A DNA stretch of 64,000 nucleotides from Microbacterium sp. Yaish 1 (GTDB lineage: Bacteria; Actinomycetota; Actinomycetes; Actinomycetales; Microbacteriaceae), in NCBI RefSeq assembly GCF_002245215.1, contig NZ_NPMR01000001.1, positions 558,001-622,000 of the forward strand. Direction: 5' to 3'. The notes beneath the pieces were generated by a model. It did no database searches, had not been told where the DNA came from, and worked only from the letters and a program-made list of their open reading frames with translations. Below, piece after piece: positions 1 through 64,000 of this stretch. Each line of letters opens with the position of its first letter. Position 1 is the stretch's first letter. The position numbers and the translations under genes are program-made.

Positions 1-1457
1 ATCCACATGCCGCCGTAGGGCGCGAGCGGCGAGACGGCGTCGACGGGCACACGGATGCCGAGCTTGTCCAACAGGCGTTTCGACGGCCCTTCGAGGCCGG
101 CCCACCCGCGGCCCATCGTGCCGAACCCGATGTGGACCATCGGCGGGAACACGAGCCCCAGACCCGGCTCACGAACGAACATCTGCAGGAGGTTGCGGGC
201 GTACCCGCGGCTGCCCAGCAAGTTGTCGAGCTGATATCGCCGCGCGTAGCGGCGCAGATTCAGTGTCTTGCGCGGAGAGGGCCGGTTGTGGAGCTTGATC
301 ACGATGTCGTGGCCCCCGTTGAGCAGCACGTCGCGGCAGCCGACGAAGAAGTCACTCATATCCCGGCCCGGGCCGGGCGGAACGACGCGCACTTCGAGCG
401 AGCCGAAACCGAGGTCGTCGCGCTCTTCCAGGCGCGCCTGCACCTGCGCGGCGCTCATGCCGTCGCCCACGGTGACCAGGAGGTCATAGCCGGCGGGAAC
501 GTTCCGGATAGCCTGCAGCACCTCGTCGAGCCCGACGAACTCGCTGACGTGGAGGATGACGACGATGGTGAGGGAGTCCACGGCGGACGTGTCGGGCCGC
601 GCCTGCAGGGGCAGGACGTCGAGCATGCCGGCGTTCGTGTTGAGCGCCTTCGGGGGAACCGACCGCGCGAGGCTCTGTCGAATCAGCCCGGTGGGGAAAC
701 CGTGGCCATCCAGACGCGCCAGCATCTCCCGCCCGATCACCGCGTGCTGGTCGAGGTATGGGGGGAAGAGTCGGAACTGCGCCTTGCCCACGACGGGGCA
801 CCCGGCGGCCAACAGTGCACGAGCACTGAACACGAGCGGGTCACCACTGCGGAAATCCGATGCGGGAAAGGCGAACTCGACCGCCAGCCCCGCCCCGCGC
901 AACGCACGAGGGAGGAGGTACTCCGCATCGTGCGGACGCTCCGTGCTCGAGACCCAGAACTCGTCGAGGACTTCGCTGCTCAGCGCCTCCTCGCGCAGGA
1001 CCGTCCACACCCAGGGCGCGGTCAGCAGCGGGAAGCCCTCGCCGGGGAAGGACTCCGGCTGGTGACCATGAGCGTTCTCGACCAGCTGCCAGGCCGCGCA
1101 GGGAACCTCGGCCATGCGGTTGATCACCGCGGAGAAATCGGAGACCGGTCCGAACCACGAGTCACCACTCAGGATCACTTCGTGCGCAGGCCCCGACTCG
1201 TCCGCGCGCTGTCGGATCGCGTCGCGGTAGTCGGTCGGCTGGAACACCGATGCCGCCGGCTCGGCGATCGAGTCGCAGATCCTGCGGAGACGCTGGCGCT
1301 CGGCCACCTCGAGCGCGTCCGGGACGATGACGACGATGTCGTCCATCAAAGGACGGAGCGCCGAGAGGGCGTGGATGACGTGGTCGTCCACCACCGCGCG
1401 CGGGCCTTCGACGGCATACACCAATCGGCGTCGTACGCGCTCTGCCGGTTCATCCAT
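1..1457 (-). CDS. Rhamnan synthesis protein F family glycosyltransferase (3' part beyond window)
   Basis: Reading the minus strand from ATG at 1457 gives 485 residues with no stop before the window edge, so the C-terminus is missing. The protein begins MDEPAERVRR and near the edge carries SPLAPYGGMWI, the segment typical of RgpF (rhamnan synthesis F) proteins, preceded by GLVFPPMVHIGFGTMG. A GAGAGGAG stretch lies about 9 nt upstream of the ATG. Family members help build rhamnose-containing wall polysaccharides, which fits the divergent dTDP-rhamnose genes just to the right. The region has a long antisense open frame on the plus strand, but codon usage and motif content favour the minus strand. 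The exact glycosyl transfer reaction is not evident from sequence. Confidence 0.82.
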   Translation of the reverse strand, partial: MDEPAERVRRRLVYAVEGPRAVVDDHVIHALSALRPLMDDIVVIVPDALEVAERQRLRRICDSIAEPAASVFQPTDYRDAIRQRADESGPAHEVILSGDSWFGPVSDFSAVINRMAEVPCAAWQLVENAHGHQPESFPGEGFPLLTAPWVWTVLREEALSSEVLDEFWVSSTERPHDAEYLLPRALRGAGLAVEFAFPASDFRSGDPLVFSARALLAAGCPVVGKAQFRLFPPYLDQHAVIGREMLARLDGHGFPTGLIRQSLARSVPPKALNTNAGMLDVLPLQARPDTSAVDSLTIVVILHVSEFVGLDEVLQAIRNVPAGYDLLVTVGDGMSAAQVQARLEERDDLGFGSLEVRVVPPGPGRDMSDFFVGCRDVLLNGGHDIVIKLHNRPSPRKTLNLRRYARRYQLDNLLGSRGYARNLLQMFVREPGLGLVFPPMVHIGFGTMGRGWAGLEGPSKRLLDKLGIRVPVDAVSPLAPYGGMW

Positions 1458-1556
1458 GTCGGCGGACGGCTCCTCTCGCGCCGCGGTCTGCGGCCGCTGA
1501 ATTCTATCGAGCGCACGTGAGCGCTCTAGGCGCGTTCCCTCAGCGCTCAGGTGTAG

Positions 1557-2573
<1,017 letters not shown>

Positions 2574-2576
2574 CGC

Positions 2577-3995
2577 GTGGCCATCGAGTTCGGCAAGACG
2601 CTCACGGTCACCGAGACCGCCATCCCGGGGCTGATCGTCCTCGATCTGCCCGTGCACGGCGACTCACGGGGTTGGTTCAAGGAGAACTGGCAACGCGAGA
2701 AGATGACCGCGGCCGGCATCGATCTGCCCGACTTCGGCCCGGTGCAGAACAACATCTCGTTCAACGACGCGGTGGGCACGACCCGCGGTATCCACGCCGA
2801 GCCCTGGGACAAGTACGTCTCGGTCGCCACGGGCCGCATCTTCGGCGCTTGGGTCGACCTTCGTGAGGGGCCGACCTTCGGGGCCGTCTACACCGCTGAG
2901 CTCGACCCCTCGCGAGCGATCTTCGTCCCGCGCGGCGTCGGGAACTCGTATCAGACGCTCGAGCCCGACACCGCGTACACGTACCTCGTGAACGACCACT
3001 GGTCGCCCGATGCGACCTACACCTTCCTGAATCTCGCCGACGAGACCGCCGCGATCGAGTGGCCGATCCCGCTCGATCAGGTCGAGATCAGTGAGAAGGA
3101 CAAGAACCACCCGCGTCTTTCCGATGTGGTTCCGATGCCGCCCAAGCGCATCCTGGTGACCGGCGCGAACGGCCAGCTCGGCCGGGCACTGCGCGCCGAG
3201 TTCGGCGATCACCCCTGGATGGAGTACGCGGGGCGGGACGAGCTCGACCTGACGTCGCCCGACCTGGCCTCCGCGCGCCGGTGGCGCGACTACAGCACGA
3301 TCATCAATGCGGCCGCGTACACGAAGGTCGACCTCGCCGAGACCCCCGAGGGGCGCGTCGACGCCTGGGCGGCCAACGTCACCGCGGTCGCCGCGCTGGC
3401 GCGCATCGCCACGGCGAACGGCATCACCCTCGTCCACGTCTCGAGCGACTACGTGTTCGATGGAACGAAGGACGGCGCCTACACCGAGAGCGACCCCGTG
3501 TCACCGCTCGGCGTCTACGGACAGACGAAGGCCGCCGGTGATGCCGTGGTATCCGTCGTCCCCCGTCACTACATCGTCCGCACCAGCTGGGTGATCGGCG
3601 ACGGCAACAACTTCGTCCGCACCATGGCGTCTCTCGCCGAGCGGGGCATCGATCCGAAGGTCGTCGACGACCAGATCGGACGCCTGACGTTTACGGACGA
3701 CATCGCGCGCGGCATCCGGCATCTGCTGGACAGCGGTGCGGCCTACGGCCTTTACAACGTCAGCTCGTCGGGCGCCGCGTCGACCTGGTTCGACGTGGCG
3801 CAGGATGTCTTCGCACAGACCGGTCACGATGTTGGCCGCGTCAGCGGCGTCAGCACGGAGGGCTATTTCGCGGGGGCAGCGCATCCCGTATCAGCGAGGC
3901 CGCGTAACAGCGAACTGGATCTGTCTGCATTGGAGGCGAGCGGATTCTCGCCAACTGCGGGTGCCGACGCCCTCCGCGCATACCTGAGATCGTGA
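2577..3995 (+). CDS. Fused dTDP-4-dehydrorhamnose 3,5-epimerase / dTDP-4-dehydrorhamnose reductase
   Basis: The 472-residue protein has two enzymes in one chain. Residues ~1-185 are an RmlC cupin (LIVLDLPVHGDSRGWFKENW, then TTRGIHAEPWDKYVSV with the catalytic His and Lys). Residues ~190-472 are an RmlD reductase opening with KRILVTGANGQLGRAL and containing VHVSSDYVFDG and YGQTK, the Tyr/Lys pair. Together they turn dTDP-4-keto-6-deoxyglucose into dTDP-L-rhamnose. The GTG start is 3 nt after the rmlB stop. The two domains are normally separate proteins in most bacteria; the joining segment (about residues 178-192) is uninterrupted and shows no frameshift. Confidence 0.94.
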   Translation: MAIEFGKTLTVTETAIPGLIVLDLPVHGDSRGWFKENWQREKMTAAGIDLPDFGPVQNNISFNDAVGTTRGIHAEPWDKYVSVATGRIFGAWVDLREGPTFGAVYTAELDPSRAIFVPRGVGNSYQTLEPDTAYTYLVNDHWSPDATYTFLNLADETAAIEWPIPLDQVEISEKDKNHPRLSDVVPMPPKRILVTGANGQLGRALRAEFGDHPWMEYAGRDELDLTSPDLASARRWRDYSTIINAAAYTKVDLAETPEGRVDAWAANVTAVAALARIATANGITLVHVSSDYVFDGTKDGAYTESDPVSPLGVYGQTKAAGDAVVSVVPRHYIVRTSWVIGDGNNFVRTMASLAERGIDPKVVDDQIGRLTFTDDIARGIRHLLDSGAAYGLYNVSSSGAASTWFDVAQDVFAQTGHDVGRVSGVSTEGYFAGAAHPVSARPRNSELDLSALEASGFSPTAGADALRAYLRS

Positions 3996-4050
3996 AGCTG
4001 CGTTGCGCAACAGCAGGTCCGGCGCCTCGGACTCTCGCGAGGAACCGATC

Positions 4051-4473
4051 GTGCGGCTGAGCGCACTCGTGCCCGCACCGATGAAGCGGATGTGGAGAAA
4101 CAGTGCAGTCAGGTACCTCGTCGTGGGCGGCGTTGCCTTCATTTTCGACTTCGGACTGCTGTTCGTTTTGCATGACCTGGTCCACATCGACCTGGTGATC
4201 GCTACGCCCGTCGCCTTCTTCACGAGCTTCGCGCTGACGTTCGTAATGCAACGGGCGATCACGTTCCAGACCGGCGCGGGATGGGGATCGAGTGCTGCCA
4301 AATACACAGCACTCGTGATCTTCAACGCCTTCGCCACCACCGCGATCGTCACGGGCATTGATGCTCTCGGATGGCCGTGGGCCCTAGGAAAGGCGATCGC
4401 CGTCGCGTCGACGACGGTATGGAACTACTTCGGTTACCGCTACTGGATCTTCCCGCCGGAGCGCAGCCAGTAG
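4051..4473 (+). CDS. GtrA family membrane protein
   Basis: This is a four-helix GtrA-type protein of 140 residues. Such proteins are thought to move polyprenyl-phosphate-linked sugars across the membrane or to anchor partner glycosyltransferases. The hallmark RYLVVGGVAFIFDFGLLF opens the first helix, and the chain ends with WNYFGYRYWIF, the typical GtrA terminus. The frame is open from TTG 4003, but GTG 4051 has a GAGGAA Shine-Dalgarno 6 nt upstream and gives the usual length, so I use it; ATG 4081 is another option. It converges with the DUF2304 gene, 13 nt away. Confidence 0.85.
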   Translation: MRLSALVPAPMKRMWRNSAVRYLVVGGVAFIFDFGLLFVLHDLVHIDLVIATPVAFFTSFALTFVMQRAITFQTGAGWGSSAAKYTALVIFNAFATTAIVTGIDALGWPWALGKAIAVASTTVWNYFGYRYWIFPPERSQ

Positions 4474-4486
4474 TGTCGGCGCACTG

Positions 4487-4891
4487 TCACTCGGCGCGAC
4501 CGTCCCGAGGCGGATCACCGTGAACCCGGGAGCACTCGCTCCGGGAATTGAACCGCGCCCTCAACTCGTCGAGGTCAGTTCGAAGGATCGCGGCCTCCTC
4601 TGCGAGGCGACGGATCTCGTCTTCGGCCCGAGACAGCTCCCACGACAGGTGGAGGGCAACTCCGACGAGCAGCACGATGGAAAGGGCGAAGATGAGGTTA
4701 GCTGGCACCTGGACACCGAGCACGTCGGTCAGCTGCAAGAGCAGCCCAGGGAACACCGAGATGACGAGGAGGGCGAGACCGATGATCAGCCAGAGGGTTG
4801 CGTACTTCTCGCGAAGCTGGCGTCTCAAAAGTAGGCCGATGATGATCGCGAGGACGACGATCGCGAATATTATTCCTGCGGCAATGATCAT
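4487..4891 (-). CDS. DUF2304 domain membrane protein
   Basis: A 134-residue protein with three predicted membrane segments (MIIAAGIIFAIVVLAIIIG; YATLWLIIGLALLVISVFPGL; ANLIFALSIVLLVGVAL) followed by a charged coiled-coil tail, SRAEDEIRRLAEEAAILR. This layout is characteristic of DUF2304, whose genes usually sit beside polyprenyl-phosphate glycosyltransferases. Here its ATG overlaps the stop of the upstream GT2 gene in an ATGA, so it is translationally coupled to it. The biochemical role is unknown; a structural or regulatory subunit of the adjacent transferase is plausible. Confidence 0.85.
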   Translation of the reverse strand: MIIAAGIIFAIVVLAIIIGLLLRRQLREKYATLWLIIGLALLVISVFPGLLLQLTDVLGVQVPANLIFALSIVLLVGVALHLSWELSRAEDEIRRLAEEAAILRTDLDELRARFNSRSECSRVHGDPPRDGRAE

Positions 4892-5625
4892 GACGCTGCT
4901 GCTTCCACGGGTCTAGCGGGCCCACGCATCAACGCGAGGCTGAGAGCAAAGACCGATCGCGTCAGGTACACCGTGGCTCCGATCGGATTCTGACTGGGCC
5001 GGCCGAAGGCCCGCGGCCGCATCGCAACCGGCACCTGCGTGACCGTCAAACCCGCGTGCAGCGCATTCACCAGCGAGTCCACCGTGTCGCCCAGGTATTC
5101 GGCCGGGTAGTAGCGGACGTATTGATCGATCGCGACCGCGTTGGCGGCACGGAAACCACTCGTCACGTCCGTGAGAGTTGTCTTCGCCACCCGCGACAAG
5201 ACGCCGGCGAGCAGTTTCATCGCCCACCGGCGCGGACCCTTCGCGGAGTAATCACCGACGTCAGCGAACCTCGCCCCGATCGAGATGTCGGCCGTGTCGA
5301 GTCCTGCGAGAACGGCGGCGATATCGCGCGGGTTGTGCTGGCCGTCAGCATCCACCTGGATCGCTCTCTGGAAGCCATGTCGCTGCGCGTAGGTGAATCC
5401 GGCACGCATGGCACCCCCCACCCCCATGTTGAACGGGAGCGTGAGTACCCGCGCACCTGCGGCGGCTGCTACCGCGCCCGTCCCGTCCGTCGACCCATCG
5501 TCGACCACCAGAACCTCAAACTGCTCAGGTTGCTCTCGTATCTCTGCCACCGTCGCGGCGATGTTCGCGCACTCGTTCCATGCGGGCACGATGACGAGAG
5601 TCTCGGGGTGTAGGGCAGTGGGCAC
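4888..5625 (-). CDS. Family 2 glycosyltransferase (dolichyl/polyprenyl-phosphate sugar synthase type)
   Basis: This 245-residue GT-A enzyme starts TLVIVPAWNECANIAATVAEI and carries VLVVDDGSTDGTG and the catalytic-site segment IQVDADGQHNPRDI, as in DPM1/polyprenyl-phosphate glucosyl- and mannosyltransferases. It has no obvious C-terminal membrane domain. The frame is open much further upstream (to 5988), but GTG 5625 has an AGGA ribosome site at the right distance and begins at the usual domain boundary. It is coupled by a 4-nt overlap to the DUF2304 gene. Donor sugar cannot be told from sequence. Confidence 0.9.
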   Translation of the reverse strand: MPTALHPETLVIVPAWNECANIAATVAEIREQPEQFEVLVVDDGSTDGTGAVAAAAGARVLTLPFNMGVGGAMRAGFTYAQRHGFQRAIQVDADGQHNPRDIAAVLAGLDTADISIGARFADVGDYSAKGPRRWAMKLLAGVLSRVAKTTLTDVTSGFRAANAVAIDQYVRYYPAEYLGDTVDSLVNALHAGLTVTQVPVAMRPRAFGRPSQNPIGATVYLTRSVFALSLALMRGPARPVEAAAS

Positions 5626-5736
5626 GCTCGATCCTAACAAGGGTCGTGACTCAGCTTGGAGGGGTTCACCTGTAGTCTGTGGTCCGCCCCGGCGCGTTTC
5701 CGAGGCCAGTTGCAGAGAGTGATCGAACAGCAGCCC

Positions 5737-7281
5737 ATGAGCATACGTTCCACCTTCGTCGACCTCCTTCATCGCCACCGAACGGCCGAGGTTCTTCTTC
5801 TCGCACTCGCGGTGCTGATGATCCTCGGGACGGGGGCAGTGTTCCTGCCGATCGCCTCGGGAGCCGACGAGGCCGCTCACTACATCTACGCGTCGGCAGC
5901 GGTTCGCGGTCAAGCAGGCCTCCTCGAGCCGATGGTGCCAGAGCGCATCGCCAACACCCACAAGTTCGCCGCGTGTATTGCTTTCCACCCGGAAATCACC
6001 GCGTCCTGCCAGGGACCCCTACGTCTCGACTCAAACGCCGACATTCGTTCGCAGACCAATGCTGGCCTCTACAACCCGGTGTTCTACCTTTGGGCGGGCT
6101 TGGGATCCCTCATCGTTCCGACGGAATATGGCATGTACCTCTCACGAGCGCTTGCAGCTATCGTGACGTCCGCGTTCCTCGCCTGGGGGTTGTCGCTGCT
6201 GCGGCGCGGCGCGACGACCGGGTGGCCCCTCGTCGGAGCAGCGCTCGTGCTGACTCCGATGACCTTGTACGTGGGGATGGTCGTGAATCCGAGCGCTTGG
6301 GAGATCGCCACGATCTTCTGCGTCGCCGTGGCGGCCTATCAGCTATTCGCTAAACGCAGGCAAGCTCGCGGGTGGACGGAGCAACATACACTGCTGCTGA
6401 TCTCGGGGTCGCTTCTCATAGTCACGCGTGGGCTATCACCCCTCTTCCTCCTCCTTGCGGCTATAGCTGTCGTGACCGCGGTGGGGTGGCGCAGGGCGTT
6501 CGGGCACCTTCGCGACCGCAGCACGCAGATCGTGCTGATCGCGCTGATCGCTATCGCGGTATGGAGCGTTATTTGGGTAGCCGGACATGGCACCTACTAC
6601 GTGGGAGTCGAGCGTCCCGAGACACTTGCCGAGGGGCTCGAGGGCATTTCAATCTTCTACTCGTCCTACTACGAGCAGTTGAATCAGATGTACGGCGACC
6701 TCGGGTGGTTGGACCTGCCGAGCCCTCACATCCTTTCTCTGGTCTGGCTGATGTTCATCGGGGCTTACGTGGTCGTCGCGTTCGCAGTCGCGCGTCGACG
6801 CGGGAAGATCGCCCTGCTCATCGCCTTCGCCTCAGCGACAGTCGTCCCCGGTGTACTGGCAGGACTGCAGTGGTCGGGAGTCGGCTGGCAGGGACGATAC
6901 TCGCTGCCGCTCGTCGCCACGCTGCTGATCGTCACGGGTTTTGTCGCAGACCGCGGGCTAAGCGGACGAGGTGACCAGATCGGGCCTCGGCTAGTCCGCA
7001 CCCTGCGCATCCTCGCCGTGGGCGTGTTCGCCGTCGGCGCCGTCGTAATGACCGTGCAGACCGCCCATCGGTACAGTGTCGGCGCCTCCGAACCGTGGCT
7101 CGCAAGCCCGTCCTGGCTCCCACCGCTTCCCGGGTGGATGCTGACCGTCGTTCTGGGCGTAGGCCTCGTCGCGATTACGACGTTTCTCCTCCGCGCCGCC
7201 CCGGGAGCTGTGCCCGAGGAAGTCGACGAGGCTTCGGCCGCGCCCCGCAGATCGAACCGGATGGGGGCAGACCGACCGTGA
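5737..7281 (+). CDS. DUF2142 family polytopic membrane protein
   Basis: A protein of about 514 residues with roughly ten hydrophobic segments. Near the N-terminus it has GADEAAHYIYASAAVRGQ, the acidic DE-x-x-H motif in the first external loop that recalls DUF2142 and GT-C type glycosyltransferases using polyprenyl-phosphate sugars. It lies among lipid-linked glycosylation genes and is divergent from the GT2/DUF2304 pair. ATG 5737 was chosen; GTG 5719 and the open frame to 5656 are alternatives, and no good Shine-Dalgarno distinguishes them. Its stop overlaps the GTG of the next gene. A role as a GT-C glycosyltransferase is inferred, not shown. Confidence 0.8.
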   Translation: MSIRSTFVDLLHRHRTAEVLLLALAVLMILGTGAVFLPIASGADEAAHYIYASAAVRGQAGLLEPMVPERIANTHKFAACIAFHPEITASCQGPLRLDSNADIRSQTNAGLYNPVFYLWAGLGSLIVPTEYGMYLSRALAAIVTSAFLAWGLSLLRRGATTGWPLVGAALVLTPMTLYVGMVVNPSAWEIATIFCVAVAAYQLFAKRRQARGWTEQHTLLLISGSLLIVTRGLSPLFLLLAAIAVVTAVGWRRAFGHLRDRSTQIVLIALIAIAVWSVIWVAGHGTYYVGVERPETLAEGLEGISIFYSSYYEQLNQMYGDLGWLDLPSPHILSLVWLMFIGAYVVVAFAVARRRGKIALLIAFASATVVPGVLAGLQWSGVGWQGRYSLPLVATLLIVTGFVADRGLSGRGDQIGPRLVRTLRILAVGVFAVGAVVMTVQTAHRYSVGASEPWLASPSWLPPLPGWMLTVVLGVGLVAITTFLLRAAPGAVPEEVDEASAAPRRSNRMGADRP

Positions 7282-8699
7282 GATCACCACTGTCCGAGAC
7301 CGCCGACGAAGAGAACGCCGGTACCGGGACCGCTGGCGAACCCGCGCAAGAGTCCCGCCGGAGTACGAGCAGCGGGGCGAACACTCGACACCTTCGAGGG
7401 CATCGTTCGCATGCGCGACTATATCGATGGATACGGGTGCTTTCTCCGCTCGTCATTGTCATCGTAGGGTTTCTTCTAGCCTGGTTCCGGCTCAGCGGCA
7501 CAGAACGCGGCGCGCTGTGGGCCGAGGACGCGGCGATTTTCTCCGCCCGCGCCCTTGACCCCGCTCTGCTCACCGCGGGGATCTTCACCCCGTACGCGGG
7601 CTACACCCACGCGCTGCCGCAGATCATCGCCAGTGCGATCTGGGCAGTCATACCGGCCGAGCATGTGGCCATAGCGACCTCGGCCGCATCGTGCCTCGTC
7701 GCGGCGTCAGTCGGTGCTCTCGTTTTCCGTCTCACCGACCACTGGCGCATCCATCCTGCGTCAAGAGTCGCGTTGGCCAGCATCACCGTACTCTCCCCCG
7801 GACTCGCTTACGAGGCGCTCGGCAATCTCGCCAACCTACATTGGCTGCTCCTATTCTTAAGCCCCTTCCTCTTCTTGGCAGCACCGCGAACGTGGTGGGG
7901 AAGCGTCGCACTCGCCGTCGTCGCACTCTTGGTCGTGGCGACGGAGATACAGGCCGCTGTGTTCGCACCGCTGCTGCTGTGGCGCTTGCGAGCTCGCAAG
8001 AGGTGGCCCTTGTATGCAGGCGCCGCGATCGGCGCACTCATCCAGGCATGGGCGTTTCTCAATTTCGACAAAACACGAGGCGACGGCGGTCGCCCCTCGC
8101 CTGCCGCGCTGGTCGACGGCTACTTTCTACAGGCGCCGCTTTCTGCCTTCACCGGGAGCGGCAAGGGTTCTTCCGCACTTGTCGCCTACTCCGGCTGGGA
8201 CGTCGCATACGTCGCACTGGTGCCCTTTCTGGCGGCCGCTGTCGTGTACGGATGGCGACGACGCTCTCGCGCATTGCTCGTGACAGCACTCCTCGGCGCC
8301 TCGGTGGTCATCTGGGGCGCGGGGTTCTGGATGAACTTCTACGAACAGTTCGACTTCGCGAAGATGGGGTTCGAGACGCTGGCTGGCGGCGTGCCCCTAT
8401 TGCGCTACTCCATCGTCCCGATCATGTTGCTGTGGGCGATCGTTGCACTCGCGGTGGGAGGGCGCCCGGACGGTCGTCTCGGCGGAGCGGGTATCGCGAC
8501 CCTCGTGATAATGGCTTCAGTGTTCGCCGCGAGCTACCATGTCGATGACGGCGCCGCCAGAGGCAACGGGCCGACGTGGAGTCCGGAGGTCGAGAATGCC
8601 GCCCGGACATGCAGCAGCGACGTCGGCATCGTTATAGTGACCGTCCCCGCCGCGCCGGACGGATGGTTCGTCGACCTCCCGTGTGACGATCTCCGCTGA
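7278..8699 (+). CDS. Polytopic membrane protein of unknown function, GT-C-like
   Basis: A 473-residue protein with a polar N-terminal tail of about 65 residues followed by about ten membrane segments. After the first helix comes ERGALWAEDAAIFSARAL, an acidic loop resembling the catalytic loop of GT-C glycosyltransferases. I do not recognise a named family. The frame is open from 7095, but GTG 7278 forms a GTGA overlap with the DUF2142 stop and is preceded by GGATGGGGGC, so translational coupling is likely. Its neighbours are all surface-glycan genes, and I infer a similar role. Confidence 0.75.
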   Translation: MRSPLSETADEENAGTGTAGEPAQESRRSTSSGANTRHLRGHRSHARLYRWIRVLSPLVIVIVGFLLAWFRLSGTERGALWAEDAAIFSARALDPALLTAGIFTPYAGYTHALPQIIASAIWAVIPAEHVAIATSAASCLVAASVGALVFRLTDHWRIHPASRVALASITVLSPGLAYEALGNLANLHWLLLFLSPFLFLAAPRTWWGSVALAVVALLVVATEIQAAVFAPLLLWRLRARKRWPLYAGAAIGALIQAWAFLNFDKTRGDGGRPSPAALVDGYFLQAPLSAFTGSGKGSSALVAYSGWDVAYVALVPFLAAAVVYGWRRRSRALLVTALLGASVVIWGAGFWMNFYEQFDFAKMGFETLAGGVPLLRYSIVPIMLLWAIVALAVGGRPDGRLGGAGIATLVIMASVFAASYHVDDGAARGNGPTWSPEVENAARTCSSDVGIVIVTVPAAPDGWFVDLPCDDLR

Positions 8700-8802
8700 T
8701 GTCAAGCCTTAGCCTCAGCATGCGCACGGCGGGCATCTAATATCATCTATCGAGCAGCATCGGCCCGAACGCATCCGCGGGACGGGGCGTCGAGAGGACC
8801 AG

Positions 8803-9948
8803 ATGACCACGCCAGCCACTATCGTCGTGCCCACCTACAATGAATCGGCGAACGTCGCCGACCTGGTCCGCCGCCTCGAAGCCGCATCAGACGGACAGAT
8901 CGCCGAGATCATCTTTGTCGACGACTCGACCGATGACACCCCGGCGGTTATCCGTGCTGTGGCGCGCCACGCGGCCATTCCGGTGCGCGTCATCCACCGC
9001 GAGCACGCCGACGGCGGCCTGGGAGGCGCCGTGCTCGTCGGGCTCCATTCCGCCACCACCGACGTCTGCGTGGTGATGGACGGCGATCTGCAACACCCAC
9101 CCGAGGACGTTCCTCGACTCATCCGGGAGTTCGAGCTGAACGGCTCCGACATCGTTGTGGCCTCACGCTACAGCGGCGACGGCACTGCGCATGGGCTCGC
9201 AGGAATCGTGCGAACGGGCGTGTCGAGGCTGTCGACGCTCGTCACCAAGTCCATGTTCCCCGTCCGCCTGAGGTATTGCTCCGACCCAATGACGGGCTTC
9301 TTCTTGGTGGACCGTAGCGCGGTCGACCTGGGTGGCCTTCAGCCCCGCGGGTTCAAGATTCTGCTCGAGATACTGGCACGTGAGACCCTCAAGGTGAGCG
9401 AGATCCCATTCGACTTCGCAGAACGCAACGCCGGCGATTCCAAAGCGTCCTTCAGGCAGGGACTGCATTTCATCGCCCAGCTCGCGGCCTTGAGGTTCGG
9501 GAAGATGTCCCTCTTCGCCCTCATCGGCGCTCTCGGGGCGGTCCTGAACATTGGGATCGTGTGGGCTCTCACTCAGCTCGGCGTCAACTACATCGTCGCT
9601 GCCATCATCGCTGCGGAAGCCACAATCGTGGGCAATTTCATACTGCAGGAACGATTCGTCTTCGGCGAAATGCGCGCCAACGCGTCAAACCTCGGCTCTC
9701 GCTTCGCCAAGTCGTTCGCTTTCAACAACGCGGAAGCCGCCGTCCGTATCCCCGTAATGGCCGTTCTCGTTGAGACATGGCATATCTCTAGCGTGGTGGC
9801 TACCGCGTTCACCCTCGCTGTCGCGTTCTTTGCCCGCTTCCTTTTCCACTCCCTCGTCGTGTATGCGCCGCGCAGGGGCGGCTCGTCGACAAGCGCGAAC
9901 CAGCAGGTCGCTTTCGAGAGGCAGATGACCGGACCGACCGAGCTTTGA
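8803..9948 (+). CDS. Fused GT2 polyprenyl-phosphate glycosyltransferase and GtrA domain
   Basis: 381 residues. Residues 1 to ~230 are a DPM1-like GT-A domain (ATIVVPTYNESANVADLV; IIFVDDSTDDTP; CVVMDGDLQHPPEDV). Residues ~232-355 form a four-helix GtrA domain (MSLFALIGALGAVLNIGIVW; NFILQERFVF). The fused form would both make and translocate a polyprenyl-phosphate sugar for extracytoplasmic transfer. ATG 8803 has GAGAGGACC just upstream. This duplicates on one chain what the separate GT2 at 4888 and GtrA at 4051 do nearby. A possible promoter with TATCAT (8741-8746) lies about 57 nt upstream. Confidence 0.9.
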   Translation: MTTPATIVVPTYNESANVADLVRRLEAASDGQIAEIIFVDDSTDDTPAVIRAVARHAAIPVRVIHREHADGGLGGAVLVGLHSATTDVCVVMDGDLQHPPEDVPRLIREFELNGSDIVVASRYSGDGTAHGLAGIVRTGVSRLSTLVTKSMFPVRLRYCSDPMTGFFLVDRSAVDLGGLQPRGFKILLEILARETLKVSEIPFDFAERNAGDSKASFRQGLHFIAQLAALRFGKMSLFALIGALGAVLNIGIVWALTQLGVNYIVAAIIAAEATIVGNFILQERFVFGEMRANASNLGSRFAKSFAFNNAEAAVRIPVMAVLVETWHISSVVATAFTLAVAFFARFLFHSLVVYAPRRGGSSTSANQQVAFERQMTGPTEL

Positions 9949-9973
9949 CGACACGGCCACCGTCCGTGAGCGG

Positions 9974-10001
9974 TTCCGTAGCCGCGTCCTCGACTACGGA
10001 A
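9974..10001. terminator. Bidirectional hairpin between convergent genes
   Basis: TTCCGTAG (9974-9981) and CTACGGAA (9994-10001) are perfect 8-nt inverted arms around a 12-nt GC-rich loop. The right arm includes the TAG stop of the minus-strand gene. There is no T-tract, as is common for hairpins at operon ends in high-GC actinomycetes. Confidence 0.5.
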
Positions 10002-12105
10002 TAGCTCGACACCCGAGCAGCGTATTCGACCGCCCGGTGTCGTCGACGGCGTAGACGCAGACGTTTCGGCTACCCGTGCGCAACGGCAGCGAGACGTCGT
10101 AGCCTCGACGCACTCCGTACGCAGGGTACGAAGCAGCCACATCCGGACGGTCGCGATTCGTCTCGAATATCGCGCCAACACCATCGAGATAGGCGTGAAT
10201 AGCCGTGGGGCCTGCGGTATCGGGGTCGATAGCCCACCCCGCGAGTCGGAGCGACCTGCCGTCGGACGAGACGGATACCACGTCAAGGCTGCCGATCGGA
10301 CTACGGCCGAGCGCTTGTGGCGCGAGAGCACTCTCGACGGTCTTGCATCCGAGGAGGCGGTTGGGTCCCGCGGTATTGATCGCGTACGCGCACACGTCGA
10401 GCCTGTTTGCTGTCAGCGGCGCAGACGCGCTGAAGCCGTGGCCGGGGCCATAGAGCGGGAACGCAGCCCCGATATCCGACCGACGCCGATCCGCCTGGGT
10501 CGCAATTCCGTTCGCGCCGAAGTAGATGTGCACAGGGATGGCCGCCGCCGTGTCGGGATCGATGGCCCATCCTGCCGCCGTGACCGTCTGGCCCGACACC
10601 GAGACGACGTCAAGAGCACCGATCGGCTCGCGCCCTTGATCGGGGCCACCCGGCACTCTGACGGTTGAGCACGTCACGGTCCGGTTGTCGCCGACTCCGA
10701 CGTTGATGGCGTAGATGCAGACGGAATGGTCGCCGGGGGTCAGCCCGATGGTCTCCGAGAATCCGTGCCGTGTTCCGTAGGCCGGATAATGTGGCGCGAG
10801 GTCGGCGCGGTTCCGGTTTGCGCTCGAGATACGCCCCACGCCGTCCACGTAGATGTGGAGACTCACGGGTTCTGTGGTGTCCGGGTCGATAGCCCACCCC
10901 GCGATGGTCATCGAGTTGACGGTGAGCTGGGTCGAATCGATCGTCACGATCGGAGACCCGGCCATAGCGGTCATGCTTCGACACCCAAGTAGCGTATTCG
11001 CTCCACGACCAACGTTAATTGCCCAGGCGCATACCTGCAGCTCTCCTTCGGCCGACGCGGGGAAGGTGCGGTCGAAGCCGCGAGCGGCGCCCAGGCCGGG
11101 AAAAGCAGCACCGACGTCGGGGCGCGAACGATCCGCTCGCACGGCGTAACCGGCCCCGCCGATGTAGACGTGCACATCGATCGACTCGGCAGTGTCAGGA
11201 TCCGCCGCCCAGCCGGCAACGCGGAACTGTCCCGGCGAGACCTCGACCACGTCGAGGCTTCCTATCGGACGGTGGGCGAGATCAGATTCAGTCGACCCGA
11301 ACCAATCGGTGTAGAGCCGCCAGAAGTTGCGGTTCCCATACGAGGAGCACGAGTCGCCCGTGCCGTACAGATTGTTGAGCGCAGCCTGGTTGGGGACGTA
11401 CGGAGTGTAGATGTACAGACCCGCCGTCGCCTGGTTCTCGATGTAGACGCGCTGGGTGCCGCAGTTGTTGTACGGGTGGTACAGGATGTTGTTCCAGCGG
11501 CCGGCCTGGTAGCCGAAGTCCTGCGGGAACGCCTTGTAGATCTTGTACTGCCGAGCCGCGTAGTAGACCTGGTAGAAGAAGCCGAGCGTCGCGGAATCAC
11601 AGGGAGCCGTGTCGGGGCATCCCTGTCCGGTCGCCGCCGCGTAGGCGCGCGCGGTCGGGGAGGTCGACGTGACCAGCGACTGCTCCTTCTCGAGCAGGAC
11701 CAGGATGACCTTCTGGCTGATGCCGCACGAGCGGGCGACGCGATCGATGATCGTGGACGCACTCTCGTTGCCGCGCCCCTCGTACCCGTTGCAGTAACGG
11801 TCGGACGGGCGGTTGTCGGTGTTCTGACGGTAGTCCTTGAGACACGTGTAACCCGACGAGCAGGACCGCACCTGGCGCTCCATGAATGCTTGGATCTCGG
11901 GTGAGCCCATCGCGTTGGAGTCGTAGAACGCGGCGTCGCTGATGATGTTGCCGGGATTGAAGTCCGAGCCCGATGCCGCCGCGGCAGCCGGAGCCGGAGC
12001 GATCGACGACGACAGCGCCACCGGTGCCGCGACGAGCAGGGCGACGGCGCACACCCATGCGGCGAGGACCGCGACGGACGAGCGGATGCTGCGGCGCGCG
12101 CTCAC
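9994..12105 (-). CDS. Secreted protein with N-terminal domain and four ~105-residue repeats
   Basis: 703 residues with an N-terminal signal peptide (basic start, hydrophobic core, Ala-rich cleavage region near residue 44). Residues ~47-275 are a cysteine-containing domain beginning FNPGNIISDAAFYDSNAM and including VILVLLEKEQSLVTS; similar domains are annotated only as hypothetical or hydrolase-like in actinomycetes. Four tandem repeats begin near residues 278, 383, 491 and 598, each with a GSLDVVxVS-like opening, AGWAxDPDT, a HxYxDG strand, and two Cys flanking AINVG or similar. The repeats look like extracellular beta-sandwich or binding modules. It is coupled by a 4-nt overlap to the lipoprotein gene upstream. 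A wall-binding or glycan-acting role is inferred from context. Confidence 0.8.
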   Translation of the reverse strand: MSARRSIRSSVAVLAAWVCAVALLVAAPVALSSSIAPAPAAAAASGSDFNPGNIISDAAFYDSNAMGSPEIQAFMERQVRSCSSGYTCLKDYRQNTDNRPSDRYCNGYEGRGNESASTIIDRVARSCGISQKVILVLLEKEQSLVTSTSPTARAYAAATGQGCPDTAPCDSATLGFFYQVYYAARQYKIYKAFPQDFGYQAGRWNNILYHPYNNCGTQRVYIENQATAGLYIYTPYVPNQAALNNLYGTGDSCSSYGNRNFWRLYTDWFGSTESDLAHRPIGSLDVVEVSPGQFRVAGWAADPDTAESIDVHVYIGGAGYAVRADRSRPDVGAAFPGLGAARGFDRTFPASAEGELQVCAWAINVGRGANTLLGCRSMTAMAGSPIVTIDSTQLTVNSMTIAGWAIDPDTTEPVSLHIYVDGVGRISSANRNRADLAPHYPAYGTRHGFSETIGLTPGDHSVCIYAINVGVGDNRTVTCSTVRVPGGPDQGREPIGALDVVSVSGQTVTAAGWAIDPDTAAAIPVHIYFGANGIATQADRRRSDIGAAFPLYGPGHGFSASAPLTANRLDVCAYAINTAGPNRLLGCKTVESALAPQALGRSPIGSLDVVSVSSDGRSLRLAGWAIDPDTAGPTAIHAYLDGVGAIFETNRDRPDVAASYPAYGVRRGYDVSLPLRTGSRNVCVYAVDDTGRSNTLLGCRAIP

Positions 12106-12668
12106 TGGCTCGACTCGACGCTCGAGTCGGCGGAACGCGCCCGCGTCGACGAGGACTCGTACTGCACGTCGAACCGCGTCGCCGTGGAGTCGGATGCGAC
12201 GTCGGCCGACATGAGGCCGCAGTACGTCACACCGTTACCGGCCGTGCTGGTGATGGTAGCCACCCCGACGCCGTCGACCCGGAGCGTGCAGGTGCCGTCA
12301 TCCTCGCTGACGCCGGGGATCATCGCCGTCACCTCGAGCGTCGCACCCCGCTGCTCGGCCGTCACGATCAGGACCTCCCCGTTGTAGGGGGTGTCCACCT
12401 CGACCGTCTCGGTCGGGACCGGCACATCCGGCGTGGCAGTGTCATCCGCCGTCGGGGTCGGCTCGGGCGTCGGGCTCTCCAGCGTCGCCGTCGGCGTGGG
12501 CGACGGTGTCATCGCACCGCCGACGGGCGTGGCGCAGGCGCTCAAGGCCAGCATCCCGATCACGAGGCCCCCGAAGAGTCGGAAGCTCGTGGCGGTCACC
12601 GAGGACGTTGTTCTGCGCGCGCGGGGAGAGGTCACCCTCTCATTCTGCGGCCATCGCCTCGTTCGCAC
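12102..12668 (-). CDS. Lipoprotein with Pro/Thr-rich linker
   Basis: A lipobox LSAC follows the hydrophobic stretch FRLFGGLVIGMLA, and the mature protein opens with a ~45-residue Pro/Thr/Glu-rich linker (PTPTATLESPTPEPTPTA) and then a compact ~100-residue domain with two cysteines that may pair (GTCTL and TYCGL). No family recognised. ATG 12668 gives a long basic n-region; GTG 12635 or GTG 12602 would give a more usual signal peptide. Its stop overlaps the start of the secreted repeat protein, so both are probably made and exported together. Function unknown. Confidence 0.72.
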   Translation of the reverse strand: MRTRRWPQNERVTSPRARRTTSSVTATSFRLFGGLVIGMLALSACATPVGGAMTPSPTPTATLESPTPEPTPTADDTATPDVPVPTETVEVDTPYNGEVLIVTAEQRGATLEVTAMIPGVSEDDGTCTLRVDGVGVATITSTAGNGVTYCGLMSADVASDSTATRFDVQYESSSTRARSADSSVESSQ

Positions 12669-12710
12669 AGCATCGACGCCCCATTCGTCATCCGTCCGTT
12701 ACGGCGACGG

Positions 12711-13643
12711 TCAGCGCGACATCCGGCGGCGCAGACGGCGCAGCCGTGACCAGATCGGCTGATGGGCGTCGATGTCGGCGCGGATGGCGGCACGCTGCTC
12801 GCGCTGTTCGCGCCGCAGCGACTCGACCTCGCTCCGCAGCTCCGCGACGATGCGACGCTCCATGGCGCCCAGGTAGAGCGGCAGTCCGGCGCCGTTGGCC
12901 GCCACCCAGGAACGGAGCTCGCGGTCGCGAACGATCATGTCGTCGCGGTCATGGAGGTGCTCGAGCGCGAACATGCTGTTCCCCTCGGCACCCGACGCGC
13001 TCGGACGCTGCGTCCAGAAGGCCAGCGGCGCTCCTCCGATGAAGCCGAGCGTCCCGACCGCGAGGACGCGGAGGTAGAACTCCCAGTCCTCGACGGCTTC
13101 GAGCGACTCGTCGTAGGGGCCCACCCGCTCGTGCAGCGCACGGCGGTAGAGCAGCGAGATGGGGACCGCACGGTTCACCTCGAGCAGATCGATGAAGCGC
13201 AACGCGGTCAGATCCGCCCAGAACGGCACGCGCCCGGTCTCGACCCAGCGTCCCGCCCGTTTCTCCTCGTAGACGATCGCCGTCGCGACCCCGACCCCCG
13301 AGTCGTCCGGGTGCTCGTCGAGGAAAGCGACGGTGCGCTCGAGGAACTCCGGCGCCCAGAGGTCGTCATCGTCATGGATGACGACGAACTCCGTGTCGAG
13401 AGCGTCGACGCCCGTGTTCGCTGCGGCGCACCGACCGCCCGGGGCGCGGGAGTCGAGCACTGTCACGGTCTCGGCGACGGCCGACCCCCTGACCGCCGCG
13501 TCGACAGCGGCGCGATCACTGCCGTCGTTCACCACGACGATCCGCCGATCGCCGAAGGTCTGGGCGGCGACATCGGCGAGCGCCCGGGCGAGGAACTCGG
13601 GCCGGTCGGCCGTGCGAATGACGACTCCTACGCGTGCGGGCAT
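12711..13643 (-). CDS. Family 2 glycosyltransferase
   Basis: A 310-residue GT-A enzyme: VGVVIRTADRPEFLARAL at the N-terminus, IVVVNDGSDRAAVD, and the metal/nucleotide site FVVIHDDDDLWAPEFLE. The C-terminal ~60 residues are rich in Arg/Glu (ELRSEVESLRREQREQRA) and likely form a coiled coil. It lies 35 nt beyond the GT4 gene but also has its own leaderless-type -10 box, so it may be expressed from two promoters. It probably adds a sugar to a surface polysaccharide; donor and acceptor cannot be read from sequence. Confidence 0.88.
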   Translation of the reverse strand: MPARVGVVIRTADRPEFLARALADVAAQTFGDRRIVVVNDGSDRAAVDAAVRGSAVAETVTVLDSRAPGGRCAAANTGVDALDTEFVVIHDDDDLWAPEFLERTVAFLDEHPDDSGVGVATAIVYEEKRAGRWVETGRVPFWADLTALRFIDLLEVNRAVPISLLYRRALHERVGPYDESLEAVEDWEFYLRVLAVGTLGFIGGAPLAFWTQRPSASGAEGNSMFALEHLHDRDDMIVRDRELRSWVAANGAGLPLYLGAMERRIVAELRSEVESLRREQREQRAAIRADIDAHQPIWSRLRRLRRRMSR

Positions 13644-13649
13644 ACGTCC

Positions 13650-13655
13650 ACCCTA
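13650..13655 (-). promoter_or_regulatory. -10 hexamer for the GT2 gene (leaderless type)
   Basis: On the minus strand TAGGGT ends 6 nt before the ATG at 13643. It would allow internal expression of the distal part of this gene run. Confidence 0.5.
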
Positions 13656-13678
13656 GGAGGAGGAAACCGGCGCCCGCG

Positions 13679-14764
13679 TCACAGCTCGGCGTGGAGCGCC
13701 CACACGCGCTCGGCGTGATCGCGCCACGAGAAGGCGCGACCGCGGTCGCCGGCGCGCACGGCCCACCGATGGAGCTCCTCCGGCGACGCCAGCACCTCGC
13801 CCGCGGCATCCCGCAGCTCGTCGAACGGTGCGATGCGCGCGCCGTCCAGGAGCACCTCGCGATGGACGGGTGAGTCGCACGCCACGACGGGGACGCCCAG
13901 CACCATCGCCTCGACGGCCCGCCAGGGGAAGCCCGACCCGTCGGAGAGCGCGATCAGCAGCACGGCCGCGTCGAGGACGGCGGCGCGGTCGGCGGGGTCG
14001 AGCCGGCCGGGCACGATGACGCGGTCACGGTCGATTCCCGCCTCGGCGATCGCCCCGGCGACGTCGGCGGGCTCGTCGAAGACGACGACGCTGGAGGTCT
14101 CCTCCCCCGCGATCGAGGCCAGCACGGCGCGCAGCTGCTCATCGGTGCCGCCGGCGACGACGGCCACCCGGTCGGGCACGCCGAGTTCACGCCGCCGCCC
14201 GACGGCGTCGGTCGGAACACGGAACTGCGCGGGAGCGGCGCCCGGGATGACGCGGATCCGACCGCTGAGCTTGGGCGCGATGTCGGCGAGGCGATGCGCC
14301 GTCGCGTGCGCGGGGACGACGACGGCATCCGCGTGCTTCTCGGCACGCTTGAGCAGGGCACGATGAGCCAGCAGAGTGGCCCGCGGGAAGAGCGCGGGCG
14401 AGTCCCACACCGCGAGGTCCCAGAGCGTCACGACGGTCTGGTCGTTGTCGTGTGCGCGGTCGTGCTTGACGAGCGGTGCGAGCAGGGTCGGCGCGTGCAT
14501 CAGCCCGCCCGCGACGCCTCCCGAGATCCCCATCGGCCACGAGGCCAGCAGGCCGGTCCGCGGGAACGGGGCCCGGATGGTCTGCGCCAGGCCGTCGACC
14601 GCGGCGGCCGTGTCCACGGCGTCCGACGGGACGACGGCCGCAACCTCGCATCGTGCCGGCGCGGTCTCGATGAGCGCGCGTGCCACCTCGAGGGATGCCT
14701 CGGCGGAATCGGCGTCGACGACGTCGATCAGCTGGTCGAGGACGACCCGGAGAACCGTGCTCAT
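13679..14764 (-). CDS. Family 4-like glycosyltransferase
   Basis: 361 residues with the two-Rossmann GT-B plan. The C-terminal donor-binding half contains RVIVPGRLDPADRAAVLDAAVLLIALSDGSGFPWRAVEAMVLGVPVVACD, including the E-A-M-x-x-G-x-P-V-V signature of GT4 (shown here split: AVEAM and GVPVVACD). The N-terminal half is more divergent. ATG 14764 lies 3 nt past the LCP stop, so the two genes are cotranscribed. It likely acts on a surface polysaccharide or wall teichoic-like glycopolymer; substrate unknown. Confidence 0.86.
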   Translation of the reverse strand: MSTVLRVVLDQLIDVVDADSAEASLEVARALIETAPARCEVAAVVPSDAVDTAAAVDGLAQTIRAPFPRTGLLASWPMGISGGVAGGLMHAPTLLAPLVKHDRAHDNDQTVVTLWDLAVWDSPALFPRATLLAHRALLKRAEKHADAVVVPAHATAHRLADIAPKLSGRIRVIPGAAPAQFRVPTDAVGRRRELGVPDRVAVVAGGTDEQLRAVLASIAGEETSSVVVFDEPADVAGAIAEAGIDRDRVIVPGRLDPADRAAVLDAAVLLIALSDGSGFPWRAVEAMVLGVPVVACDSPVHREVLLDGARIAPFDELRDAAGEVLASPEELHRWAVRAGDRGRAFSWRDHAERVWALHAEL

Positions 14765-14767
14765 CGT

Positions 14768-16210
14768 TCAACCCTCCGGCTCGGGGGTGGGGGTCTGCGG
14801 GTGGAGCGCGTCCTGCACCATCTGTCGGACGAGGGCCCAGTCGGGGTCCGCCTCCTCGATGCCGTTCGCGGGGGTGAGCTCGATCGTGGTGACCGGCTGC
14901 TCCTTGGCCTTGATGGCGATGTCGGCGAGGAAGGGCAGCAGATCGGCGGGGATGTCGGTCTGCACGAGCACCTGGCCGGCGTCGGCGATCTCGGTGAACC
15001 GGTCGAGCACGTTCTGCGGGGTCATCTGGGCGAGGATCGCCTGCTGGAGCTCGCGCTGGCGGCGCATCCGGTCGAAGTCGCTCGTCGTGTACCGCGACCG
15101 GGCGTACCACTGGGCGGTGTCGCCGTCCATGTGCTGCTGTCCGGCCTCGATCCACCCCTCGGCCCAGTCCTCGGCGCTCTGCCCCTCGTACCGCGGGCCA
15201 CCGCCCTTGGGCAGACGCTCGACCACGTTGATGTCGACACCGCCGAGGGCGTCGACGAGGTCGGCGAAGCCCTTCATGTCGATGAAGACGTAGTACGGGA
15301 TGGTGATGCCGAGAATGCCTTCGACGGCGTCCTTGGTCGCTTCCACACCCGGCGACGAGCCGTTGTTCTTCGCATCCGGATAGAGAGCGTTGCCGTCGCG
15401 GCAGATCTCGACCTCGGTCTGCAGCTGATTGATGCCGCTGCTCCACCCGCAGTTCGGATCGACACGGCCTTCGTGGATGTCGGGATACAGATCCTTCATC
15501 GGCCCGGGCGCGAACGGGAAGTGCCCCATGTCGCGCGGGACGCCGGTGATCGTGGTGGCCCCGGTCTCCGCGTTCACGGACACGACGGAGATCGAGTCGA
15601 AGCGCATGGAATCGCGGCCTTCACCGCTGTCGGCACCGAGCAGGAGGATGTTGTAGTAGCCGTCCGACGGCGGAACGCTCGGCCCGCTCGAACCGAAGAC
15701 GGTGCTGAGCGTCTCTCGGACGGAGTTGACCCGGTCGAAGGTCCAGGCAGCCGCCGAGGTCGACGCGACGGCGAGCACGATGGCCAGGAGCGGTACGCCG
15801 ATGCGGGCGACGGTTCCGGCCCGCACGAGTCGCACGAGCCGCAGCGTGTCGACCGTCAGCACGAGCCAGAGCACCGCGTAGAACGCGATGAGGGCCTGGA
15901 CGATCAGCAGCACGAACCAGTTGGTCGCGAGCGAGAGGAGCAGCGGACGCCACAGCAGTCCGGTCAGCACGGTCAGAAGGGCGAGGGCCCACATCGTGAT
16001 CGTCGCCGCGAGGCCGAACCGCCCCAGGCGCCGGTTGCCCGCGAGCACCTGGGCCGAGCCGGGCAGCAGGAAGGTCAGCACGACGAGCCACCAGCCGCGG
16101 CGACCCATGACCTCGGGCGACGAGGTGTCGGGATGCCGGAGCGGACGCTCCTCGATGAGGTTCGAGCGTCGCGGCCGCGCGGAGCTGCGCGGCGGGGCGC
16201 TGACGCTCAC
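14768..16210 (-). CDS. LytR-CpsA-Psr (LCP) family glycopolymer ligase
   Basis: 480 residues. The first ~180 hold four or five membrane segments, more than the single helix of classical LytR, and the rest is an extracytoplasmic LCP domain opening [15 protein letters not shown], followed by [28 protein letters not shown] and [23 protein letters not shown] enzymes attach lipid-linked glycopolymers to peptidoglycan, with the Arg and Asp residues of these motifs binding the pyrophosphate lipid. The GTG start overlaps the purE stop (GTGA). Following glycosyltransferases in the same run fit assembly plus attachment of a wall polymer. Confidence 0.93.
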
Positions 16211-16725
16211 AGGGAATCCTTGAGGCGGCGGTTCTTCTCTTCGACCTGCTGCTCGAGCCCGCGCGCGTACTCCTCCAGCCGATCCGCGAGTGCCGGATCC
16301 CCGGCTCCGATGATGCGCGCGGCGAGCAGGCCGGCGTTCTTCGCACCGTTGATCGAGACGGTGGCGACCGGGATGCCGCCCGGCATCTGCACGATGCTCA
16401 GCAGCGAGTCGAGCCCGTCGAGGGTTGCGAGCTGGACGGGGACGCCGACGACCGGCAGCGGCGTCAGCGATGCCAGCATCCCCGGAAGGTGCGCTGCTCC
16501 CCCGGCCCCGGCGACGATGACGCGCAGCCCCCGGCCCCGCGCCTCACGGCCGTAGCGCAACAGCTTGTCGGGGGTGCGGTGAGCCGAGACGACTTCGACC
16601 TCGTGGGCGACACCGAGCTCGGTGAGCGCCTGCGATGCGTCGCTCATGACGCGCCAATCGGAGTCCGAACCCATGACGACCCCCACGAGCGGGGCGTCCG
16701 ACGAATGCAGCGGCGAGGATGTCAC
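16207..16725 (-). CDS. purE: 5-(carboxyamino)imidazole ribonucleotide mutase
   Basis: 172-residue class I PurE, which converts N5-CAIR to CAIR in purine synthesis. The active-site segment [14 protein letters not shown] is followed by [12 protein letters not shown] and [14 protein letters not shown], all diagnostic. The gene follows purK after 60 nt and also has its own leaderless-type -10 (TAACCT, 16732-16737 minus strand). Its stop overlaps the LCP start, tying purine and wall genes into one transcript. GTG start. Confidence 0.96.
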
Positions 16726-16731
16726 CGACCC

Positions 16732-16737
16732 AGGTTA
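16732..16737 (-). promoter_or_regulatory. -10 hexamer of purE (leaderless type)
   Basis: On the minus strand TAACCT ends 6 nt before the GTG at 16725. Confidence 0.45.
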
Positions 16738-16785
16738 GGTGGGCGACCTGAGGAAATCCCGGAGCGGCGCGGTGCCCCGTCGGGC

Positions 16786-17913
16786 TCAGTCGTCGAAGTG
16801 AGCGGCCACCACGCGGGCATCCCCCACGACGGCGTCGAGGTCGTCGCCGGAGAGGTTCACGTGCCCCACCTTGCGACCCGGCCGCGGCGACTTGCCGTAG
16901 GTGTGGACCTTCGCCCCGGGGTGGGCGTCGAGAGCGGCGGGGATGCGGGCGGCGAGCGAGTCGGAGACCGGGCCGCCCAGGATGTTGATCATGACCGACC
17001 ACGGTGCTCGCGGAGACGTGTCGCCGAGCGGCAGGTCGAGCACGGCGCGCAGGTGCTGCTCGAACTGTCCCGTGACAGCGCCGTCCTGACTCCAGTGACC
17101 GCTGTTGTGCGGGCGCATCGCCAACTCGTTGACGAGCAGACGCTCGTCGGCCGTCTCGAAGAGCTCGACGGCGAGCATGCCCGTGACGCCCAGCCCCTCC
17201 GCGATCGCGACGCCGATCGTCTCGGCGACCTCGATCAGGCGCTGACCGGCCCGCGGAGCCGGCGCGATGACCTCGGCGCACACGCCGTCGCGCTGCACCG
17301 TCTCGACCACGGGGTACGAACGCCACGCGCCCGAGGGGCGCCGGGCGACCTGCTGGGCGAGTTCGCGAGTGAACTCCACGAGCTCCTCGACGAGGAGCTG
17401 TCCGCCCGGCTCGAGCGCGTCGAGCCAGTCGGCGGCTTCGTCGGCGGCGCGCACGACCCGCACGCCCTTGCCGTCGTAGCCGCCGCGCGGGGTCTTCACG
17501 ACCGCGCGTCCGCCGTTGTCGTCGAGGAACGCCTGCAGGCCGGCGGCATCCGAGATCGCGGCCCACTCGGGCTGCGGCATCCCGAGCTCGGCGAGCCGCG
17601 CGCGCATGCGCAGCTTGTCCTGCGCGTAGAAGAGCGCGTCGGGACCGGGGTGGACGGCGACGCCCTCGTCGACGAGGGCCCGCAGCACCTCCTGCGGAAC
17701 GTGCTCGTGATCGAAGGTGATGACGTCGACGTCGCGCGCGAACGCGCGCACCGTGTCGAGGTCGCGGTAGTCGCCCGTCGCGGTCGCCGCGATCGCGGCG
17801 GACATCCCGGCCTCCTCGGCCAGCACGCGCACGTCGATGCCCAGCTCGACGGCCGGCGCGATCATCATGCGGGCCAGCTGCCCTCCGCCGACGATTCCTA
17901 CTCGCAACGACAT
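16786..17913 (-). CDS. purK: 5-(carboxyamino)imidazole ribonucleotide synthase
   Basis: 375-residue ATP-grasp enzyme that carboxylates AIR with bicarbonate and ATP to N5-CAIR, the substrate of PurE encoded next. The N-terminus LRVGIVGGGQLARMM is the classic PurK opening; VVKTPRGGYDGKGVRVV is the ATP-binding loop and VNELAMRPHNSGHWSQDG the catalytic segment. ATG 17913 was chosen over the open frame to 18030 because a GGAGGAGGC Shine-Dalgarno lies just upstream and the family begins at this point. Confidence 0.96.
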   Translation of the reverse strand: MSLRVGIVGGGQLARMMIAPAVELGIDVRVLAEEAGMSAAIAATATGDYRDLDTVRAFARDVDVITFDHEHVPQEVLRALVDEGVAVHPGPDALFYAQDKLRMRARLAELGMPQPEWAAISDAAGLQAFLDDNGGRAVVKTPRGGYDGKGVRVVRAADEAADWLDALEPGGQLLVEELVEFTRELAQQVARRPSGAWRSYPVVETVQRDGVCAEVIAPAPRAGQRLIEVAETIGVAIAEGLGVTGMLAVELFETADERLLVNELAMRPHNSGHWSQDGAVTGQFEQHLRAVLDLPLGDTSPRAPWSVMINILGGPVSDSLAARIPAALDAHPGAKVHTYGKSPRPGRKVGHVNLSGDDLDAVVGDARVVAAHFDD

Positions 17914-17989
17914 AGCGCCTCCTCCGGGTTCGCATCCATCATCGCGCACCGCGCCACGTGGCCGCACGCGCGACCGGACTCGGGCGTGC

Positions 17990-18544
17990 TCAGGAATCGG
18001 AGCCGACGACCGGCATGCTGTGGGAGTCACGATGCGCGAGGATCTGGCTCACCTCGACCTGATCGGCCAGCACCTCGTGGACGAGCGCGACGGCCGGGAT
18101 GCTCCGCAGCCGCATCGAGGGATCGACGCCGTTCGAGAGCGTCAGCGTGCCGGTGCCGTTGAGACGTTGCAGCGGGCCGCGCGACTCGTCGATGCCGTAA
18201 CCGCGGATATGGCTGAGCTCGGCCCGGCGGCGGACGATGAGTCCCGAGGTCTCGATGACCCGGCGGGTCGTGATCGTGTACGAGTGCGCGAGCCAGCGCA
18301 GGTACGGCAGCACCACGAGGAGCACGACCACCAGTCCTGCGGCCGACCAGAGCATGACGTCGGTGAAGGGCTCGGGGAGGTTGTCCGTGAAGTACCCCGT
18401 CACGCCCGCCACCACGATCAGCAGCAGCGCGGGCCACAGCAGCGGCCCGGCGTGCGGGCGCAACCGCGCGACGCGCAGCTCGGGAGCGGCAGCACCGAGC
18501 GCGGGTGCGACGGGTCGGCCGAACGAGGCTGCGGGCTGAGTCAC
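17990..18544 (-). CDS. PH domain-containing membrane protein
   Basis: 184 residues with two adjacent membrane helices (LLWPALLLIVVAGVTGYF; VMLWSAAGLVVVLLVVLPYL) followed by a bacterial PH (YdbT/bPH2-type) domain: YTITTRRVIETSGLIVRRRAELSHIRGYGID, with TGTLTLSNG later. GTG 18544 starts at a sensible point; the longer open frame to 19051 is antisense to birA and not real. It lies 62 nt downstream of birA on the same strand. The function of this family is unknown; membrane-associated scaffolding is the usual guess. Confidence 0.85.
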   Translation of the reverse strand: MTQPAASFGRPVAPALGAAAPELRVARLRPHAGPLLWPALLLIVVAGVTGYFTDNLPEPFTDVMLWSAAGLVVVLLVVLPYLRWLAHSYTITTRRVIETSGLIVRRRAELSHIRGYGIDESRGPLQRLNGTGTLTLSNGVDPSMRLRSIPAVALVHEVLADQVEVSQILAHRDSHSMPVVGSDS

Positions 18545-18606
18545 AGCACCATCATGACGCGCGGGTGCGACAACGCGGCGACGGCACGCCCGGATGCCGC
18601 CAGGGC

Positions 18607-19395
18607 TCAGCCGACTGCTCGGACATGCACGACGTCGCCGGCTCCGACGACGCTCTCGACCGCACCGGTGCGCACGACCAGGCGACCGTCGTCGTCGAGG
18701 CGCTCCGCCGTTCCCGTCAGCGTCTCGCCGCCGGGGAGCGAGACGACGACGTCCTCGCCGATCGTGACGCACACCGCGGCGACGCGCTCGCGCAACGGCT
18801 CGTCCGCGCCCGCCACCGCGAGGTGCGCGATGTGATCGCGCAGGCCCGTGAGATAGTCCGCCAGCAGTCGGTCCTCGTCGACCGGAGCGCCGAGCGCCGC
18901 GAACGACGTCGCGGTCGCGACCGGCAGGTCGACCTCGGCCATGGTCGTGTTGACGCCGGCGCCGAGGATGACGTCCCCGTCCTCCCCCGGAAGCACCTCG
19001 GCGAGGATGCCGCTGATCTTCCGTCCGTCGACCAGGACGTCGTTCGGCCACTTCACGCCCACCCGGCGGTCGCGCAGCTGTGCGGAGACGGCGTCGCTCA
19101 TGGCGAGACCGGCGACCAGCGGGATCCAGCCGCGCGAGTGCACGGGCACGGCACCCACGCGCAGCAGCACCGAGATCGCGAGCGCGGTGCCGGCCGGAGC
19201 CGTCCAGCTGCGATCGAGGCGGCCGCGACCGGCGCGCTGGTCGGTGGTCAGGAGGACCGAGAGGTGCGGATGGGCATCGGGGTCGGCCTCGACATCGCGA
19301 CGGAGGTGGGCGTTCGTCGAATCGGTGTGCTCGACAACGTGCACGCGGGGCGAGACCGCGGCCGCGCGGGGATATCCGTTCTCGGGGATGCTCAT
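18607..19395 (-). CDS. birA: Biotin--[acetyl-CoA-carboxylase] ligase
   Basis: 262 residues with no N-terminal DNA-binding domain, so a monofunctional ligase and not a repressor. The biotin-adenylate site is evident in TTDQRAGRGRLDRSW (the GRGRxxRxW loop), and VGVKWPNDVLVDGRKISGIL is the Lys-bearing catalytic segment. It biotinylates the BCCP domain of the carboxylase alpha subunit encoded at 26645. It is divergent from the carboxylase beta/epsilon genes, 129 nt away, a sensible pairing. Confidence 0.96.
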   Translation of the reverse strand: MSIPENGYPRAAAVSPRVHVVEHTDSTNAHLRRDVEADPDAHPHLSVLLTTDQRAGRGRLDRSWTAPAGTALAISVLLRVGAVPVHSRGWIPLVAGLAMSDAVSAQLRDRRVGVKWPNDVLVDGRKISGILAEVLPGEDGDVILGAGVNTTMAEVDLPVATATSFAALGAPVDEDRLLADYLTGLRDHIAHLAVAGADEPLRERVAAVCVTIGEDVVVSLPGGETLTGTAERLDDDGRLVVRTGAVESVVGAGDVVHVRAVG

Positions 19396-19401
19396 GGCGT
19401 C

Positions 19402-19407
19402 ACCCTA
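19402..19407 (-). promoter_or_regulatory. -10 hexamer of birA (leaderless type)
   Basis: On the minus strand TAGGGT ends 6 nt before the birA ATG at 19395. Confidence 0.5.
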
Positions 19408-19511
19408 CGACGTCGGATCGGAACGCGGCGAGGGGTTGCGTCCGAGGGTTTCCACAGGTGATCCGCGTCGTCGTTGTCGGTGTGCTCCAACGGCTGCGGG
19501 GCGGCGCTGGA

Positions 19512-19517
19512 TAGGGT
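19512..19517 (+). promoter_or_regulatory. -10 hexamer of the carboxylase beta gene (leaderless type)
   Basis: TAGGGT ends 7 nt before the GTG at 19525 and helps fix that start. Confidence 0.5.
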
Positions 19518-19524
19518 GGAACGC

Positions 19525-21114
19525 GTGACCGACCAGCCCGACCTGTCCACGACCGCCGGCAAGATCGCCGACCTCCGCGCCCGCTACCAGACGGCCGTCG
19601 TCGACGCCGAGACCGCGGCACGCGAGAAGCAGCACAAGAAGGGCAAGCTCACCGCGCGCGAGCGCATCGAGATGCTCGTCGACCCGGGTTCGTTCGTCGA
19701 GCTCGACGAGTACGTGCGCCACCGCACCACGGCGTTCGGCATGGATCGCTCCCGCCCGTACGGCGACTCGGTCGTCTCGGGAGTCGGAACCATCCACGGC
19801 CGCACCGTCGCGGTGTATTCGCAGGACTTCACCACGTTCGGCGGCTCGCTCGGCGAGTCGGCGGGCGAGAAGATCATCAAGGTCATGGAGCTCGCCCTGC
19901 GCGGCGGAATGCCGATCATCGGCATCCTCGACTCGGGCGGAGCGCGCATCCAGGAGGGCGTCGTGGCTCTCGGCAAGTACGGCGAGATCTTCCGCCTGAA
20001 CACCGCGGCATCCGGCGTCATCCCGCAGATCTCGCTCATCATGGGCCCCGCCGCGGGCGGCGCGGTGTACTCCCCCGCCCTCACCGACTTCGTCATCATG
20101 GTCGACAAGACGAGCCAGATGTTCGTCACCGGTCCCGACGTCATCAAGACGGTCACGGGCGAGGACGTCGGCATGGAGGAGCTCGGCGGGGCGCACACCC
20201 ACAACACCCGTTCGGGTGTCGCGCACTACCTCGCCGAGGACGAGGATGACGCGATCGACTACGCACGTTCGCTGCTGAGCTTCCTGCCCGACAACAACAT
20301 GTCGGACGCCCCGGTCTACGAGACCGGGTTCGAGTGGGAGACCACCGACGACGACCGCTCCCTCAACGCCGTCATCCCGGACTCGCCCAACCAGCCGTAC
20401 GACATCCACCAGGTGATCGCGGGCATCGTCGACGAAGGCGACTTCCTCGAGGTGCAGCCTCTCTTCGCCCCCAACATCGTCGTCGGATTCGGTCGGGTGG
20501 AGGGCCGTACCGTCGGCATCATCGCCAACCAGCCCTCGCAGATGGCGGGAACGCTGAACATCGACGCCGGCGAGAAGGCGAGCCGTTTCGTGCGCTTCTG
20601 CGATGCCTTCTCGGTGCCGATCGTCACGCTCGTCGACGTTCCGGGCTACCTGCCGGGCACCGACCAGGAGTGGACCGGAGTCATCCGCCGCGGCGCCAAG
20701 CTGCTCTATGCCTACGCCGAGGCAACGGTCCCGCTCGTGACGGTCATCCTGCGCAAGGCGTACGGCGGTGCGTACATCGTGATGGGGTCGAAGCAGCTGG
20801 GCGCCGACGTCAACGTCGCCTGGCCCACGGCCGAGATCGCCGTGATGGGCGGGCAGGGTGCCGTGAACATCCTGTACCGCGGCGAGATCAAGCGTGCCGA
20901 GGAGGCGGGCGAGGATGTCGCCGCCGTGCGGTCCCGCCTGGCCTCCGAGTACACCTACAACGTCGCATCCCCGTTCCTCGCCGCAGAACGCGGTGAGCTC
21001 GACGGCATCATCGAGCCCGCGCAGACCCGCGTGTACATCGCGAAGTCGCTGCGCGCGCTGCGCGGCAAGCGCGCCGAGCTGCCCGCGAAGAAGCACGGGA
21101 ACATCCCGCTGTGA
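19525..21114 (+). CDS. Acyl-CoA carboxylase beta subunit (carboxyltransferase)
   Basis: 529 residues of the PccB/AccD5 type, which transfers the carboxyl group from carboxybiotin to acetyl- or propionyl-CoA. Characteristic segments are [20 protein letters not shown], the oxyanion loops [10 protein letters not shown] and [15 protein letters not shown], and [20 protein letters not shown] near the end. GTG 19525 is supported by the nearby -10 box and family alignment; the frame is open to 19474. It is coupled by a 4-nt overlap to the epsilon subunit and works with the biotinylated alpha chain at 26645. Acetyl- versus propionyl-CoA preference is not decided here. Confidence 0.94.
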
Positions 21115-21362
21115 CCGGCCCGGAAGACGCTCGAGACGAGGCGGCGCGCGACCAGCGTCCCCTGCGCATCGAGGTGCGCCGCGGCACCCCGACGCCCGAG
21201 GAGCTCGCCGCCGTCATCGCGGTCGTGAGCGAGTCGTACGCCCAGGAGGCCGCCGAAGCGGTCGCCCCCGAGCCGGCACCCGAATCCGCGTGGCGGCGCT
21301 CGGCGCGCGCGCTGCGGACGCCGCTGCGCCGCGGCTTCGGCTGGGGCCGATTCACCGGCTGA
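21111..21362 (+). CDS. Acyl-CoA carboxylase epsilon subunit
   Basis: An 83-residue protein with the small actinobacterial epsilon plan: an Asp/Glu-rich start, then [24 protein letters not shown], then a basic tail with W. The epsilon peptide binds the beta carboxyltransferase and stimulates activity in actinomycetes. GTG 21111 overlaps the beta stop by GTGA. Position directly behind the beta gene is as usual for the family. Confidence 0.88.
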
Positions 21363-21530
21363 CGCGCCGGCCGGCCCGGTCCGCGTGGCCGAGATTTTGT
21401 CCCCCGAAATACCTACAGACAGATCTGGCACACTGCCGCAGACTGGATGTGCTGGAACGCTACTGCGTTCGGTCACCTGAGCTTCACGCCGGTGACTGCT
21501 GCGAGTCGGTTTTCGGGTAACCACTCGCAT

Positions 21531-21566
21531 GGCGAGGGGCGGGCGGCTTCGCCGCCCCTCGCCCCC
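21531..21566. terminator. Strong GC hairpin between convergent genes
   Basis: GCGAGGGGCGG and CCGCCCCTCGC form an 11-bp perfect stem with a 9-nt loop, in the 220-nt gap between the epsilon gene and the convergent gene ending at 21583. It could end transcription from both sides. I see nothing else convincing between 21363 and 21530. Confidence 0.75.
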
Positions 21567-21582
21567 AGCACCTCACGGCACG

Positions 21583-22659
21583 TCAGGGACGCGGACGCGG
21601 GCGCGCGATCTCCCGCCAGAGATCCACCGTCTCGTCGGTGCCGTCCTCATGACGCGACCGCCCGACCACCGTGACCGCCGTGTCGGGATGCGTCGACGTG
21701 CGGATGTAGAGGCGCTCCGAGCGGACGCCCTCGAGCACCTCGGCGAGCTCGGCCCGGATGCCGGCGAGCTCTCGGTCATCGAGACCGTCGAGGCCGCCCT
21801 CGTCGAGGAACGTCACGTGGGAGCCGGCCCGCCGAACGTCCTCCAGCACGCGGCGCACGGCGTCGTCCAGCAGACGCGGCCCCCGCAGCTCGTCGCGCAG
21901 GCGCCCCTCGGCGAGCCGCGCTTGCAGCCGCTCGTCGTCGTCGAGGTCGCCGTCGGCCTTGATGGTTCGCGAGAGCACGGGCCCGGCCACAGCGAGCGCG
22001 CGCTGCACGCGCACCCGTCTCTCGCGGCGGCGTCCCTCCTGGGTCGCCAGCCACTCCGACGCCTCGCGCTGGAGCGCGGTCAGCTGCGCGGTCTCGACGG
22101 CCGCTCGGTCGATCAGAAGCACGATGACCTGGGCACCGCCCACCCACAGCGCCGAGCCTACGGCGCCGAGAGAGAGGGTGGGCTCGGGGCCGATCCAGAT
22201 CACCGACTGCAGGAAGAGCATCGCGATCCCCGACCACGCGACGATCGATCGCCGACGGACCACGAGGATCGCCATCAGCGCCCCGAGGCCGCCGAGACTC
22301 CAGGTCGCGAAGGGCTGCAGCCGTCCCGCCTCCCCCGCGGCCCACCACGTGGCGGACGGGATCACAACGGTCACGGCGAGGGCGAGCAGCGCGATCCACA
22401 GCGGCAGCGGCGCCGGCCGGCTCATCCCCGCCGTCACGGCACTGACCGCCGGAGCATCGGCTCCGGGGCGGGAGGGAACGCCCATGGGGCGCGTCGGCCA
22501 GAAGATGCACAGGCCGGTGACGGCGAGGTAGACCACGAGATTCAGGACGAGGACGACCGGCACGTCGACCGGCCGGGTCCAGATCATCCCGCCCACCGCC
22601 AGGTAGGCCGTGAACGCGACCCCGAGCGCCGAGAGCACCCAGCGCACCGAACGGTTCAT
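21583..22659 (-). CDS. Membrane protein associated with a two-component system
   Basis: 358 residues: four to six membrane segments within the first ~175 residues, then a long charged cytoplasmic part (QREASEWLATQEGRRRERRVRVQRALAV onwards) without a recognisable catalytic domain. I do not recognise the family. The start overlaps the histidine kinase stop by 4 nt, so it is the third gene of the regulator-kinase set. The cytoplasmic half resembles a degenerate kinase helical region followed by a compact alpha/beta part that lacks the N- and G-boxes of HATPases. An accessory sensor or a decayed kinase is plausible. Confidence 0.75.
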   Translation of the reverse strand: MNRSVRWVLSALGVAFTAYLAVGGMIWTRPVDVPVVLVLNLVVYLAVTGLCIFWPTRPMGVPSRPGADAPAVSAVTAGMSRPAPLPLWIALLALAVTVVIPSATWWAAGEAGRLQPFATWSLGGLGALMAILVVRRRSIVAWSGIAMLFLQSVIWIGPEPTLSLGAVGSALWVGGAQVIVLLIDRAAVETAQLTALQREASEWLATQEGRRRERRVRVQRALAVAGPVLSRTIKADGDLDDDERLQARLAEGRLRDELRGPRLLDDAVRRVLEDVRRAGSHVTFLDEGGLDGLDDRELAGIRAELAEVLEGVRSERLYIRTSTHPDTAVTVVGRSRHEDGTDETVDLWREIARPRPRP

Positions 22660-23894
22660 GAGCGCTCCCGCCAGCTGATCGACACGGTCGTCCCCGACCC
22701 GTCGGAATCGACCGTGGCCACTCCGGCCACCGCGGCCACGCGCGCGATGATCGAGGCTCGGATGCCGAGTCGGTCCTCGGCGACGCGAGCCGCCTCGAAG
22801 CCGGGGCCGTCATCGCTGACCTCGATGCTCAGGCCTGCCCCGTCAGCGCGGAACGACACCCGCAGGTTCGCCGCGCCGGCGTGTTCGACCGAGTTGGTGA
22901 CCGCCTGCGCGGCCGCGAGCTGCAGCGCCCGCGCGACGCGACCCGGGACCGGCCGGGCGTCGGGCCTGACATCCTGCATCACCGCCGCGTCGGGGTGCAA
23001 TCGTCGCACGGTCGCTTCGAGCTCGGCGCCGATGGTCGCTGCCGCCAACGGCGCGTCCGGCCCCTCGCCCGCCTCCTGATCGACGTTGGCGAGACGCGTG
23101 AGGGCGTCGCGGGCCATCGAGACCGCGAGAGTGCGCTCGCGGTCGGTCTCGGCTCGTTCGGCCGCGATGAGCGCCGCCAGGACGCTGTCGTGCATGAGGG
23201 CCGCGACAGCGACGCGTTCCTTCTCGACCGCATCGGCGGCAGCGGCCTGCGCGAAGGAGCGGACGGCCCCCTCCCGCCCGCTGTCGATGCTGGCGGCGAG
23301 GGAGCGCAGGATCCATCCCACGACGATCAGGACGCTCGCGAGGATGATCGCGAACGCCGAGTCCAGCGCCACGTCCAGCACGGTGGCCGGCGTGAGCGGC
23401 AGCAAGGTCAGCCGCATCGCGCCGTACAGCAGCGGAAGCAGGAAAGCCCACACGATCTGCCCCGCGAGCGGCATGCAGAACACCGCGGCGACCGTGCCGA
23501 CGTTGATGAGGAACCACAGCCAGGGCTGCTCGTCCACCGTCGTGGGGGTGCGGGCTGCGAGCGGCCAGAGCAGGGTCGCGATCGGGAAGACCCCGGCGAA
23601 GATGCCGGCGAAGATGCGGACGGCGCGCGAGGTGATGAGCGAGACGCACATCAGCAGGAGCGAGCCGAGGACGGCGATCAGCAGCACCGTGTTCCATGTC
23701 GAGTGCCCGGCCGGGGCGCTCAGGGCGCCCACGAGCGCCTGGATGCCGATGACGGCGCTTCCCGCCCCGACGACGATTCCCAGGATGCGGTCGATGCGCG
23801 ACTGCGTGAACCGCTGCGTCTGCGCCAGGGCTTCGCGGAACTCCGCAGGCCGGCGGGGACGCGGGATGCTGGCGCCCGCGGGTTCAGCGGGCAT
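22656..23894 (-). CDS. Sensor histidine kinase, NarL/DesK-like
   Basis: 412 residues: about six membrane helices (residues ~40-205), a helical region with the likely phospho-accepting His235 in ALMHDSVLAALIAAERA, and a C-terminal ATPase domain with an N-box (AAAQAVTNSVEHAGA, ~330), DDGPGF (~361) and LGIRASI (~375). The core HD pair matches HisKA_3 kinases, though the flanks are divergent. It overlaps the response regulator gene by 11 nt and the accessory membrane gene by 4 nt. The signal sensed is unknown; no extracellular domain of note is present. Confidence 0.88.
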   Translation of the reverse strand: MPAEPAGASIPRPRRPAEFREALAQTQRFTQSRIDRILGIVVGAGSAVIGIQALVGALSAPAGHSTWNTVLLIAVLGSLLLMCVSLITSRAVRIFAGIFAGVFPIATLLWPLAARTPTTVDEQPWLWFLINVGTVAAVFCMPLAGQIVWAFLLPLLYGAMRLTLLPLTPATVLDVALDSAFAIILASVLIVVGWILRSLAASIDSGREGAVRSFAQAAAADAVEKERVAVAALMHDSVLAALIAAERAETDRERTLAVSMARDALTRLANVDQEAGEGPDAPLAAATIGAELEATVRRLHPDAAVMQDVRPDARPVPGRVARALQLAAAQAVTNSVEHAGAANLRVSFRADGAGLSIEVSDDGPGFEAARVAEDRLGIRASIIARVAAVAGVATVDSDGSGTTVSISWRERS

Positions 23895-24540
23895 CGGAGG
23901 CTTCGGTGACGAGACCGTCTTCCATCGCGCGGCGGAGGAGGTCGACCTTGGTGGGTGCGGGACGGCCGACCTCGACGTACTTCACCCGGACCCGGGTGAT
24001 GTTCTCCTTGGCGGTGGAGTACGCGATCCCCAAGCGCTCGGCCACGGCCTTGAGCGGGAGGCCTGCGGCGTACAGCCGCAGCACGTCGCGCTCCCGTGCG
24101 GAGAGCTGAGCATCGGCGAACGCCCGGTCGCCGTCGACGGCACTCGCCCACTCGACGTTGTCGAGGTGCTCACCGCGCGCGACCGTCTGGATGGCCGAGA
24201 CGACGTCGTCGGCGCGCGCCGACTTGCTGATGACGCCGAGCGCTCCGGCGGCGAGCGCTTCGCGCACCGCGACCGGACGGTCGGCGACGCTGTGGATGAT
24301 CACCTGCGAACCGTTCCACACGAGCTGCGCGACGTTCTCGGACACGGTCGCGCCGTCGCCGAGCATGAGGTCGAGGACGACGACATCCGCGGGTGTCTCA
24401 CCGGTGTCTTTGCGCCATCGCAGGTACTCCGCGACGGTGCTGCCGGTGAAGACGACCTCGCCGACTCCCGCACGGGAACAGGCCGCGGCGAGCCCGAGTC
24501 GGACCGACTCGTGATCGTCTATGAGTGCCACCCGTGTCAT
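23884..24540 (-). CDS. NarL/LuxR-family response regulator
   Basis: 218 residues. The receiver has the acidic pair in LIDDHESVR, the phosphorylation Asp in VVVLDLMLGDGA, and the conserved Ser/Lys positions (IIHSV; ISKSA). The C-terminal LuxR helix-turn-helix reads LSARERDVLRLYAAGLPLK and then VAERLGIAYSTAKENITRV. It is the first gene of the three-gene signalling operon and has its own leaderless -10 inside the end of the methyltransferase gene. Targets are not identifiable; autoregulation is common for this type. Confidence 0.93.
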   Translation of the reverse strand: MTRVALIDDHESVRLGLAAACSRAGVGEVVFTGSTVAEYLRWRKDTGETPADVVVLDLMLGDGATVSENVAQLVWNGSQVIIHSVADRPVAVREALAAGALGVISKSARADDVVSAIQTVARGEHLDNVEWASAVDGDRAFADAQLSARERDVLRLYAAGLPLKAVAERLGIAYSTAKENITRVRVKYVEVGRPAPTKVDLLRRAMEDGLVTEASDAR

Positions 24541-24546
24541 GCGCTC

Positions 24547-24552
24547 AGCCTA
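24547..24552 (-). promoter_or_regulatory. -10 hexamer of the response regulator gene (leaderless type)
   Basis: On the minus strand TAGGCT ends 6 nt before the ATG at 24540 and overlaps the stop codon of the upstream methyltransferase gene. Confidence 0.5.
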
Positions 24553-25845
24553 GGACAGCGGACCCTCGTCGGTGAGTACCGCGATCGCCTCCATGTGGTG
24601 CGAGTTGGGGAACAGGTCGAGCCCCTGCAGCGACACGGGCGTGTAACCGCCCGCGCGGAGCATCCCGAGATCGCGCGCGAGGGCGACCGGATCGCATGCG
24701 ACGTAGACGAGCGTCGCGGGGCGCAGCCGCAGCAGCGAGTCCACGACCTCGCGTCCGGCTCCCGATCGCGGCGGGTCGAGCACCGCCACCCCGGCGCGCA
24801 ACCGGGCGCGCTCGGCGTTCGAGGCCTCCTGCTCGGTGCGGAGCAGCCAGCGGTCGACGCGACCGGTCTCCGCGCGCGCCCCCACCCACTCGGCGAGATT
24901 CTCGCCGGCATGGTCGGTGGCACGCGGATCGGACTCGACGCTCGTGATGCGGGTCGCGGGGCCGCCGAGCTCGGCGACGGATGCGGCGAGCAGGCCGACA
25001 CCGCCGTACAGGTCGAGGTGCCACGCGTCGGGATCGATCGCGTCGCGCTCCGCCGCGCGCAGCCCGCGCTGGACCGCATCCCGCAGTGCCACCGGCGCGA
25101 GACGATGCACCTGCCAGAAGCCGCCGGCGTCGACGCGGAAGTCCCGGTCGCCGACTCGCTCGGTCACGACCTCGCGCAGAGCCGGGTCCACGCTCGGCCG
25201 CGGCCCGCCTCGGCCCCGTCGGCGCGGGGTCTCGGGCCGCGGAAGGGCGCGCACGCGCCCGTCGGCGGGCTGCACGAGGTCGAGGCGGCCGGGAGCGGCC
25301 GAGCGCCCGCGGGAGAGCGCTTCGGCGATCGCGGGCGTGGCCAGCGGCAGATCGTCGACTTCTACGACGCGGTGAGACCGTGCCGCGAACGGCCCGATGC
25401 GTCCGTCGTCGTCGATGTGCAGGCTGACGCGCGTGCGCCATCCGGTGCCGTCGGCGGTCTCGTCGGCACCGGCGCTCGCCACGATGACGTCGCTGTCGAC
25501 GCCGCCGAACCGCTGCAATGCGTCGCGCAGGACGCGCTGCTTGAGCTCGCGCTGGTGGGTGAGCTCGATGTGCCCGAAGTCCGCTCCGCCCGGCCGGCTC
25601 TCCGGGGCGATGCCGATGTCGGCCGGGGACCAGACGTGCGGTCGCCGATGCGGCGACGCCTCGAGCACCTCGAGCGCCTCGGCACGCCAGAAGGACGATC
25701 TCGCGGTGTCGGTCAGCCGCGCACGCACCCGCTCTCCGGGGATCGCGTCGGTGACGAAGACGACGCGGCCTTCGTGACGGGCGACGAAGACGCCGCCGTG
25801 GGCGACGTCGGTGACGTCGAGATCGAGAAGGTCGCCGGACTGCAT
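24550..25845 (-). CDS. TrmA/RlmD-type RNA uridine C5 methyltransferase
   Basis: 431 residues. An N-terminal TRAM domain (MQSGDLLDLDVTDVAHGG) is followed by the SAM-binding motif LDLYGGVGLLAASVAELGG and the catalytic segment VAVLDPPRSGAG ... LVYVACDPVALARD with nucleophile Cys384. This family methylates U54 of tRNA or specific 23S rRNA uridines. The catalytic Cys is the only cysteine in the chain, so the 4Fe-4S cluster typical of RlmD/RlmC is absent. ATG 25845 is used; the GTG at 25869 is the open-frame alternative. The specific RNA target is not known. Confidence 0.9.
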   Translation of the reverse strand: MQSGDLLDLDVTDVAHGGVFVARHEGRVVFVTDAIPGERVRARLTDTARSSFWRAEALEVLEASPHRRPHVWSPADIGIAPESRPGGADFGHIELTHQRELKQRVLRDALQRFGGVDSDVIVASAGADETADGTGWRTRVSLHIDDDGRIGPFAARSHRVVEVDDLPLATPAIAEALSRGRSAAPGRLDLVQPADGRVRALPRPETPRRRGRGGPRPSVDPALREVVTERVGDRDFRVDAGGFWQVHRLAPVALRDAVQRGLRAAERDAIDPDAWHLDLYGGVGLLAASVAELGGPATRITSVESDPRATDHAGENLAEWVGARAETGRVDRWLLRTEQEASNAERARLRAGVAVLDPPRSGAGREVVDSLLRLRPATLVYVACDPVALARDLGMLRAGGYTPVSLQGLDLFPNSHHMEAIAVLTDEGPLS

Positions 25846-25876
25846 CCCACGATGCTCGCACACGCGCACCCGCGGG

Positions 25877-25882
25877 TAGCGT
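25877..25882 (+). promoter_or_regulatory. -10 hexamer of the maf gene (leaderless type)
   Basis: TAGCGT ends 7 nt before the ATG at 25890. It overlaps an alternative GTG at 25881, which argues against that upstream start. Confidence 0.5.
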
Positions 25883-25889
25883 GAACGGC

Positions 25890-26546
25890 ATGCGTGTGTG
25901 CCTGGCCTCGACCTCCCCCGCTCGTCTCATGCTGCTGCGTCAGGCCGGCATCGAACCGGCCACCCGCGCGCCCGAGGTCGATGAGGAGGCCGTCGTCGCC
26001 GCGCTCGAGGCCGCGGAGGGCCGGGTTCTGCCGCCGGAGGAGCACGTGCTGCTGCTCGCTCGGCGCAAAGCGGCCGACGTCGTCGAGATGCTCGCACGGG
26101 ACGAGCCCGAGTTCGACGGCATCGTCATCGGGGGCGACTCGATGTTCGCGTTCGACGGCGAGGTGCTCGGCAAACCGCTGCTGCCGGCGGTCGCGACCGA
26201 ACGGTGGGAGCGGATGCGCGGTGGCACCGGCATCCTCCACTCCGGGCACTCCGTCTTCCGCGTCCGTCCGGGAGCGGCCCCGCGCGAGGCTCACGCGGTC
26301 GCCGAGGCTGCCGTCACCTTCGCCGACGACATCTCGTCCGAGGAGATCGCGGCGTACGTCGCGACCGGGGAGCCGTTGCAGGTCGCGGGCGCCTTCACCG
26401 TCGACAGCCTCGGCGGCGCGTTCATCACGCGGGTCGAGGGCGATCCCTCGACGGTGGTCGGGATGTCGTTGTCGACGCTGCGCGTGCTCGTCCGCCAGCT
26501 CGACGTGGCCTGGACCGACCTGTGGAGCACGCCCCGCACGGCCTGA
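25890..26546 (+). CDS. Maf-family nucleotide pyrophosphatase
   Basis: 218 residues. The N-terminal CLASTSPARLMLLRQAGI is the Maf signature (S-x-S/T-P-x-R-x-x-L-L), with GGDSMFAFDGEVLGKPLLP as the acidic substrate site and VAGAFTVDSLGGAFITRVEGD near the end. Maf proteins hydrolyse modified or canonical dNTP/NTPs, removing non-standard nucleotides. It is divergent from the RNA methyltransferase and 98 nt upstream of the carboxylase alpha gene. Substrate preference (dTTP/UTP or m7GTP type) is not decided by the visible residues. Confidence 0.92.
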   Translation: MRVCLASTSPARLMLLRQAGIEPATRAPEVDEEAVVAALEAAEGRVLPPEEHVLLLARRKAADVVEMLARDEPEFDGIVIGGDSMFAFDGEVLGKPLLPAVATERWERMRGGTGILHSGHSVFRVRPGAAPREAHAVAEAAVTFADDISSEEIAAYVATGEPLQVAGAFTVDSLGGAFITRVEGDPSTVVGMSLSTLRVLVRQLDVAWTDLWSTPRTA

Positions 26547-26586
26547 CCGCGACGCCCGCTTCGTAGGCAACCGCTCACGTTCAGTC

Positions 26587-26607
26587 GATCACTTTGTGCG
26601 AGTGATC
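26587..26607. promoter_or_regulatory. Inverted repeat upstream of the carboxylase alpha gene
   Basis: GATCACT (26587-26593) and AGTGATC (26601-26607) are perfect inverted arms with a 7-nt centre. It lies just upstream of the -35 position of the leaderless promoter at 26632, so an operator for a dimeric regulator is possible; a terminator for maf is the alternative. Confidence 0.4.
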
Positions 26608-26631
26608 CAAAAGACGAGCGCTCGCGCTCGC

Positions 26632-26637
26632 TAGGCT
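26632..26637 (+). promoter_or_regulatory. -10 hexamer of the carboxylase alpha gene (leaderless type)
   Basis: TAGGCT ends 7 nt before the ATG at 26645; no Shine-Dalgarno is visible, which supports leaderless translation. Confidence 0.55.
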
Positions 26638-26644
26638 GGCATTC

Positions 26645-28411
26645 ATGCCTGAGATCGCCAAGGTCCTGATCGCGAACCGCGGCGAGATCGCCGTCCGAAT
26701 CGTGCGCGCCGCCCGAGACAGCGGGAAGGCGTCCGTCGCCGTCTACGCCGACCAGGATCGCGACGCGCTCCATGCCCGCCTCGCCGACGAGGCGTACGCG
26801 CTCGAGGGCTCGACGAGCGCCGAGACCTACCTCTCCATCGAGAAGATCCTCTCCGTCGCACGCCGCTCCGGCGCCGATGCCGTGCACCCCGGTTATGGCT
26901 TCCTCGCCGAGAACGCCGAGTTCGCCCGCGCCGTCATCGGCGCCGGCCTCACCTGGATCGGGCCCTCGCCCGAGGCCATCGAGGCCCTCGGCGACAAGGT
27001 CACCGCCCGGCACGTCGCCGAGAAGGTCGGGGCTCCCCTCGCCCCCGGCACCCCGGGGCCGGTCGACGGGGCCGACGAGGTCATCGCCTTCGCGAACGAG
27101 CACGGCCTGCCGATCGCCATCAAGGCCGCTTATGGCGGGGGCGGGCGTGGCCTGAAGGTCGCGCGCGAGCTCGACGAAGTGGCCGAGCTGTTCGAGTCGG
27201 CCACCCGCGAGGCGATCGCCGCGTTCGGCCGCGGGGAGTGCTTCGTCGAGAAGTACCTCGACAAGCCGCGCCACGTCGAGACGCAGTGCCTCGCCGACGC
27301 GGCCGGCAACGTCGTCGTCGTGTCCACGCGCGACTGCTCGCTGCAGCGCCGCCACCAGAAGCTCGTCGAAGAGGCGCCCGCACCTTTCCTCACGGCCGAG
27401 CAGAACGACATCCTCTACTCCGCCTCGAAGGCGATCCTGCGAGAGGTCGGCTATGTCGGGGCGGGAACCTGCGAGTTCCTCATCGGCGCCGACGGAACGA
27501 TCTCGTTCCTCGAGGTCAACACCCGCCTGCAGGTCGAGCACCCGGTGTCCGAAGAGGTCACCGGCATCGACCTCGTCCGCGAGCAGTTCCGCATCGCCGA
27601 GGGCGGCACGCTCGACTACGACGACCCGGCTCCGGTCGGCCACTCCATCGAGTTCCGCATCAACGGCGAGGACCCCGGGCGCAACTTCCTGCCCCAGCCC
27701 GGCCGCATCCACGTCTTCAAGACGTTCGGCGGCCCCGGCATCCGTCTCGACTCCGGCGTCACGGCGGGCGACTCGGTCTCGGGCGCCTTCGACTCGATGC
27801 TCGGCAAGATCATCGTGACGGGCCGCACCCGCGAGGAGGCTCTCGAGCGCTCGCGCCGGGCACTCGACGAGTTCGAGGTCGCCGGCATGCCGACCGTGCT
27901 CCCGTTCCACCGCCGCGTCGTGCGCGAGCCCGCCTTCACGGCGGAGGACGGCACGTTCGGCGTGTTCACGCGATGGATCGAGACCGAGTTCGTCAACGAC
28001 ATCCCGGCGTGGGACGGCGAGCTGGAGGCACCCGCAGAGCCCAGCGGCCGCCACACGGTGGTCGTGGAGGTCGCCGGCAAGCGCCTCGAGGTGAGCCTCC
28101 CCGACCGCGTCGCCTCGCCGCCGGTCGCGGTCGGCCGTCCCGCTCAGGTGCCGCCGTCGCGCCGTTCGCACGCCGCGAGCGCCAGCGCTGCGGCATCCGG
28201 AGACGCCGTCAAGTCGCCCATGCAGGCGACCGTCGTCAAGGTCGCGGTCGAGGCCGGCCAGCAGGTCGTCAAGGGCGACCTCGTGGTCGTCCTCGAGGCG
28301 ATGAAGATGGAGCAGCCCATCCAGGCGCACAAGGACGGCGTCGTCGGCGCGATCGACGCGACGCCGGGCACCACGGTCGGCGCGGGCCACCCCCTGCTCA
28401 CCATCTCCTGA
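26645..28411 (+). CDS. Acyl-CoA carboxylase alpha subunit (biotin carboxylase + biotin carrier)
   Basis: 588 residues. Residues ~1-450 are biotin carboxylase ([40 protein letters not shown]-binding [29 protein letters not shown]). The C-terminal ~75 residues are a biotinyl domain with EAMKME, the Lys (~554) that BirA modifies. It carboxylates biotin using ATP and bicarbonate for transfer by the beta chain at 19525. The beta and alpha genes are 5 kb apart, so assembly relies on separate transcripts. Paired with propionyl- or acetyl-CoA carboxylase function; family-typical in actinomycetes. Confidence 0.96.
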
Positions 28412-28427
28412 CGCCTCAGCTGGGCCC

Positions 28428-28880
28428 ATGCGTCATCCTTCACGTGCGATCCCCGTCGTCTGCCTGATCGGGCTCGGGCTCGGGCTGAGCGCCTGCGCTC
28501 CCGACACCGTCGATCTCGCGGCGGCGGACGCGTGGCTCGCCTCGGTCACGGCCGAACGAGCGGGCGCGGATGTCGGGTTGGGCACGGCGAGCGGGCAGAC
28601 CATGCCGATCGATGACTCTGCTGACGCGAGCGCAGGCGTCGTCCTGGCTCTCGCCGAGCCGGCGCGGGCGAGCGCGGTCGAGGTGCGCTGCTTCGGCGGT
28701 CACACCGCGACGGTGTTCGTCGAGACTTCGACGACGTCCGGCTCGCGCGGCTTGGAGGCAGACATCGACTGCGACGAGAAGCCGCACACCCTCCAGCTCA
28801 TCGACGCCACCCGCACGACCGCCGTCAGGATTGCGGTCCGCGCCGAACCGGAGACGCGCTACGTCGCCAACGTGGAGTGA
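28428..28880 (+). CDS. Small lipoprotein of unknown function
   Basis: 150 residues with signal sequence RAIPVVCLIGLGLGLSAC and lipobox LSAC; the mature part is an acidic ~125-residue domain with two later cysteines (VRCFGG and IDCDE) that could form a disulfide. No family recognised. The ATG is 16 nt after the carboxylase stop, so it may be read through from that gene. A strong hairpin follows it. Confidence 0.75.
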   Translation: MRHPSRAIPVVCLIGLGLGLSACAPDTVDLAAADAWLASVTAERAGADVGLGTASGQTMPIDDSADASAGVVLALAEPARASAVEVRCFGGHTATVFVETSTTSGSRGLEADIDCDEKPHTLQLIDATRTTAVRIAVRAEPETRYVANVE

Positions 28881-28896
28881 CACGGCGACGCATGGT

Positions 28897-28941
28897 CGCG
28901 CGCGTCGGAGAGAGGCGCGGTTCTCCGACGCTCGTGCGCGC
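28897..28941. terminator. Bidirectional hairpin between convergent genes
   Basis: CGTCGGAGA (28903-28911) and TCTCCGACG (28922-28930) form a 9-bp stem with a 10-nt loop, extended by flanking GCGCG/CGCGC stretches across a small bulge. It sits between the lipoprotein gene and the convergent flavoprotein gene. Confidence 0.65.
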
Positions 28942-28944
28942 GGC

Positions 28945-30408
28945 TCAGGAGAGCGGGTCCTCGTCGCGCTGGACGAGGTGCATCGCGCGCGCGGCATCCG
29001 TGATGCTGCCGGTGAGCGAGGGGTACACCGCGAAGACGCGCGAGACCTGGTCGACCGTGAGCCGGCGCTCGACGGCGATCGCGATCGGGTAGATCAGCTC
29101 CGACGCGCGGGGGGCGACGATGACGCCGCCGATGACCGTGCCCGATCCCTCGCGCGCGATGATCTTCACGAAGCCGTCCTTGACGCCCATCATCTTGGCG
29201 CGCGGGTTCGCGGCGAGCGGGAGCTTGTGGACGTAGCCGTTCACGAGACCCGACTCGATGTCCTTCTGCTGCTGGCCCACCGTCGCGATCTCGGGCGCGG
29301 TGAAGATGTTCGCGGTGATGCGACGGCGCTCGAGCGGGATGACGGTGTCGCCGAGTGCGTGGAACACGGCCTGGCGCCCCTGCATGGCGGCGACCGAGGC
29401 GAGCGGCACGAAGGTCGTGCAGTCGCCCGCGGCGTAGATGTTCGGCACGGACGTGCGCGCGACGCGGTTGACCTGGATGTGGCCCGAGTCGGTGAGCTGG
29501 ACACCGGCCTCTTCGAGACCGATGCCGGCGGTGTTGGGGATCGAGCCGACCGCCATGAGGCAGTGGCTCCCCTCGACCGTGCGGCCGTCCGAGAGGGTCG
29601 CGACGACGCCGTTCTCGGTGCGCTCGACCTTCTCGGCGCGAGACTTCGACAGCACCGTCATCCCGCCGCGCTTGAAGACCTTCTCGATGACCGCGGCCGC
29701 GTCGACGTCCTCGCCCGGAAGCACCTGGTCGCGGCTGGAGATCAGCGTCACCTTCGCCCCGAGGTTCATGTAGGCCGAGGCGAACTCCGCACCGGTCACG
29801 CCCGAGCCCACGACGATGAGGTGCTCGGGCAGGGACTTCATGTCGTAGAGCTGCGTCCACGTCAGGATGCGCTCCCCGTCGGGCTTCGCGCTGGGCAGCT
29901 CGCGGGGCGACGCGCCGACCGACACGACCAGGGTGTCCGCCTCGACACGGTCAAAATCCGTGCCGCCGGGGCCTGTCGCCGCGATGAGGGCGTGCGTGCC
30001 GTCGAGGCGGCCGTGACCGGAGATGATGCGCACGCCCGCCTCGACGAGCTGAGCGCGCATGTCGTCGGACTGCTGGCGCGCGAGCGACAGCAGTCGGCGG
30101 TTGACCGCCGCGAGATTGATCGCGATCTCGGGCTTGAGCGGGGTGCCGGAGTCTGACCGCGCGAACAGCTGAACGCCCAGATCGGATGCCCCGGCGATGG
30201 CCACCGCGGCGTCGGCCGTGGCGATGAGCGACTTCGAGGGGACGACGTCGGTGATGACGGCGGAGCCGCCCACGCCGGCGCGTTCGACCAGCGTCACCTC
30301 CGCGCCCTGTTGGGCGGCGGCCAGGGCCGCCTCGTATCCGCCGGGCCCGCCACCGAGGACGGCGACGCTTTGGGTGCGCTCGAAGCTGAGAGGCGACATG
30401 GACTCCAT
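28945..30408 (-). CDS. LpdA-type flavoprotein NAD(P)H-quinone reductase
   Basis: 487 residues of the pyridine-nucleotide-disulfide oxidoreductase fold: FAD motif VAVLGGGPGGYEAALAA, NAD(P) motif LIVVGSGVTGAEFASAYMNLGAKVTL, FAD motif 2 NIYAAGDCT, and the dimerisation domain. The redox-active CxxxxC is missing: the equivalent segment reads VGGSAVITDVVPSKSLIA. This matches the mycobacterial LpdA (Rv3303c-like) group, which reduces quinones and not lipoamide. ATG 30408 has GAGGAAGA just upstream; ATG 30399 is an alternative. Confidence 0.88.
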   Translation of the reverse strand: MESMSPLSFERTQSVAVLGGGPGGYEAALAAAQQGAEVTLVERAGVGGSAVITDVVPSKSLIATADAAVAIAGASDLGVQLFARSDSGTPLKPEIAINLAAVNRRLLSLARQQSDDMRAQLVEAGVRIISGHGRLDGTHALIAATGPGGTDFDRVEADTLVVSVGASPRELPSAKPDGERILTWTQLYDMKSLPEHLIVVGSGVTGAEFASAYMNLGAKVTLISSRDQVLPGEDVDAAAVIEKVFKRGGMTVLSKSRAEKVERTENGVVATLSDGRTVEGSHCLMAVGSIPNTAGIGLEEAGVQLTDSGHIQVNRVARTSVPNIYAAGDCTTFVPLASVAAMQGRQAVFHALGDTVIPLERRRITANIFTAPEIATVGQQQKDIESGLVNGYVHKLPLAANPRAKMMGVKDGFVKIIAREGSGTVIGGVIVAPRASELIYPIAIAVERRLTVDQVSRVFAVYPSLTGSITDAARAMHLVQRDEDPLS

Positions 30409-30464
30409 TCTTCCTCAGCCGCGGAGACGGTCGCGCACGCCTGCGTCCGAGCGGCCGCGAGTCC

Positions 30465-30470
30465 TAGAGT
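30465..30470 (+). promoter_or_regulatory. -10 hexamer of the purine nucleoside phosphorylase gene (leaderless type)
   Basis: TAGAGT ends 6 nt before the ATG at 30477. The intervening GGGGGG could also serve weakly in ribosome binding. Confidence 0.45.
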
Positions 30471-30476
30471 GGGGGG

Positions 30477-31310
30477 ATGCTTGACTCCTCCGCGCACCCG
30501 CTCGACGATCCCGGTGTCGACCCCCTCGAGGTCGCCCGCCAGGCCGCGGCCGACATCGCCCGCATCAGCGGCGTCGAGCGCCACGACATCGCGCTCACCC
30601 TCGGCAGCGGCTGGGGCCGCGCGGCCGAGCTCATCGGCGAGACCACCGCGACCATTCCCGCCACCGACGTCACCGGATTCAGCAAGCCCGCGCTCGCGGG
30701 ACACGTCGGGACGCTCCGCAGCATCCTCACCCCCGAGGGCAAGCGCATCCTCGTCATCGGCGCCCGCACCCACTATTACGAGGGGCACGGCGTTCGCCGG
30801 GTCGTGCACAGCGTGCGCACCGCCGCCGCCACGGGCGCGAAGATCATGGTGCTGACCAACGGCGCGGGCGGCATCAAGCCGACGTGGCGTCCCGGCCAGC
30901 CGGTGCTCATCAGCGACCACCTGAACCTCACCGCCGACTCGCCGCTCGAGGGCGCGACCTTCGTCGACCTGACCGACCTCTACTCGTCGCGACTGCGCGA
31001 CATCGCCCGCTCGATCGACCCAACGCTCGACGAGGGCGTGTACACGCAGTTCCGCGGCCCGCACTACGAGACACCGGCCGAGGTCCGGATGGCTCGCACG
31101 CTCGGCGGCGACATCGTGGGCATGTCGACGGCGCTCGAGGCCATCGCCGCCCGTGAGGCCGGCATGGAGATCCTCGGGTTCTCGCTCATCACGAACCTCG
31201 CCGCCGGCATCCAGGAGACCCCGCTCAGCCACGCCGAGGTGATCGAGGCCGGGCGCGAGGCGGAGCCGGTGATCTCGGCGCTCCTCGCCCGCGTGATCGA
31301 GGCGCTGTGA
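30477..31310 (+). CDS. Purine-nucleoside phosphorylase
   Basis: 277 residues of the trimeric PNP type, which cleaves (deoxy)inosine and (deoxy)guanosine with phosphate to base plus (deoxy)ribose-1-phosphate. Diagnostic stretches are LTLGSGWG (phosphate loop), GARTHYYEGHG, LTNGAGGI and YTQFRGPHYETPAEVRM with GMSTALEAIAA. The stop overlaps the next ATG/GTG by 4 nt. Coupling with a phosphohexomutase/phosphopentomutase-like gene suggests direct handling of the sugar-1-phosphate. Confidence 0.95.
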   Translation: MLDSSAHPLDDPGVDPLEVARQAAADIARISGVERHDIALTLGSGWGRAAELIGETTATIPATDVTGFSKPALAGHVGTLRSILTPEGKRILVIGARTHYYEGHGVRRVVHSVRTAAATGAKIMVLTNGAGGIKPTWRPGQPVLISDHLNLTADSPLEGATFVDLTDLYSSRLRDIARSIDPTLDEGVYTQFRGPHYETPAEVRMARTLGGDIVGMSTALEAIAAREAGMEILGFSLITNLAAGIQETPLSHAEVIEAGREAEPVISALLARVIEAL

Positions 31311-33037
31311 CCGGCGCGGACGAGCCCGCCACGGGCGTGACCGTCGACGCGACGACGCCGGCGGTTCCCTGGGACGCGGCGCGAGCCTGGCTCGCTCAGG
31401 ATCCCGACCCCGAGACCCGTGACGAGCTGACGGCGGTCATCGCGGCGGCCGAGTCCGGGGATGCCGCCGCCGCGGCCGATCTCGTCGACCGTTTCGGCAC
31501 GCGCCTGGCCTTCGGCACCGCGGGACTTCGCGGCCGGCTCGGCGCCGGCAGCAACCGCATGAACCGCGTGCTCGTCACGCAGGCAGCGGCGGGGCTCGCG
31601 GCGTACCTGCTCGAGAAGGCGGGGCCCGATGCTCCGCCCGTCGTCGTCATCGGCTACGACGGGCGACGAGGGTCGGCGCGGTTCGCGCAAGACTCGGCCG
31701 AGGTCTTCGCGGGGGCCGGGCTGCGGGCGATCCTGCTGCCACGCCTCCTTCCGACACCGGTCCTGGCGTTCGCCGTGCGGCACCTCGGTGCCGACGCCGG
31801 TGTCATGGTCACCGCGAGCCACAACCCGCCCGACGACAACGGATACAAGGTGTACCTCGGCGGCGCCGACGACGGCTCGCAGATCGTCCCGCCGGCCGAC
31901 GGCGAGATCGCTGCGCACATCCAGCGAGTGGCGGATGCCGGCGACATCTCGGCCCTCCCCCGCTCCGAGCAGTACGAGACCGCCGACGATGAGGTCGTCG
32001 AGGCGTACGTCGCCGCGACGGCGACCGTCGCCCCGGCACCCGCGGGCGCGAACGGGATGCGCTGGGTCTACACCGCCATGCACGGTGTCGGAACCGAGAC
32101 GATGCTGCGCATCCTCGACGCTGCGGGCTACCCGCACCCCGTCCCGGTCGCCGAGCAGGCCGAGCCCGACGGCCGGTTCCCCACGGTCGCCTTCCCCAAC
32201 CCCGAGGAACCGGGTGCGATGGACCTCGCGCTCGAGACCGCCCGCGCGAACGACGCGGAGTTCATCCTCGCGAACGACCCGGACGCCGATCGCCTCGCGG
32301 TCGCGATCCCGGATGCCGCCGCCGAGGGCGGCTGGCGGCGGCTGACCGGCAACCAGATCGGTCTGCTGCTCGGCTGGCGCGCCGCCCGTCGAGCCGCGGG
32401 GGGCGGTGTCGCCGGCGGCGCGTCGCTCGCGTGCTCGCTCGTGTCCTCGCCCGCGCTCGAGGTCGTCGCGGAGCGCTACGGCCTCGACTTCCACGCCACC
32501 CTCACCGGTTTCAAGTGGATCTCGCGCGCCCCCGGCCTCGTCTTCGGGTTCGAAGAGGCGCTCGGCTACCTGGTGAACCCCGAGACGGTGAAGGACAAGG
32601 ACGGCATCTCCGCCGCCGTCGCGATCCTCGGGCTCGCCGCCGAGGCGCGGGAACAGGGCCGGACGCTGGGCGATCTGCTCGCCGAGTTCGACGCCGAGTT
32701 CGGCAGCTTCGCGAGCGGACAGGTGTCGGTCCGGGTCGACGACCTCGCGGTCATCGGACGCATCACCGCCGCGCTGCGCTCGGCACCGCCCACCCGGATC
32801 GGCGACGCCGCGGTGGTGTCGTTCGAGGATCTCGCCGCTCCGGTATCGGGCCCGCCGCTCGGCGACATCCTGCGCCTGTGGCTCGAGGGCGACGCCCGCA
32901 TCCTCGTCCGCCCGAGCGGCACCGAGCCGAAGCTCAAGCTGTACCTCGACGTCCGCGGAGACTCGGCTGCCGATGCGGCATCCCGGCTCGCCGCGCTCGA
33001 GGCCGGTGTGCGCGACCTGCTCGCGACCATCGGCTGA
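31307..33037 (+). CDS. Phospho-sugar mutase (phosphomannomutase/phosphoglucomutase family)
   Basis: 576 residues of the alpha-D-phosphohexomutase superfamily: catalytic Ser in TASHNPPDDNGYKVYL, Mg site DPDADRLAV, sugar-binding GFEEALGYLVNPETVKDKDG, and the C-terminal phosphate loop RPSGTEPKLKLY. The length exceeds ManB/GlmM and matches the larger PgmB-like group that includes phosphopentomutase-2 type activity. GTG start overlaps the PNP stop. Given the neighbour, conversion of (deoxy)ribose-1-phosphate to the 5-phosphate is plausible alongside glucose- or mannose-phosphate mutation. Confidence 0.9.
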   Translation: MTGADEPATGVTVDATTPAVPWDAARAWLAQDPDPETRDELTAVIAAAESGDAAAAADLVDRFGTRLAFGTAGLRGRLGAGSNRMNRVLVTQAAAGLAAYLLEKAGPDAPPVVVIGYDGRRGSARFAQDSAEVFAGAGLRAILLPRLLPTPVLAFAVRHLGADAGVMVTASHNPPDDNGYKVYLGGADDGSQIVPPADGEIAAHIQRVADAGDISALPRSEQYETADDEVVEAYVAATATVAPAPAGANGMRWVYTAMHGVGTETMLRILDAAGYPHPVPVAEQAEPDGRFPTVAFPNPEEPGAMDLALETARANDAEFILANDPDADRLAVAIPDAAAEGGWRRLTGNQIGLLLGWRAARRAAGGGVAGGASLACSLVSSPALEVVAERYGLDFHATLTGFKWISRAPGLVFGFEEALGYLVNPETVKDKDGISAAVAILGLAAEAREQGRTLGDLLAEFDAEFGSFASGQVSVRVDDLAVIGRITAALRSAPPTRIGDAAVVSFEDLAAPVSGPPLGDILRLWLEGDARILVRPSGTEPKLKLYLDVRGDSAADAASRLAALEAGVRDLLATIG

Positions 33038-33073
33038 CAGCCGCCCTCCGGCAGCGTGCGTCCCGCGTTTCTG

Positions 33074-33162
33074 GCGATACATCCGTCGGACGCGCGGGGC
33101 TGATGTCGCCTCGAATGCCCCTGGGCACCCCACCAGCACCACCCGTCCGACGTCTGTATCGC
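33074..33162. repeat. Long-range imperfect palindrome
   Basis: Arms at 33074-33092 and 33144-33162 are inverted and match at 17 of 19 positions (outer GCGATACA and inner CGTCGGACG), with 51 nt between. It fills most of the 150-nt gap between two plus-strand genes. It may be a terminator or a dispersed palindromic element. Confidence 0.6.
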
Positions 33163-33175
33163 GTATCCGCGCCGC

Positions 33176-33181
33176 TAGGCT
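33176..33181 (+). promoter_or_regulatory. -10 hexamer of the GNAT gene (leaderless type)
   Basis: TAGGCT ends 6 nt before the GTG at 33188. Confidence 0.5.
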
Positions 33182-33187
33182 TCGAAA

Positions 33188-33757
33188 GTGCTGCTGACGG
33201 AACCTGTGGAGCTCGCTGACGACCACGTGAGACTCGTCCCGCTCGACCTCGATCATGCCGACGACCTCGCCCGCGCCACGGCCGGGCTGGAATACGCCTG
33301 GTACACCTCGGTCCCCGCTTCGGTGCCGGCCGACATCGCCCAGCGCCTCGCCTGGCGCGACGAGGGCCACATGAACCCGTTCGCGGTGCTGCGGGGCGAC
33401 ACGGCGGTCGGGATGACGACGTTCTGCAACATCGATCAGCCCAACCGCCGGGTCGAGATCGGACACACCTGGCTCTCCCCTGCGGTGCAGCGGACCGCGG
33501 TCAACACTGCCGCGAAGCGCCTGCTGCTCGGCCACGCCTTCGAGAGCTGCGACGCGATCGCGGTCGAGTTCCGCACGTCGTGGCACAACCGCCAGTCACG
33601 CGCGGCGATCGAACGCCTCGGCGCCAAGCAGGACGGGGTGCTGCGCAACCACCGTCTGGGGCCGCACGGGACGCTCCGCGACACGGTCGTGTACTCGGTG
33701 CTCCCGCACGAGTGGCCCGCGGTGAAGCTCGGGCTCGAAGCGCGACTCGCGCGCTGA
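33188..33757 (+). CDS. GNAT family N-acetyltransferase (RimJ/RimL type)
   Basis: 189 residues with the RimL-like acetyltransferase plan: VRLVPLDLDHADDLARA at the start, VEIGHTWLSPAVQRTAVNTAAKRLLLGHAFE as the acetyl-CoA-binding helix region, and NRQSRAAIERLGAKQDGVLRNHRL near the end. Enzymes of this group acetylate protein N-termini or small amines; the substrate cannot be told. GTG start with its own -10 box. Converges with the PTS regulator gene, 10 nt apart. Confidence 0.88.
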   Translation: MLLTEPVELADDHVRLVPLDLDHADDLARATAGLEYAWYTSVPASVPADIAQRLAWRDEGHMNPFAVLRGDTAVGMTTFCNIDQPNRRVEIGHTWLSPAVQRTAVNTAAKRLLLGHAFESCDAIAVEFRTSWHNRQSRAAIERLGAKQDGVLRNHRLGPHGTLRDTVVYSVLPHEWPAVKLGLEARLAR

Positions 33758-33767
33758 GCACAGGCGA

Positions 33768-35687
33768 TCAGCCGTCGACGACCGCGACGAGCTCGTCGAG
33801 GAAGGCGCTGAACGTGATGCCTCGCCGCACGATCCGCTGCACGCTCTCGCGCTCGCTGAACACCTCGACCAGCTGCTCGAACACCGTCTGGAACGCGGCT
33901 CGATCGGACTCCGAGAAGGCGACCATCGCCACGACCTGCACGCGGCCGTCGCCCCACGCGATAGACGGGTCGGCGATCCCGAGCGAGATCGCCGTGCGCG
34001 TCGCGGTCATCCCGATGGCGTGCGGAACGGCGAGTGCATCGGTGAAGGCCGTCGACGACAGCCGCTCCCGCTCGATCGTGCGCTCGATGTAGTCGTCGTC
34101 GATGACGCCCTGATCGACGAGCAACGACCCCAGCTGCCGGATCACGCCCTCTTCTCCCCCATCGCCGTCGAGCCCGCGGATGAAGGCGGACGGGTCGAAG
34201 TAGCGCTCCAGCTCGGCGCGCAGGCGGGCCAGGCGCCGAGCCCGGCGGAGCCGCGCGGCGGCGGTCTGCACCCGATCGATGTCGGCGTCGGTGAGGAACG
34301 GCTGGATGTGGACGATCCGGTCGCTCATGACGGGCGGGGCGATGGTCGAGAGGATGAGGTCGGTGTCGATCGAGGCCCAGTCCGGGTCGACGCGCGTCTC
34401 GACGCCGACGACGTCGAGCGCCTGACCCAGCGACCGGTCGACGCTCGAGCGCAGCAGCTCGTGCAGCTCGTAGTAGCCGGGGCAGACGATCGTCGCCGTC
34501 AGCGCCTGCGCAGAGAGGCGGCTGCGTTCGAGCCGACCGCCGACGTGCATCGCGATGTAGGCGATCTCGTCGTCGAGGAGCGGGATGCCGAGCAGGCCCC
34601 GCAGGGCGTCGGCGATGTAGACGGCGACCTCGAAGATCATCGGATACGTCGTCTTGAGCGATCGCGTGAGCGGGTTGCGCGACCACGCCTGCTCGCGCGC
34701 CCGATGCTTGAGGTTCTGCACGTGCAGCGACAGCCGCAGCACGAAGTCCTCCTGGTCGATGTCGACGAGGAACTCCGCGGCTGCCCGCCGCACGACGTCG
34801 CGCACCGCGGTCGCGACATCCGCGTCGATGCGCTCGCGGATGAGCGCCGCCGGCTCGGTCGCCCCCGGGGCCACGACGCGCGTGAGCACGAGGGCGGCGA
34901 GATGCTGGCGGTCGCCCGACCCGAGGACGACGCCCAGGTGCCGACGCGTGAGGCGGTCGAGGATGTCGCCGACCTCAGCGCGGAACGCGGCGTCGTCGGC
35001 CTCCGCCACCTCGAGCGCCCGGCCCCGCGTGATGCGATCGGCGGCGATGGCGATGTGCATGACGACATCCCCGATGCCGAACTCGTTGACGAAGTAGCCG
35101 AGCTCGGTCAGCTCCGATACGAGGTCGTCCTTGAAGGGGCCGAAGGCCACCGCACCGACCGAGCGTTCGCCGAGAGTCCGGCGGAGGCTGTCGAGGTCGA
35201 ACGAGCCGTCGTCGGTCTCCTCGTGCGCGAGTCTGCTGAGCAGACGGCGCTGGGCCATCTCGGTACCGCGCAGCCGCGCCCGCGACGACGTGCGCTCGAG
35301 GCTGAGCTCGGTGCCGCCGAGGAGCCCGCGCACCCGGCCGAGGTCGGCGTCGATCGTGGCGGGGCTGACGAAGAAGGCCTCGGCGGTCTCGAACACGTCG
35401 ATCCCGTCGGGAGAGTCCAGCAGTGAGCGCACGAGGCGGTGCAGCCGATCGCGTGGCGTGCCGGCGTCGCCCACGTGCACGGCCCCCGAGCTGTCCGGAC
35501 CCGCGCGGTAACCCTGCGGCCCGGACTCGACCACGACGCCGTCGGGCACCCGGGCGTTGAGGGCGGTGACGTAGCTTCGGATCGAGCGCGGCGTGACCCC
35601 GATGGCATCGGCGAGCGCGGCTGCGGTCACCCAGTCGCCGTCGCGCGCGAGAATCGCGAGGACGCGGTCCTGCCGGCTCCTGGTCAC
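33768..35687 (-). CDS. PRD-containing PTS-controlled transcriptional activator (MtlR-like)
   Basis: 639 residues: an N-terminal helix-turn-helix (VLAILARDGDWVTAAALADAIGVT), two PTS-regulation domains with candidate phospho-His near residues 262 (RQHLAAL) and 379 (YIAMHVGGRLE), a IIB-like domain with Cys near 400 (IVCPGYYELHELL), and a C-terminal IIA domain with His near 557 (VPHAIGM). This is the BglG/MtlR activator plan, in which phosphorylation by HPr and EII proteins sets activity. It is divergent from the mannitol PTS operon, which it most likely controls. Sequence cannot tell mannitol from related polyol responses. Confidence 0.92.
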   Translation of the reverse strand: MTRSRQDRVLAILARDGDWVTAAALADAIGVTPRSIRSYVTALNARVPDGVVVESGPQGYRAGPDSSGAVHVGDAGTPRDRLHRLVRSLLDSPDGIDVFETAEAFFVSPATIDADLGRVRGLLGGTELSLERTSSRARLRGTEMAQRRLLSRLAHEETDDGSFDLDSLRRTLGERSVGAVAFGPFKDDLVSELTELGYFVNEFGIGDVVMHIAIAADRITRGRALEVAEADDAAFRAEVGDILDRLTRRHLGVVLGSGDRQHLAALVLTRVVAPGATEPAALIRERIDADVATAVRDVVRRAAAEFLVDIDQEDFVLRLSLHVQNLKHRAREQAWSRNPLTRSLKTTYPMIFEVAVYIADALRGLLGIPLLDDEIAYIAMHVGGRLERSRLSAQALTATIVCPGYYELHELLRSSVDRSLGQALDVVGVETRVDPDWASIDTDLILSTIAPPVMSDRIVHIQPFLTDADIDRVQTAAARLRRARRLARLRAELERYFDPSAFIRGLDGDGGEEGVIRQLGSLLVDQGVIDDDYIERTIERERLSSTAFTDALAVPHAIGMTATRTAISLGIADPSIAWGDGRVQVVAMVAFSESDRAAFQTVFEQLVEVFSERESVQRIVRRGITFSAFLDELVAVVDG

Positions 35688-35714
35688 GCTCCCATTCCAT
35701 CATGGCCCGGCTGA

Positions 35715-35734
35715 GCTTCCGCCCCTGCGGAAGC
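35715..35734. promoter_or_regulatory. Perfect inverted repeat in the divergent regulator/PTS promoter region
   Basis: GCTTCCGC and GCGGAAGC are perfect 8-nt arms around CCCT. It is between the PRD regulator start (35687) and the IIB start (35795), a natural place for the regulator to bind. An RNA hairpin is the alternative. Confidence 0.5.
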
Positions 35735-35794
35735 AGGAAGCCCTTGTCGCCTCTGAGACCGCTCACAACAATGGGGAGAGGAGGAGGCGGGTCG

Positions 35795-36148
35795 ATGAGG
35801 ATCCTGGTCGTATGCGGCGCGGGTGCGTCGAGTACTTTCGTCGCACAGCGAGTGCGCCACGCGGCGCAAGCGCGCGGCCTGGACATCACCGCCACCGCCG
35901 GAACCGAGCAGTCACTGCCGATCGATCTCGACGCGGCGGACATCGTCCTCGTCGGCCCCCAGCTCATCCCGAAGCTGGACCGGATCACCGAGGCCGCGGC
36001 TGCCCGCGGAACGCGCGTCATCCTGATGCCCGCCGACATCTTCCGAGATCTCGATGGGAGCCGGACGCTCGCGCTGATCACCGCTCCGGCCGCCGCCACG
36101 ACACGTTCCAGCACCGACATCCCTTCAACGGAGAGGACCTCCTCATGA
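35795..36148 (+). CDS. PTS lactose/cellobiose-type IIB protein
   Basis: 117 residues opening with MRILVVCGAGASSTFVAQRV, the active-site Cys loop of IIB-Lac/cellobiose, followed by ADIVLVGPQLIPKLDRITEAA, which matches the LGPQ segment of ChbB-like proteins. A GAGGAGG ribosome site precedes ATG 35795 (the frame is open from 35702). No IIC or IIA of the same PTS family is in the window, and it overlaps the HPr start by 4 nt. It could serve another Lac-family transporter or act as a phosphate relay to the divergent regulator. Confidence 0.85.
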   Translation: MRILVVCGAGASSTFVAQRVRHAAQARGLDITATAGTEQSLPIDLDAADIVLVGPQLIPKLDRITEAAAARGTRVILMPADIFRDLDGSRTLALITAPAAATTRSSTDIPSTERTSS

Positions 36149-36417
36149 GCGAGGCATCGCGTACCGTCCGCATCGGATCGTCCAACGGGCTCCACGCCCG
36201 TCCCGCCAAGCTGTTCGCTCAGGCGGTCAAGCAGTCGGGTGCCAACGTCACGATCGCGAAGGGATCGGGCTCGCCCGTGAACGCCGCAAGCATCCTCGGA
36301 GTCATCGCGCTCGGCGTCGAGTACGGCGACTACGTCACCCTCACGGCCGACGGCGACAGCGCGGAGAGCGTCCTGGACGAACTCGCCGACCTGCTCGCCA
36401 CGGATCACGACGAGTGA
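36145..36417 (+). CDS. ptsH: Phosphocarrier protein HPr
   Basis: 90 residues with NGLHARPAKLF carrying the phosphorylated His17 (His15 in the usual numbering) and SPVNAASILGVIALG, where Ser49 aligns with the regulatory Ser46 of Firmicutes HPr. It takes phosphate from EI, encoded 50 nt downstream, and passes it to EII proteins. ATG overlaps the IIB stop as ATGA. The long frame from 35593 covering this gene is an artefact of the open frame upstream. Confidence 0.95.
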   Translation: MSEASRTVRIGSSNGLHARPAKLFAQAVKQSGANVTIAKGSGSPVNAASILGVIALGVEYGDYVTLTADGDSAESVLDELADLLATDHDE

Positions 36418-36467
36418 CCACGAACGACCATCGATACGAACACGGACGATACGAAGGAGATCGAGCA

Positions 36468-38123
36468 ATGAGTGAGCTTCGCGGAGTGGGCATCGGCCTG
36501 GGAGTCGCGCAGGGACCGGTCGCACGGATGGCGGAGCCGCTTCCCGCGCCGAAGGACGAGAAGTCGCAGCTGTCCCTCGACGAGGAGACGACGCGCGTGA
36601 AGGATGCCGTCGCCGCTGTCGCACGCGAGCTCGAACAGCGTGGTGCGCAGGCGGGCGGCGCCGCCCGCGACGTGCTCGAGGCCCAGGCCATGATGGCCGA
36701 GGACCCGAGCCTCGAGGCCGAGGTCGCGACGCGACTCCAGGCGGGCAAGACGGGCGAGTTCGCCGTCTACGACGCCTTCGCCTCGTTCCGCGACCAGCTG
36801 TCCGCGATGGGCGGTTATCTCGGCGAGCGCGCCGCCGACCTCGACGACGTCGCGCAGCGCGTCATCGCGCACCTGCGCGGCGTCCCGGCCCCGGGCGTCC
36901 CCGAGCCGGGCCACCCGTTCGTGCTCGTGGCCAAGGACCTCGCCCCCGCCGACACCGCGCTGCTCGACCTCGACATGGTCCTCGCGCTCGTCACCTCCGA
37001 GGGCGGGCCGACCTCGCACACCGCGATCCTCGCCCGCGAGAAGTCCATCGTCGCCGTCGTCGGCGTCACCGAGGCGGCCGGCCTCTCCGACGGCGAGACC
37101 GTCATCGTCGACGCCGCCAAGGGCGTCGTCACCACCGACCCGAGCGAGGACGAGCTCGCACAGGCGCAGAACCGCGCCGACGAGCGGAAGTCGGCGGCAT
37201 CCGCGCCGATCACCCCCGGCGCGCTGGCCGACGGCACCGCCGTCCCCCTGCTGGCCAACCTCGGCAAGCCCGAGGGAGCGGCGCAGGCTGTCGAGCTCGG
37301 CGCCGAGGGCGTGGGCCTCTTCCGTACCGAGTTCCTCTTCCTCAGCTCGTCGCAGGCGCCCACCGTCGCCCAGCAGCGCGAGGCCTACACGAAGCTGCTG
37401 CAGGCGTTCCCGGGCCAGAAGGTCGTCGTTCGCGCCCTGGATGCCGGCGCCGACAAGCCGCTCGCGTTCCTCAACGACGCGCACGAGGAGAACCCCGCGC
37501 TCGGCCTCCGCGGTCTTCGCGCCCTGCGCGCCAGCGAGGACATCCTTCGCGAACAGCTCACCGCGCTCGCCGAGGCGGATGCCGCGACCGAGGCCGACCT
37601 GTGGGTCATGGCCCCCATGGTCTCGACCGTCGAGGAGACGGAGTACTTCGTCGGGATCGCCCGCGAGTACGGCATCAAGACCGCGGGTGTCATGGTCGAG
37701 GTGCCGTCGTCGGCGCTGCTCGCTGACCACGTCCTCAAGGTCGCCGACTTCGCCTCGATCGGCACCAACGACCTCACCCAGTACACGCTCGCCGCCGACC
37801 GCCTGCTCGGTTCGGTGTCGTCGTTCCAGGACCCCTGGCACCCGGCCGTGCTGCGCCTCATCCACGAGACCGGCAAGGCGGGCCAGGCCAACGGCAAGCC
37901 CGTGGGCATCTGCGGCGAGGCCGCAGCCGACCCGCTGCTGGCCGTCGTGCTCGTGGGCCTCGGCGCCACGAGCCTGTCGATGGCGCCCACCGCGCTCGCC
38001 GACGTGCGCGCCACCCTGCTCCACCACACCCTCGACGACGCACGCCGCATCGCCGAAGCCGCCCTGACCGCGACGGACGCGGCCTCGGCACGTGCCGCCG
38101 CGCAGACCGCCGCCGGCATCTGA
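36468..38123 (+). CDS. ptsI: PTS phosphoenolpyruvate-protein phosphotransferase (EI)
   Basis: 551 residues. The phospho-His (~184) is in GGPTSHTAILAREKSIVAVVG; EGVGLFRTEFLF and MAPMVSTVEE belong to the PEP-binding barrel, and GICGEAAADPL is the C-terminal signature. It uses PEP to phosphorylate HPr and starts the whole PTS chain. ATG 36468 has GAAGGAGATC just upstream and is the usual start; the frame is open to 36414. Placing the general PTS genes inside a mannitol operon means they are probably raised with mannitol use. Confidence 0.96.
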   Translation: MSELRGVGIGLGVAQGPVARMAEPLPAPKDEKSQLSLDEETTRVKDAVAAVARELEQRGAQAGGAARDVLEAQAMMAEDPSLEAEVATRLQAGKTGEFAVYDAFASFRDQLSAMGGYLGERAADLDDVAQRVIAHLRGVPAPGVPEPGHPFVLVAKDLAPADTALLDLDMVLALVTSEGGPTSHTAILAREKSIVAVVGVTEAAGLSDGETVIVDAAKGVVTTDPSEDELAQAQNRADERKSAASAPITPGALADGTAVPLLANLGKPEGAAQAVELGAEGVGLFRTEFLFLSSSQAPTVAQQREAYTKLLQAFPGQKVVVRALDAGADKPLAFLNDAHEENPALGLRGLRALRASEDILREQLTALAEADAATEADLWVMAPMVSTVEETEYFVGIAREYGIKTAGVMVEVPSSALLADHVLKVADFASIGTNDLTQYTLAADRLLGSVSSFQDPWHPAVLRLIHETGKAGQANGKPVGICGEAAADPLLAVVLVGLGATSLSMAPTALADVRATLLHHTLDDARRIAEAALTATDAASARAAAQTAAGI

Positions 38124-38170
38124 TCAGCACCGCACCCGCACCACACACTGCACCAGAAGGAGAACCAGAA

Positions 38171-39754
38171 ATGACAACGACGTCAGCACCATCCGCGGGA
38201 GGTGGGGTCCGGGTCCGCGTCCAGCGCTTCGGAACCTTCCTGTCGGGAATGGTCATGCCCAACATCGCGGCCTTCATCGCGTGGGGTCTGATCACCGCCC
38301 TGTTCATCGACACGGGCTGGGTCGGCCAGGACGGCCCCATCGCGGCCTGGCGTTGGGCCGATTCGCGCATGCTCGGTGGCGGGGTCACCCCTGACGGCAC
38401 CGAGTGGATCGGTCTCGTCAGCCCGATCATCACGTACCTGCTGCCGATCCTGATCGCCTACACCGGCGGTCGCATGGTGTTCGGCGCCCGCGGCGGCGTC
38501 GTCGGCTCCGTCGCAGCGATGGGTGTCATCGTCGGCGCCGCCGGCACCGTGATGTTCCTCGGCGCCATGGTCGCTGGGCCCCTGACGGCCCTCGCATTGA
38601 AGTGGATCGAGAAGCTGTGGGCGGGCAAGGTCCGTGCCGGATTCGAGATGCTCGTCGACAACTTCAGCGCTGGATTCGTGGCGTTCTTCGCCGCTCTCGC
38701 CGCCTTCTTCTGGCTCGCACCCGTGATGAAGTTCATCACGGACGTCCTCGGCGGTGCCGTCGGCTTCCTCGTCGACCGCGGCCTGATCCCGCTGGCGAGC
38801 ATCATCGTCGAGCCCGCGAAGGTGCTGTTCCTCAACAACGCCATCAACCACGGCGTCTTCACGCCGCTCGGAACCCAGGAGTCGCTCGAGACGGGGAAGA
38901 GCCTGCTCTTCCTCGTCGAGGCCAACCCCGGCCCGGGTGCCGGTCTCCTGCTCGCGATCTCCGTCTTCGGGGTGGGAATCGCGCGCGGTACCGCACCGGG
39001 CGCGTTCATCATCCAGTTCTTCGGCGGCATCCACGAGGTGTACTTCCCGTACGTGCTGGCGAAGCCCCTCCTGATCGTTGCGCTCATCGCCGGTGGTGCC
39101 AGCGGTGTTGCCACGAACGCCATCTTCAACTCCGGCCTGGTCGCCGCGGCCTCTCCGGGATCGATCTTCGCTGTGCTCATCCAGACCGCCCCGGGGAGCC
39201 ACCTCGGCGTCATCCTCTCGGTGATCATCTCGGCCGCTGTGACATTCGCGGTATCGGCTGCGATCCTGCTGGCCAGCCGTAAGCGCGACCTCGCCCGCGA
39301 GCAGGCCGGTGAGGGCACCTTCGAAGACGCCATCGCACGCACCGAGGCGAACAAGGGCAAGAGCTCGGAGGCCCTGTCGGGTCTGCGCGCATCGGGCGCT
39401 GCCGCCGCTAGCGGTGCCGCCGCCGAGACCGGCGCCGGCACCGCAACGGCGACCAAGCCGATCGAGTCGATCGTCTTCGCGTGCGACGCGGGCATGGGCT
39501 CGTCGGCGATGGGCGCGAGCGTCCTGCGCAACAAGTTCAAGAAGGCCGGCGTCGAGGGCGTCACCGTCGTCAACAAGGCGATCGCGAACCTCGACGGCTC
39601 GGCGGACCTGGTCATCACGCAGAACCAGCTCACCGACCGCGCACGCCAGCGCACACCCGACGCGGTGCACGTGTCGGTGGACAACTTCATGAACTCGCCG
39701 AAGTACGACGAGGTCGTGGAGATGGTCCGCAAGCAGCACGACGCCGACGCGTAG
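38171..39754 (+). CDS. mtlA: PTS mannitol transporter subunit IICB
   Basis: 527 residues. Residues ~15-385 are the IIC membrane domain (RFGTFLSGMVMPNIAAFIAWGLI at the start; GGIHEVYFPYVLAKPLLI with the conserved GIHE). After a Gly/Ala linker comes the IIB domain with active-site Cys ~438 in IVFACDAGMGSSAMGASVLR. There is no fused IIA; that role is filled by MtlF encoded next. The protein takes up and phosphorylates mannitol to mannitol-1-phosphate. AGAAGGAGAACC precedes ATG 38171. Confidence 0.95.
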   Translation: MTTTSAPSAGGGVRVRVQRFGTFLSGMVMPNIAAFIAWGLITALFIDTGWVGQDGPIAAWRWADSRMLGGGVTPDGTEWIGLVSPIITYLLPILIAYTGGRMVFGARGGVVGSVAAMGVIVGAAGTVMFLGAMVAGPLTALALKWIEKLWAGKVRAGFEMLVDNFSAGFVAFFAALAAFFWLAPVMKFITDVLGGAVGFLVDRGLIPLASIIVEPAKVLFLNNAINHGVFTPLGTQESLETGKSLLFLVEANPGPGAGLLLAISVFGVGIARGTAPGAFIIQFFGGIHEVYFPYVLAKPLLIVALIAGGASGVATNAIFNSGLVAAASPGSIFAVLIQTAPGSHLGVILSVIISAAVTFAVSAAILLASRKRDLAREQAGEGTFEDAIARTEANKGKSSEALSGLRASGAAAASGAAAETGAGTATATKPIESIVFACDAGMGSSAMGASVLRNKFKKAGVEGVTVVNKAIANLDGSADLVITQNQLTDRARQRTPDAVHVSVDNFMNSPKYDEVVEMVRKQHDADA

Positions 39755-39771
39755 GCTCGAAACCCAGACCC

Positions 39772-39800
39772 GGGCCGGGGCGGTCCATCCGCCCCGGCCC
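39772..39800. terminator. Intercistronic hairpin between mtlA and mtlF
   Basis: GGCCGGGGCGG and CCGCCCCGGCC form an 11-bp perfect stem (12 bp with the outer G-C pair) closed by TCCAT. No T-tract follows. It may partly end transcription or protect the mtlA mRNA, setting different levels of the two proteins. Confidence 0.65.
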
Positions 39801-39839
39801 CGCGTCATCCCCCAGCAACACCATTCGAAGGAGACAGAC

Positions 39840-40277
39840 ATGGCACGTGAGGTCCTGAACATCGGTCAGATCCGCATCCACTCCGGAAGCGCAACCCGCG
39901 AGGAGGCGATGAAGGAGGCCGCCGACCTGCTCGAGTCCGCCGGTGCCGTGACCTCCGCGTACTTCGACGCCATGCAGCAGCGCGAGCAGACCGTGTCGAC
40001 CTACATGGGCAACGAGCTCGCCATCCCCCACGGCACCAACGAGACCAAGGACGCGATCCTCGACTCGGCGCTGTCGTTCGTCCGCTACGACGGCGGCGTC
40101 GACTGGGGCGGGGAGCCGGTCTCCTTCGTCGTGGGCATCGCCGGCAAGGGCGAGGAGCACCTCGACATCCTGTCTCAGATCGCCCTGCTCTTCTCCGAGG
40201 AGGACGACGTCGCTCGCCTCAAGGCCGCGCAGACGCCCGATGAGCTCTACGCCCTGCTCGCATCGGTGAACCAGTGA
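39840..40277 (+). CDS. mtlF: PTS mannitol/fructose-type IIA protein
   Basis: 145 residues of the PTS_EIIA_2 fold, with phospho-His ~64 in [14 protein letters not shown] and the typical [16 protein letters not shown] segment. It passes phosphate from HPr to the MtlA IIB domain. GAAGGAGACAGAC precedes the ATG. The stop overlaps the mtlD start by 4 nt (GTGA), so IIA and dehydrogenase are made together. Confidence 0.94.
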
Positions 40278-41440
40278 GCACCGCAGTCCACTTCGGCGCC
40301 GGCAACATCGGCCGCGGCTTCGTCGGTCTGCTCCTGAGCGAAGGCGGTTACGAGCTCGTCTTCTCCGACGTCGCCGCTCCCCTGGTCGACGCCATCAACG
40401 CCGCCTCCGAGTACACGGTGCACGAGGTCGGCGAGGGCGGTGTCGACCGCACGGTCACGGGTTTCCGTGCGCTCAACAGCGCGGAGGACCCGCAGGCCGT
40501 CGCGGATGCCGTCGCGACCGCGGACATCGTCACGACCGCCGTGGGCCCGACCGTGCTGAAGTTCATCGCGCCCCACATCCTCGCCGGCCTCGCGCTGCGC
40601 GACCCGGCCGCGGCTCCCCTGACCGTCATGGCGTGCGAGAACGCGATCGGCGCCACCGACCTGCTTCGCGAGGAGATCCGCATGCAGGCGGGCGATGCGT
40701 GGGAGGCCGTCTCGGGCCGAGCGATCTTCGCCAACACCGCCGTCGACCGCATCGTGCCCGCACAGCCCGCCGGTGCCGGCGTCGATGTCACCGTCGAGCC
40801 GTTCTACGAGTGGGCGATCGAGTCGGGTCCGTTCGGCGGCGAGCTGCCCAACATCCCCGGCGCGCACTTCGTCGAGAACCTTGAGCCCTACATCGAGCGG
40901 AAGCTCTTCACGGTGAACACGGGTCACGCCACGACCGCCTACTTCGGCGCACAGGCCGGCACCCCGACGGTGGCCGAGGCCCTCGCCGTTCCCGAGATCG
41001 CCGCGAGCGTCTCGGCGGCCCTGGAGGAGACCTCCGCCCTGCTCGCCCACAAGCACGGTCTCGACGCCGGCGAGCTCGCGGACTACCGCGCCACGATCCT
41101 GCGGCGCTTCGCCAACCCCGAGCTGCCCGACACGGTAGGACGCGTGGGACGCCAGCCCCTCCGCAAGCTCTCGCGGCACGAGCGCTTCATCGGCCCCGCG
41201 GCCGAAGCAGCCGAGGCCGGCCTCCCGGTCGACGCCCTGGTCGCGGCGATCGGCGCGGCGCTCGCGTTCGACGACCCGGAAGACCCCCAGTCGGTCGAAC
41301 TGCAGCAGCGCCTGCGCACCGAGGATGCGGCATCCTTCACCGCGTCCGTGACCGGGCTCGAGCCCTCGCATCCGCTCTTCCCGCGGGTCGAGCGGGCTGT
41401 CTCGGCGCGTCAGGCGGCGATCGGCTCCCACGCTCGATGA
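40274..41440 (+). CDS. mtlD: Mannitol-1-phosphate 5-dehydrogenase
   Basis: 388 residues. [29 protein letters not shown] is the NAD-binding start typical of MtlD, and the catalytic [16 protein letters not shown] carries the conserved Lys/Asn/His of polyol-specific long-chain dehydrogenases. It oxidises mannitol-1-phosphate, the product of the PTS step, to fructose-6-phosphate. GTG overlaps the mtlF stop. Length and motifs are standard. Confidence 0.96.
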
Positions 41441-42237
41441 GCGACGCCCCGACGGTGCGGACGACGGGTGACGAGCCCGAGCGTCCGCACCGGCGCTCGC
41501 GCACGCGCCGGATCGTCGTCATCGTCGCGCTGTCTCTCGTCGGGGTCTTCGTCGCCGGGGTCGTCGGCATCCTGGTCTGGAGCCAGGTGGGCGTCATGGA
41601 CGCCGAGGCAGGCCCGCTCGACGCCGTCCGCACCGATGAGCGCATCGTCATGTCCGAGACTGACGGCAGCCTCGTGCTCGAGCCCGCCACGGGCCCGAGC
41701 GACGTCGGACTCGTGTTCGTGCCGGGCGCGAAGGTGCAGGCCGAGGCATACGCCGCGATCCTCGCCGACGTCGTCGCGGACGACGGGGTGACGGTTGTCA
41801 TCACCCGGCCGTGGCTCAACCTCGCGTTCTTCGACCCGCGCCCGCTGTCGTCGTTCACCGGGCTCGTTCCCGGCGTGGACACGTGGCTGGTCGGCGGGCA
41901 CTCGCTGGGGGGCGTGCGGGCCTGCCAGCTCGCCTCGGATGCCGACGGACTCGTGCTGTTCGCGTCGTACTGCGCCAGCGATCTGTCGGCCTCGACGCTG
42001 CCCGTGCTGAGCCTGTCGGGCTCGGAAGACGGTCTGACGACCCCGCAGAAGGTCGATGACAACCGTCACCTCCTCCCCACGGCGACGACCTTCGTCGAGA
42101 TCGCCGGCGCCAGCCACGCATCCTTCGGCGACTACGGCCCTCAGGCCGGCGACGGCACCCCCGCGATCTCGCCCGCGGACGTGCGTGTCGAGGTCACGGC
42201 GGCCGTGTCCGACCTGGTGTCCACTCTCCCCCGCTGA
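41437..42237 (+). CDS. Membrane-anchored alpha/beta hydrolase
   Basis: 266 residues: a basic N-terminus, one membrane anchor ([23 protein letters not shown]) and an extracytoplasmic hydrolase domain with the nucleophile elbow GGHSLGG, an Asp candidate in [10 protein letters not shown], and a final His in [11 protein letters not shown]. This is the PF12695-like alpha/beta hydrolase group, often annotated as chlorophyllase-like or carboxylesterase. ATG overlaps the mtlD stop by 4 nt. Whether it takes part in polyol use is unclear. Confidence 0.85.
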
Positions 42238-42269
42238 CCCGGCGCCCGGCTGACCCACCACCCGCACCC

Positions 42270-42324
42270 GAGGTCCCAGTTCGGCCGGGAACTCGGCGGC
42301 TATACCCGGCTCAAGTGGGACCTC
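42270..42324. repeat. 55-nt palindromic element, copy 1
   Basis: Ends pair as GAGGTCCCA with TGGGACCTC, and the inner GCCGGG with CCCGGC, with two mismatches, a G-T pair and a 15-nt loop. Its first 23 nt are identical to copy 2 at 43341-43395, and both are exactly 55 nt. It begins 32 nt after the hydrolase stop and ends 16 nt before the DUF559 stop. Confidence 0.85.
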
Positions 42325-42340
42325 GGTGGCGCCTCGGGGG

Positions 42341-43267
42341 TCAGGGACGCCAGCCAGCGCGGAGAAGGCCAGACCGGACCATATCGACCGCCCGTCGGCC
42401 GTCGCCGCGAAGATGGTGTCGCAGGATGCGCACGTGCTCCCACCCAGCCTCGCGGATCGCGTGCCAGCGGTCGGCGTCTCGCGCGAACTGGGCGTCGTCG
42501 AAGGCATGCTGGCGCCCGTCGTACTCGACCGCCACGCGCCATCGCCGGTAGGCGAGGTCGAGACGTGCGATGAAGACGCCCGACGCATGTCGCAGCTCGG
42601 GATTCAGCTCCGGCTCAGGGAGTCCCGCCCTCTGTAGGACGAGACGCAGACGCGTCTCCTCCGACGATTCCGAACCGGGCCGGATGTCGGACAGCGCACG
42701 GATGAGCCGGCTGCGCCCGCGCGTCGCGTGCAGCTCGACTTCCTCCGCCAGCTGGTCGAGGGTCACGAGCCCGCCGCGGCCCACGAGGTAGTCGCCGGCC
42801 GCGACGAGGTCCTCGTACTGCCAAGCCGCCCCGACATGACGCCACGCACGAGCGGGATGCTCGAAGGGGATGCCGCCCACATGCCATACGGCCGGGAGGC
42901 GTTCGCCCAGACGATGCCCGACGACCCCTTGGGCTCGCGGCTCGCGCTTCGGCCGGTGTGCCGCGACATGCAGGACCAGCGGGTCGCTTCCGATCGGGAG
43001 GGGAGCGCCGAATCGCGCGAGCGCCGTGTCATGGCTGAAGAACTGCCACGGCATCAGCCGCACCGCGTATTGTGCACACCGCTGAGCGGCATCCGTCGTA
43101 TCCGTGCCGCGCGGCACCCGGATCCCGCGGAACGGGATCTCGAGATCACTCGCGTCGAGCCGCCCCGCCGTCACGCCCATCGCACGGGCGGCTCCAACCG
43201 AGAACGGCGCGCCGCGCAGCGGCTCGGGCAGGGGCTGGGGTCGTCGCATCCCGACAGCCTGGGCCAC
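42341..43267 (-). CDS. DUF559 (Vsr-fold endonuclease-like) protein with AbiEi-type N-terminal region
   Basis: 308 residues. The C-terminal ~110 residues have the DUF559/Vsr-like core: IARLDLAYRRWRVAVEYDGR, QHAFDDAQFARDADRWHAI and GWEHVRIL, with the acidic and His positions of this nuclease-like fold. The N-terminal ~180 residues resemble the winged-helix/AbiEi-like region that often precedes it in actinomycetes. ATG 43249 (residue 7, MRRPQPLP) is an equally good start. No partner toxin gene is adjacent. The gene is bracketed by two copies of a 55-nt palindrome. Its role is unknown; annotated relatives are called hypothetical or endonuclease-domain proteins. Confidence 0.82.
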   Translation of the reverse strand: MAQAVGMRRPQPLPEPLRGAPFSVGAARAMGVTAGRLDASDLEIPFRGIRVPRGTDTTDAAQRCAQYAVRLMPWQFFSHDTALARFGAPLPIGSDPLVLHVAAHRPKREPRAQGVVGHRLGERLPAVWHVGGIPFEHPARAWRHVGAAWQYEDLVAAGDYLVGRGGLVTLDQLAEEVELHATRGRSRLIRALSDIRPGSESSEETRLRLVLQRAGLPEPELNPELRHASGVFIARLDLAYRRWRVAVEYDGRQHAFDDAQFARDADRWHAIREAGWEHVRILRHHLRGDGRRAVDMVRSGLLRAGWRP

Positions 43268-43340
43268 ATCGCCGCTTCAGCCGCTCCTGCCGCCGCGTCT
43301 GTGAGCATCACGGCGCTCACCGCCCCTGGGCAGAAACCGC

Positions 43341-43395
43341 GAGGTCCCAGTTCGGCCGGGAACCAGACTCTGAAACCCGGCCCAACTGGGACCTC
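43341..43395. repeat. 55-nt palindromic element, copy 2
   Basis: A nearly perfect hairpin: GAGGTCCCAGTT with AACTGGGACCTC (12 bp), one C-C mismatch, then GGCCGGG with CCCGGCC (7 bp) and a 15-nt loop that itself holds CAGA-C-TCTG. It lies between the add stop (43413) and the DUF559 start. A terminator for add is possible but copy 1 is not needed for that. Confidence 0.88.
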
Positions 43396-43412
43396 GAGGG
43401 AAAAGCCCGGGG

Positions 43413-44528
43413 TCAGGAGCCGAAGCCCTCGGCGATGACCTCGATGAGCTCCTCGCGCTCCTCGACCGAGAGGAAGGCTCCGGCGGCGGCGTTGAGCTGG
43501 AAGGCCTGCAGGTCGTCGAGGTCGTAGTCGAAGGTCTGCGCCAGGGTCGCGAGTTCGCGCGTGAGCGAGGTACGGCTCTGCGTGCGGTTGTCGACGTTCA
43601 CGGTGACCGAGAAGCCCAGCTGATACAGCAGGTCGAAGGGGTGGTCCTCCCACTGCGTGCCCCATCCGGCGATGGCGCCCGTCTGCAGGTTCGACGAGGG
43701 CGAGAGCTCGAGCGGGATCTCGCGGTCGCGCACCCAGCGGGCGAGGTCGCCGAACTGGACGAGCACCTCCTCGCCCTCGCGCGAGACGACGTTGAGGTCA
43801 GACGCGATGCGCACACCGTGACCGAGGCGCTGCGCCCGGCCGTCGATGAGGGCCGACCGGATCGAGTCGAGCCCCGCCGCCTCGCCCGCGTGCACCGTCA
43901 CCGGGAAGAACTCCGACGCGAGGTAATCGAACGCGTCGCGGTGCTGGGCGGGGAGGAAGCCGTCCTCGGGTCCCGCGATGTCGAAGCCGGCGACGCCGCG
44001 ACCGCGGTTGTCGACGGCCAGGCGCGCGATCTCGAGCGAGCGGTCGGCCTGACGCATCGCCGAGAGGATCTGACCGACGCGGATGTCGTGACCCTTCGCC
44101 TCGGCGGCATCCTCGCCCTCCTCGATGCCCTCCTGCACGGCGTCGACGGCGTCCTGCAGCGACAGTCCGCCGCGCAGGTGCTGTTCGGGCGCCCAGCGCA
44201 CCTCGCCGTAGACCACGCCGTCGGCCGCGAGGTCGGTGACGAACTCGCGCGCGATGCGGCGCAGGCCGTCGCGGGTCTGCATGACCGCGAGGGTGACCTC
44301 GAACGTCTTGATGTAGTCGACGAGCGAACCCGAGTCGCTCTGCTCCTCGAACCAGTCGGCGAGGTCGTCGGCGTCGGTCTCGGGCAGGTCGGTCCCGAGC
44401 TCGTCCGCCAGTTCGACGATCGTCGCGGGGCGCACGCCCCCGTCGAGGTGGTCGTGCAGCGAGACCTTGGGCAGCGACCGGACCGAGACGCCCTGCAGTT
44501 TGACGTCGGCGTGCTGTTCGATCGGCAT
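43413..44528 (-). CDS. add: Adenosine deaminase
   Basis: 371 residues. Metal-binding SLHDHLDGG near the N-terminus, VHAGEAAG with the catalytic Glu, RLGHGVRI, and PLELSPSSNLQTGAI followed by VTVNVDNRTQSRTSLTRE, which is the actinobacterial variant of the Asp-containing motif. It deaminates (deoxy)adenosine to (deoxy)inosine. ATG 44528 has CCGGAGGAG just upstream; the frame is open to 44729 but only in the gap. It is the last gene of the nucleoside operon. Confidence 0.95.
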   Translation of the reverse strand: MPIEQHADVKLQGVSVRSLPKVSLHDHLDGGVRPATIVELADELGTDLPETDADDLADWFEEQSDSGSLVDYIKTFEVTLAVMQTRDGLRRIAREFVTDLAADGVVYGEVRWAPEQHLRGGLSLQDAVDAVQEGIEEGEDAAEAKGHDIRVGQILSAMRQADRSLEIARLAVDNRGRGVAGFDIAGPEDGFLPAQHRDAFDYLASEFFPVTVHAGEAAGLDSIRSALIDGRAQRLGHGVRIASDLNVVSREGEEVLVQFGDLARWVRDREIPLELSPSSNLQTGAIAGWGTQWEDHPFDLLYQLGFSVTVNVDNRTQSRTSLTRELATLAQTFDYDLDDLQAFQLNAAAGAFLSVEEREELIEVIAEGFGS

Positions 44529-44619
44529 GGCGGGCTCCTCCGGACGGAACGGGCGGGTGGGTCGGGCGAGTGGATGGAACGGGACGGTGGTCGGCACCCG
44601 ACGAACGGATGCCGCCGGC

Positions 44620-45930
44620 TCAGGCCGTGATGCGCTCGAGGACGAGCGGCCCCGCAGGCGGAGCGTCGTCGTCGATCTCCCACGCGCCGTGCAGCGCGTC
44701 GAGAGCGCGGTCGAACCGTGCACCATCATCGGCCAGCAGGGTGAACAGCGGCTGACCGGCCGCCACCTCGTCGCCAGGCTTCACGTGCAGGTCGATGCCC
44801 GCCGCGTGGATGACCGGGTCCTGCGCACGGGCACGGCCGGCGCCGAGACGCCAGGCGGCGACGCCGAACGGCAGTGCCTCGAGACGCGAGACGACACCGG
44901 CGGTCGGCGCGGTGATCGTGTGCGTCTCGCGGGGCGTCGGGAGCGCGGCATCCGGGTCGCCGCCCTGCGCCTGGATCATGCGGCGCCAGACGTCCATCGC
45001 GCGGCCGTCGGCGAGGGCCGCCTCGACGTCGGCATCGGGCTGACCGGCGAGTGCGAGCATCTCGCGTGCGAGCGCGACGGTCAGCTCGACGACGTCGGCG
45101 GGCCCGCCTCCGGCGAGCACCTCGACCGACTCGCGGACCTCGTTCGCGTTTCCGATCGCGAGCCCGAGCGGCGCGTTCATGTCCGTGAGGAGCGCCGTCG
45201 TCGCGACGCCCGAGTCGGCACCGAGCGCGACCATCGTGCGGGCGAGCTCGCGTGCCTTGTCGACGTCCTTCATGAAGGCGCCGGAGCCGAACTTCACATC
45301 GAGCACGAGCGACTCGGTGCCCTCGGCGATCTTCTTCGACATGATGCTCGAGGCGATGAGCGGGATCGCCTCGACCGTGCCGGTGACGTCGCGGAGCGCG
45401 TACAAGCGCTTGTCGGCGGGAGCGAGGCCCGACCCGGCGGCGCAGATCACGGCGCCGACGTCGCGCAGCTGGGCGAACATCTCGTCGTTCGACAGGGCGG
45501 CACGCCACCCGGGGATGGACTCGAGCTTGTCGAGCGTGCCGCCGGTGTGACCGAGCCCACGGCCCGACAGCTGCGGCACGGCGACGCCGAACGCCGCGAC
45601 GAGGGGCGCGAGCGGCAGCGTGATCTTGTCGCCGACGCCGCCCGTGGAGTGCTTGTCGACCGTGCGCTTGCCGAGCCCGGCGAAGCTCATGCGCTCGCCC
45701 GAGGCGATCATCGCGTCGGTCATGACGCGGATCTCGTCGCGCTGCATCCCGTTGAGCAGCACGGCCATCGCGAACGCCGCCATCTGCGAGTCGGCGACGT
45801 ACTCGCGCGTGTACGCGTCGATCATCCACCGGAGCGCGTCCTCGGGGACCGCGCCCCCGTCGCGCTTGGTGCGGATGACGTCGACGGCGTCGAACGCCTC
45901 GACGGCGGATGCGGTGGACTCGGCGCTCAT
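44620..45930 (-). CDS. deoA: Thymidine (pyrimidine-nucleoside) phosphorylase
   Basis: 436 residues: AFDAVDVIRTKRDGGAVPEDALRWMIDAYTREYV at the N-terminus, the family signature SGRGLGHTGGTLDKLESIPG, and KHSTGGVGDKITLPLAPLVAAFG with the phosphate-binding loop. It splits thymidine or uridine with phosphate into base plus (deoxy)ribose-1-phosphate. ATG 45930 overlaps the cdd stop by 4 nt. The open frame upstream to 46314 overlaps cdd and is not used. Confidence 0.95.
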   Translation of the reverse strand: MSAESTASAVEAFDAVDVIRTKRDGGAVPEDALRWMIDAYTREYVADSQMAAFAMAVLLNGMQRDEIRVMTDAMIASGERMSFAGLGKRTVDKHSTGGVGDKITLPLAPLVAAFGVAVPQLSGRGLGHTGGTLDKLESIPGWRAALSNDEMFAQLRDVGAVICAAGSGLAPADKRLYALRDVTGTVEAIPLIASSIMSKKIAEGTESLVLDVKFGSGAFMKDVDKARELARTMVALGADSGVATTALLTDMNAPLGLAIGNANEVRESVEVLAGGGPADVVELTVALAREMLALAGQPDADVEAALADGRAMDVWRRMIQAQGGDPDAALPTPRETHTITAPTAGVVSRLEALPFGVAAWRLGAGRARAQDPVIHAAGIDLHVKPGDEVAAGQPLFTLLADDGARFDRALDALHGAWEIDDDAPPAGPLVLERITA

Positions 45931-46328
45931 CGGGCGGCCTCCTCGAGGTCGCGGGGCCCGAACGCGTCGGGCAGCACCTCGTCGATCGTGCGGATGCCCG
46001 AGACGGTCTCGAGCAGCATTCCGGGCAGGGCGAACTCGTTCAGCAGCTGGCGGCACCGGCCGCACGGCATGATCGTCTGCCCGTCGTTGTTCACGCACAC
46101 GAAGGCGACGAGCTGTCCGCCGCCCGACATGTGCAGGTCGCCGACGAGGGCGCACTCGGCGCACAGCCCCACGCCGTACGACGCGTTCTCGACGTTGCAT
46201 CCCGAGACGATGCGACCGTCGCTGACGAGCGCTGCCGCGCCGACCCGGTAGCGGGAGTACGGCGCGTACGCGCGCGTCATCGCTTCCGTCGCGACCGCCC
46301 GCAGCTCGTCCCAATCGATGTCTGTCAC
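45927..46328 (-). CDS. cdd: Cytidine deaminase
   Basis: 133 residues, the usual size for tetrameric CDA. VGAAALVSDGRIVSGCNVENASYGVGLCAECALV has the zinc Cys and catalytic Glu (C-A-E), and PCGRCRQLLNEF gives the other two zinc cysteines. It converts (deoxy)cytidine to (deoxy)uridine, which DeoA can then cleave. GTG 46328 has AAGGGGTGA just upstream; the upstream open frame to 46376 runs into the permease gene. Confidence 0.95.
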   Translation of the reverse strand: MTDIDWDELRAVATEAMTRAYAPYSRYRVGAAALVSDGRIVSGCNVENASYGVGLCAECALVGDLHMSGGGQLVAFVCVNNDGQTIMPCGRCRQLLNEFALPGMLLETVSGIRTIDEVLPDAFGPRDLEEAAR

Positions 46329-46335
46329 AGCAGCG

Positions 46336-47613
46336 TCACCCCTTGATGTACGGCTTGCCGGCGGCGGCCGGCCCACGGATGTGCCCCGCGAACCCGGCGA
46401 CCGCGAGGATCGTCACGAGGTACGGCAGCATGAGCATGAACTCGCTGGGGATCGGCGTCCGCAGCACCGTCAGCAGGTTCTGCAGGTTCGTCGCGAAGCC
46501 GAACAGCAGCGCCGCGAGGGTGGCGCGGATCGGGTCCCAGCGTCCGAAGATGACGGCGGCGAGGGCGATGAAGCCGAGGCCCGCGGTCATCTCCTTGGTG
46601 AAGGTCGGCACCGACACCAGCGTGAAGTACGCGCCACCGGCTCCGGCGATCGCTCCGGCGAGGCTGACGTTCCAGAACCGGGTCGGGTTCACCTTGATGC
46701 CGACGGTGTCCGCCGCCTGCGGGTGCTCGCCGACGGCGCGCAGGCGCAGGCCCCAGCGGGTGCGGTACAGGCCCCACGCGACGAGACCGACCGTGACGTA
46801 CATCAGGTAGACGATGAACGTCTGGTTGAACAGCACGGGTCCGATGACGGGGATGTCGCTGAGCAGCGGGATCGGCAGGCGCTGGAACGTCGTCGCCCGG
46901 TTGAGCGTCGCCTCGTTCGGCGCGAGGAGCGCGCCGAAGAGGAAGCCGGTGAGTCCGGTCACGAGCACGTTGAGCACGACACCGACGATGACCTGGTCGA
47001 CGAGGTACCGGATCGAGAAGACGGCGAGCACGAGGCTCACCAGGACGCCGCCGATCATGGCGGCGATGAGTCCGATGAACGGGTTGCCGGTGATGCTGCC
47101 GACGACCACGGCGCCGAAGGCGCCGAGCAGGAACTGTCCCTCGATGGCGACGTTCACGACGCCGACGCGTTCACCGATGACGCCGCCGAGGGCACCGAAG
47201 ATGAGCGGCACCGACAGCGACACCGCGCCGAACAGCAGACCGATGACGGGCACGAGCCCCTCGGCCGCCGCCCACACGAGGAAGGCGAACACACCCACGA
47301 ATCCGGCTACCGCGACCAGCCAGGTGCGCGGGCGACGGTACGAGAGCGCGTCCCACGCCGCGACCGCCGTGATGACGGCCATCAGCGCGAGCAGCGTCCA
47401 GCTGGTCGGCCCGGTCGGCAGCGCGATGTCGGGGATGGGGATGGTCGAGCCGCCGTCGGCGAGGCGGAACGTGCTCGTGCCGCCGCGCGGGACCAGGGCG
47501 AACAGCAGCGCCAGCAGCAGCGTCGCCACGCCCAGGGCGATCGCCGGCTTGAGGTGGCGGACCTTCACCGCGGCGGGGGCCGCGGCGGCGGAGGTCAGAT
47601 CGGTCGTTGCCAT
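46336..47613 (-). CDS. Nucleoside ABC transporter permease (second)
   Basis: 425 residues with about ten membrane helices of the BPD_transp_2 type (FGALGGVIGERVGVVNVAIEGQFLLGAF is the family signature), plus RLRAVGEHPQAADTVGIKVNP near the end of the central loop. It pairs with the permease encoded just upstream to make the channel for the BMP-type nucleoside importer. Start overlaps or abuts the preceding stop (1-nt overlap at 47613). Confidence 0.93.
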   Translation of the reverse strand: MATTDLTSAAAAPAAVKVRHLKPAIALGVATLLLALLFALVPRGGTSTFRLADGGSTIPIPDIALPTGPTSWTLLALMAVITAVAAWDALSYRRPRTWLVAVAGFVGVFAFLVWAAAEGLVPVIGLLFGAVSLSVPLIFGALGGVIGERVGVVNVAIEGQFLLGAFGAVVVGSITGNPFIGLIAAMIGGVLVSLVLAVFSIRYLVDQVIVGVVLNVLVTGLTGFLFGALLAPNEATLNRATTFQRLPIPLLSDIPVIGPVLFNQTFIVYLMYVTVGLVAWGLYRTRWGLRLRAVGEHPQAADTVGIKVNPTRFWNVSLAGAIAGAGGAYFTLVSVPTFTKEMTAGLGFIALAAVIFGRWDPIRATLAALLFGFATNLQNLLTVLRTPIPSEFMLMLPYLVTILAVAGFAGHIRGPAAAGKPYIKG

Positions 47614-48947
47614 CAGGCACCCGCCTTCACAGCTGCGCGGCGCGACGAGTTCTTCGTGCGGCCCGACGCGCGCTTCTCAGCTTCGGTCTTGGGAAGGAAG
47701 AAGATCGTCCGCACGAGCGGCGGCGCCGCGATGAAGAGGACGATGAGCGCCTGCACCACGAGCACGATCTCGACGGGGATGCCCTCGGAGCCCTGCATCG
47801 TGAAGCTGCCCGCCTTGAGCGCGCCGAGCAGGATGCCGGCGGCGAAGACGCCCCACGGACGCGAACGCCCGAGCAGGGCGACCGTGATCGCGTCGAATCC
47901 GATGCCCGCGTCGATCGAGCCGGTGAAGCCGGTGGTGACCTGACCCTGCACCTGGTTCATGGCGGCGAGGCCCGCGAGTCCGCCGGCGAAGAGCATCGCG
48001 TAGATGTACATGCGCTCGACGGAGATGCCCGCGGCGCGTGCGGCGTGGGGGTTCTCACCCACAGCGCGCAGACGCAGGCCGAGGCTGGAGCGCTCGATGA
48101 CCCACCACACGACGACCGTGGCGATGATGACGACGATGAAGCCCCAGTCCAGCAGCGGATACTGCGGACCGAGCAGCTCGGGGAACTGCGCGGAGGCCGG
48201 GGTGCGCAGCGAGATCGACTGCGTCGTCCCGGGCTGCTGCAGGAGCGAGGGGGTGCGCACCATCCAGCTGACGAGGTAGTAGGCGATGTAGTTGAGCATG
48301 ATCGTGAGGATCACCTCGTGCGCTCCGGTCCGCGCCTTCAGCAGGCCGACGAGCCCGCCCCACAGGGCGCCGCCCACGATGCCGGCGATCAGCGTCAGCG
48401 GCAGGTGGATGAACATCGGCAGGTCGAGGTTGAACGTCACGAGCGCCGCGAAGGCGGCACCGATGAGGATCTGGCCGCGCCCGCCGATGTTGAACAGACC
48501 GGCACGGAAGGCCAGCGCGACGCCGAGCCCGGCGGCGATCAGCGGGGCCGCGAAGCCGAGGGTGTTCGTGAGCGGACGGATCTGCGTCGCGAAGTCGTCG
48601 ACGCGCGTGTTGAAGACGGCGCCGCGGAACAGCGCGTCGTAACCGCCCGACACCGACTGCCAGATCGCGACGAAGGTGTCTCCCGGACGCGCGAAGAAGT
48701 ACCCGGATGCCGCTGCCACGCGCTCGTCGGTGACGGCCATCATGATTCCGCCGACGATGAGCGCCAGCACGATGGCGAGCAGGGTGATGACGGCGCTGCT
48801 GCGCATCACTTCGGTGATGACGCGGTTCGTCGTCGGCGGCGGAGCCACTTCGGGCTTGCCCGTCAGGGGGCCGCCGACGGGCGGCAGCTGAGAGTCCGCG
48901 GGCTCGACGGGCAGGTCGGGACCGGGACCGGGGGTGGGGGTGGTCAT
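47613..48947 (-). CDS. Nucleoside ABC transporter permease (first)
   Basis: 444 residues. A Pro-rich N-terminal tail precedes about nine helices; [28 protein letters not shown] is the BPD_transp_2 signature, and [23 protein letters not shown] is the coupling region. It is the YufP/RbsC-like half of the pair. ATG 48947 overlaps the ATPase stop by 4 nt, typical of tightly coupled ABC transporter genes. Confidence 0.93.
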
Positions 48948-50458
48948 GCTGCTGACTCCTCGGGGACCTCGCCGGCCATCATCAGGCCGAGCACGTCGCG
49001 CGGCGTCGTCGCCGGGACGACGCCGACGATGCGACCGCGGTACATCACCGCGATGCGGTCGGCCAGGGCGACCACCTCGTCGAGCTCGGTCGAGACGACG
49101 AGGACGGCGACACCGGAGTCACGGGCCTCGATGATGCGCTTGTGGATGAATTCGATGCTGCCGACGTCGACGCCGCGCGTGGGCTGCGCCGCGACGAGAA
49201 GGCGCAGCGGACGGGCCATCTCGCGCGCGATGACGACCTTCTGCTGGTTGCCGCCCGACAGGGTGCCGACCGGGGTGTCGGGGCCCTGCGTACGGATGTC
49301 GTACTCGGTGATGCGCTCGCGGGCGAAAGCTTCGAGGGCCCGGCGGTCGATCGTGCCCGCGCGGCTGAAGGCGCGGTCGTCGGAGCGGTCGAGGATGAGG
49401 TTCTCCTGTACGGAGAAGGCTCCGACGAGCCCGTCCTCCTTGCGGTCCTCGGGCACGAATCCGACACCGCGGTCGAGGATCGCTCGCACGCTGCGGCCGC
49501 CCAGCTCGTCGCCGTCGAGGCGGATCGAGCCGTGGTCGATCGGCAGCAGCCCGAGGATCGCCTCGACGATCTCGGTCTGGCCGTTGCCCTGCACACCGGC
49601 GACGGCGACGACCTCGCCCGAGCGCACCTGCAGGTCGACGTCGTCGACGACGACGATCCCCGAGGGCGTGACGACGCGGATGCCGTCGAGGACGAGGCCG
49701 CCCTCCCCCACGTTCGGGGCGCCCTTGGCGACGACCATCTCGACGGGGCGGCCGACCATGAGCGCAGCCAGCTCGGCGTTGCTCGCGGTCGGCGAGGCCT
49801 CGCCGACGACCTTGCCCAGGCGGATGACGGTGATGCGGTCCGCGACCTCGCGGACCTCGCGCAGCTTGTGGGTGATGAAGACGATCGAGGTGCCCTCGTC
49901 GCGCAGCTGGCGCATGATCGCCATGAGCTCGTCGGTCTCCTGCGGAGTGAGAACGGCGGTGGGCTCGTCGAACACGAGCACCTTCGCCTCGCGCGAGAGG
50001 GCCTTGATGATCTCGACGCGCTGCTGCACGCCGACGGGCAGATCGCCGACGACGGCGTCGGGGTCGATCTGGAAGCCGAAACGATCGGCCACCGCGCGCA
50101 CGTGCGCGCGAGCGGCGGCGAGGTCGAGGACACCGAGGCCCTTGGTGTTCTCGTGACCGAGCATGACGTTCTCGGCGACGGTGAAGACCGGCACGAGCAT
50201 GAAGTGCTGGTGCACCATGCCGATACCGGCGCTCATGGCGTCACCGGGTCCGCGGAAGTCCTGGACGACGTCGTCGAGGAGGATGTGGCCCTCGTCGGCC
50301 TCATAGAGGCCGTAGAGGACGTTCATGAGGGTCGACTTGCCGGCGCCGTTCTCCCCGAGGAGAGCGTGGATCTCGCCCGGCCGGACGACGAGGTCGATGT
50401 GATCGTTGGCGACCAGGGTGCCGAAGCGCTTGGTGATGCCCCGGAGTTCGAGCTTCAT
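48944..50458 (-). CDS. Nucleoside ABC transporter ATP-binding protein (two NBDs)
   Basis: 504 residues with two fused ATPase domains, as in the YufO/RbsA/MglA group. NBD1 has Walker [25 protein letters not shown] as signature, and [11 protein letters not shown] as Walker B. NBD2 has an imperfect Walker A ([14 protein letters not shown]), signature LSGGNQQK and [15 protein letters not shown] 50458 is the usual start; the frame is open to 50578 through the upstream hairpin, which argues against a longer protein. It powers nucleoside uptake. Confidence 0.94.
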
Positions 50459-50496
50459 GTCGGCCAATCTATGCGACGGATGATGGGTGGACAGCG

Positions 50497-50532
50497 GTCG
50501 GGGCCGGGGAACTCGCGTTCCCCGGCCCCGAC
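50497..50532. terminator. Strong intercistronic hairpin between the binding protein and ATPase genes
   Basis: GTCGGGGCCGGGGAA and TTCCCCGGCCCCGAC form a perfect 15-bp stem with a CTCGCG loop. It lies just after the binding-protein stop, where such hairpins often let the binding protein be made in excess over the membrane complex. No T-tract. Confidence 0.75.
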
Positions 50533-50543
50533 GACTCATGAGC

Positions 50544-51656
50544 TCACGGAGAGTTCGGCGAGTCCACGGTGATGTCACCGGCGACGATCGCCTCCTGCAG
50601 GGCGGTCAGCTCGTCGGCGAGACCGGCCGGCAGACGCGACTCGAAGTCGTGGAAGCTCGACAGCTTGACACCCTCGTTCTTCAGCGTGCCGACGTACGGG
50701 TCGGTCGTGAAGTCACCGCTCTGGGCGGCGACCGTGGCGTCGTAGACGGCGACATCGATCGCCTTCTGGATCGACACGAGCGTCAGGTCGGCGACGGTGT
50801 CGTCGGAGACGGCGAGGTCGCTGTCGACGCCGAGCATGACGACATCCTTGTTGCCCTCGCGGATGGCCTGGGCAGCGCTCTGGTAGATCGGGCCACCCAC
50901 GGGCAGGATCACGTCGACACCCTGGTCGAGGATGCCCTGGGCGACCTGCTTGGCGGTGTCGTTGGCGGTGAAGCCGCCGGTGAAGTTGCCGTCCTGAGCC
51001 GTGATGTCCCAGCCGACGACGCCGACGTTCGCGCCCTTGTCCTCGTTGTACTTCTCGACGCCCAGCTGGAAGCCGTCCATGAAGACGGTGACCGAGTTGA
51101 ACTTGTCGCCACCGAACGTGCCGACCTTGTTCACGCCCGCCTCAGCGGACCACGAAGCCGCCGCGTAGCCGCCGAGGTAGGCGGCCTCCGCGGTGTTGAA
51201 CACCAGCGGCTTGATGTTCGGGGCGTCGGTCTTGCCGTCGAAGTCGGTGTCGGCGTAGTCGTCGATGATCGCGTAGTTGATGTCGGGGTTCGCCGTGGCC
51301 GACGCGACGGTGGCCGGGGCGAGCTTGTAGCCGACCGCGACGATCAGGTCGCAGCCCTCCGAGACGAGCGTCTCGAGGTTGGGGCCGTAGTCGTTCTCGG
51401 TGGTGGACTCGACCTCGATCGATTCCACGCCGAGCTCCTTGGCCGCGCGGTCCATGCCTTCCTTGGCCGACTGGTTGAACGAACGGTCGTTCCAGCCGCC
51501 CTCGTCGGAGACGAGGCAGGGGGTGAAGTCCGAGCCCGCCTCGGGTGCGGCGGATCCGCCGGCCTCATCGGGTGCGGCTCCGCAACCGGCGAGGGCGACG
51601 AGAAGGCCCGCGGCAGCTGTGATGCCGACGAGCTTCTGAGGGGTCGAGAGTGTCAA
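50544..51656 (-). CDS. BMP-family nucleoside-binding lipoprotein
   Basis: 370 residues: signal peptide with lipobox ALAGC, then the BMP (basic membrane protein, PnrA-like) fold: [35 protein letters not shown], and [17 protein letters not shown]. These proteins bind purine or pyrimidine nucleosides at the cell surface and pass them to the transporter encoded after it. A GGAGG ribosome site 5 nt upstream points to TTG 51656 as the start; a GTG at 51668 is the alternative. First gene of the salvage operon. Confidence 0.92.
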
Positions 51657-51783
51657 TGCAGCCTCCACATTGAAGGCGCCGCGGACTTCGCGGCGGCTGG
51701 AATGAAGTTACCTACTGTTTCGCCCGGGTTGCACGCCGGACGCACTCCGCCCCGCGAATGGTTACAAAGACGCAATGTGCGCG

Positions 51784-52899
51784 TCACAGAACGTCGCCGC
51801 GGCCCGTCAGCTTGAGGGCGTCGACGACGTGCTTGACCCGCTGGGCGTTCTCGCTCGTGGTCACCAGAAGCGCATCCGGGGTGTCGACGACGACGATGTC
51901 CTTCACTCCGATGAGGCTGATGACGCGCGAGGTGTGGCTCACGACGATCCCGCTGGCGGCGTCCGACAGGATGCGCGCGTTCTCACCGAGGATGGCGAGG
52001 TCGTTCTTGCGCCCGTTGGAGTTGAGCTTCGCGAGGCTCGCGAAGTCGCCGACGTCATCCCAGTCGAAGTGCCCGGGAACCACGGCGAGCTTGCCCTTCT
52101 CGGCAGCCGGCTCGGCGACGACGTAGTCGATCGCGATCTTCTTCAGCTTCGGCCAGATGCGGTCGACGGCGGGGCCGCGCCGGTCGCGGTCGTCCCAGGC
52201 CTCGGCGAGCTCGAGCAGCCCCGCGTGCAGCTCGGGACTGTTGGCCTCGATCTCGGCCAGCAGGACGTCGGCGCGCGAGATGAACATGCCCGCGTTCCAC
52301 AGATACGACCGGTCGGAGACGTAGGCACGCGCGGTCTCGAGGTCGGGCTTCTCGACGAATCGCTCGACGAGAGAGGCGTCACGGGCGCCCTCGACGATGA
52401 GCTCGCCTCCGCGCTTGATGTAGCCGAAGCCGACCGCGGGCTCGGAGGGGGTGATCCCGATCGTGCAGATGTAGCCCTCGCGTGCGACCTCGACCGCGTC
52501 GCGGACCGCGAACTCGAACACCCGGCTGCCGCGGATGACGTGGTCGGCGGCGAACGAGCCGATGATGACGTCGGGATGCCGGCGGTGCAGGATCGCGGCT
52601 GCCAGACCGATCGCGGCCGCGGAGTCGCGCGGCTCCGATTCGAGGAAGACGTTCTTGTCGGGGATGCCGGGGAGCTGAGCCTCGACGGCCGCACGGTGCG
52701 CGCGACCGGTGACGACAGCGATCCGGTCGGGACCGGAGAGGGGCGCGAGCCGGTCCCACGTGTCGCGCAGCAGCGAGTGCCCCGACCCCGTGAGGTCGTG
52801 CAGGAACTTCGGCGCGTCGGCACGCGACAGCGGCCACAGCCTGCTGCCCACGCCTCCCGCGGGGATGACGGCGTAGAAGTCCGGGATCTCGTCGACCAT
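51784..52899 (-). CDS. manC: Mannose-1-phosphate guanylyltransferase
   Basis: 371 residues of the nucleotidyl-transferase type: FYAVIPAGGVGSRLWPLSRADAPKFL holds the GGxGxRLWPLSR pyrophosphorylase loop, and FVEKPDLETARAYV the sugar-phosphate site. It makes GDP-mannose from mannose-1-phosphate and GTP, the precursor of mannosylated lipids and glycans. It lacks the C-terminal isomerase domain of bifunctional enzymes. A -10 box 6 nt upstream suggests a leaderless mRNA. Confidence 0.93.
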   Translation of the reverse strand: MVDEIPDFYAVIPAGGVGSRLWPLSRADAPKFLHDLTGSGHSLLRDTWDRLAPLSGPDRIAVVTGRAHRAAVEAQLPGIPDKNVFLESEPRDSAAAIGLAAAILHRRHPDVIIGSFAADHVIRGSRVFEFAVRDAVEVAREGYICTIGITPSEPAVGFGYIKRGGELIVEGARDASLVERFVEKPDLETARAYVSDRSYLWNAGMFISRADVLLAEIEANSPELHAGLLELAEAWDDRDRRGPAVDRIWPKLKKIAIDYVVAEPAAEKGKLAVVPGHFDWDDVGDFASLAKLNSNGRKNDLAILGENARILSDAASGIVVSHTSRVISLIGVKDIVVVDTPDALLVTTSENAQRVKHVVDALKLTGRGDVL

Positions 52900-52905
52900 G
52901 CTCCG

Positions 52906-52911
52906 AGCGTA
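52906..52911 (-). promoter_or_regulatory. -10 hexamer of manC (leaderless type)
   Basis: On the minus strand TACGCT ends 6 nt before the ATG at 52899. Confidence 0.45.
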
Positions 52912-52952
52912 CCGGGGCGCAGACGCCCGCCCCGGCGCAAGAACCCCGTTTC

Positions 52953-52968
52953 TTTAGGGTGCCCTTCG
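52953..52968. promoter_or_regulatory. Possible DtxR/IdeR-like box in the manC-sdhC gap
   Basis: TTTAGGGTGCCCTTCG has AGG and CCT half-sites separated by four bases, as in DtxR/IdeR operators, and the ten central bases are palindromic except at the centre pair. It sits between two divergent promoters. The match is partial, so this is tentative. Confidence 0.25.
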
Positions 52969-52992
52969 TCGCCCCGCGTCATTTTCCCGGCC

Positions 52993-52998
52993 TAGAAT
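52993..52998 (+). promoter_or_regulatory. Probable -10 of the sdh operon
   Basis: TAGAAT is a near-consensus -10 about 90 nt before the sdhC GTG, giving a leadered transcript with a clear ribosome site. No good -35 is visible. Confidence 0.45.
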
Positions 52999-53088
52999 CG
53001 ATGTGCGCCCATGTGACGCCGGGGGTCAACCACCCCACCGGGGCATCGATCGCCCCCACGAACCGTGTTCGATCCAGGGAGGACGACC

Positions 53089-53523
53089 GTGTCTGCACCA
53101 GCACGCGTCACACCGTCGGTAGCCCAGACCACTTCAAAGACCCCGCGCGGCACGCTGTACCGCGGCAACGAGGGCATGTGGTCGTGGGTGCTTCACCGCA
53201 TCACCGGCGTGGCCATCTTCTTCTTCCTCTTGGTCCACGTGCTCGACACCGCGCTGATCCGCGTGTCGCCCGAGGCCTACGACGCCGTCATCGGCACCTA
53301 CAAGAACCCGATCATGGGTCTCGGCGAGGTCGCCCTCGTCGCCGCGATCGTGTACCACGCCTTCAACGGCCTGCGCATCATCGCGGTCGACCTGTGGCCG
53401 TGGGCCACGCGTCATCAGCGTCAGCTGTGGTGGGGCGTGCTGGCCGTCTGGGCCGTCACGATCATCGGCTTCGCGGCTCGTCACGTGCCCATCGTTCTCT
53501 CCGAGATTGGAGGGGGTCACTGA
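53089..53523 (+). CDS. sdhC: Succinate dehydrogenase cytochrome b556 subunit
   Basis: 144 residues with three helices: WSWVLHRITGVAIFFFLLVHVLDTALI carries the family motif HRxTG and the likely heme His in LVHVLDT; LVAAIVYHAFNGLRII holds a second conserved His. It anchors the SDH complex and binds heme b and quinone. GTG 53089 has AGGGAGGACG upstream and is preferred over the open frame to 53065. The stop overlaps the sdhD ATG by 1 nt. Confidence 0.93.
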   Translation: MSAPARVTPSVAQTTSKTPRGTLYRGNEGMWSWVLHRITGVAIFFFLLVHVLDTALIRVSPEAYDAVIGTYKNPIMGLGEVALVAAIVYHAFNGLRIIAVDLWPWATRHQRQLWWGVLAVWAVTIIGFAARHVPIVLSEIGGGH

Positions 53524-53966
53524 TGACCGCCGACACCCTTGCCGCTCCCCGCAGCCCGCAGGTCCGCAAGAAGGGCGCCAACCTCGAGAAGTGGGGCTGG
53601 GTCTACATGCGCGCCTCCGGCGTGCTGCTGGTCGTCCTGATCTTCGGCCACCTCTTCGTCAACCTGATGCTCGGCGAGGGCATCAAGGGCATCGACTTCG
53701 CGTTCGTGGCGGGCAAGTTCGCCAGCCCGTTCTGGCAGTGGTGGGACGTCCTCATGCTGTGGCTCGCCCTGATCCACGGCGCGAACGGCATGCGCACGAT
53801 CGTGAACGACTACGTCACCGGCGCAACGGCGCGGAAGGTCCTCGTCTGGGCCATCTGGCTCTCGGCCGGCCTGCTGATCCTGCTCGGAACCCTGGTCGTG
53901 TTCACCTTCGACCCCTGCCTCGGAGTGACGGCGGACAGCATGCTCTGGGAGACCTGCCAGGGCTGA
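53523..53966 (+). CDS. sdhD: Succinate dehydrogenase hydrophobic membrane anchor
   Basis: 147 residues with three membrane helices: [46 protein letters not shown] and [27 protein letters not shown] and LIHGANGMR are the conserved His-containing segments of the actinobacterial SdhD. It is translated directly after sdhC (TGATG). Together with SdhC it forms the quinone site. Confidence 0.92.
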
Positions 53967-54012
53967 CCCTGCGCTCCGACGACGTGAATCACAGCAACGA
54001 AAGGCTCGCCCC

Positions 54013-55839
54013 GTGAGCACCCAGACCGAAGAGGTCGTCGTCAAGGACGGCATCCACTACCACCAGTTCGACATCGTCATCGTCGGCGCCGGCGGCGCCG
54101 GCATGCGGGCGGCGATCGAAGCCGGTCCGGGCGCCCGCACCGCGGTGATCTCGAAGCTCTACCCGACCCGCTCGCACACCGGTGCGGCGCAGGGCGGCAT
54201 GGCGGCGGCGCTCGCCAACGTCGAAGAGGACTCGTGGGAGTGGCACACCTTCGACACCGTCAAGGGCGGCGACTACCTCGTCGACCAGGACGCGGCCGAG
54301 ATCCTCGCGAAGGAGGCCATCGACGCGGTCATCGACCTCGAGAACATGGGCCTGCCCTTCAACCGCACGCCCGACGGCAAGATCGACCAGCGCCGATTCG
54401 GCGGCCACACCGCCGACCACGGCAAGTCGCCGGTCCGCCGCGCCTGCTACGCCGCCGACCGCACGGGCCACATGATCCTGCAGACGCTGTTCCAGAACTG
54501 CGTCAAGCTCGGCATCAACTTCTTCAACGAGTACTACGTGCTCGACCTCATCACGGTGACCGCCCCCGACGGCTCGACCCAGACCGCCGGCGTCGTCGCC
54601 TACGACCTGGCCACCGGCGACCTGCACGTCTTCCACTCGAAGGCGGTCATCTTCGCCACCGGCGGCTTCGGCAAGATCTACAAGACGACCTCCAACGCCC
54701 ACACCCTCACGGGCGACGGCGTCGGCATCGTCTGGCGCAAGGGCCTGCCGCTCGAGGACATGGAGTTCTTCCAGTTCCACCCGACCGGCCTGGCCGGTCT
54801 CGGCATCCTTCTCACCGAAGGTGCCCGCGGTGAGGGCGCGATCCTGCGCAACGCTTCGGGCGAGCGATTCATGGAGCGCTACGCCCCCACTATCAAGGAC
54901 CTCGCTCCCCGCGACATCGTCTCGCGGTGCATGCAGCAGGAGGTCGCCGAAGGCCGCGGCGCCGGACCGCACCGCGACTACGTGCTGCTCGACTGCACGC
55001 ACCTGGGCGCCGAGGTCCTCGAGACCAAGCTCCCCGACATCACCGAGTTCGCACGCACCTACCTCGGTGTCGACCCGGTCGTGGAGCCCGTGCCCGTCAT
55101 GCCCACGGCGCACTACGCGATGGGCGGCATCCCCACGAACGTCGAGGCCGAGGTCCTCGCCGACAACACCACCGTCGTGCCGGGCCTCTACGCGGCCGGC
55201 GAGTGCGCGTGCGTCTCGGTGCACGGCTCCAACCGCCTCGGCACCAACTCGCTGCTCGACATCAACGTGTTCGGCAAGCGCGCCGGCCGCAACGCCGTCG
55301 AGTACGTCAAGACCGCCGACTTCGTGCCGCTGCCCGCGGACCCCGCCAAGGACGTGCGCGAACTCATCGAGGGCGTACGCAACAACCCCGGCACCGAGCG
55401 CATCGCCGTCCTGCGCAAGACGCTCCAGGACGAGATGGACAAGGGCGCCCAGGTGTTCCGCACCGAGGAGTCGCTCCTGCACGTCATGGACGTCATCGCC
55501 GACCTGCGCGAGCGGTTCAAGAACATCCACGTCGACGACAAGGGCAAGCGGTTCAACACCGATCTGCTCGAGGCGGTCGAGCTGGGCTTCCTGCTCGACA
55601 TCGCCGAGGTCGTCGTGGTCGCCGCTCGCAACCGCAAGGAGAGCCGCGGCGGACACATGCGCGACGACTTCCCGACGCGTGACGACGAGAACTACATGAA
55701 GCACACGATGGCCTATCTGTCGGGCGACCCCCACTCGTCGCACGCCGAGGATCACATCCGGCTCGACTGGAAGCCCGTCGTGTTCACCAAGAACGAGAAC
55801 GGCGAACTGCGGTACCCGCCGCTGGAGAGGAAGTACTGA
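54013..55839 (+). CDS. sdhA: Succinate dehydrogenase flavoprotein subunit
   Basis: 608 residues. [17 protein letters not shown] binds [12 protein letters not shown] has His55 that becomes covalently joined to FAD, and [23 protein letters not shown] with RHH-like Arg/His residues forms the dicarboxylate site. It oxidises succinate to fumarate in the TCA cycle and feeds electrons to SdhB. GTG start; ATG of sdhB overlaps its stop by 1 nt. Confidence 0.97.
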
Positions 55840-56609
55840 TGACGATCGTCGAAACCGATGCCGCGGCCCCTGCCGAGGCGGCGAACGACACCGGCATCCA
55901 GTCGTTCCTGGTCACCTTCATCATCCGGCGCTTCGACCCCGAGGTCGACAGCGAGCCGAGGTGGGTCGACTACGACGTCGAGCTCTACTCGACCGACCGC
56001 GTCCTCGACGCCCTGCACAAGATCAAGTGGGATGTCGACGGGTCGCTGACCTTCCGCCGCTCGTGTGCGCACGGCATCTGCGGGTCCGACGCGATGCGCA
56101 TCAACGGGCGCAACCGCCTGGCCTGCAAGACGCTGATCAAGGACCTCGACATCTCGCAGCCGATCTACGTCGAGGCGATCAAGGGTCTGCCGCTGGAGAA
56201 GGACCTCGTCGTCGACATGGAGCCGTTCTTCGCCTCCTACCGCGACGTGCAGCCCTTCCTCATCGCCAACTCGAAGCCCGAGGCCGGCAAGGAGCGCATC
56301 CAGTCGATCGCCGACCGCGAGATCTTCGACGACACCACCAAGTGCATCCTCTGCGCCGCGTGCACCTCGTCGTGCCCCGTGTTCTGGACCGACGGCCAGT
56401 ACTTCGGCCCCGCCGCGATCGTCAACGCGCACCGCTTCATCTTCGACTCGCGCGACGACGCGGGCGACGTGCGCCTCGACATCCTCAACGACAAGGAGGG
56501 CGTGTGGCGCTGCCGCACGACCTTCAACTGCACCGAGGCCTGCCCGCGCGGCATCGAGGTCACCAAGGCGATCGCCGAGGTCAAGCAGGCGGTTCTGCGC
56601 GGGCGTTGA
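55839..56609 (+). CDS. sdhB: Succinate dehydrogenase iron-sulfur subunit
   Basis: 256 residues with three Fe-S clusters in order: 2Fe-2S (SCAHGICGSDAMRINGRN, with a later Cys), 4Fe-4S (CILCAACTSSCPVFW) and 3Fe-4S (CRTTFNCTEACPRGIEV). It carries electrons from SdhA to the quinone site. Length and spacing are normal. Last gene of the operon; no clear terminator follows before 56655. Confidence 0.97.
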   Translation: MTIVETDAAAPAEAANDTGIQSFLVTFIIRRFDPEVDSEPRWVDYDVELYSTDRVLDALHKIKWDVDGSLTFRRSCAHGICGSDAMRINGRNRLACKTLIKDLDISQPIYVEAIKGLPLEKDLVVDMEPFFASYRDVQPFLIANSKPEAGKERIQSIADREIFDDTTKCILCAACTSSCPVFWTDGQYFGPAAIVNAHRFIFDSRDDAGDVRLDILNDKEGVWRCRTTFNCTEACPRGIEVTKAIAEVKQAVLRGR

Positions 56610-56654
56610 GTCGGACGGGCCCCGAGCCCGATCAGCTGGCGCTCCCGCCGCGGG

Positions 56655-56660
56655 TAGATT
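56655..56660 (+). promoter_or_regulatory. -10 hexamer of the YihY gene (leaderless type)
   Basis: TAGATT ends 7 nt before the GTG at 56668. Confidence 0.45.
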
Positions 56661-56667
56661 CGAAGGC

Positions 56668-57828
56668 GTGGATCCCGACCCCTCGGCGACAGATGCGCTG
56701 CGCGAACGATGGGACTCGTCCCGATTGCGCGAGCGCCTCGACCAGCCCATCGAGCGTGCGACGACGATCACTCGTCGCACGCTCGGCTGGTTCCCGATCC
56801 GCGTCTGGCGCCACTTCCTGCGCCACAACGGCTTCCTCCTCGCGGCGAGCATCAGCTATCAGTCGCTCTTCGCCCTCTTCGCCACGATCTACACGGCGTT
56901 CGCCGTCGTCGGCCTCTGGCTCGGCGGCTCGTCGATGGCGATCGACGCCCTGATCGACGTCGTCAACAGCTACATCCCCGGCCTGATCTCCGGCAGCGGC
57001 CCCGTCTCCCCCAGCGACGTCGCCGACATCGCGCGCAACAGCGGCAGCGTCCTGGCGGTGACGGGTGCCGTCGCGCTTGCGGTCGCGATCTGGACGGCGA
57101 TCGGCTTCGTGACGTTCACCCGCCGCGCCGTGCGCGACATCTTCGGGCTCCCCTTCGACACCCGGAACTACGTGCTCCTGAAGCTGCGCGATTTCGGCGC
57201 CGCCCTGCTGTTCGGCCTCGTGCTCGTGCTCGGCGCCGCGCTCGGCCTCGTCGCCGGTGGCATCGTCCGGCAACTGTTCGACCTCTTCGAGATCCCCTAC
57301 GAGTCGACGACGATCGACGTGCTGAGCCGGCTCGCGTCGGTGCTGGTCGCGATCGTCATCAACGCCGCCGCCCTCACGGCGCTCATCCGATTCCTCACCG
57401 GCACCGCGCTGCCGTGGCGGAAGATCATCCCCGGATCGATATTCGGCGGGACCGCGCTGAGCGTGCTGCAGCTGGGTGCCGGCTTCCTCGCCGTCTACTC
57501 CCCCACGAACCCGCTCCTGGCGACGTTCTCGGTGCTCATCGGGTTCCTCCTCTGGCTGCGCCTCGCCGGAATCGTCATCCTCGTCGCGGCCTCATGGGTC
57601 GCGGTGTCGGCCGCGGACGACGGCATCCCGCTCGAGGTCAAGACCGAGGAGGAGCGGCGCGCCGACGAGCGACGAGCCCTGCGCGTGGTCGCCGAGGCGC
57701 AGCTGCGAGACGCCGAGCATGCTCTCGCCGAGGCCGGGTGGTGGCAGCGCGTCCCGGCCCGCCACGATGTGAATCGGGCGCGCGAGCTGCTGCGACGCCT
57801 CGATGCGGAGGGCTCCCCCGATCGCTGA
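56668..57828 (+). CDS. YihY/BrkB family membrane protein
   Basis: 386 residues with about six membrane helices: FLRHNGFLLAASISYQSLFALFATIY is the family opening, and PLLATFSVLIGFLLWLRLAGIVILVAASWVAV closes the domain. After that come ~80 charged residues (EEERRADERRALRVVAEAQLRDAEHAL), probably a cytoplasmic helical tail. The family was once called RNase BN by mistake; the true role is unclear. GTG start 58 nt after sdhB with a separate promoter. Confidence 0.88.
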   Translation: MDPDPSATDALRERWDSSRLRERLDQPIERATTITRRTLGWFPIRVWRHFLRHNGFLLAASISYQSLFALFATIYTAFAVVGLWLGGSSMAIDALIDVVNSYIPGLISGSGPVSPSDVADIARNSGSVLAVTGAVALAVAIWTAIGFVTFTRRAVRDIFGLPFDTRNYVLLKLRDFGAALLFGLVLVLGAALGLVAGGIVRQLFDLFEIPYESTTIDVLSRLASVLVAIVINAAALTALIRFLTGTALPWRKIIPGSIFGGTALSVLQLGAGFLAVYSPTNPLLATFSVLIGFLLWLRLAGIVILVAASWVAVSAADDGIPLEVKTEEERRADERRALRVVAEAQLRDAEHALAEAGWWQRVPARHDVNRARELLRRLDAEGSPDR

Positions 57829-57848
57829 GCCGTGTCGGACGTCGCGGT

Positions 57849-57854
57849 TACGCT
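57849..57854 (+). promoter_or_regulatory. -10 hexamer of xthA (leaderless type)
   Basis: TACGCT ends 7 nt before GTG 57862, which favours that start over GTG 57832 upstream. Confidence 0.45.
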
Positions 57855-57861
57855 GGCAGAC

Positions 57862-58701
57862 GTGTCACGCCGTCTTCGCATCGCTTCCGTCAACGTCAAC
57901 GGCATCCGCGCCGCCGCCCGCAAGGGCATGCATGAGTGGCTCGAGACCGCCGACGTCGACATCCTGACCCTCCAGGAGGTCCGTGCCCAGGCCTCCGATC
58001 TCGCCGCGGCACTGCCGGGCTGGCACTTCGTCTCGGACGAGGCGCTCGCGAAGGGGCGCGCGGGTGTCGCGATCGCTGCCCGCGAGCCGCTCGACGTCTG
58101 GCGCATCGAGCTCGGCGACGACGACCTCGATTCGAAGGGACGCTGGGTCGAGGCCGACATCGAGGTCGCGGGAGAGCACCTCACGGTCGTCAGCGCGTAC
58201 GTCTTCACCGGCGAGGCCGACACCGAGAAGCAGGTCGCGAAGTACGCCTTCCTCGATGCGATGGAGAAGCGGATGCCGCTGCTCGGCCCGCTCGCCGTCA
58301 TCACGGGCGACCTGAATGTCGGGCACCGCGAGTTCGATATCCGCAACTGGCGCGGCAATCGCAAGAAGGCAGGGTTCCTGCCGCGAGAACGCGCCTACTT
58401 CGACCGGTTCACCGCACCCGCGGGCGTCGAGGTCGACACCGTCGACGGCGAACGGGGCACGGGACTCGGGTGGGTCGATGTGGGCCGCACCTTCGCGGGC
58501 GAGGTCGACGGCCCCTACACGTGGTGGTCCAACCGCGGAAAGGCGTTCGACACCGACACCGGCTGGCGCATCGACTACCACCTCGCCACGCCTCGGCTGG
58601 CCGAGCGAGTGACCGACTATCGCGTCGTGCGTGCGCCCTCGTGGGACACCCGGTGGAGCGACCACGCCCCCGTCGTGGCGGACTACGTCTTCCCGGGCTG
58701 A
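57862..58701 (+). CDS. xthA: Exodeoxyribonuclease III family AP endonuclease
   Basis: 279 residues. LRIASVNVNGIRAAARKG at the start, VDILTLQEVRAQ with the metal-binding Glu, VITGDLNVGHREFDIRN with the catalytic Asp/Asn, and WRIDYHLATPRLAE and SDHAPVVADYVF with the last Asp-His pair. It cuts at abasic sites and trims 3' ends in base excision repair. GTG 57862 fits both the family start and the promoter spacing. An Fpg/Nei glycosylase of the same pathway is 4 kb downstream. Confidence 0.94.
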   Translation: MSRRLRIASVNVNGIRAAARKGMHEWLETADVDILTLQEVRAQASDLAAALPGWHFVSDEALAKGRAGVAIAAREPLDVWRIELGDDDLDSKGRWVEADIEVAGEHLTVVSAYVFTGEADTEKQVAKYAFLDAMEKRMPLLGPLAVITGDLNVGHREFDIRNWRGNRKKAGFLPRERAYFDRFTAPAGVEVDTVDGERGTGLGWVDVGRTFAGEVDGPYTWWSNRGKAFDTDTGWRIDYHLATPRLAERVTDYRVVRAPSWDTRWSDHAPVVADYVFPG

Positions 58702-58739
58702 TCGGAGGCTCGCGGCTCCGGTGCTCGGGGCGACGCCCG

Positions 58740-60291
<1,552 letters not shown>

Positions 60292-60417
60292 TCCCGGGAG
60301 CGCCCCCGCCGCTGCGAGGGCCCGTCCGCTGCGGGCGGCCCCGTCCGCTGCCGGCGGCCCGTCGCGACCGGCGGGGCTGCCGGAACCCCCGTCGCCGCCG
60401 GCGGGCCTACCGGCACC
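60292..60417. other. GC-rich low-complexity gap
   Basis: No gene here. The stretch holds degenerate short repeats based on GTCCGCTGCGGGC and GCCGGCGGG, probably decayed versions of the 22-bp tandem array that follows. Confidence 0.55.
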
Positions 60418-60505
60418 GTCCTGCGGGGTAGCCGTCCCCGTCCTGCGGGGTAGCCGTCCCTGTCCTGTGGAGTAGCCGTCGCTGTCCTGTGGAGTAGCCC
60501 TCGCG
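60418..60505. repeat. Four tandem copies of a 22-bp repeat
   Basis: GTCCTGCGGGGTAGCCGTCC-type units repeat four times without spacers at exactly 22-bp steps; two copies read GCGGGG and two GTGGAG. No spacers, so not CRISPR. Likely slippage-expanded intergenic DNA. Confidence 0.85.
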
Positions 60506-60528
60506 CCGGCGCCCTGTCTCCTCGTCCC

Positions 60529-61016
60529 GTCAACAGGCTCAGCGCCCCACCCAAGCCTCTACGCGCGACCGCGAGCCGGTTCAGCCTGCGGACGGCACGC
60601 GGAGCAGCATGCATCCGCACTCCGGTCGACCGGCGACCGAGACCGGTCGACCCGCCGACCGAGAACCGCTCCACGCGCCGGGCGGCCCGGAGAACAGCCC
60701 TGTCTTCGCGTCATCCCCGTTCCGTCAACAGGCTCAGCGCCCCACCCAAGCCTCTACGCGCGACCGCGAGCCGGTTCAGCCTGCGGACGGCACGCGGAGC
60801 AGCATGCATCCGCACTCCGGTCGACCGGCGACCGAGACCGGTCGACCCGCCGACCGAGAACCGCTCCACGCGCCGGGCGGGCCGGAGAACAGCCCTGTCT
60901 TCGCGTCATCCCCGTCCCGTCAACAGGCTCAGCGCCCCACCCAAGCCCCTACGCCCCACCGCGAGCCGTCTCAGCCTGCGCACGGCACGCAGAGCAGCAG
61001 GCATCCGCTGGTCGAA
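60529..61016. repeat. 195-bp tandem direct repeat (two full copies and a degenerate partial third)
   Basis: Units begin at 60529, 60724 and 60919 with GTCAACAGGCTCAGCGCCCC and are exactly 195 bp long. Full copies 1 and 2 are almost identical; the third has changes and ends near 61016, close to the DUF559 stop. Each full unit contains inverted arms CCGTCAACAGGCT and AGCCTGCGGACGG (11 of 13 match), a GGTCGACCGG-rich centre, and ends CGTCATCCCCG. The 65-codon open frame through it is a by-product of the period. Confidence 0.88.
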
Positions 61017-61019
61017 GCG

Positions 61020-61901
61020 TCAGCGCACGCGAGCCGGCCGCACACCGGATGCGAGAACGCCGCGCACGGCTTCGAGGACCCGATCGGGTCGCCACATGAT
61101 GTCCGCCGCCATCGGTCGTAGCGTCAGGTAGCCGAGGGCTGCGGCCGCGAGGTCGCGCGCGCTGTCTCGTCGGCGCGCGTCGAGCCCGGAATGGTGAGCA
61201 TCGCTGTCGCACTCCACGATCAGCCATCCATCGACCAGCAGATCGACTCGTCCCACTCCGGGGATGCGCACCTGAACCTCGACCGTCTTGGCGATTCCGC
61301 GCAGGAGGAGCCGCATGAGCGTCTCCGGTCCGGATTCGGCCCGCCCGTCGATCAGACGCCGGAGCGGGCGGTATCGGAGAGGCAGGGCCGCAAAGACGCT
61401 GTCGAGATCCGCAGCCTGGAGCAGCCCGAGGTGAAGCGCACTGTCGAGCGTGGCAACGGCAGCTCGGAGCGGCTGGCACTGCACCGCACGCACCAGCGCG
61501 TCGATCATGCTCGAGCATGCGAACCATCTGGGGCGCGGAGCGATGGGAGGTGTCCAATGCAGCACCGACTTCGACCCCGCGAGGGTCTCGCGCGTCGGCA
61601 CACGGGAGGCCGTCCGCGGTAGCTGCACATGCGGCCCGGCCGGCTCGAGGACGAACACCCCGAGAAGGCGCAACAGGCTCACACAGGTGAGACGACCGCC
61701 GAGCGAGACCGCGGCGACGACGGATGGTGGCGCGTCCGCGACGAGGTACGACCCCCGCCGGGGCCTCACGAGTCGGCCGGCGGCGACGGCATCCGCGATG
61801 TCGCGCTTGCGGAGACCGCCTGCGCGCAGATCGGATGTCGACCAGCAACGCAACTCCATGATCTCTGCGGGAAGCCATGTTGACGAGGCGTGAGGGTCCA
61901 T
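61020..61901 (-). CDS. DUF559 (Vsr-fold endonuclease-like) protein with AbiEi-type N-terminal helix-turn-helix
   Basis: 293 residues. The N-terminal part has the winged-helix pattern LRAGGLRKRDIADAVAAGRLVRPRRGSYLVAD seen in AbiEi-like antitoxins and their orphan relatives. The C-terminal ~100 residues contain GRVDLLVDGWLIVECDSDAH, HSGLDARRRDSARDLAAAAL and GYLTLRPM, the DUF559/Vsr-type nuclease-like core. ATG 61859 (residue 15) is a likely alternative start. It is bracketed by palindromes of one family: a 195-bp tandem array after its stop and two hairpins before its start. It is a distant paralogue of the gene at 42341. Function unknown. Confidence 0.82.
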   Translation of the reverse strand: MDPHASSTWLPAEIMELRCWSTSDLRAGGLRKRDIADAVAAGRLVRPRRGSYLVADAPPSVVAAVSLGGRLTCVSLLRLLGVFVLEPAGPHVQLPRTASRVPTRETLAGSKSVLHWTPPIAPRPRWFACSSMIDALVRAVQCQPLRAAVATLDSALHLGLLQAADLDSVFAALPLRYRPLRRLIDGRAESGPETLMRLLLRGIAKTVEVQVRIPGVGRVDLLVDGWLIVECDSDAHHSGLDARRRDSARDLAAAALGYLTLRPMAADIMWRPDRVLEAVRGVLASGVRPARVR

Positions 61902-61999
61902 GCCGACACGGTGTCTTCCGTGACCCCGCGCACGGCCGGGGTAGGAGGAGATTGTGAGCAGTTCAGCTCACCCGAAGCCTGTGGGAAAGCCGCTGGTTC

Positions 62000-62076
62000 C
62001 GTGCCGCCAACAGGCTCAGGCGCCGCACGTCGCACGATGAGACGCCCCGTGGCGCCTGCAGCCTGTTGACGGCACG
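62000..62076. repeat. Palindromic element A, upstream of the DUF559 gene
   Basis: Left arm CGTGCCGCCAACAGGCT followed by CAGGCGCC; right arm GGCGCCTG, one extra CA, then GCCTGTTGACGGCACG. The arms pair over about 24 nt with one bulge and one mismatch, around a ~26-nt centre. It shares the CAACAGGCT core with the 195-bp repeat. Confidence 0.85.
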
Positions 62077-62173
62077 GCTCGACGCCGCCTGGCACGCACA
62101 CAACGACGAGTCATCCGTCGACGCGCGAGCTGTCGGCTGACCGGAGCTCGGTCCCCCGGGACAGCTGAAACGC

Positions 62174-62248
62174 GTGCCGCCAACAGGCTGAGAGCGGGGC
62201 CCGGGGCCGCGAGGCACGGCGGCACCGGGCTGAGCCTGTCCGCGGCAC
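62174..62248. repeat. Palindromic element B, upstream of the DUF559 gene
   Basis: GTGCCGCCAACAGGCT and AGCCTGTCCGCGGCAC pair at 14 of 16 positions, with GGGGCCCGGGGCC-rich sequence between. Same family as element A. Together these occupy much of the 403-nt gap 61902-62304, which otherwise holds only the promoter of the following GNAT gene. Confidence 0.85.
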
Positions 62249-62292
62249 AGCGACGAAGGCTGGGCGCGATCGAACCGCCCGGCAGACCTCAG

Positions 62293-62298
62293 TAGGGT
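62293..62298 (+). promoter_or_regulatory. -10 hexamer of the second GNAT gene (leaderless type)
   Basis: TAGGGT ends 6 nt before the ATG at 62305. Confidence 0.5.
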
Positions 62299-62304
62299 CG
62301 GGGG

Positions 62305-62868
62305 ATGGAACCGGTGACCCTGCGTACTGCGCGGCTCGAGCTCTCGATCCCCACGCTCGCGGACGTCGATGCGATCACGACCGCGGCTCAGGACCCGGAG
62401 GTGCCGCGCTGGACGACCCTGCCCTCGCCCTACCACCGCTCGCACGCCGAGGACTTCGTCGCGAAGGCCGCGGCCTGGTGGGACGAGCAGTCCGAGCTGA
62501 CGTGGGGCATCCGCCGAGACGGCGCCTGGATCGGCATGATCGGTCTCCACCGCACGAGCCCCGGCGGCGCGGCGGAGATCGGGTTCTGGATGAGCGCGCC
62601 GGCGCGCGGCCACGGCTACCTGAGCGAGGCCGCACGGGCGGTCATCGACTTCGGGTTCGCCGAGCCGCTGGCGCTCGCGCGGATCGAGTGGCGAGCCATC
62701 GCCGGCAACATCGCCTCAGCGCGGACCGCGCGCGGTCTCGGCTTCCGGTACGAGGGGATGCTGCGCCAGGGTCTCTCCGACGTCCGGGGTCGCCACGACG
62801 GCTGGATCGCCGGCATCCTGCCTGCTGACGACCGCGCCCCGCAGCCGTGGCCGATCCTCGCCGACTGA
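62305..62868 (+). CDS. GNAT family N-acetyltransferase (RimJ/RimL type)
   Basis: 187 residues: LRTARLELSIPTLADVDAI at the start, IRRDGAWIGMIGLHRT, then AEIGFWMSAPARGHGYLSEAARAVIDFGFA, which is the acetyl-CoA pyrophosphate loop (R-G-x-G-Y), and NIASARTARGLGFRYEGMLRQ. Typical of RimJ/RimL-like protein N-acetyltransferases and their metabolic relatives. The substrate is not known. It stands alone between repeats and the glycosylase gene. Confidence 0.9.
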   Translation: MEPVTLRTARLELSIPTLADVDAITTAAQDPEVPRWTTLPSPYHRSHAEDFVAKAAAWWDEQSELTWGIRRDGAWIGMIGLHRTSPGGAAEIGFWMSAPARGHGYLSEAARAVIDFGFAEPLALARIEWRAIAGNIASARTARGLGFRYEGMLRQGLSDVRGRHDGWIAGILPADDRAPQPWPILAD

Positions 62869-62964
62869 ACGGGGCCTGAACCAGGCCCGAACCACCCCTG
62901 AACCACACCGCGATCCGCGCGCAACCCCGTGCCCCGTGGGGGTGGTGCGTGCCAGGATGACGCC

Positions 62965-63828
62965 ATGCCCGAGATGCCGGAAGTGCAGGGACTCGTCGAC
63001 TACCTCGGCGGTCGCCTCGCCGGACGCCGCATCGTCAAGGCCCGGGTCAGCGCGATCTCGGCCCTGAAGACCTACGACCCGCCGATCGAGACCCTCGAGG
63101 GCACGACCGTGACCGCCGCAGCCCGCCACGGCAAGTTCGTCGACCTCGCCACCGACAGCGGCACGCACCTCGTGTTCCACCTCGCCAAGGCGGGATGGCT
63201 GCGCTGGTACGACGTGCTGCCGTCGACCGTCATCCGCCCCGGCAAGACCCCGATCGCGCTGCGCATCGGGTTCGACGACGACTCCGGTTTCGATCTGACC
63301 GAGGCCGGCACGAAGAAGTCGCTCGCGGTCTACGTCGTTCGCGATCCGGCCGAGGTGCCGGGCATCGCACGGCTCGGTCCCGACCCGCTGGATCCCTCGT
63401 TCGACCGCGACGCCCTCGCGAGCCTGCTGGCGGGCCGCCGCACGCAGATCAAGGGCGTGCTGCGCGATCAGTCGATCGTCGCCGGCATCGGCAATGCCTA
63501 CTCCGACGAGATCCTCCACGTCGCGAAGCTGTCGCCGTACGCACTGGCGGCGAACCTCGACGACGCCGAGATCGACCGCCTCTACGCAGCCCTCAGCGCG
63601 ACGCTCGCCGAAGCCGTGGCCGCGGCATCCGGCAAGCCGCCCGCCGATCTGAAGGACGCGAAGCGCCGCGGGATGCGGGTGCACGGCCGCCGCGGCGAAG
63701 CGTGCCCGATCTGCGGCGACGAGGTGCGCAGCGTCTTCTTCGCCGACAACAGCCTCGAGTACTGCCCGACGTGCCAGACCGGCGGCAAGCTGCTCGCTGA
63801 CCGGCGCCTCTCCCGGCTGCTCAAGTAG
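62965..63828 (+). CDS. Fpg/Nei family DNA glycosylase/AP lyase
   Basis: 287 residues. After Met removal the chain starts PEMPEVQGL, giving the catalytic N-terminal Pro and the adjacent Glu; H2TH region DQSIVAGIGNAYSDEILHVAKLSPY includes the conserved GIGNxYxDE; and the zinc finger reads CPICGDEVRSVFF then EYCPTCQTGG (Cys4). It removes oxidised bases and nicks the strand in base excision repair. ATG 62965 is required for the catalytic Pro; the frame is open to 62929. Confidence 0.94.
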   Translation: MPEMPEVQGLVDYLGGRLAGRRIVKARVSAISALKTYDPPIETLEGTTVTAAARHGKFVDLATDSGTHLVFHLAKAGWLRWYDVLPSTVIRPGKTPIALRIGFDDDSGFDLTEAGTKKSLAVYVVRDPAEVPGIARLGPDPLDPSFDRDALASLLAGRRTQIKGVLRDQSIVAGIGNAYSDEILHVAKLSPYALAANLDDAEIDRLYAALSATLAEAVAAASGKPPADLKDAKRRGMRVHGRRGEACPICGDEVRSVFFADNSLEYCPTCQTGGKLLADRRLSRLLK

Positions 63829-63902
63829 CGTCCGCTCGGCAGACCGCCAGCCCCGCACATGACGATGCGAGTCGGGAATGCCGCGCGCGTCCCCGCGTTG
63901 AG

Positions 63903-63908
63903 TACGAT
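63903..63908 (+). promoter_or_regulatory. Possible -10 upstream of the FMN riboswitch
   Basis: TACGAT fits the TANNNT pattern and lies about 13-18 nt before the aptamer; the -35 is not clear. Confidence 0.3.
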
Positions 63909-63920
63909 CGGAGTATTGAA

Positions 63921-64000
63921 CGTGCTCCGGGGTCGGTGAGAATCCGAACCGGCGGTGAGAGTCCGCGACCCTCGAGGCCCTCGGGCCGAGAGGTTGATCC
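63921..64000 (+). ncRNA. FMN riboswitch (RFN element), cut by the window edge
   Basis: CGGGGTCGGTGAGAATCC, then GAACCGGCGGTGAGAGTCCG and CGACCC match the 5' half of the FMN aptamer, and GAGGTTGATCC is the start of the next conserved arm. The element continues beyond 64000. A riboflavin synthesis or transport gene is expected downstream, repressed when FMN is plentiful. Confidence 0.92.

What the first reader, a model, noticed from the sequence alone, without database searches (positions are those of the whole stretch)
60529..62248. Second DUF559/AbiEi-like gene bracketed by a different palindrome family
The gene at 61020-61901 has two hairpins with core CAACAGGCT just upstream (62000-62076 and 62174-62248) and a 195-bp tandem array with the same core just downstream. 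The arms carry paired near-matches such as GTGCCGCCAACAGGCT with AGCCTGTCCGCGGCAC. Both sides of the gene thus hold the same repeat type and nothing else.
Basis: partly seen in the sequence, partly recalled or inferred. Interest (0 to 1): 0.7.

Follow-up and report, generated by a model that had tools for sequence, protein, structure and literature searches.

The report
Nuclease genes with private paired repeats
In a bacterium related to Microbacterium, a gene for a probable DNA-cutting protein sits between copies of its own private, precisely spaced DNA marks, which are also scattered elsewhere in that genome and nearly vanish in a close relative that lacks the gene; this looks like an undescribed gene-plus-repeat system.

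Summary
Gene 61020-61901 (AbiEi-like DNA-binding part plus Vsr/homing-type nuclease) is bracketed by five copies of one element: two inverted half-sites GTGCCGnnnACAGGCTSAG spanning 75 bp. The genome holds 57 candidate elements in 29 clusters; a 149-genome genus sample showed almost none elsewhere, though closer relatives fetched later share them.

All seven paralogues found here are bracketed by different elements, each with its own length, the same on both flanks (57, 60, 63, 68, 75, 82, 85 bp; some second copies degenerate, A's left side ambiguous). Of 80 related loci, 65 share an inverted pair between flanks and 55 have equal spans within 1 bp. The few larger spacing differences lie near whole helical turns. 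The arms do not co-vary as a hairpin would, so these look like paired double-stranded protein sites. In a relative lacking the focus gene, seven clusters holding 19 elements here hold 3, against 18 in a gene-bearing relative.

Best reading: the protein binds these paired sites as two protomers and its presence maintains or multiplies them. Binding is inferred; cutting and amplification are untested. One gene-bearing relative with few elements is counter-evidence. Searches of one open library listed no report of it.

The parts
61020..61901 (-). Focus gene C, 293 aa: winged helix + AbiEi-like middle part (about 19-185) and Vsr/EDxHD-type nuclease domain (about 190-288)
62001..62075 (.). C-type paired half-site element, 75 bp, 5' side of the gene
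62174..62248 (.). C-type paired half-site element, 75 bp, 5' side of the gene
60524..60598 (.). C-type element, 75 bp, 3' side of the gene, in tandem array
60719..60793 (.). C-type element, 75 bp, 3' side, in tandem array
60914..60988 (.). C-type element, 75 bp, 3' side, in tandem array
60519..61008 (.). 195-bp tandem array (2.5 copies) carrying three elements; one element was found on this side in M. arborescens DSM 20754 (L343), three in G287 and G288
60295..62271 (.). Whole block (repeats + gene) absent in genome G244, whose flanks are 86-89% identical
42341..43267 (-). Paralogue B, 308 aa, PF18741-type nuclease (hit below the curated cut-off)
42269..42325 (.). B-type element, 57 bp, 3' side of gene B
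43340..43396 (.). B-type element, 57 bp, 5' side of gene B
33076..33160 (.). Dispersed E-type element, 85 bp, matching the elements of paralogue E at G000:C2:966k

Best explanation
This is one of several parallel nuclease-plus-repeat systems in the genome. The protein joins an AbiEi-type DNA-binding part to a Vsr/homing-endonuclease-type nuclease. Its targets are elements made of two inverted half-sites at a rigid distance (75 bp here). Two protomers most likely sit on the same face of double-stranded DNA, one per half-site. The gene lies inside a cluster of its own targets; other clusters lie elsewhere, 16 of 27 in predicted gaps between genes. In most gene-bearing relatives the half-sites and spacing are kept and clusters hold several elements, some of them tandem duplicates; in the relative without the gene, clusters hold zero, one or two decayed elements. 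The likeliest cause is that the nuclease nicks or cuts at or near the elements and repair by local copying multiplies them, a selfish or semi-domesticated cycle comparable in outline with RAYT-REPIN. Shown by sequence: cognate bracketing, fixed private spacing, arm conservation, no hairpin covariation, joint absence; helical phasing is suggested by few cases. Inferred: binding, dimer geometry. Untested: cleavage and amplification.
For: Each of the seven paralogues found carries an element of one length on both flanks: A 82/82, B 57/57, C 75/75, D 63/63, E 85/85, F 68/68, G 60/60 (F reads 66 with trimmed arms; second-side copies of A, D, E and G have 5, 5, 6 and 12 mismatches; A's left side also fits 102 bp better, 1 against 3 mismatches). 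C elements: 49 of 57 span 75, the rest 74 or 76; a half-site scan over 30-140 bp in the stretches held also peaks at 75 (76 unique pairs, at most 10 at any other span), and B, F, E and A peak at their own lengths. Of 80 loci 65 share an inverted pair and 55 have equal spans within 1 bp, against 19 and 9 of 160 swapped flanks; 9 of 17 loci in other genera of the order have equal spans. Among 170 span comparisons in 70 genes 159 differ by <=2 and the other 11 by 10, 11, 12, 22, 33 or 54. Arms do not co-vary. Own-G288 orthologous elements: core identity 0.957, interior 0.643, n=10. Seven clusters hold 19 (own), 18 (G288, gene) and 3 (G244, no cognate gene) elements. Genome-wide rows at E<=1e-4: own 85, G288 75, G287 70, G354 62, G244 9. 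Protein and arm similarity correlate: rho 0.27, 74 genes with a scored pair, 0 of 1000 permutations. E193, D220, D232, H237 are invariant in 40 sequences. Precedent: AbiEi binds inverted repeat pairs as two monomers (PMC7319586 passages); I-Bth0305I dimerises on a nearly 60-bp target (PMC3943268 passages).
Against: G213 has an intact gene (74% identical) but only 11 model rows, against 62-85 in the other gene-bearing genomes counted, so the gene does not guarantee many elements; the model was trained on the own genome. 15 of 80 loci and 6 of 17 in other genera showed no shared inverted pair, and a cruder span measure from hairpin edges gave equal spans within 2 bp in only 13 of 46. Interiors of elements in different clusters are unrelated, so spread between clusters by copying is not seen; only local duplication is. 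The G288 stretches were chosen at model hits, which favours elements there. 11 of 27 dispersed clusters overlap a crudely predicted ORF and some weak single hits may be chance. Paralogue G is not peaked in the span scan. Nothing shows binding or cutting directly.
Confidence: 0.6

Rival explanations
1. Regulator and operators: the protein is an autoregulator whose nuclease part is secondary, and the elements are operators (own promoter plus a regulon), kept by host selection.
For: AbiEi represses its own operon through inverted repeat pairs (PMC7319586 passages); two elements lie upstream of the start codon; arms and spacing are conserved while interiors drift.
Against: Three elements lie downstream of the gene; of 16 clusters clear of crudely predicted ORFs 7 lie between convergent, 8 between tandem and 1 between divergent genes; clusters often carry several copies; element sequences turn over between species; the nuclease residues are invariant and the nuclease domain is the slowest-evolving part.
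Confidence: 0.2
2. Self-marking or titration: the dispersed sites hold or inhibit a dangerous nuclease (a DNA antidote), so cells must keep many sites while the gene is present.
For: Sites are kept in most gene-bearing genomes counted and nearly gone in G244, which lacks the cognate gene.
Against: G213 has an intact gene with few model rows; no toxicity data.
Confidence: 0.1
3. A REP/REPIN family recognised as single-stranded hairpins, as with RAYT transposases.
For: Gene bracketed by, and co-varying with, dispersed inverted-repeat doublets; several families in one genome; clusters. Same outline as REPIN-RAYT (PMC3116915 passages).
Against: Arms vary independently: positions 7-9 match in 0.404 of cases against 0.386 expected and 0.378 against 0.409 in G288; spacing is rigid or differs by about helical turns; the model folds as AbiEi plus Vsr-type nuclease, not a tyrosine transposase.
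Confidence: 0.04
4. Coincidence of common intergenic repeats beside an unrelated gene.
For: The repeats also occur in 27 clusters away from this gene.
Against: Seven of seven paralogues, 46 of 61 genes against 24 of 321 controls, equal private spans.
Confidence: 0.02

Closest known systems
RAYT (TnpA-REP) with REP/REPIN repeats
   Same: An enzyme gene flanked by inverted-repeat doublets that also occur dispersed; several distinct enzyme-repeat pairs per genome; tandem clusters (PMC3116915 passages; PMC3733652 abstract and passages).
   Different: Enzyme is AbiEi + Vsr/EDxHD-type nuclease, not a tyrosine transposase; arms do not co-vary as a hairpin; fixed private spacing; clusters sit at syntenic places in two compared species.
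AbiEi antitoxin (AbiE type IV toxin-antitoxin) and its operator
   Same: Residues 19-185 match S. agalactiae AbiEi 6y8q (Foldseek first hit, E 6e-4; Z 6.4, 158 aligned); AbiEi and Rv2827c bind pairs of 23-bp inverted repeats (PMC7319586 passages).
   Different: A nuclease domain is fused; about 37 bp lie between the arms (C type), not 3 or 13; elements are dispersed and lie on both sides. An AbiEii partner was not searched for.
EDxHD homing endonuclease I-Bth0305I, and Vsr
   Same: Nuclease domain matches 3r3p (Z 10.5), 3hrl (Z 10.1) and Vsr 1vsr (Z 8.8); I-Bth0305I dimerises on a target of nearly 60 bp (PMC3943268 passages).
   Different: The gene lies between whole elements, not inside a split one; many elements per genome; AbiEi-type DNA-binding part. 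Introns were not searched for.
CGTC-tagged REPs, which apparently lack a dedicated transposase
   Same: Dispersed palindromic families without a RAYT (PMC3733652 abstract and passages).
   Different: Described there from other phyla with other sequence; I did not test whether DUF559 genes flank them.

Membership tests
REP/REPIN-RAYT | Cognate gene is a REP-associated tyrosine (Y1/HUH) transposase | tested here: not met
   Pfam and fold: AbiEi plus Vsr/DUF559 nuclease
REP/REPIN-RAYT | Repeat kept as a hairpin (paired arms) | tested here: not met
   No excess arm-to-arm identity at variable positions in 57 own and 30 G288 elements
REP/REPIN-RAYT | Repeats dispersed, mainly extragenic, and flanking the enzyme gene | tested here: met
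   57 candidate elements in 29 clusters, 5 elements at the gene; but 11 of 27 dispersed clusters overlap a crudely predicted ORF
AbiE type IV toxin-antitoxin | AbiEi-type winged helix | tested here: met
   AbiEi_4 in 30 of 40 members at E<=0.01, though below the curated cut-off for the focus protein; 6y8q is Foldseek's first hit
AbiE type IV toxin-antitoxin | AbiEi C-terminal domain | tested here: inconclusive
   6y8q aligns over 19-185 with Z 6.4, rmsd 4.4; the tool warns that Z under 8 may be a common arrangement
AbiE type IV toxin-antitoxin | Adjacent AbiEii (DUF1814) toxin gene | not tested
   Neighbouring ORFs read by eye as sseB-like and GNAT; no AbiEii model search was run
Vsr/EDxHD/DUF559 nuclease | PD-(D/E)XK-type fold with conserved catalytic-type residues | tested here: met
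   the role of the residues is recalled, not from a call
Vsr/EDxHD/DUF559 nuclease | DNA cleavage activity | not testable with these tools
   Needs enzyme assay
Homing endonuclease | Gene interrupts its own target; intact target in lineages without it | tested here: inconclusive
   G244 lacks gene and elements at this site, so no target is left to see; the gene lies between whole elements

The most novel reading that the evidence does not exclude
Across this actinobacterial order, homing-type nucleases fused to an AbiEi-type binder run several orthogonal systems per genome. Each writes and keeps its own set of helically phased paired sites on double-stranded DNA, changes specificity quickly between species, and its sites collapse once the nuclease is lost: a nuclease-driven repeat system that needs no transposase and no hairpin.
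Probability: 0.45. Interest if true: 0.9.

Novelty: categorically new. Interest (0 to 1): 0.82.

Why it matters
Short palindromic repeats without a known enzyme are a standing puzzle: the paper on CGTC repeats says that they apparently lack a dedicated transposase (PMC3733652 abstract). Here a repeat family is tied to a named protein family, with exact geometry that can be tested on the bench, several systems in one genome, and a natural gene absence that acts as an experiment. The protein family occurs in 177 of 297 sampled genomes of the order, 60 of 94 genera; that the repeats go with it was seen in 9 to 11 of 17 loci outside the genus. If true, it gives a transposase-free route to dispersed repeats and a set of long-target nucleases with readable specificity.

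Tried and rejected
Known RNA family: two matches far below the gathering score at the site (26 against 90 bits). RNA hairpin or terminator: rejected because arms do not co-vary. Plasmid copy of the region: no megablast match. CRISPR-like captured interiors: considered because interiors are unrelated and of fixed length; not pursued, since tandem neighbours show graded interior identity (1.0, 0.89, 0.84, 0.76), which fits drift. First flank statistic (BLAST scores) was uninformative because flanking genes are shared between loci; replaced. In one search spans taken from hairpin edges agreed within 2 bp in only 13 of 46 loci; one search measured both sides from the same word. Dropped before counts: the hit at C1:190711 (E 0.62) from the 57; the PF18741 hits at C1:43979 (1251-residue frame) and C1:630148 (E 0.76) and 11 AbiEi_4-only hits (one, C1:1032882, over the cut-off, fetched as L067, not analysed further) from the paralogues; one gene with too short a flank. 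The helical-turn reading is post hoc: one difference per gene, 8 genes, R 0.98 at 10.5 bp, p about 5e-4. Bracketing beyond the order, for example DUF559 genes in alpha-proteobacteria, was not tested. Printed reports: the listings show no title on DUF559, MTES_1575 or AbiEi with dispersed repeats; abstracts or passages were read of PMC3733652, PMC12907096, PMC3710099, PMC7319586, PMC3943268 and PMC3116915 only; the library lacks most subscription journals.
Full report
WHAT IS THERE. The window is G000:C1:558001-622000 of a 3.41-Mb genome in 3 contigs; the closest named relatives by protein are Microbacterium, for example M. arborescens DSM 20754 at 89%. The gene at 61020-61901 (-) encodes 293 aa. 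On its own it falls below Pfam cut-offs (MTES_1575 E 2.4e-5, DUF559 0.001, AbiEi_4 0.002), but of 40 aligned relatives 38, 36 and 30 match these three families at E<=0.01. An AlphaFold model (pLDDT 92.7, pTM 0.90) has AbiEi 6y8q as Foldseek's first hit (E 6e-4). The structural aligner places 6y8q over residues 19-185 (Z 6.4, 158 aligned, a middling score) and, over 190-288, the catalytic domain of homing endonuclease I-Bth0305I (3r3p, Z 10.5), NGO0050 (3hrl, Z 10.1) and Vsr (1vsr, Z 8.8). E193, D220, D232 and H237 are invariant in the 40 sequences.

THE ELEMENT. The 'palindromes' resolve into a unit of two inverted half-sites GTGCCGnnnACAGGCTSAG. A covariance model built from 13 copies finds 57 distinct elements with best E below 0.1 in the own genome (113 rows over both strands at E<=1; one further hit at E 0.62 dropped), in 29 clusters of one to four. 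Spans are 75 in 49, 76 in 6 and 74 in 2. The model favours that length, but a scan for half-sites alone over 30-140 bp in the stretches held of own, G244 and G288 gives 76 unique pairs at 75, 10 at 76, 3 at 74 and at most 2 at any other span, while direct-orientation pairs show none at 75. Interiors of different elements are nearly unrelated (mean identity 0.345 against 0.317 shuffled), except neighbours in some clusters (1.0, 1.0, 0.89, 0.84, 0.76), which points to local tandem duplication. The three tandem copies beside the gene are one such case; M. arborescens has one element on that side.

NOT A HAIRPIN. If base pairing were kept, the two arms of one element should match each other at positions where the family varies. 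They do not: positions 7-9, observed 0.404, expected 0.386, p 0.32; position 17, p 0.51 (57 elements); in G288, positions 7-9, 0.378 against 0.409 (30 elements). Positions 7-9 were left unpaired in the search model, so it neither favours nor hides pairing there; position 17 was paired in it. Spacing points the same way. Over 70 genes with a shared pair (of 95 distinct tried), 159 of 170 comparisons of element length within one gene differ by 0-2 bp; the other 11 are 10, 11, 12 (three), 22 (three), 33 and 54 (two), near whole turns of B-DNA (coherence 0.94 at 10.5 bp; one value per gene, n=8, R 0.98, p about 5e-4; post hoc and small). This is what two protein protomers on one face of double-stranded DNA would give.

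EVERY PARALOGUE HAS ITS OWN. Family searches give seven members in this genome, after leaving out two other PF18741 hits (C1:43979 in a 1251-residue frame; C1:630148, E 0.76) and 11 AbiEi_4-only hits, one of them over the cut-off (C1:1032882). Each of the seven is bracketed by a different half-site at one length on both sides: A 82/82, B 57/57, C 75/75, D 63/63, E 85/85, F 68/68, G 60/60. The second-side copies of A, D, E and G have 5, 5, 6 and 12 mismatches over both arms, and A's left side fits 102 bp (1 mismatch) better than 82 (3). B, F, E and A peak at the same lengths in a scan of the stretches held, gene flanks included (B 8 of 8 pairs, F 8 of 12, E 7 of 10, A 7 of 13; G not peaked). 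One E-type copy lies in this window at 33076-33160.

GENERALITY AND CONTROLS. The focus protein has relatives in 144 of 149 genomes of the genus (E<=1e-10), and the family in 177 of 297 genomes of the order, 60 of 94 genera. Flank-sharing scores: 46 of 61 distinct genes >=24, against 24 of 321 control ORFs from 33 contexts and 107 of 330 mismatched flank pairs. One high-scoring control looks by eye like a broken family member (L161 17584), so the control may be somewhat too high. A set of 80 named loci, mostly Microbacterium, some labelled only Microbacteriaceae or Actinomycetes, overlaps the earlier set and holds some near-duplicates. In it 65 share an inverted pair and 55 have equal spans within 1 bp, against 19 and 9 of 160 swapped flanks (p 3e-25). 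An earlier score on the same 80 put 46 above the 95% null, but spans taken from hairpin edges agreed within 2 bp in only 13 of those 46; one search measures both sides from one word. In the 17 loci of other genera returned, 11 share a pair and 9 have equal spans, and 9 of 17 pass p<=0.05 against swapped flanks. Arm similarity follows protein similarity: rho 0.28 for 51 of 61 genes, 0 of 2000 permutations, and 0.27 for 74 distinct genes with a scored pair, 0 of 1000. The winged helix is the fastest-evolving part (mean identity 0.39) and the nuclease the slowest (0.58). Shared ancestry inflates such correlations, so they are support, not proof.

PRIVATE SETS AND A NATURAL ABSENCE. In 149 genus genomes the C-type model finds 32 rows in the own genome and 1-3 weak rows in five others at E<=1e-4 (stricter filters). 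A larger sample of 366 genomes brought in closer relatives. At E<=1e-4 the rows (both strands) are: own 85 (counted by me), G287 70, G288 75, G354 62, G213 11, G383 4, G244 9. G287 and G288 carry the gene at about 85%, G354 at 76%, G213 at 74%, G383 only a 48-residue relic; G244 lacks it, its flanks being contiguous where window 60295-62271 should be. On two neighbouring genes, G244 is about as close to the own genome (p-distance 0.104) as to G288 (0.105), and own-G288 is 0.114; G354 and G213/G383 lie outside (0.135-0.170). So the ancestor probably had the gene, and G244 lost it. G015, more distant, has its own version with GTGCCGAGTGCAGG arms: nine inverted pairs, eight at 75 and one at 76, two of them flanking its orthologue (my pairing of the listed places; with 2 mismatches allowed the pattern alone is no commoner than its reverse, 99 against 137).

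WHAT HAPPENS TO THE SITES. Of 14 G288 stretches fetched at model hits, 13 match an own locus with a cluster. Counts are only for clusters whose orthologous place lay in a fetched stretch. For 11 dispersed clusters compared with G288, own has 28 elements and G288 29; for 11 compared with G244, own has 28 and G244 7 (a separate scan shows one more near one G244 site). For the seven clusters in both comparisons: own 19, G288 18, G244 3. The G244 gaps there are 4-141 bp, against 300-902 in own. The G288 stretches were chosen because the model hit there, while G244's were chosen mostly by synteny, so the genome-wide rows above are the fairer contrast. In ten orthologous own-G288 elements the 26 core positions are 0.957 identical, the 12 variable arm positions 0.817, the interior 0.643; elements were found by their arms, and only pairs with interior identity of 0.6 or more were kept, which biases these figures. 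G244 (taken to be Microbacterium sp. SMR1) does carry another family gene, at the ADA site, with different arms, so the loss concerns the cognate pair.

COUNTER-EVIDENCE. G213 has an intact gene and few rows. 15 of 80 loci and 6 of 17 in other genera show no shared pair. 11 of 27 dispersed clusters overlap a crudely predicted ORF, and some weak single hits may be chance. The order of events in G244 cannot be told: gene loss may have followed cluster loss. The nearly equal distances among own, G244 and G288 leave their branching open.

HOW IT MOST LIKELY WORKS. Shown by sequence: a cognate gene-element pair, rigid private spacing, independent arms, joint absence. From established families: AbiEi proteins bind inverted repeat pairs, one monomer per repeat (PMC7319586 passages), and the EDxHD enzyme dimerises on a nearly 60-bp target (PMC3943268 passages). 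Inference: two protomers of this protein bind one element. Further inference, untested: nicking or cutting there, with repair by local copying, multiplies elements in clusters and keeps those with intact arms, so that without the enzyme they are deleted. Rivals are operators kept by the host, and sites that restrain the nuclease; neither explains the downstream location, the multiple copies and the private turnover as well.

NOVELTY. It works in outline like RAYT-REPIN but fails two defining features tested here (enzyme, hairpin). The listings, in an open library that lacks most subscription journals, show no report of this pairing.

Noticed in passing
window 42341-43267 and 61020-61901; loci L168, L172, L176-L180: Two sites about 18 kb apart (beside ADA and beside the GNAT gene) recurrently hold family genes in many of the contexts fetched, often in opposite orientation, and the same site can hold different subfamilies: own has B-type, G244 has C-type at the ADA site.
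   Followed up: partly
L173, L174, L175 (intergenic after ADA): Genomes G006, G024 and G027 carry inverted repeats with GAGTGTCCA...TGGACACTC-like arms at the ADA site; no family gene was seen there in the stretches held. Possibly another element family.
   Followed up: no
L161:17584-18800; L276:1242-1385: In G004 a family gene at the ADA site looks by eye broken by a frameshift; G383 keeps only a 48-residue relic of the focus gene.
   Followed up: partly
window 60300-60499: GC-rich 19- to 36-bp and 22-bp tandem repeats between the upstream ORF and the element array, of unknown meaning.
   Followed up: no
window 60622-60652 and 60817-60847: Within the 195-bp unit there is a second inverted repeat around CCGGTCGACCGG, unrelated to the half-sites.
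   Followed up: no
window 63920-64000: Looks by eye like the start of an FMN riboswitch cut by the window end; Rfam gave no match at the gathering score on 63800-64000.
   Followed up: partly
L153, L155: Some control ORFs in G033 and G029 contexts have high shared-palindrome scores (30-32); not looked into.
   Followed up: no
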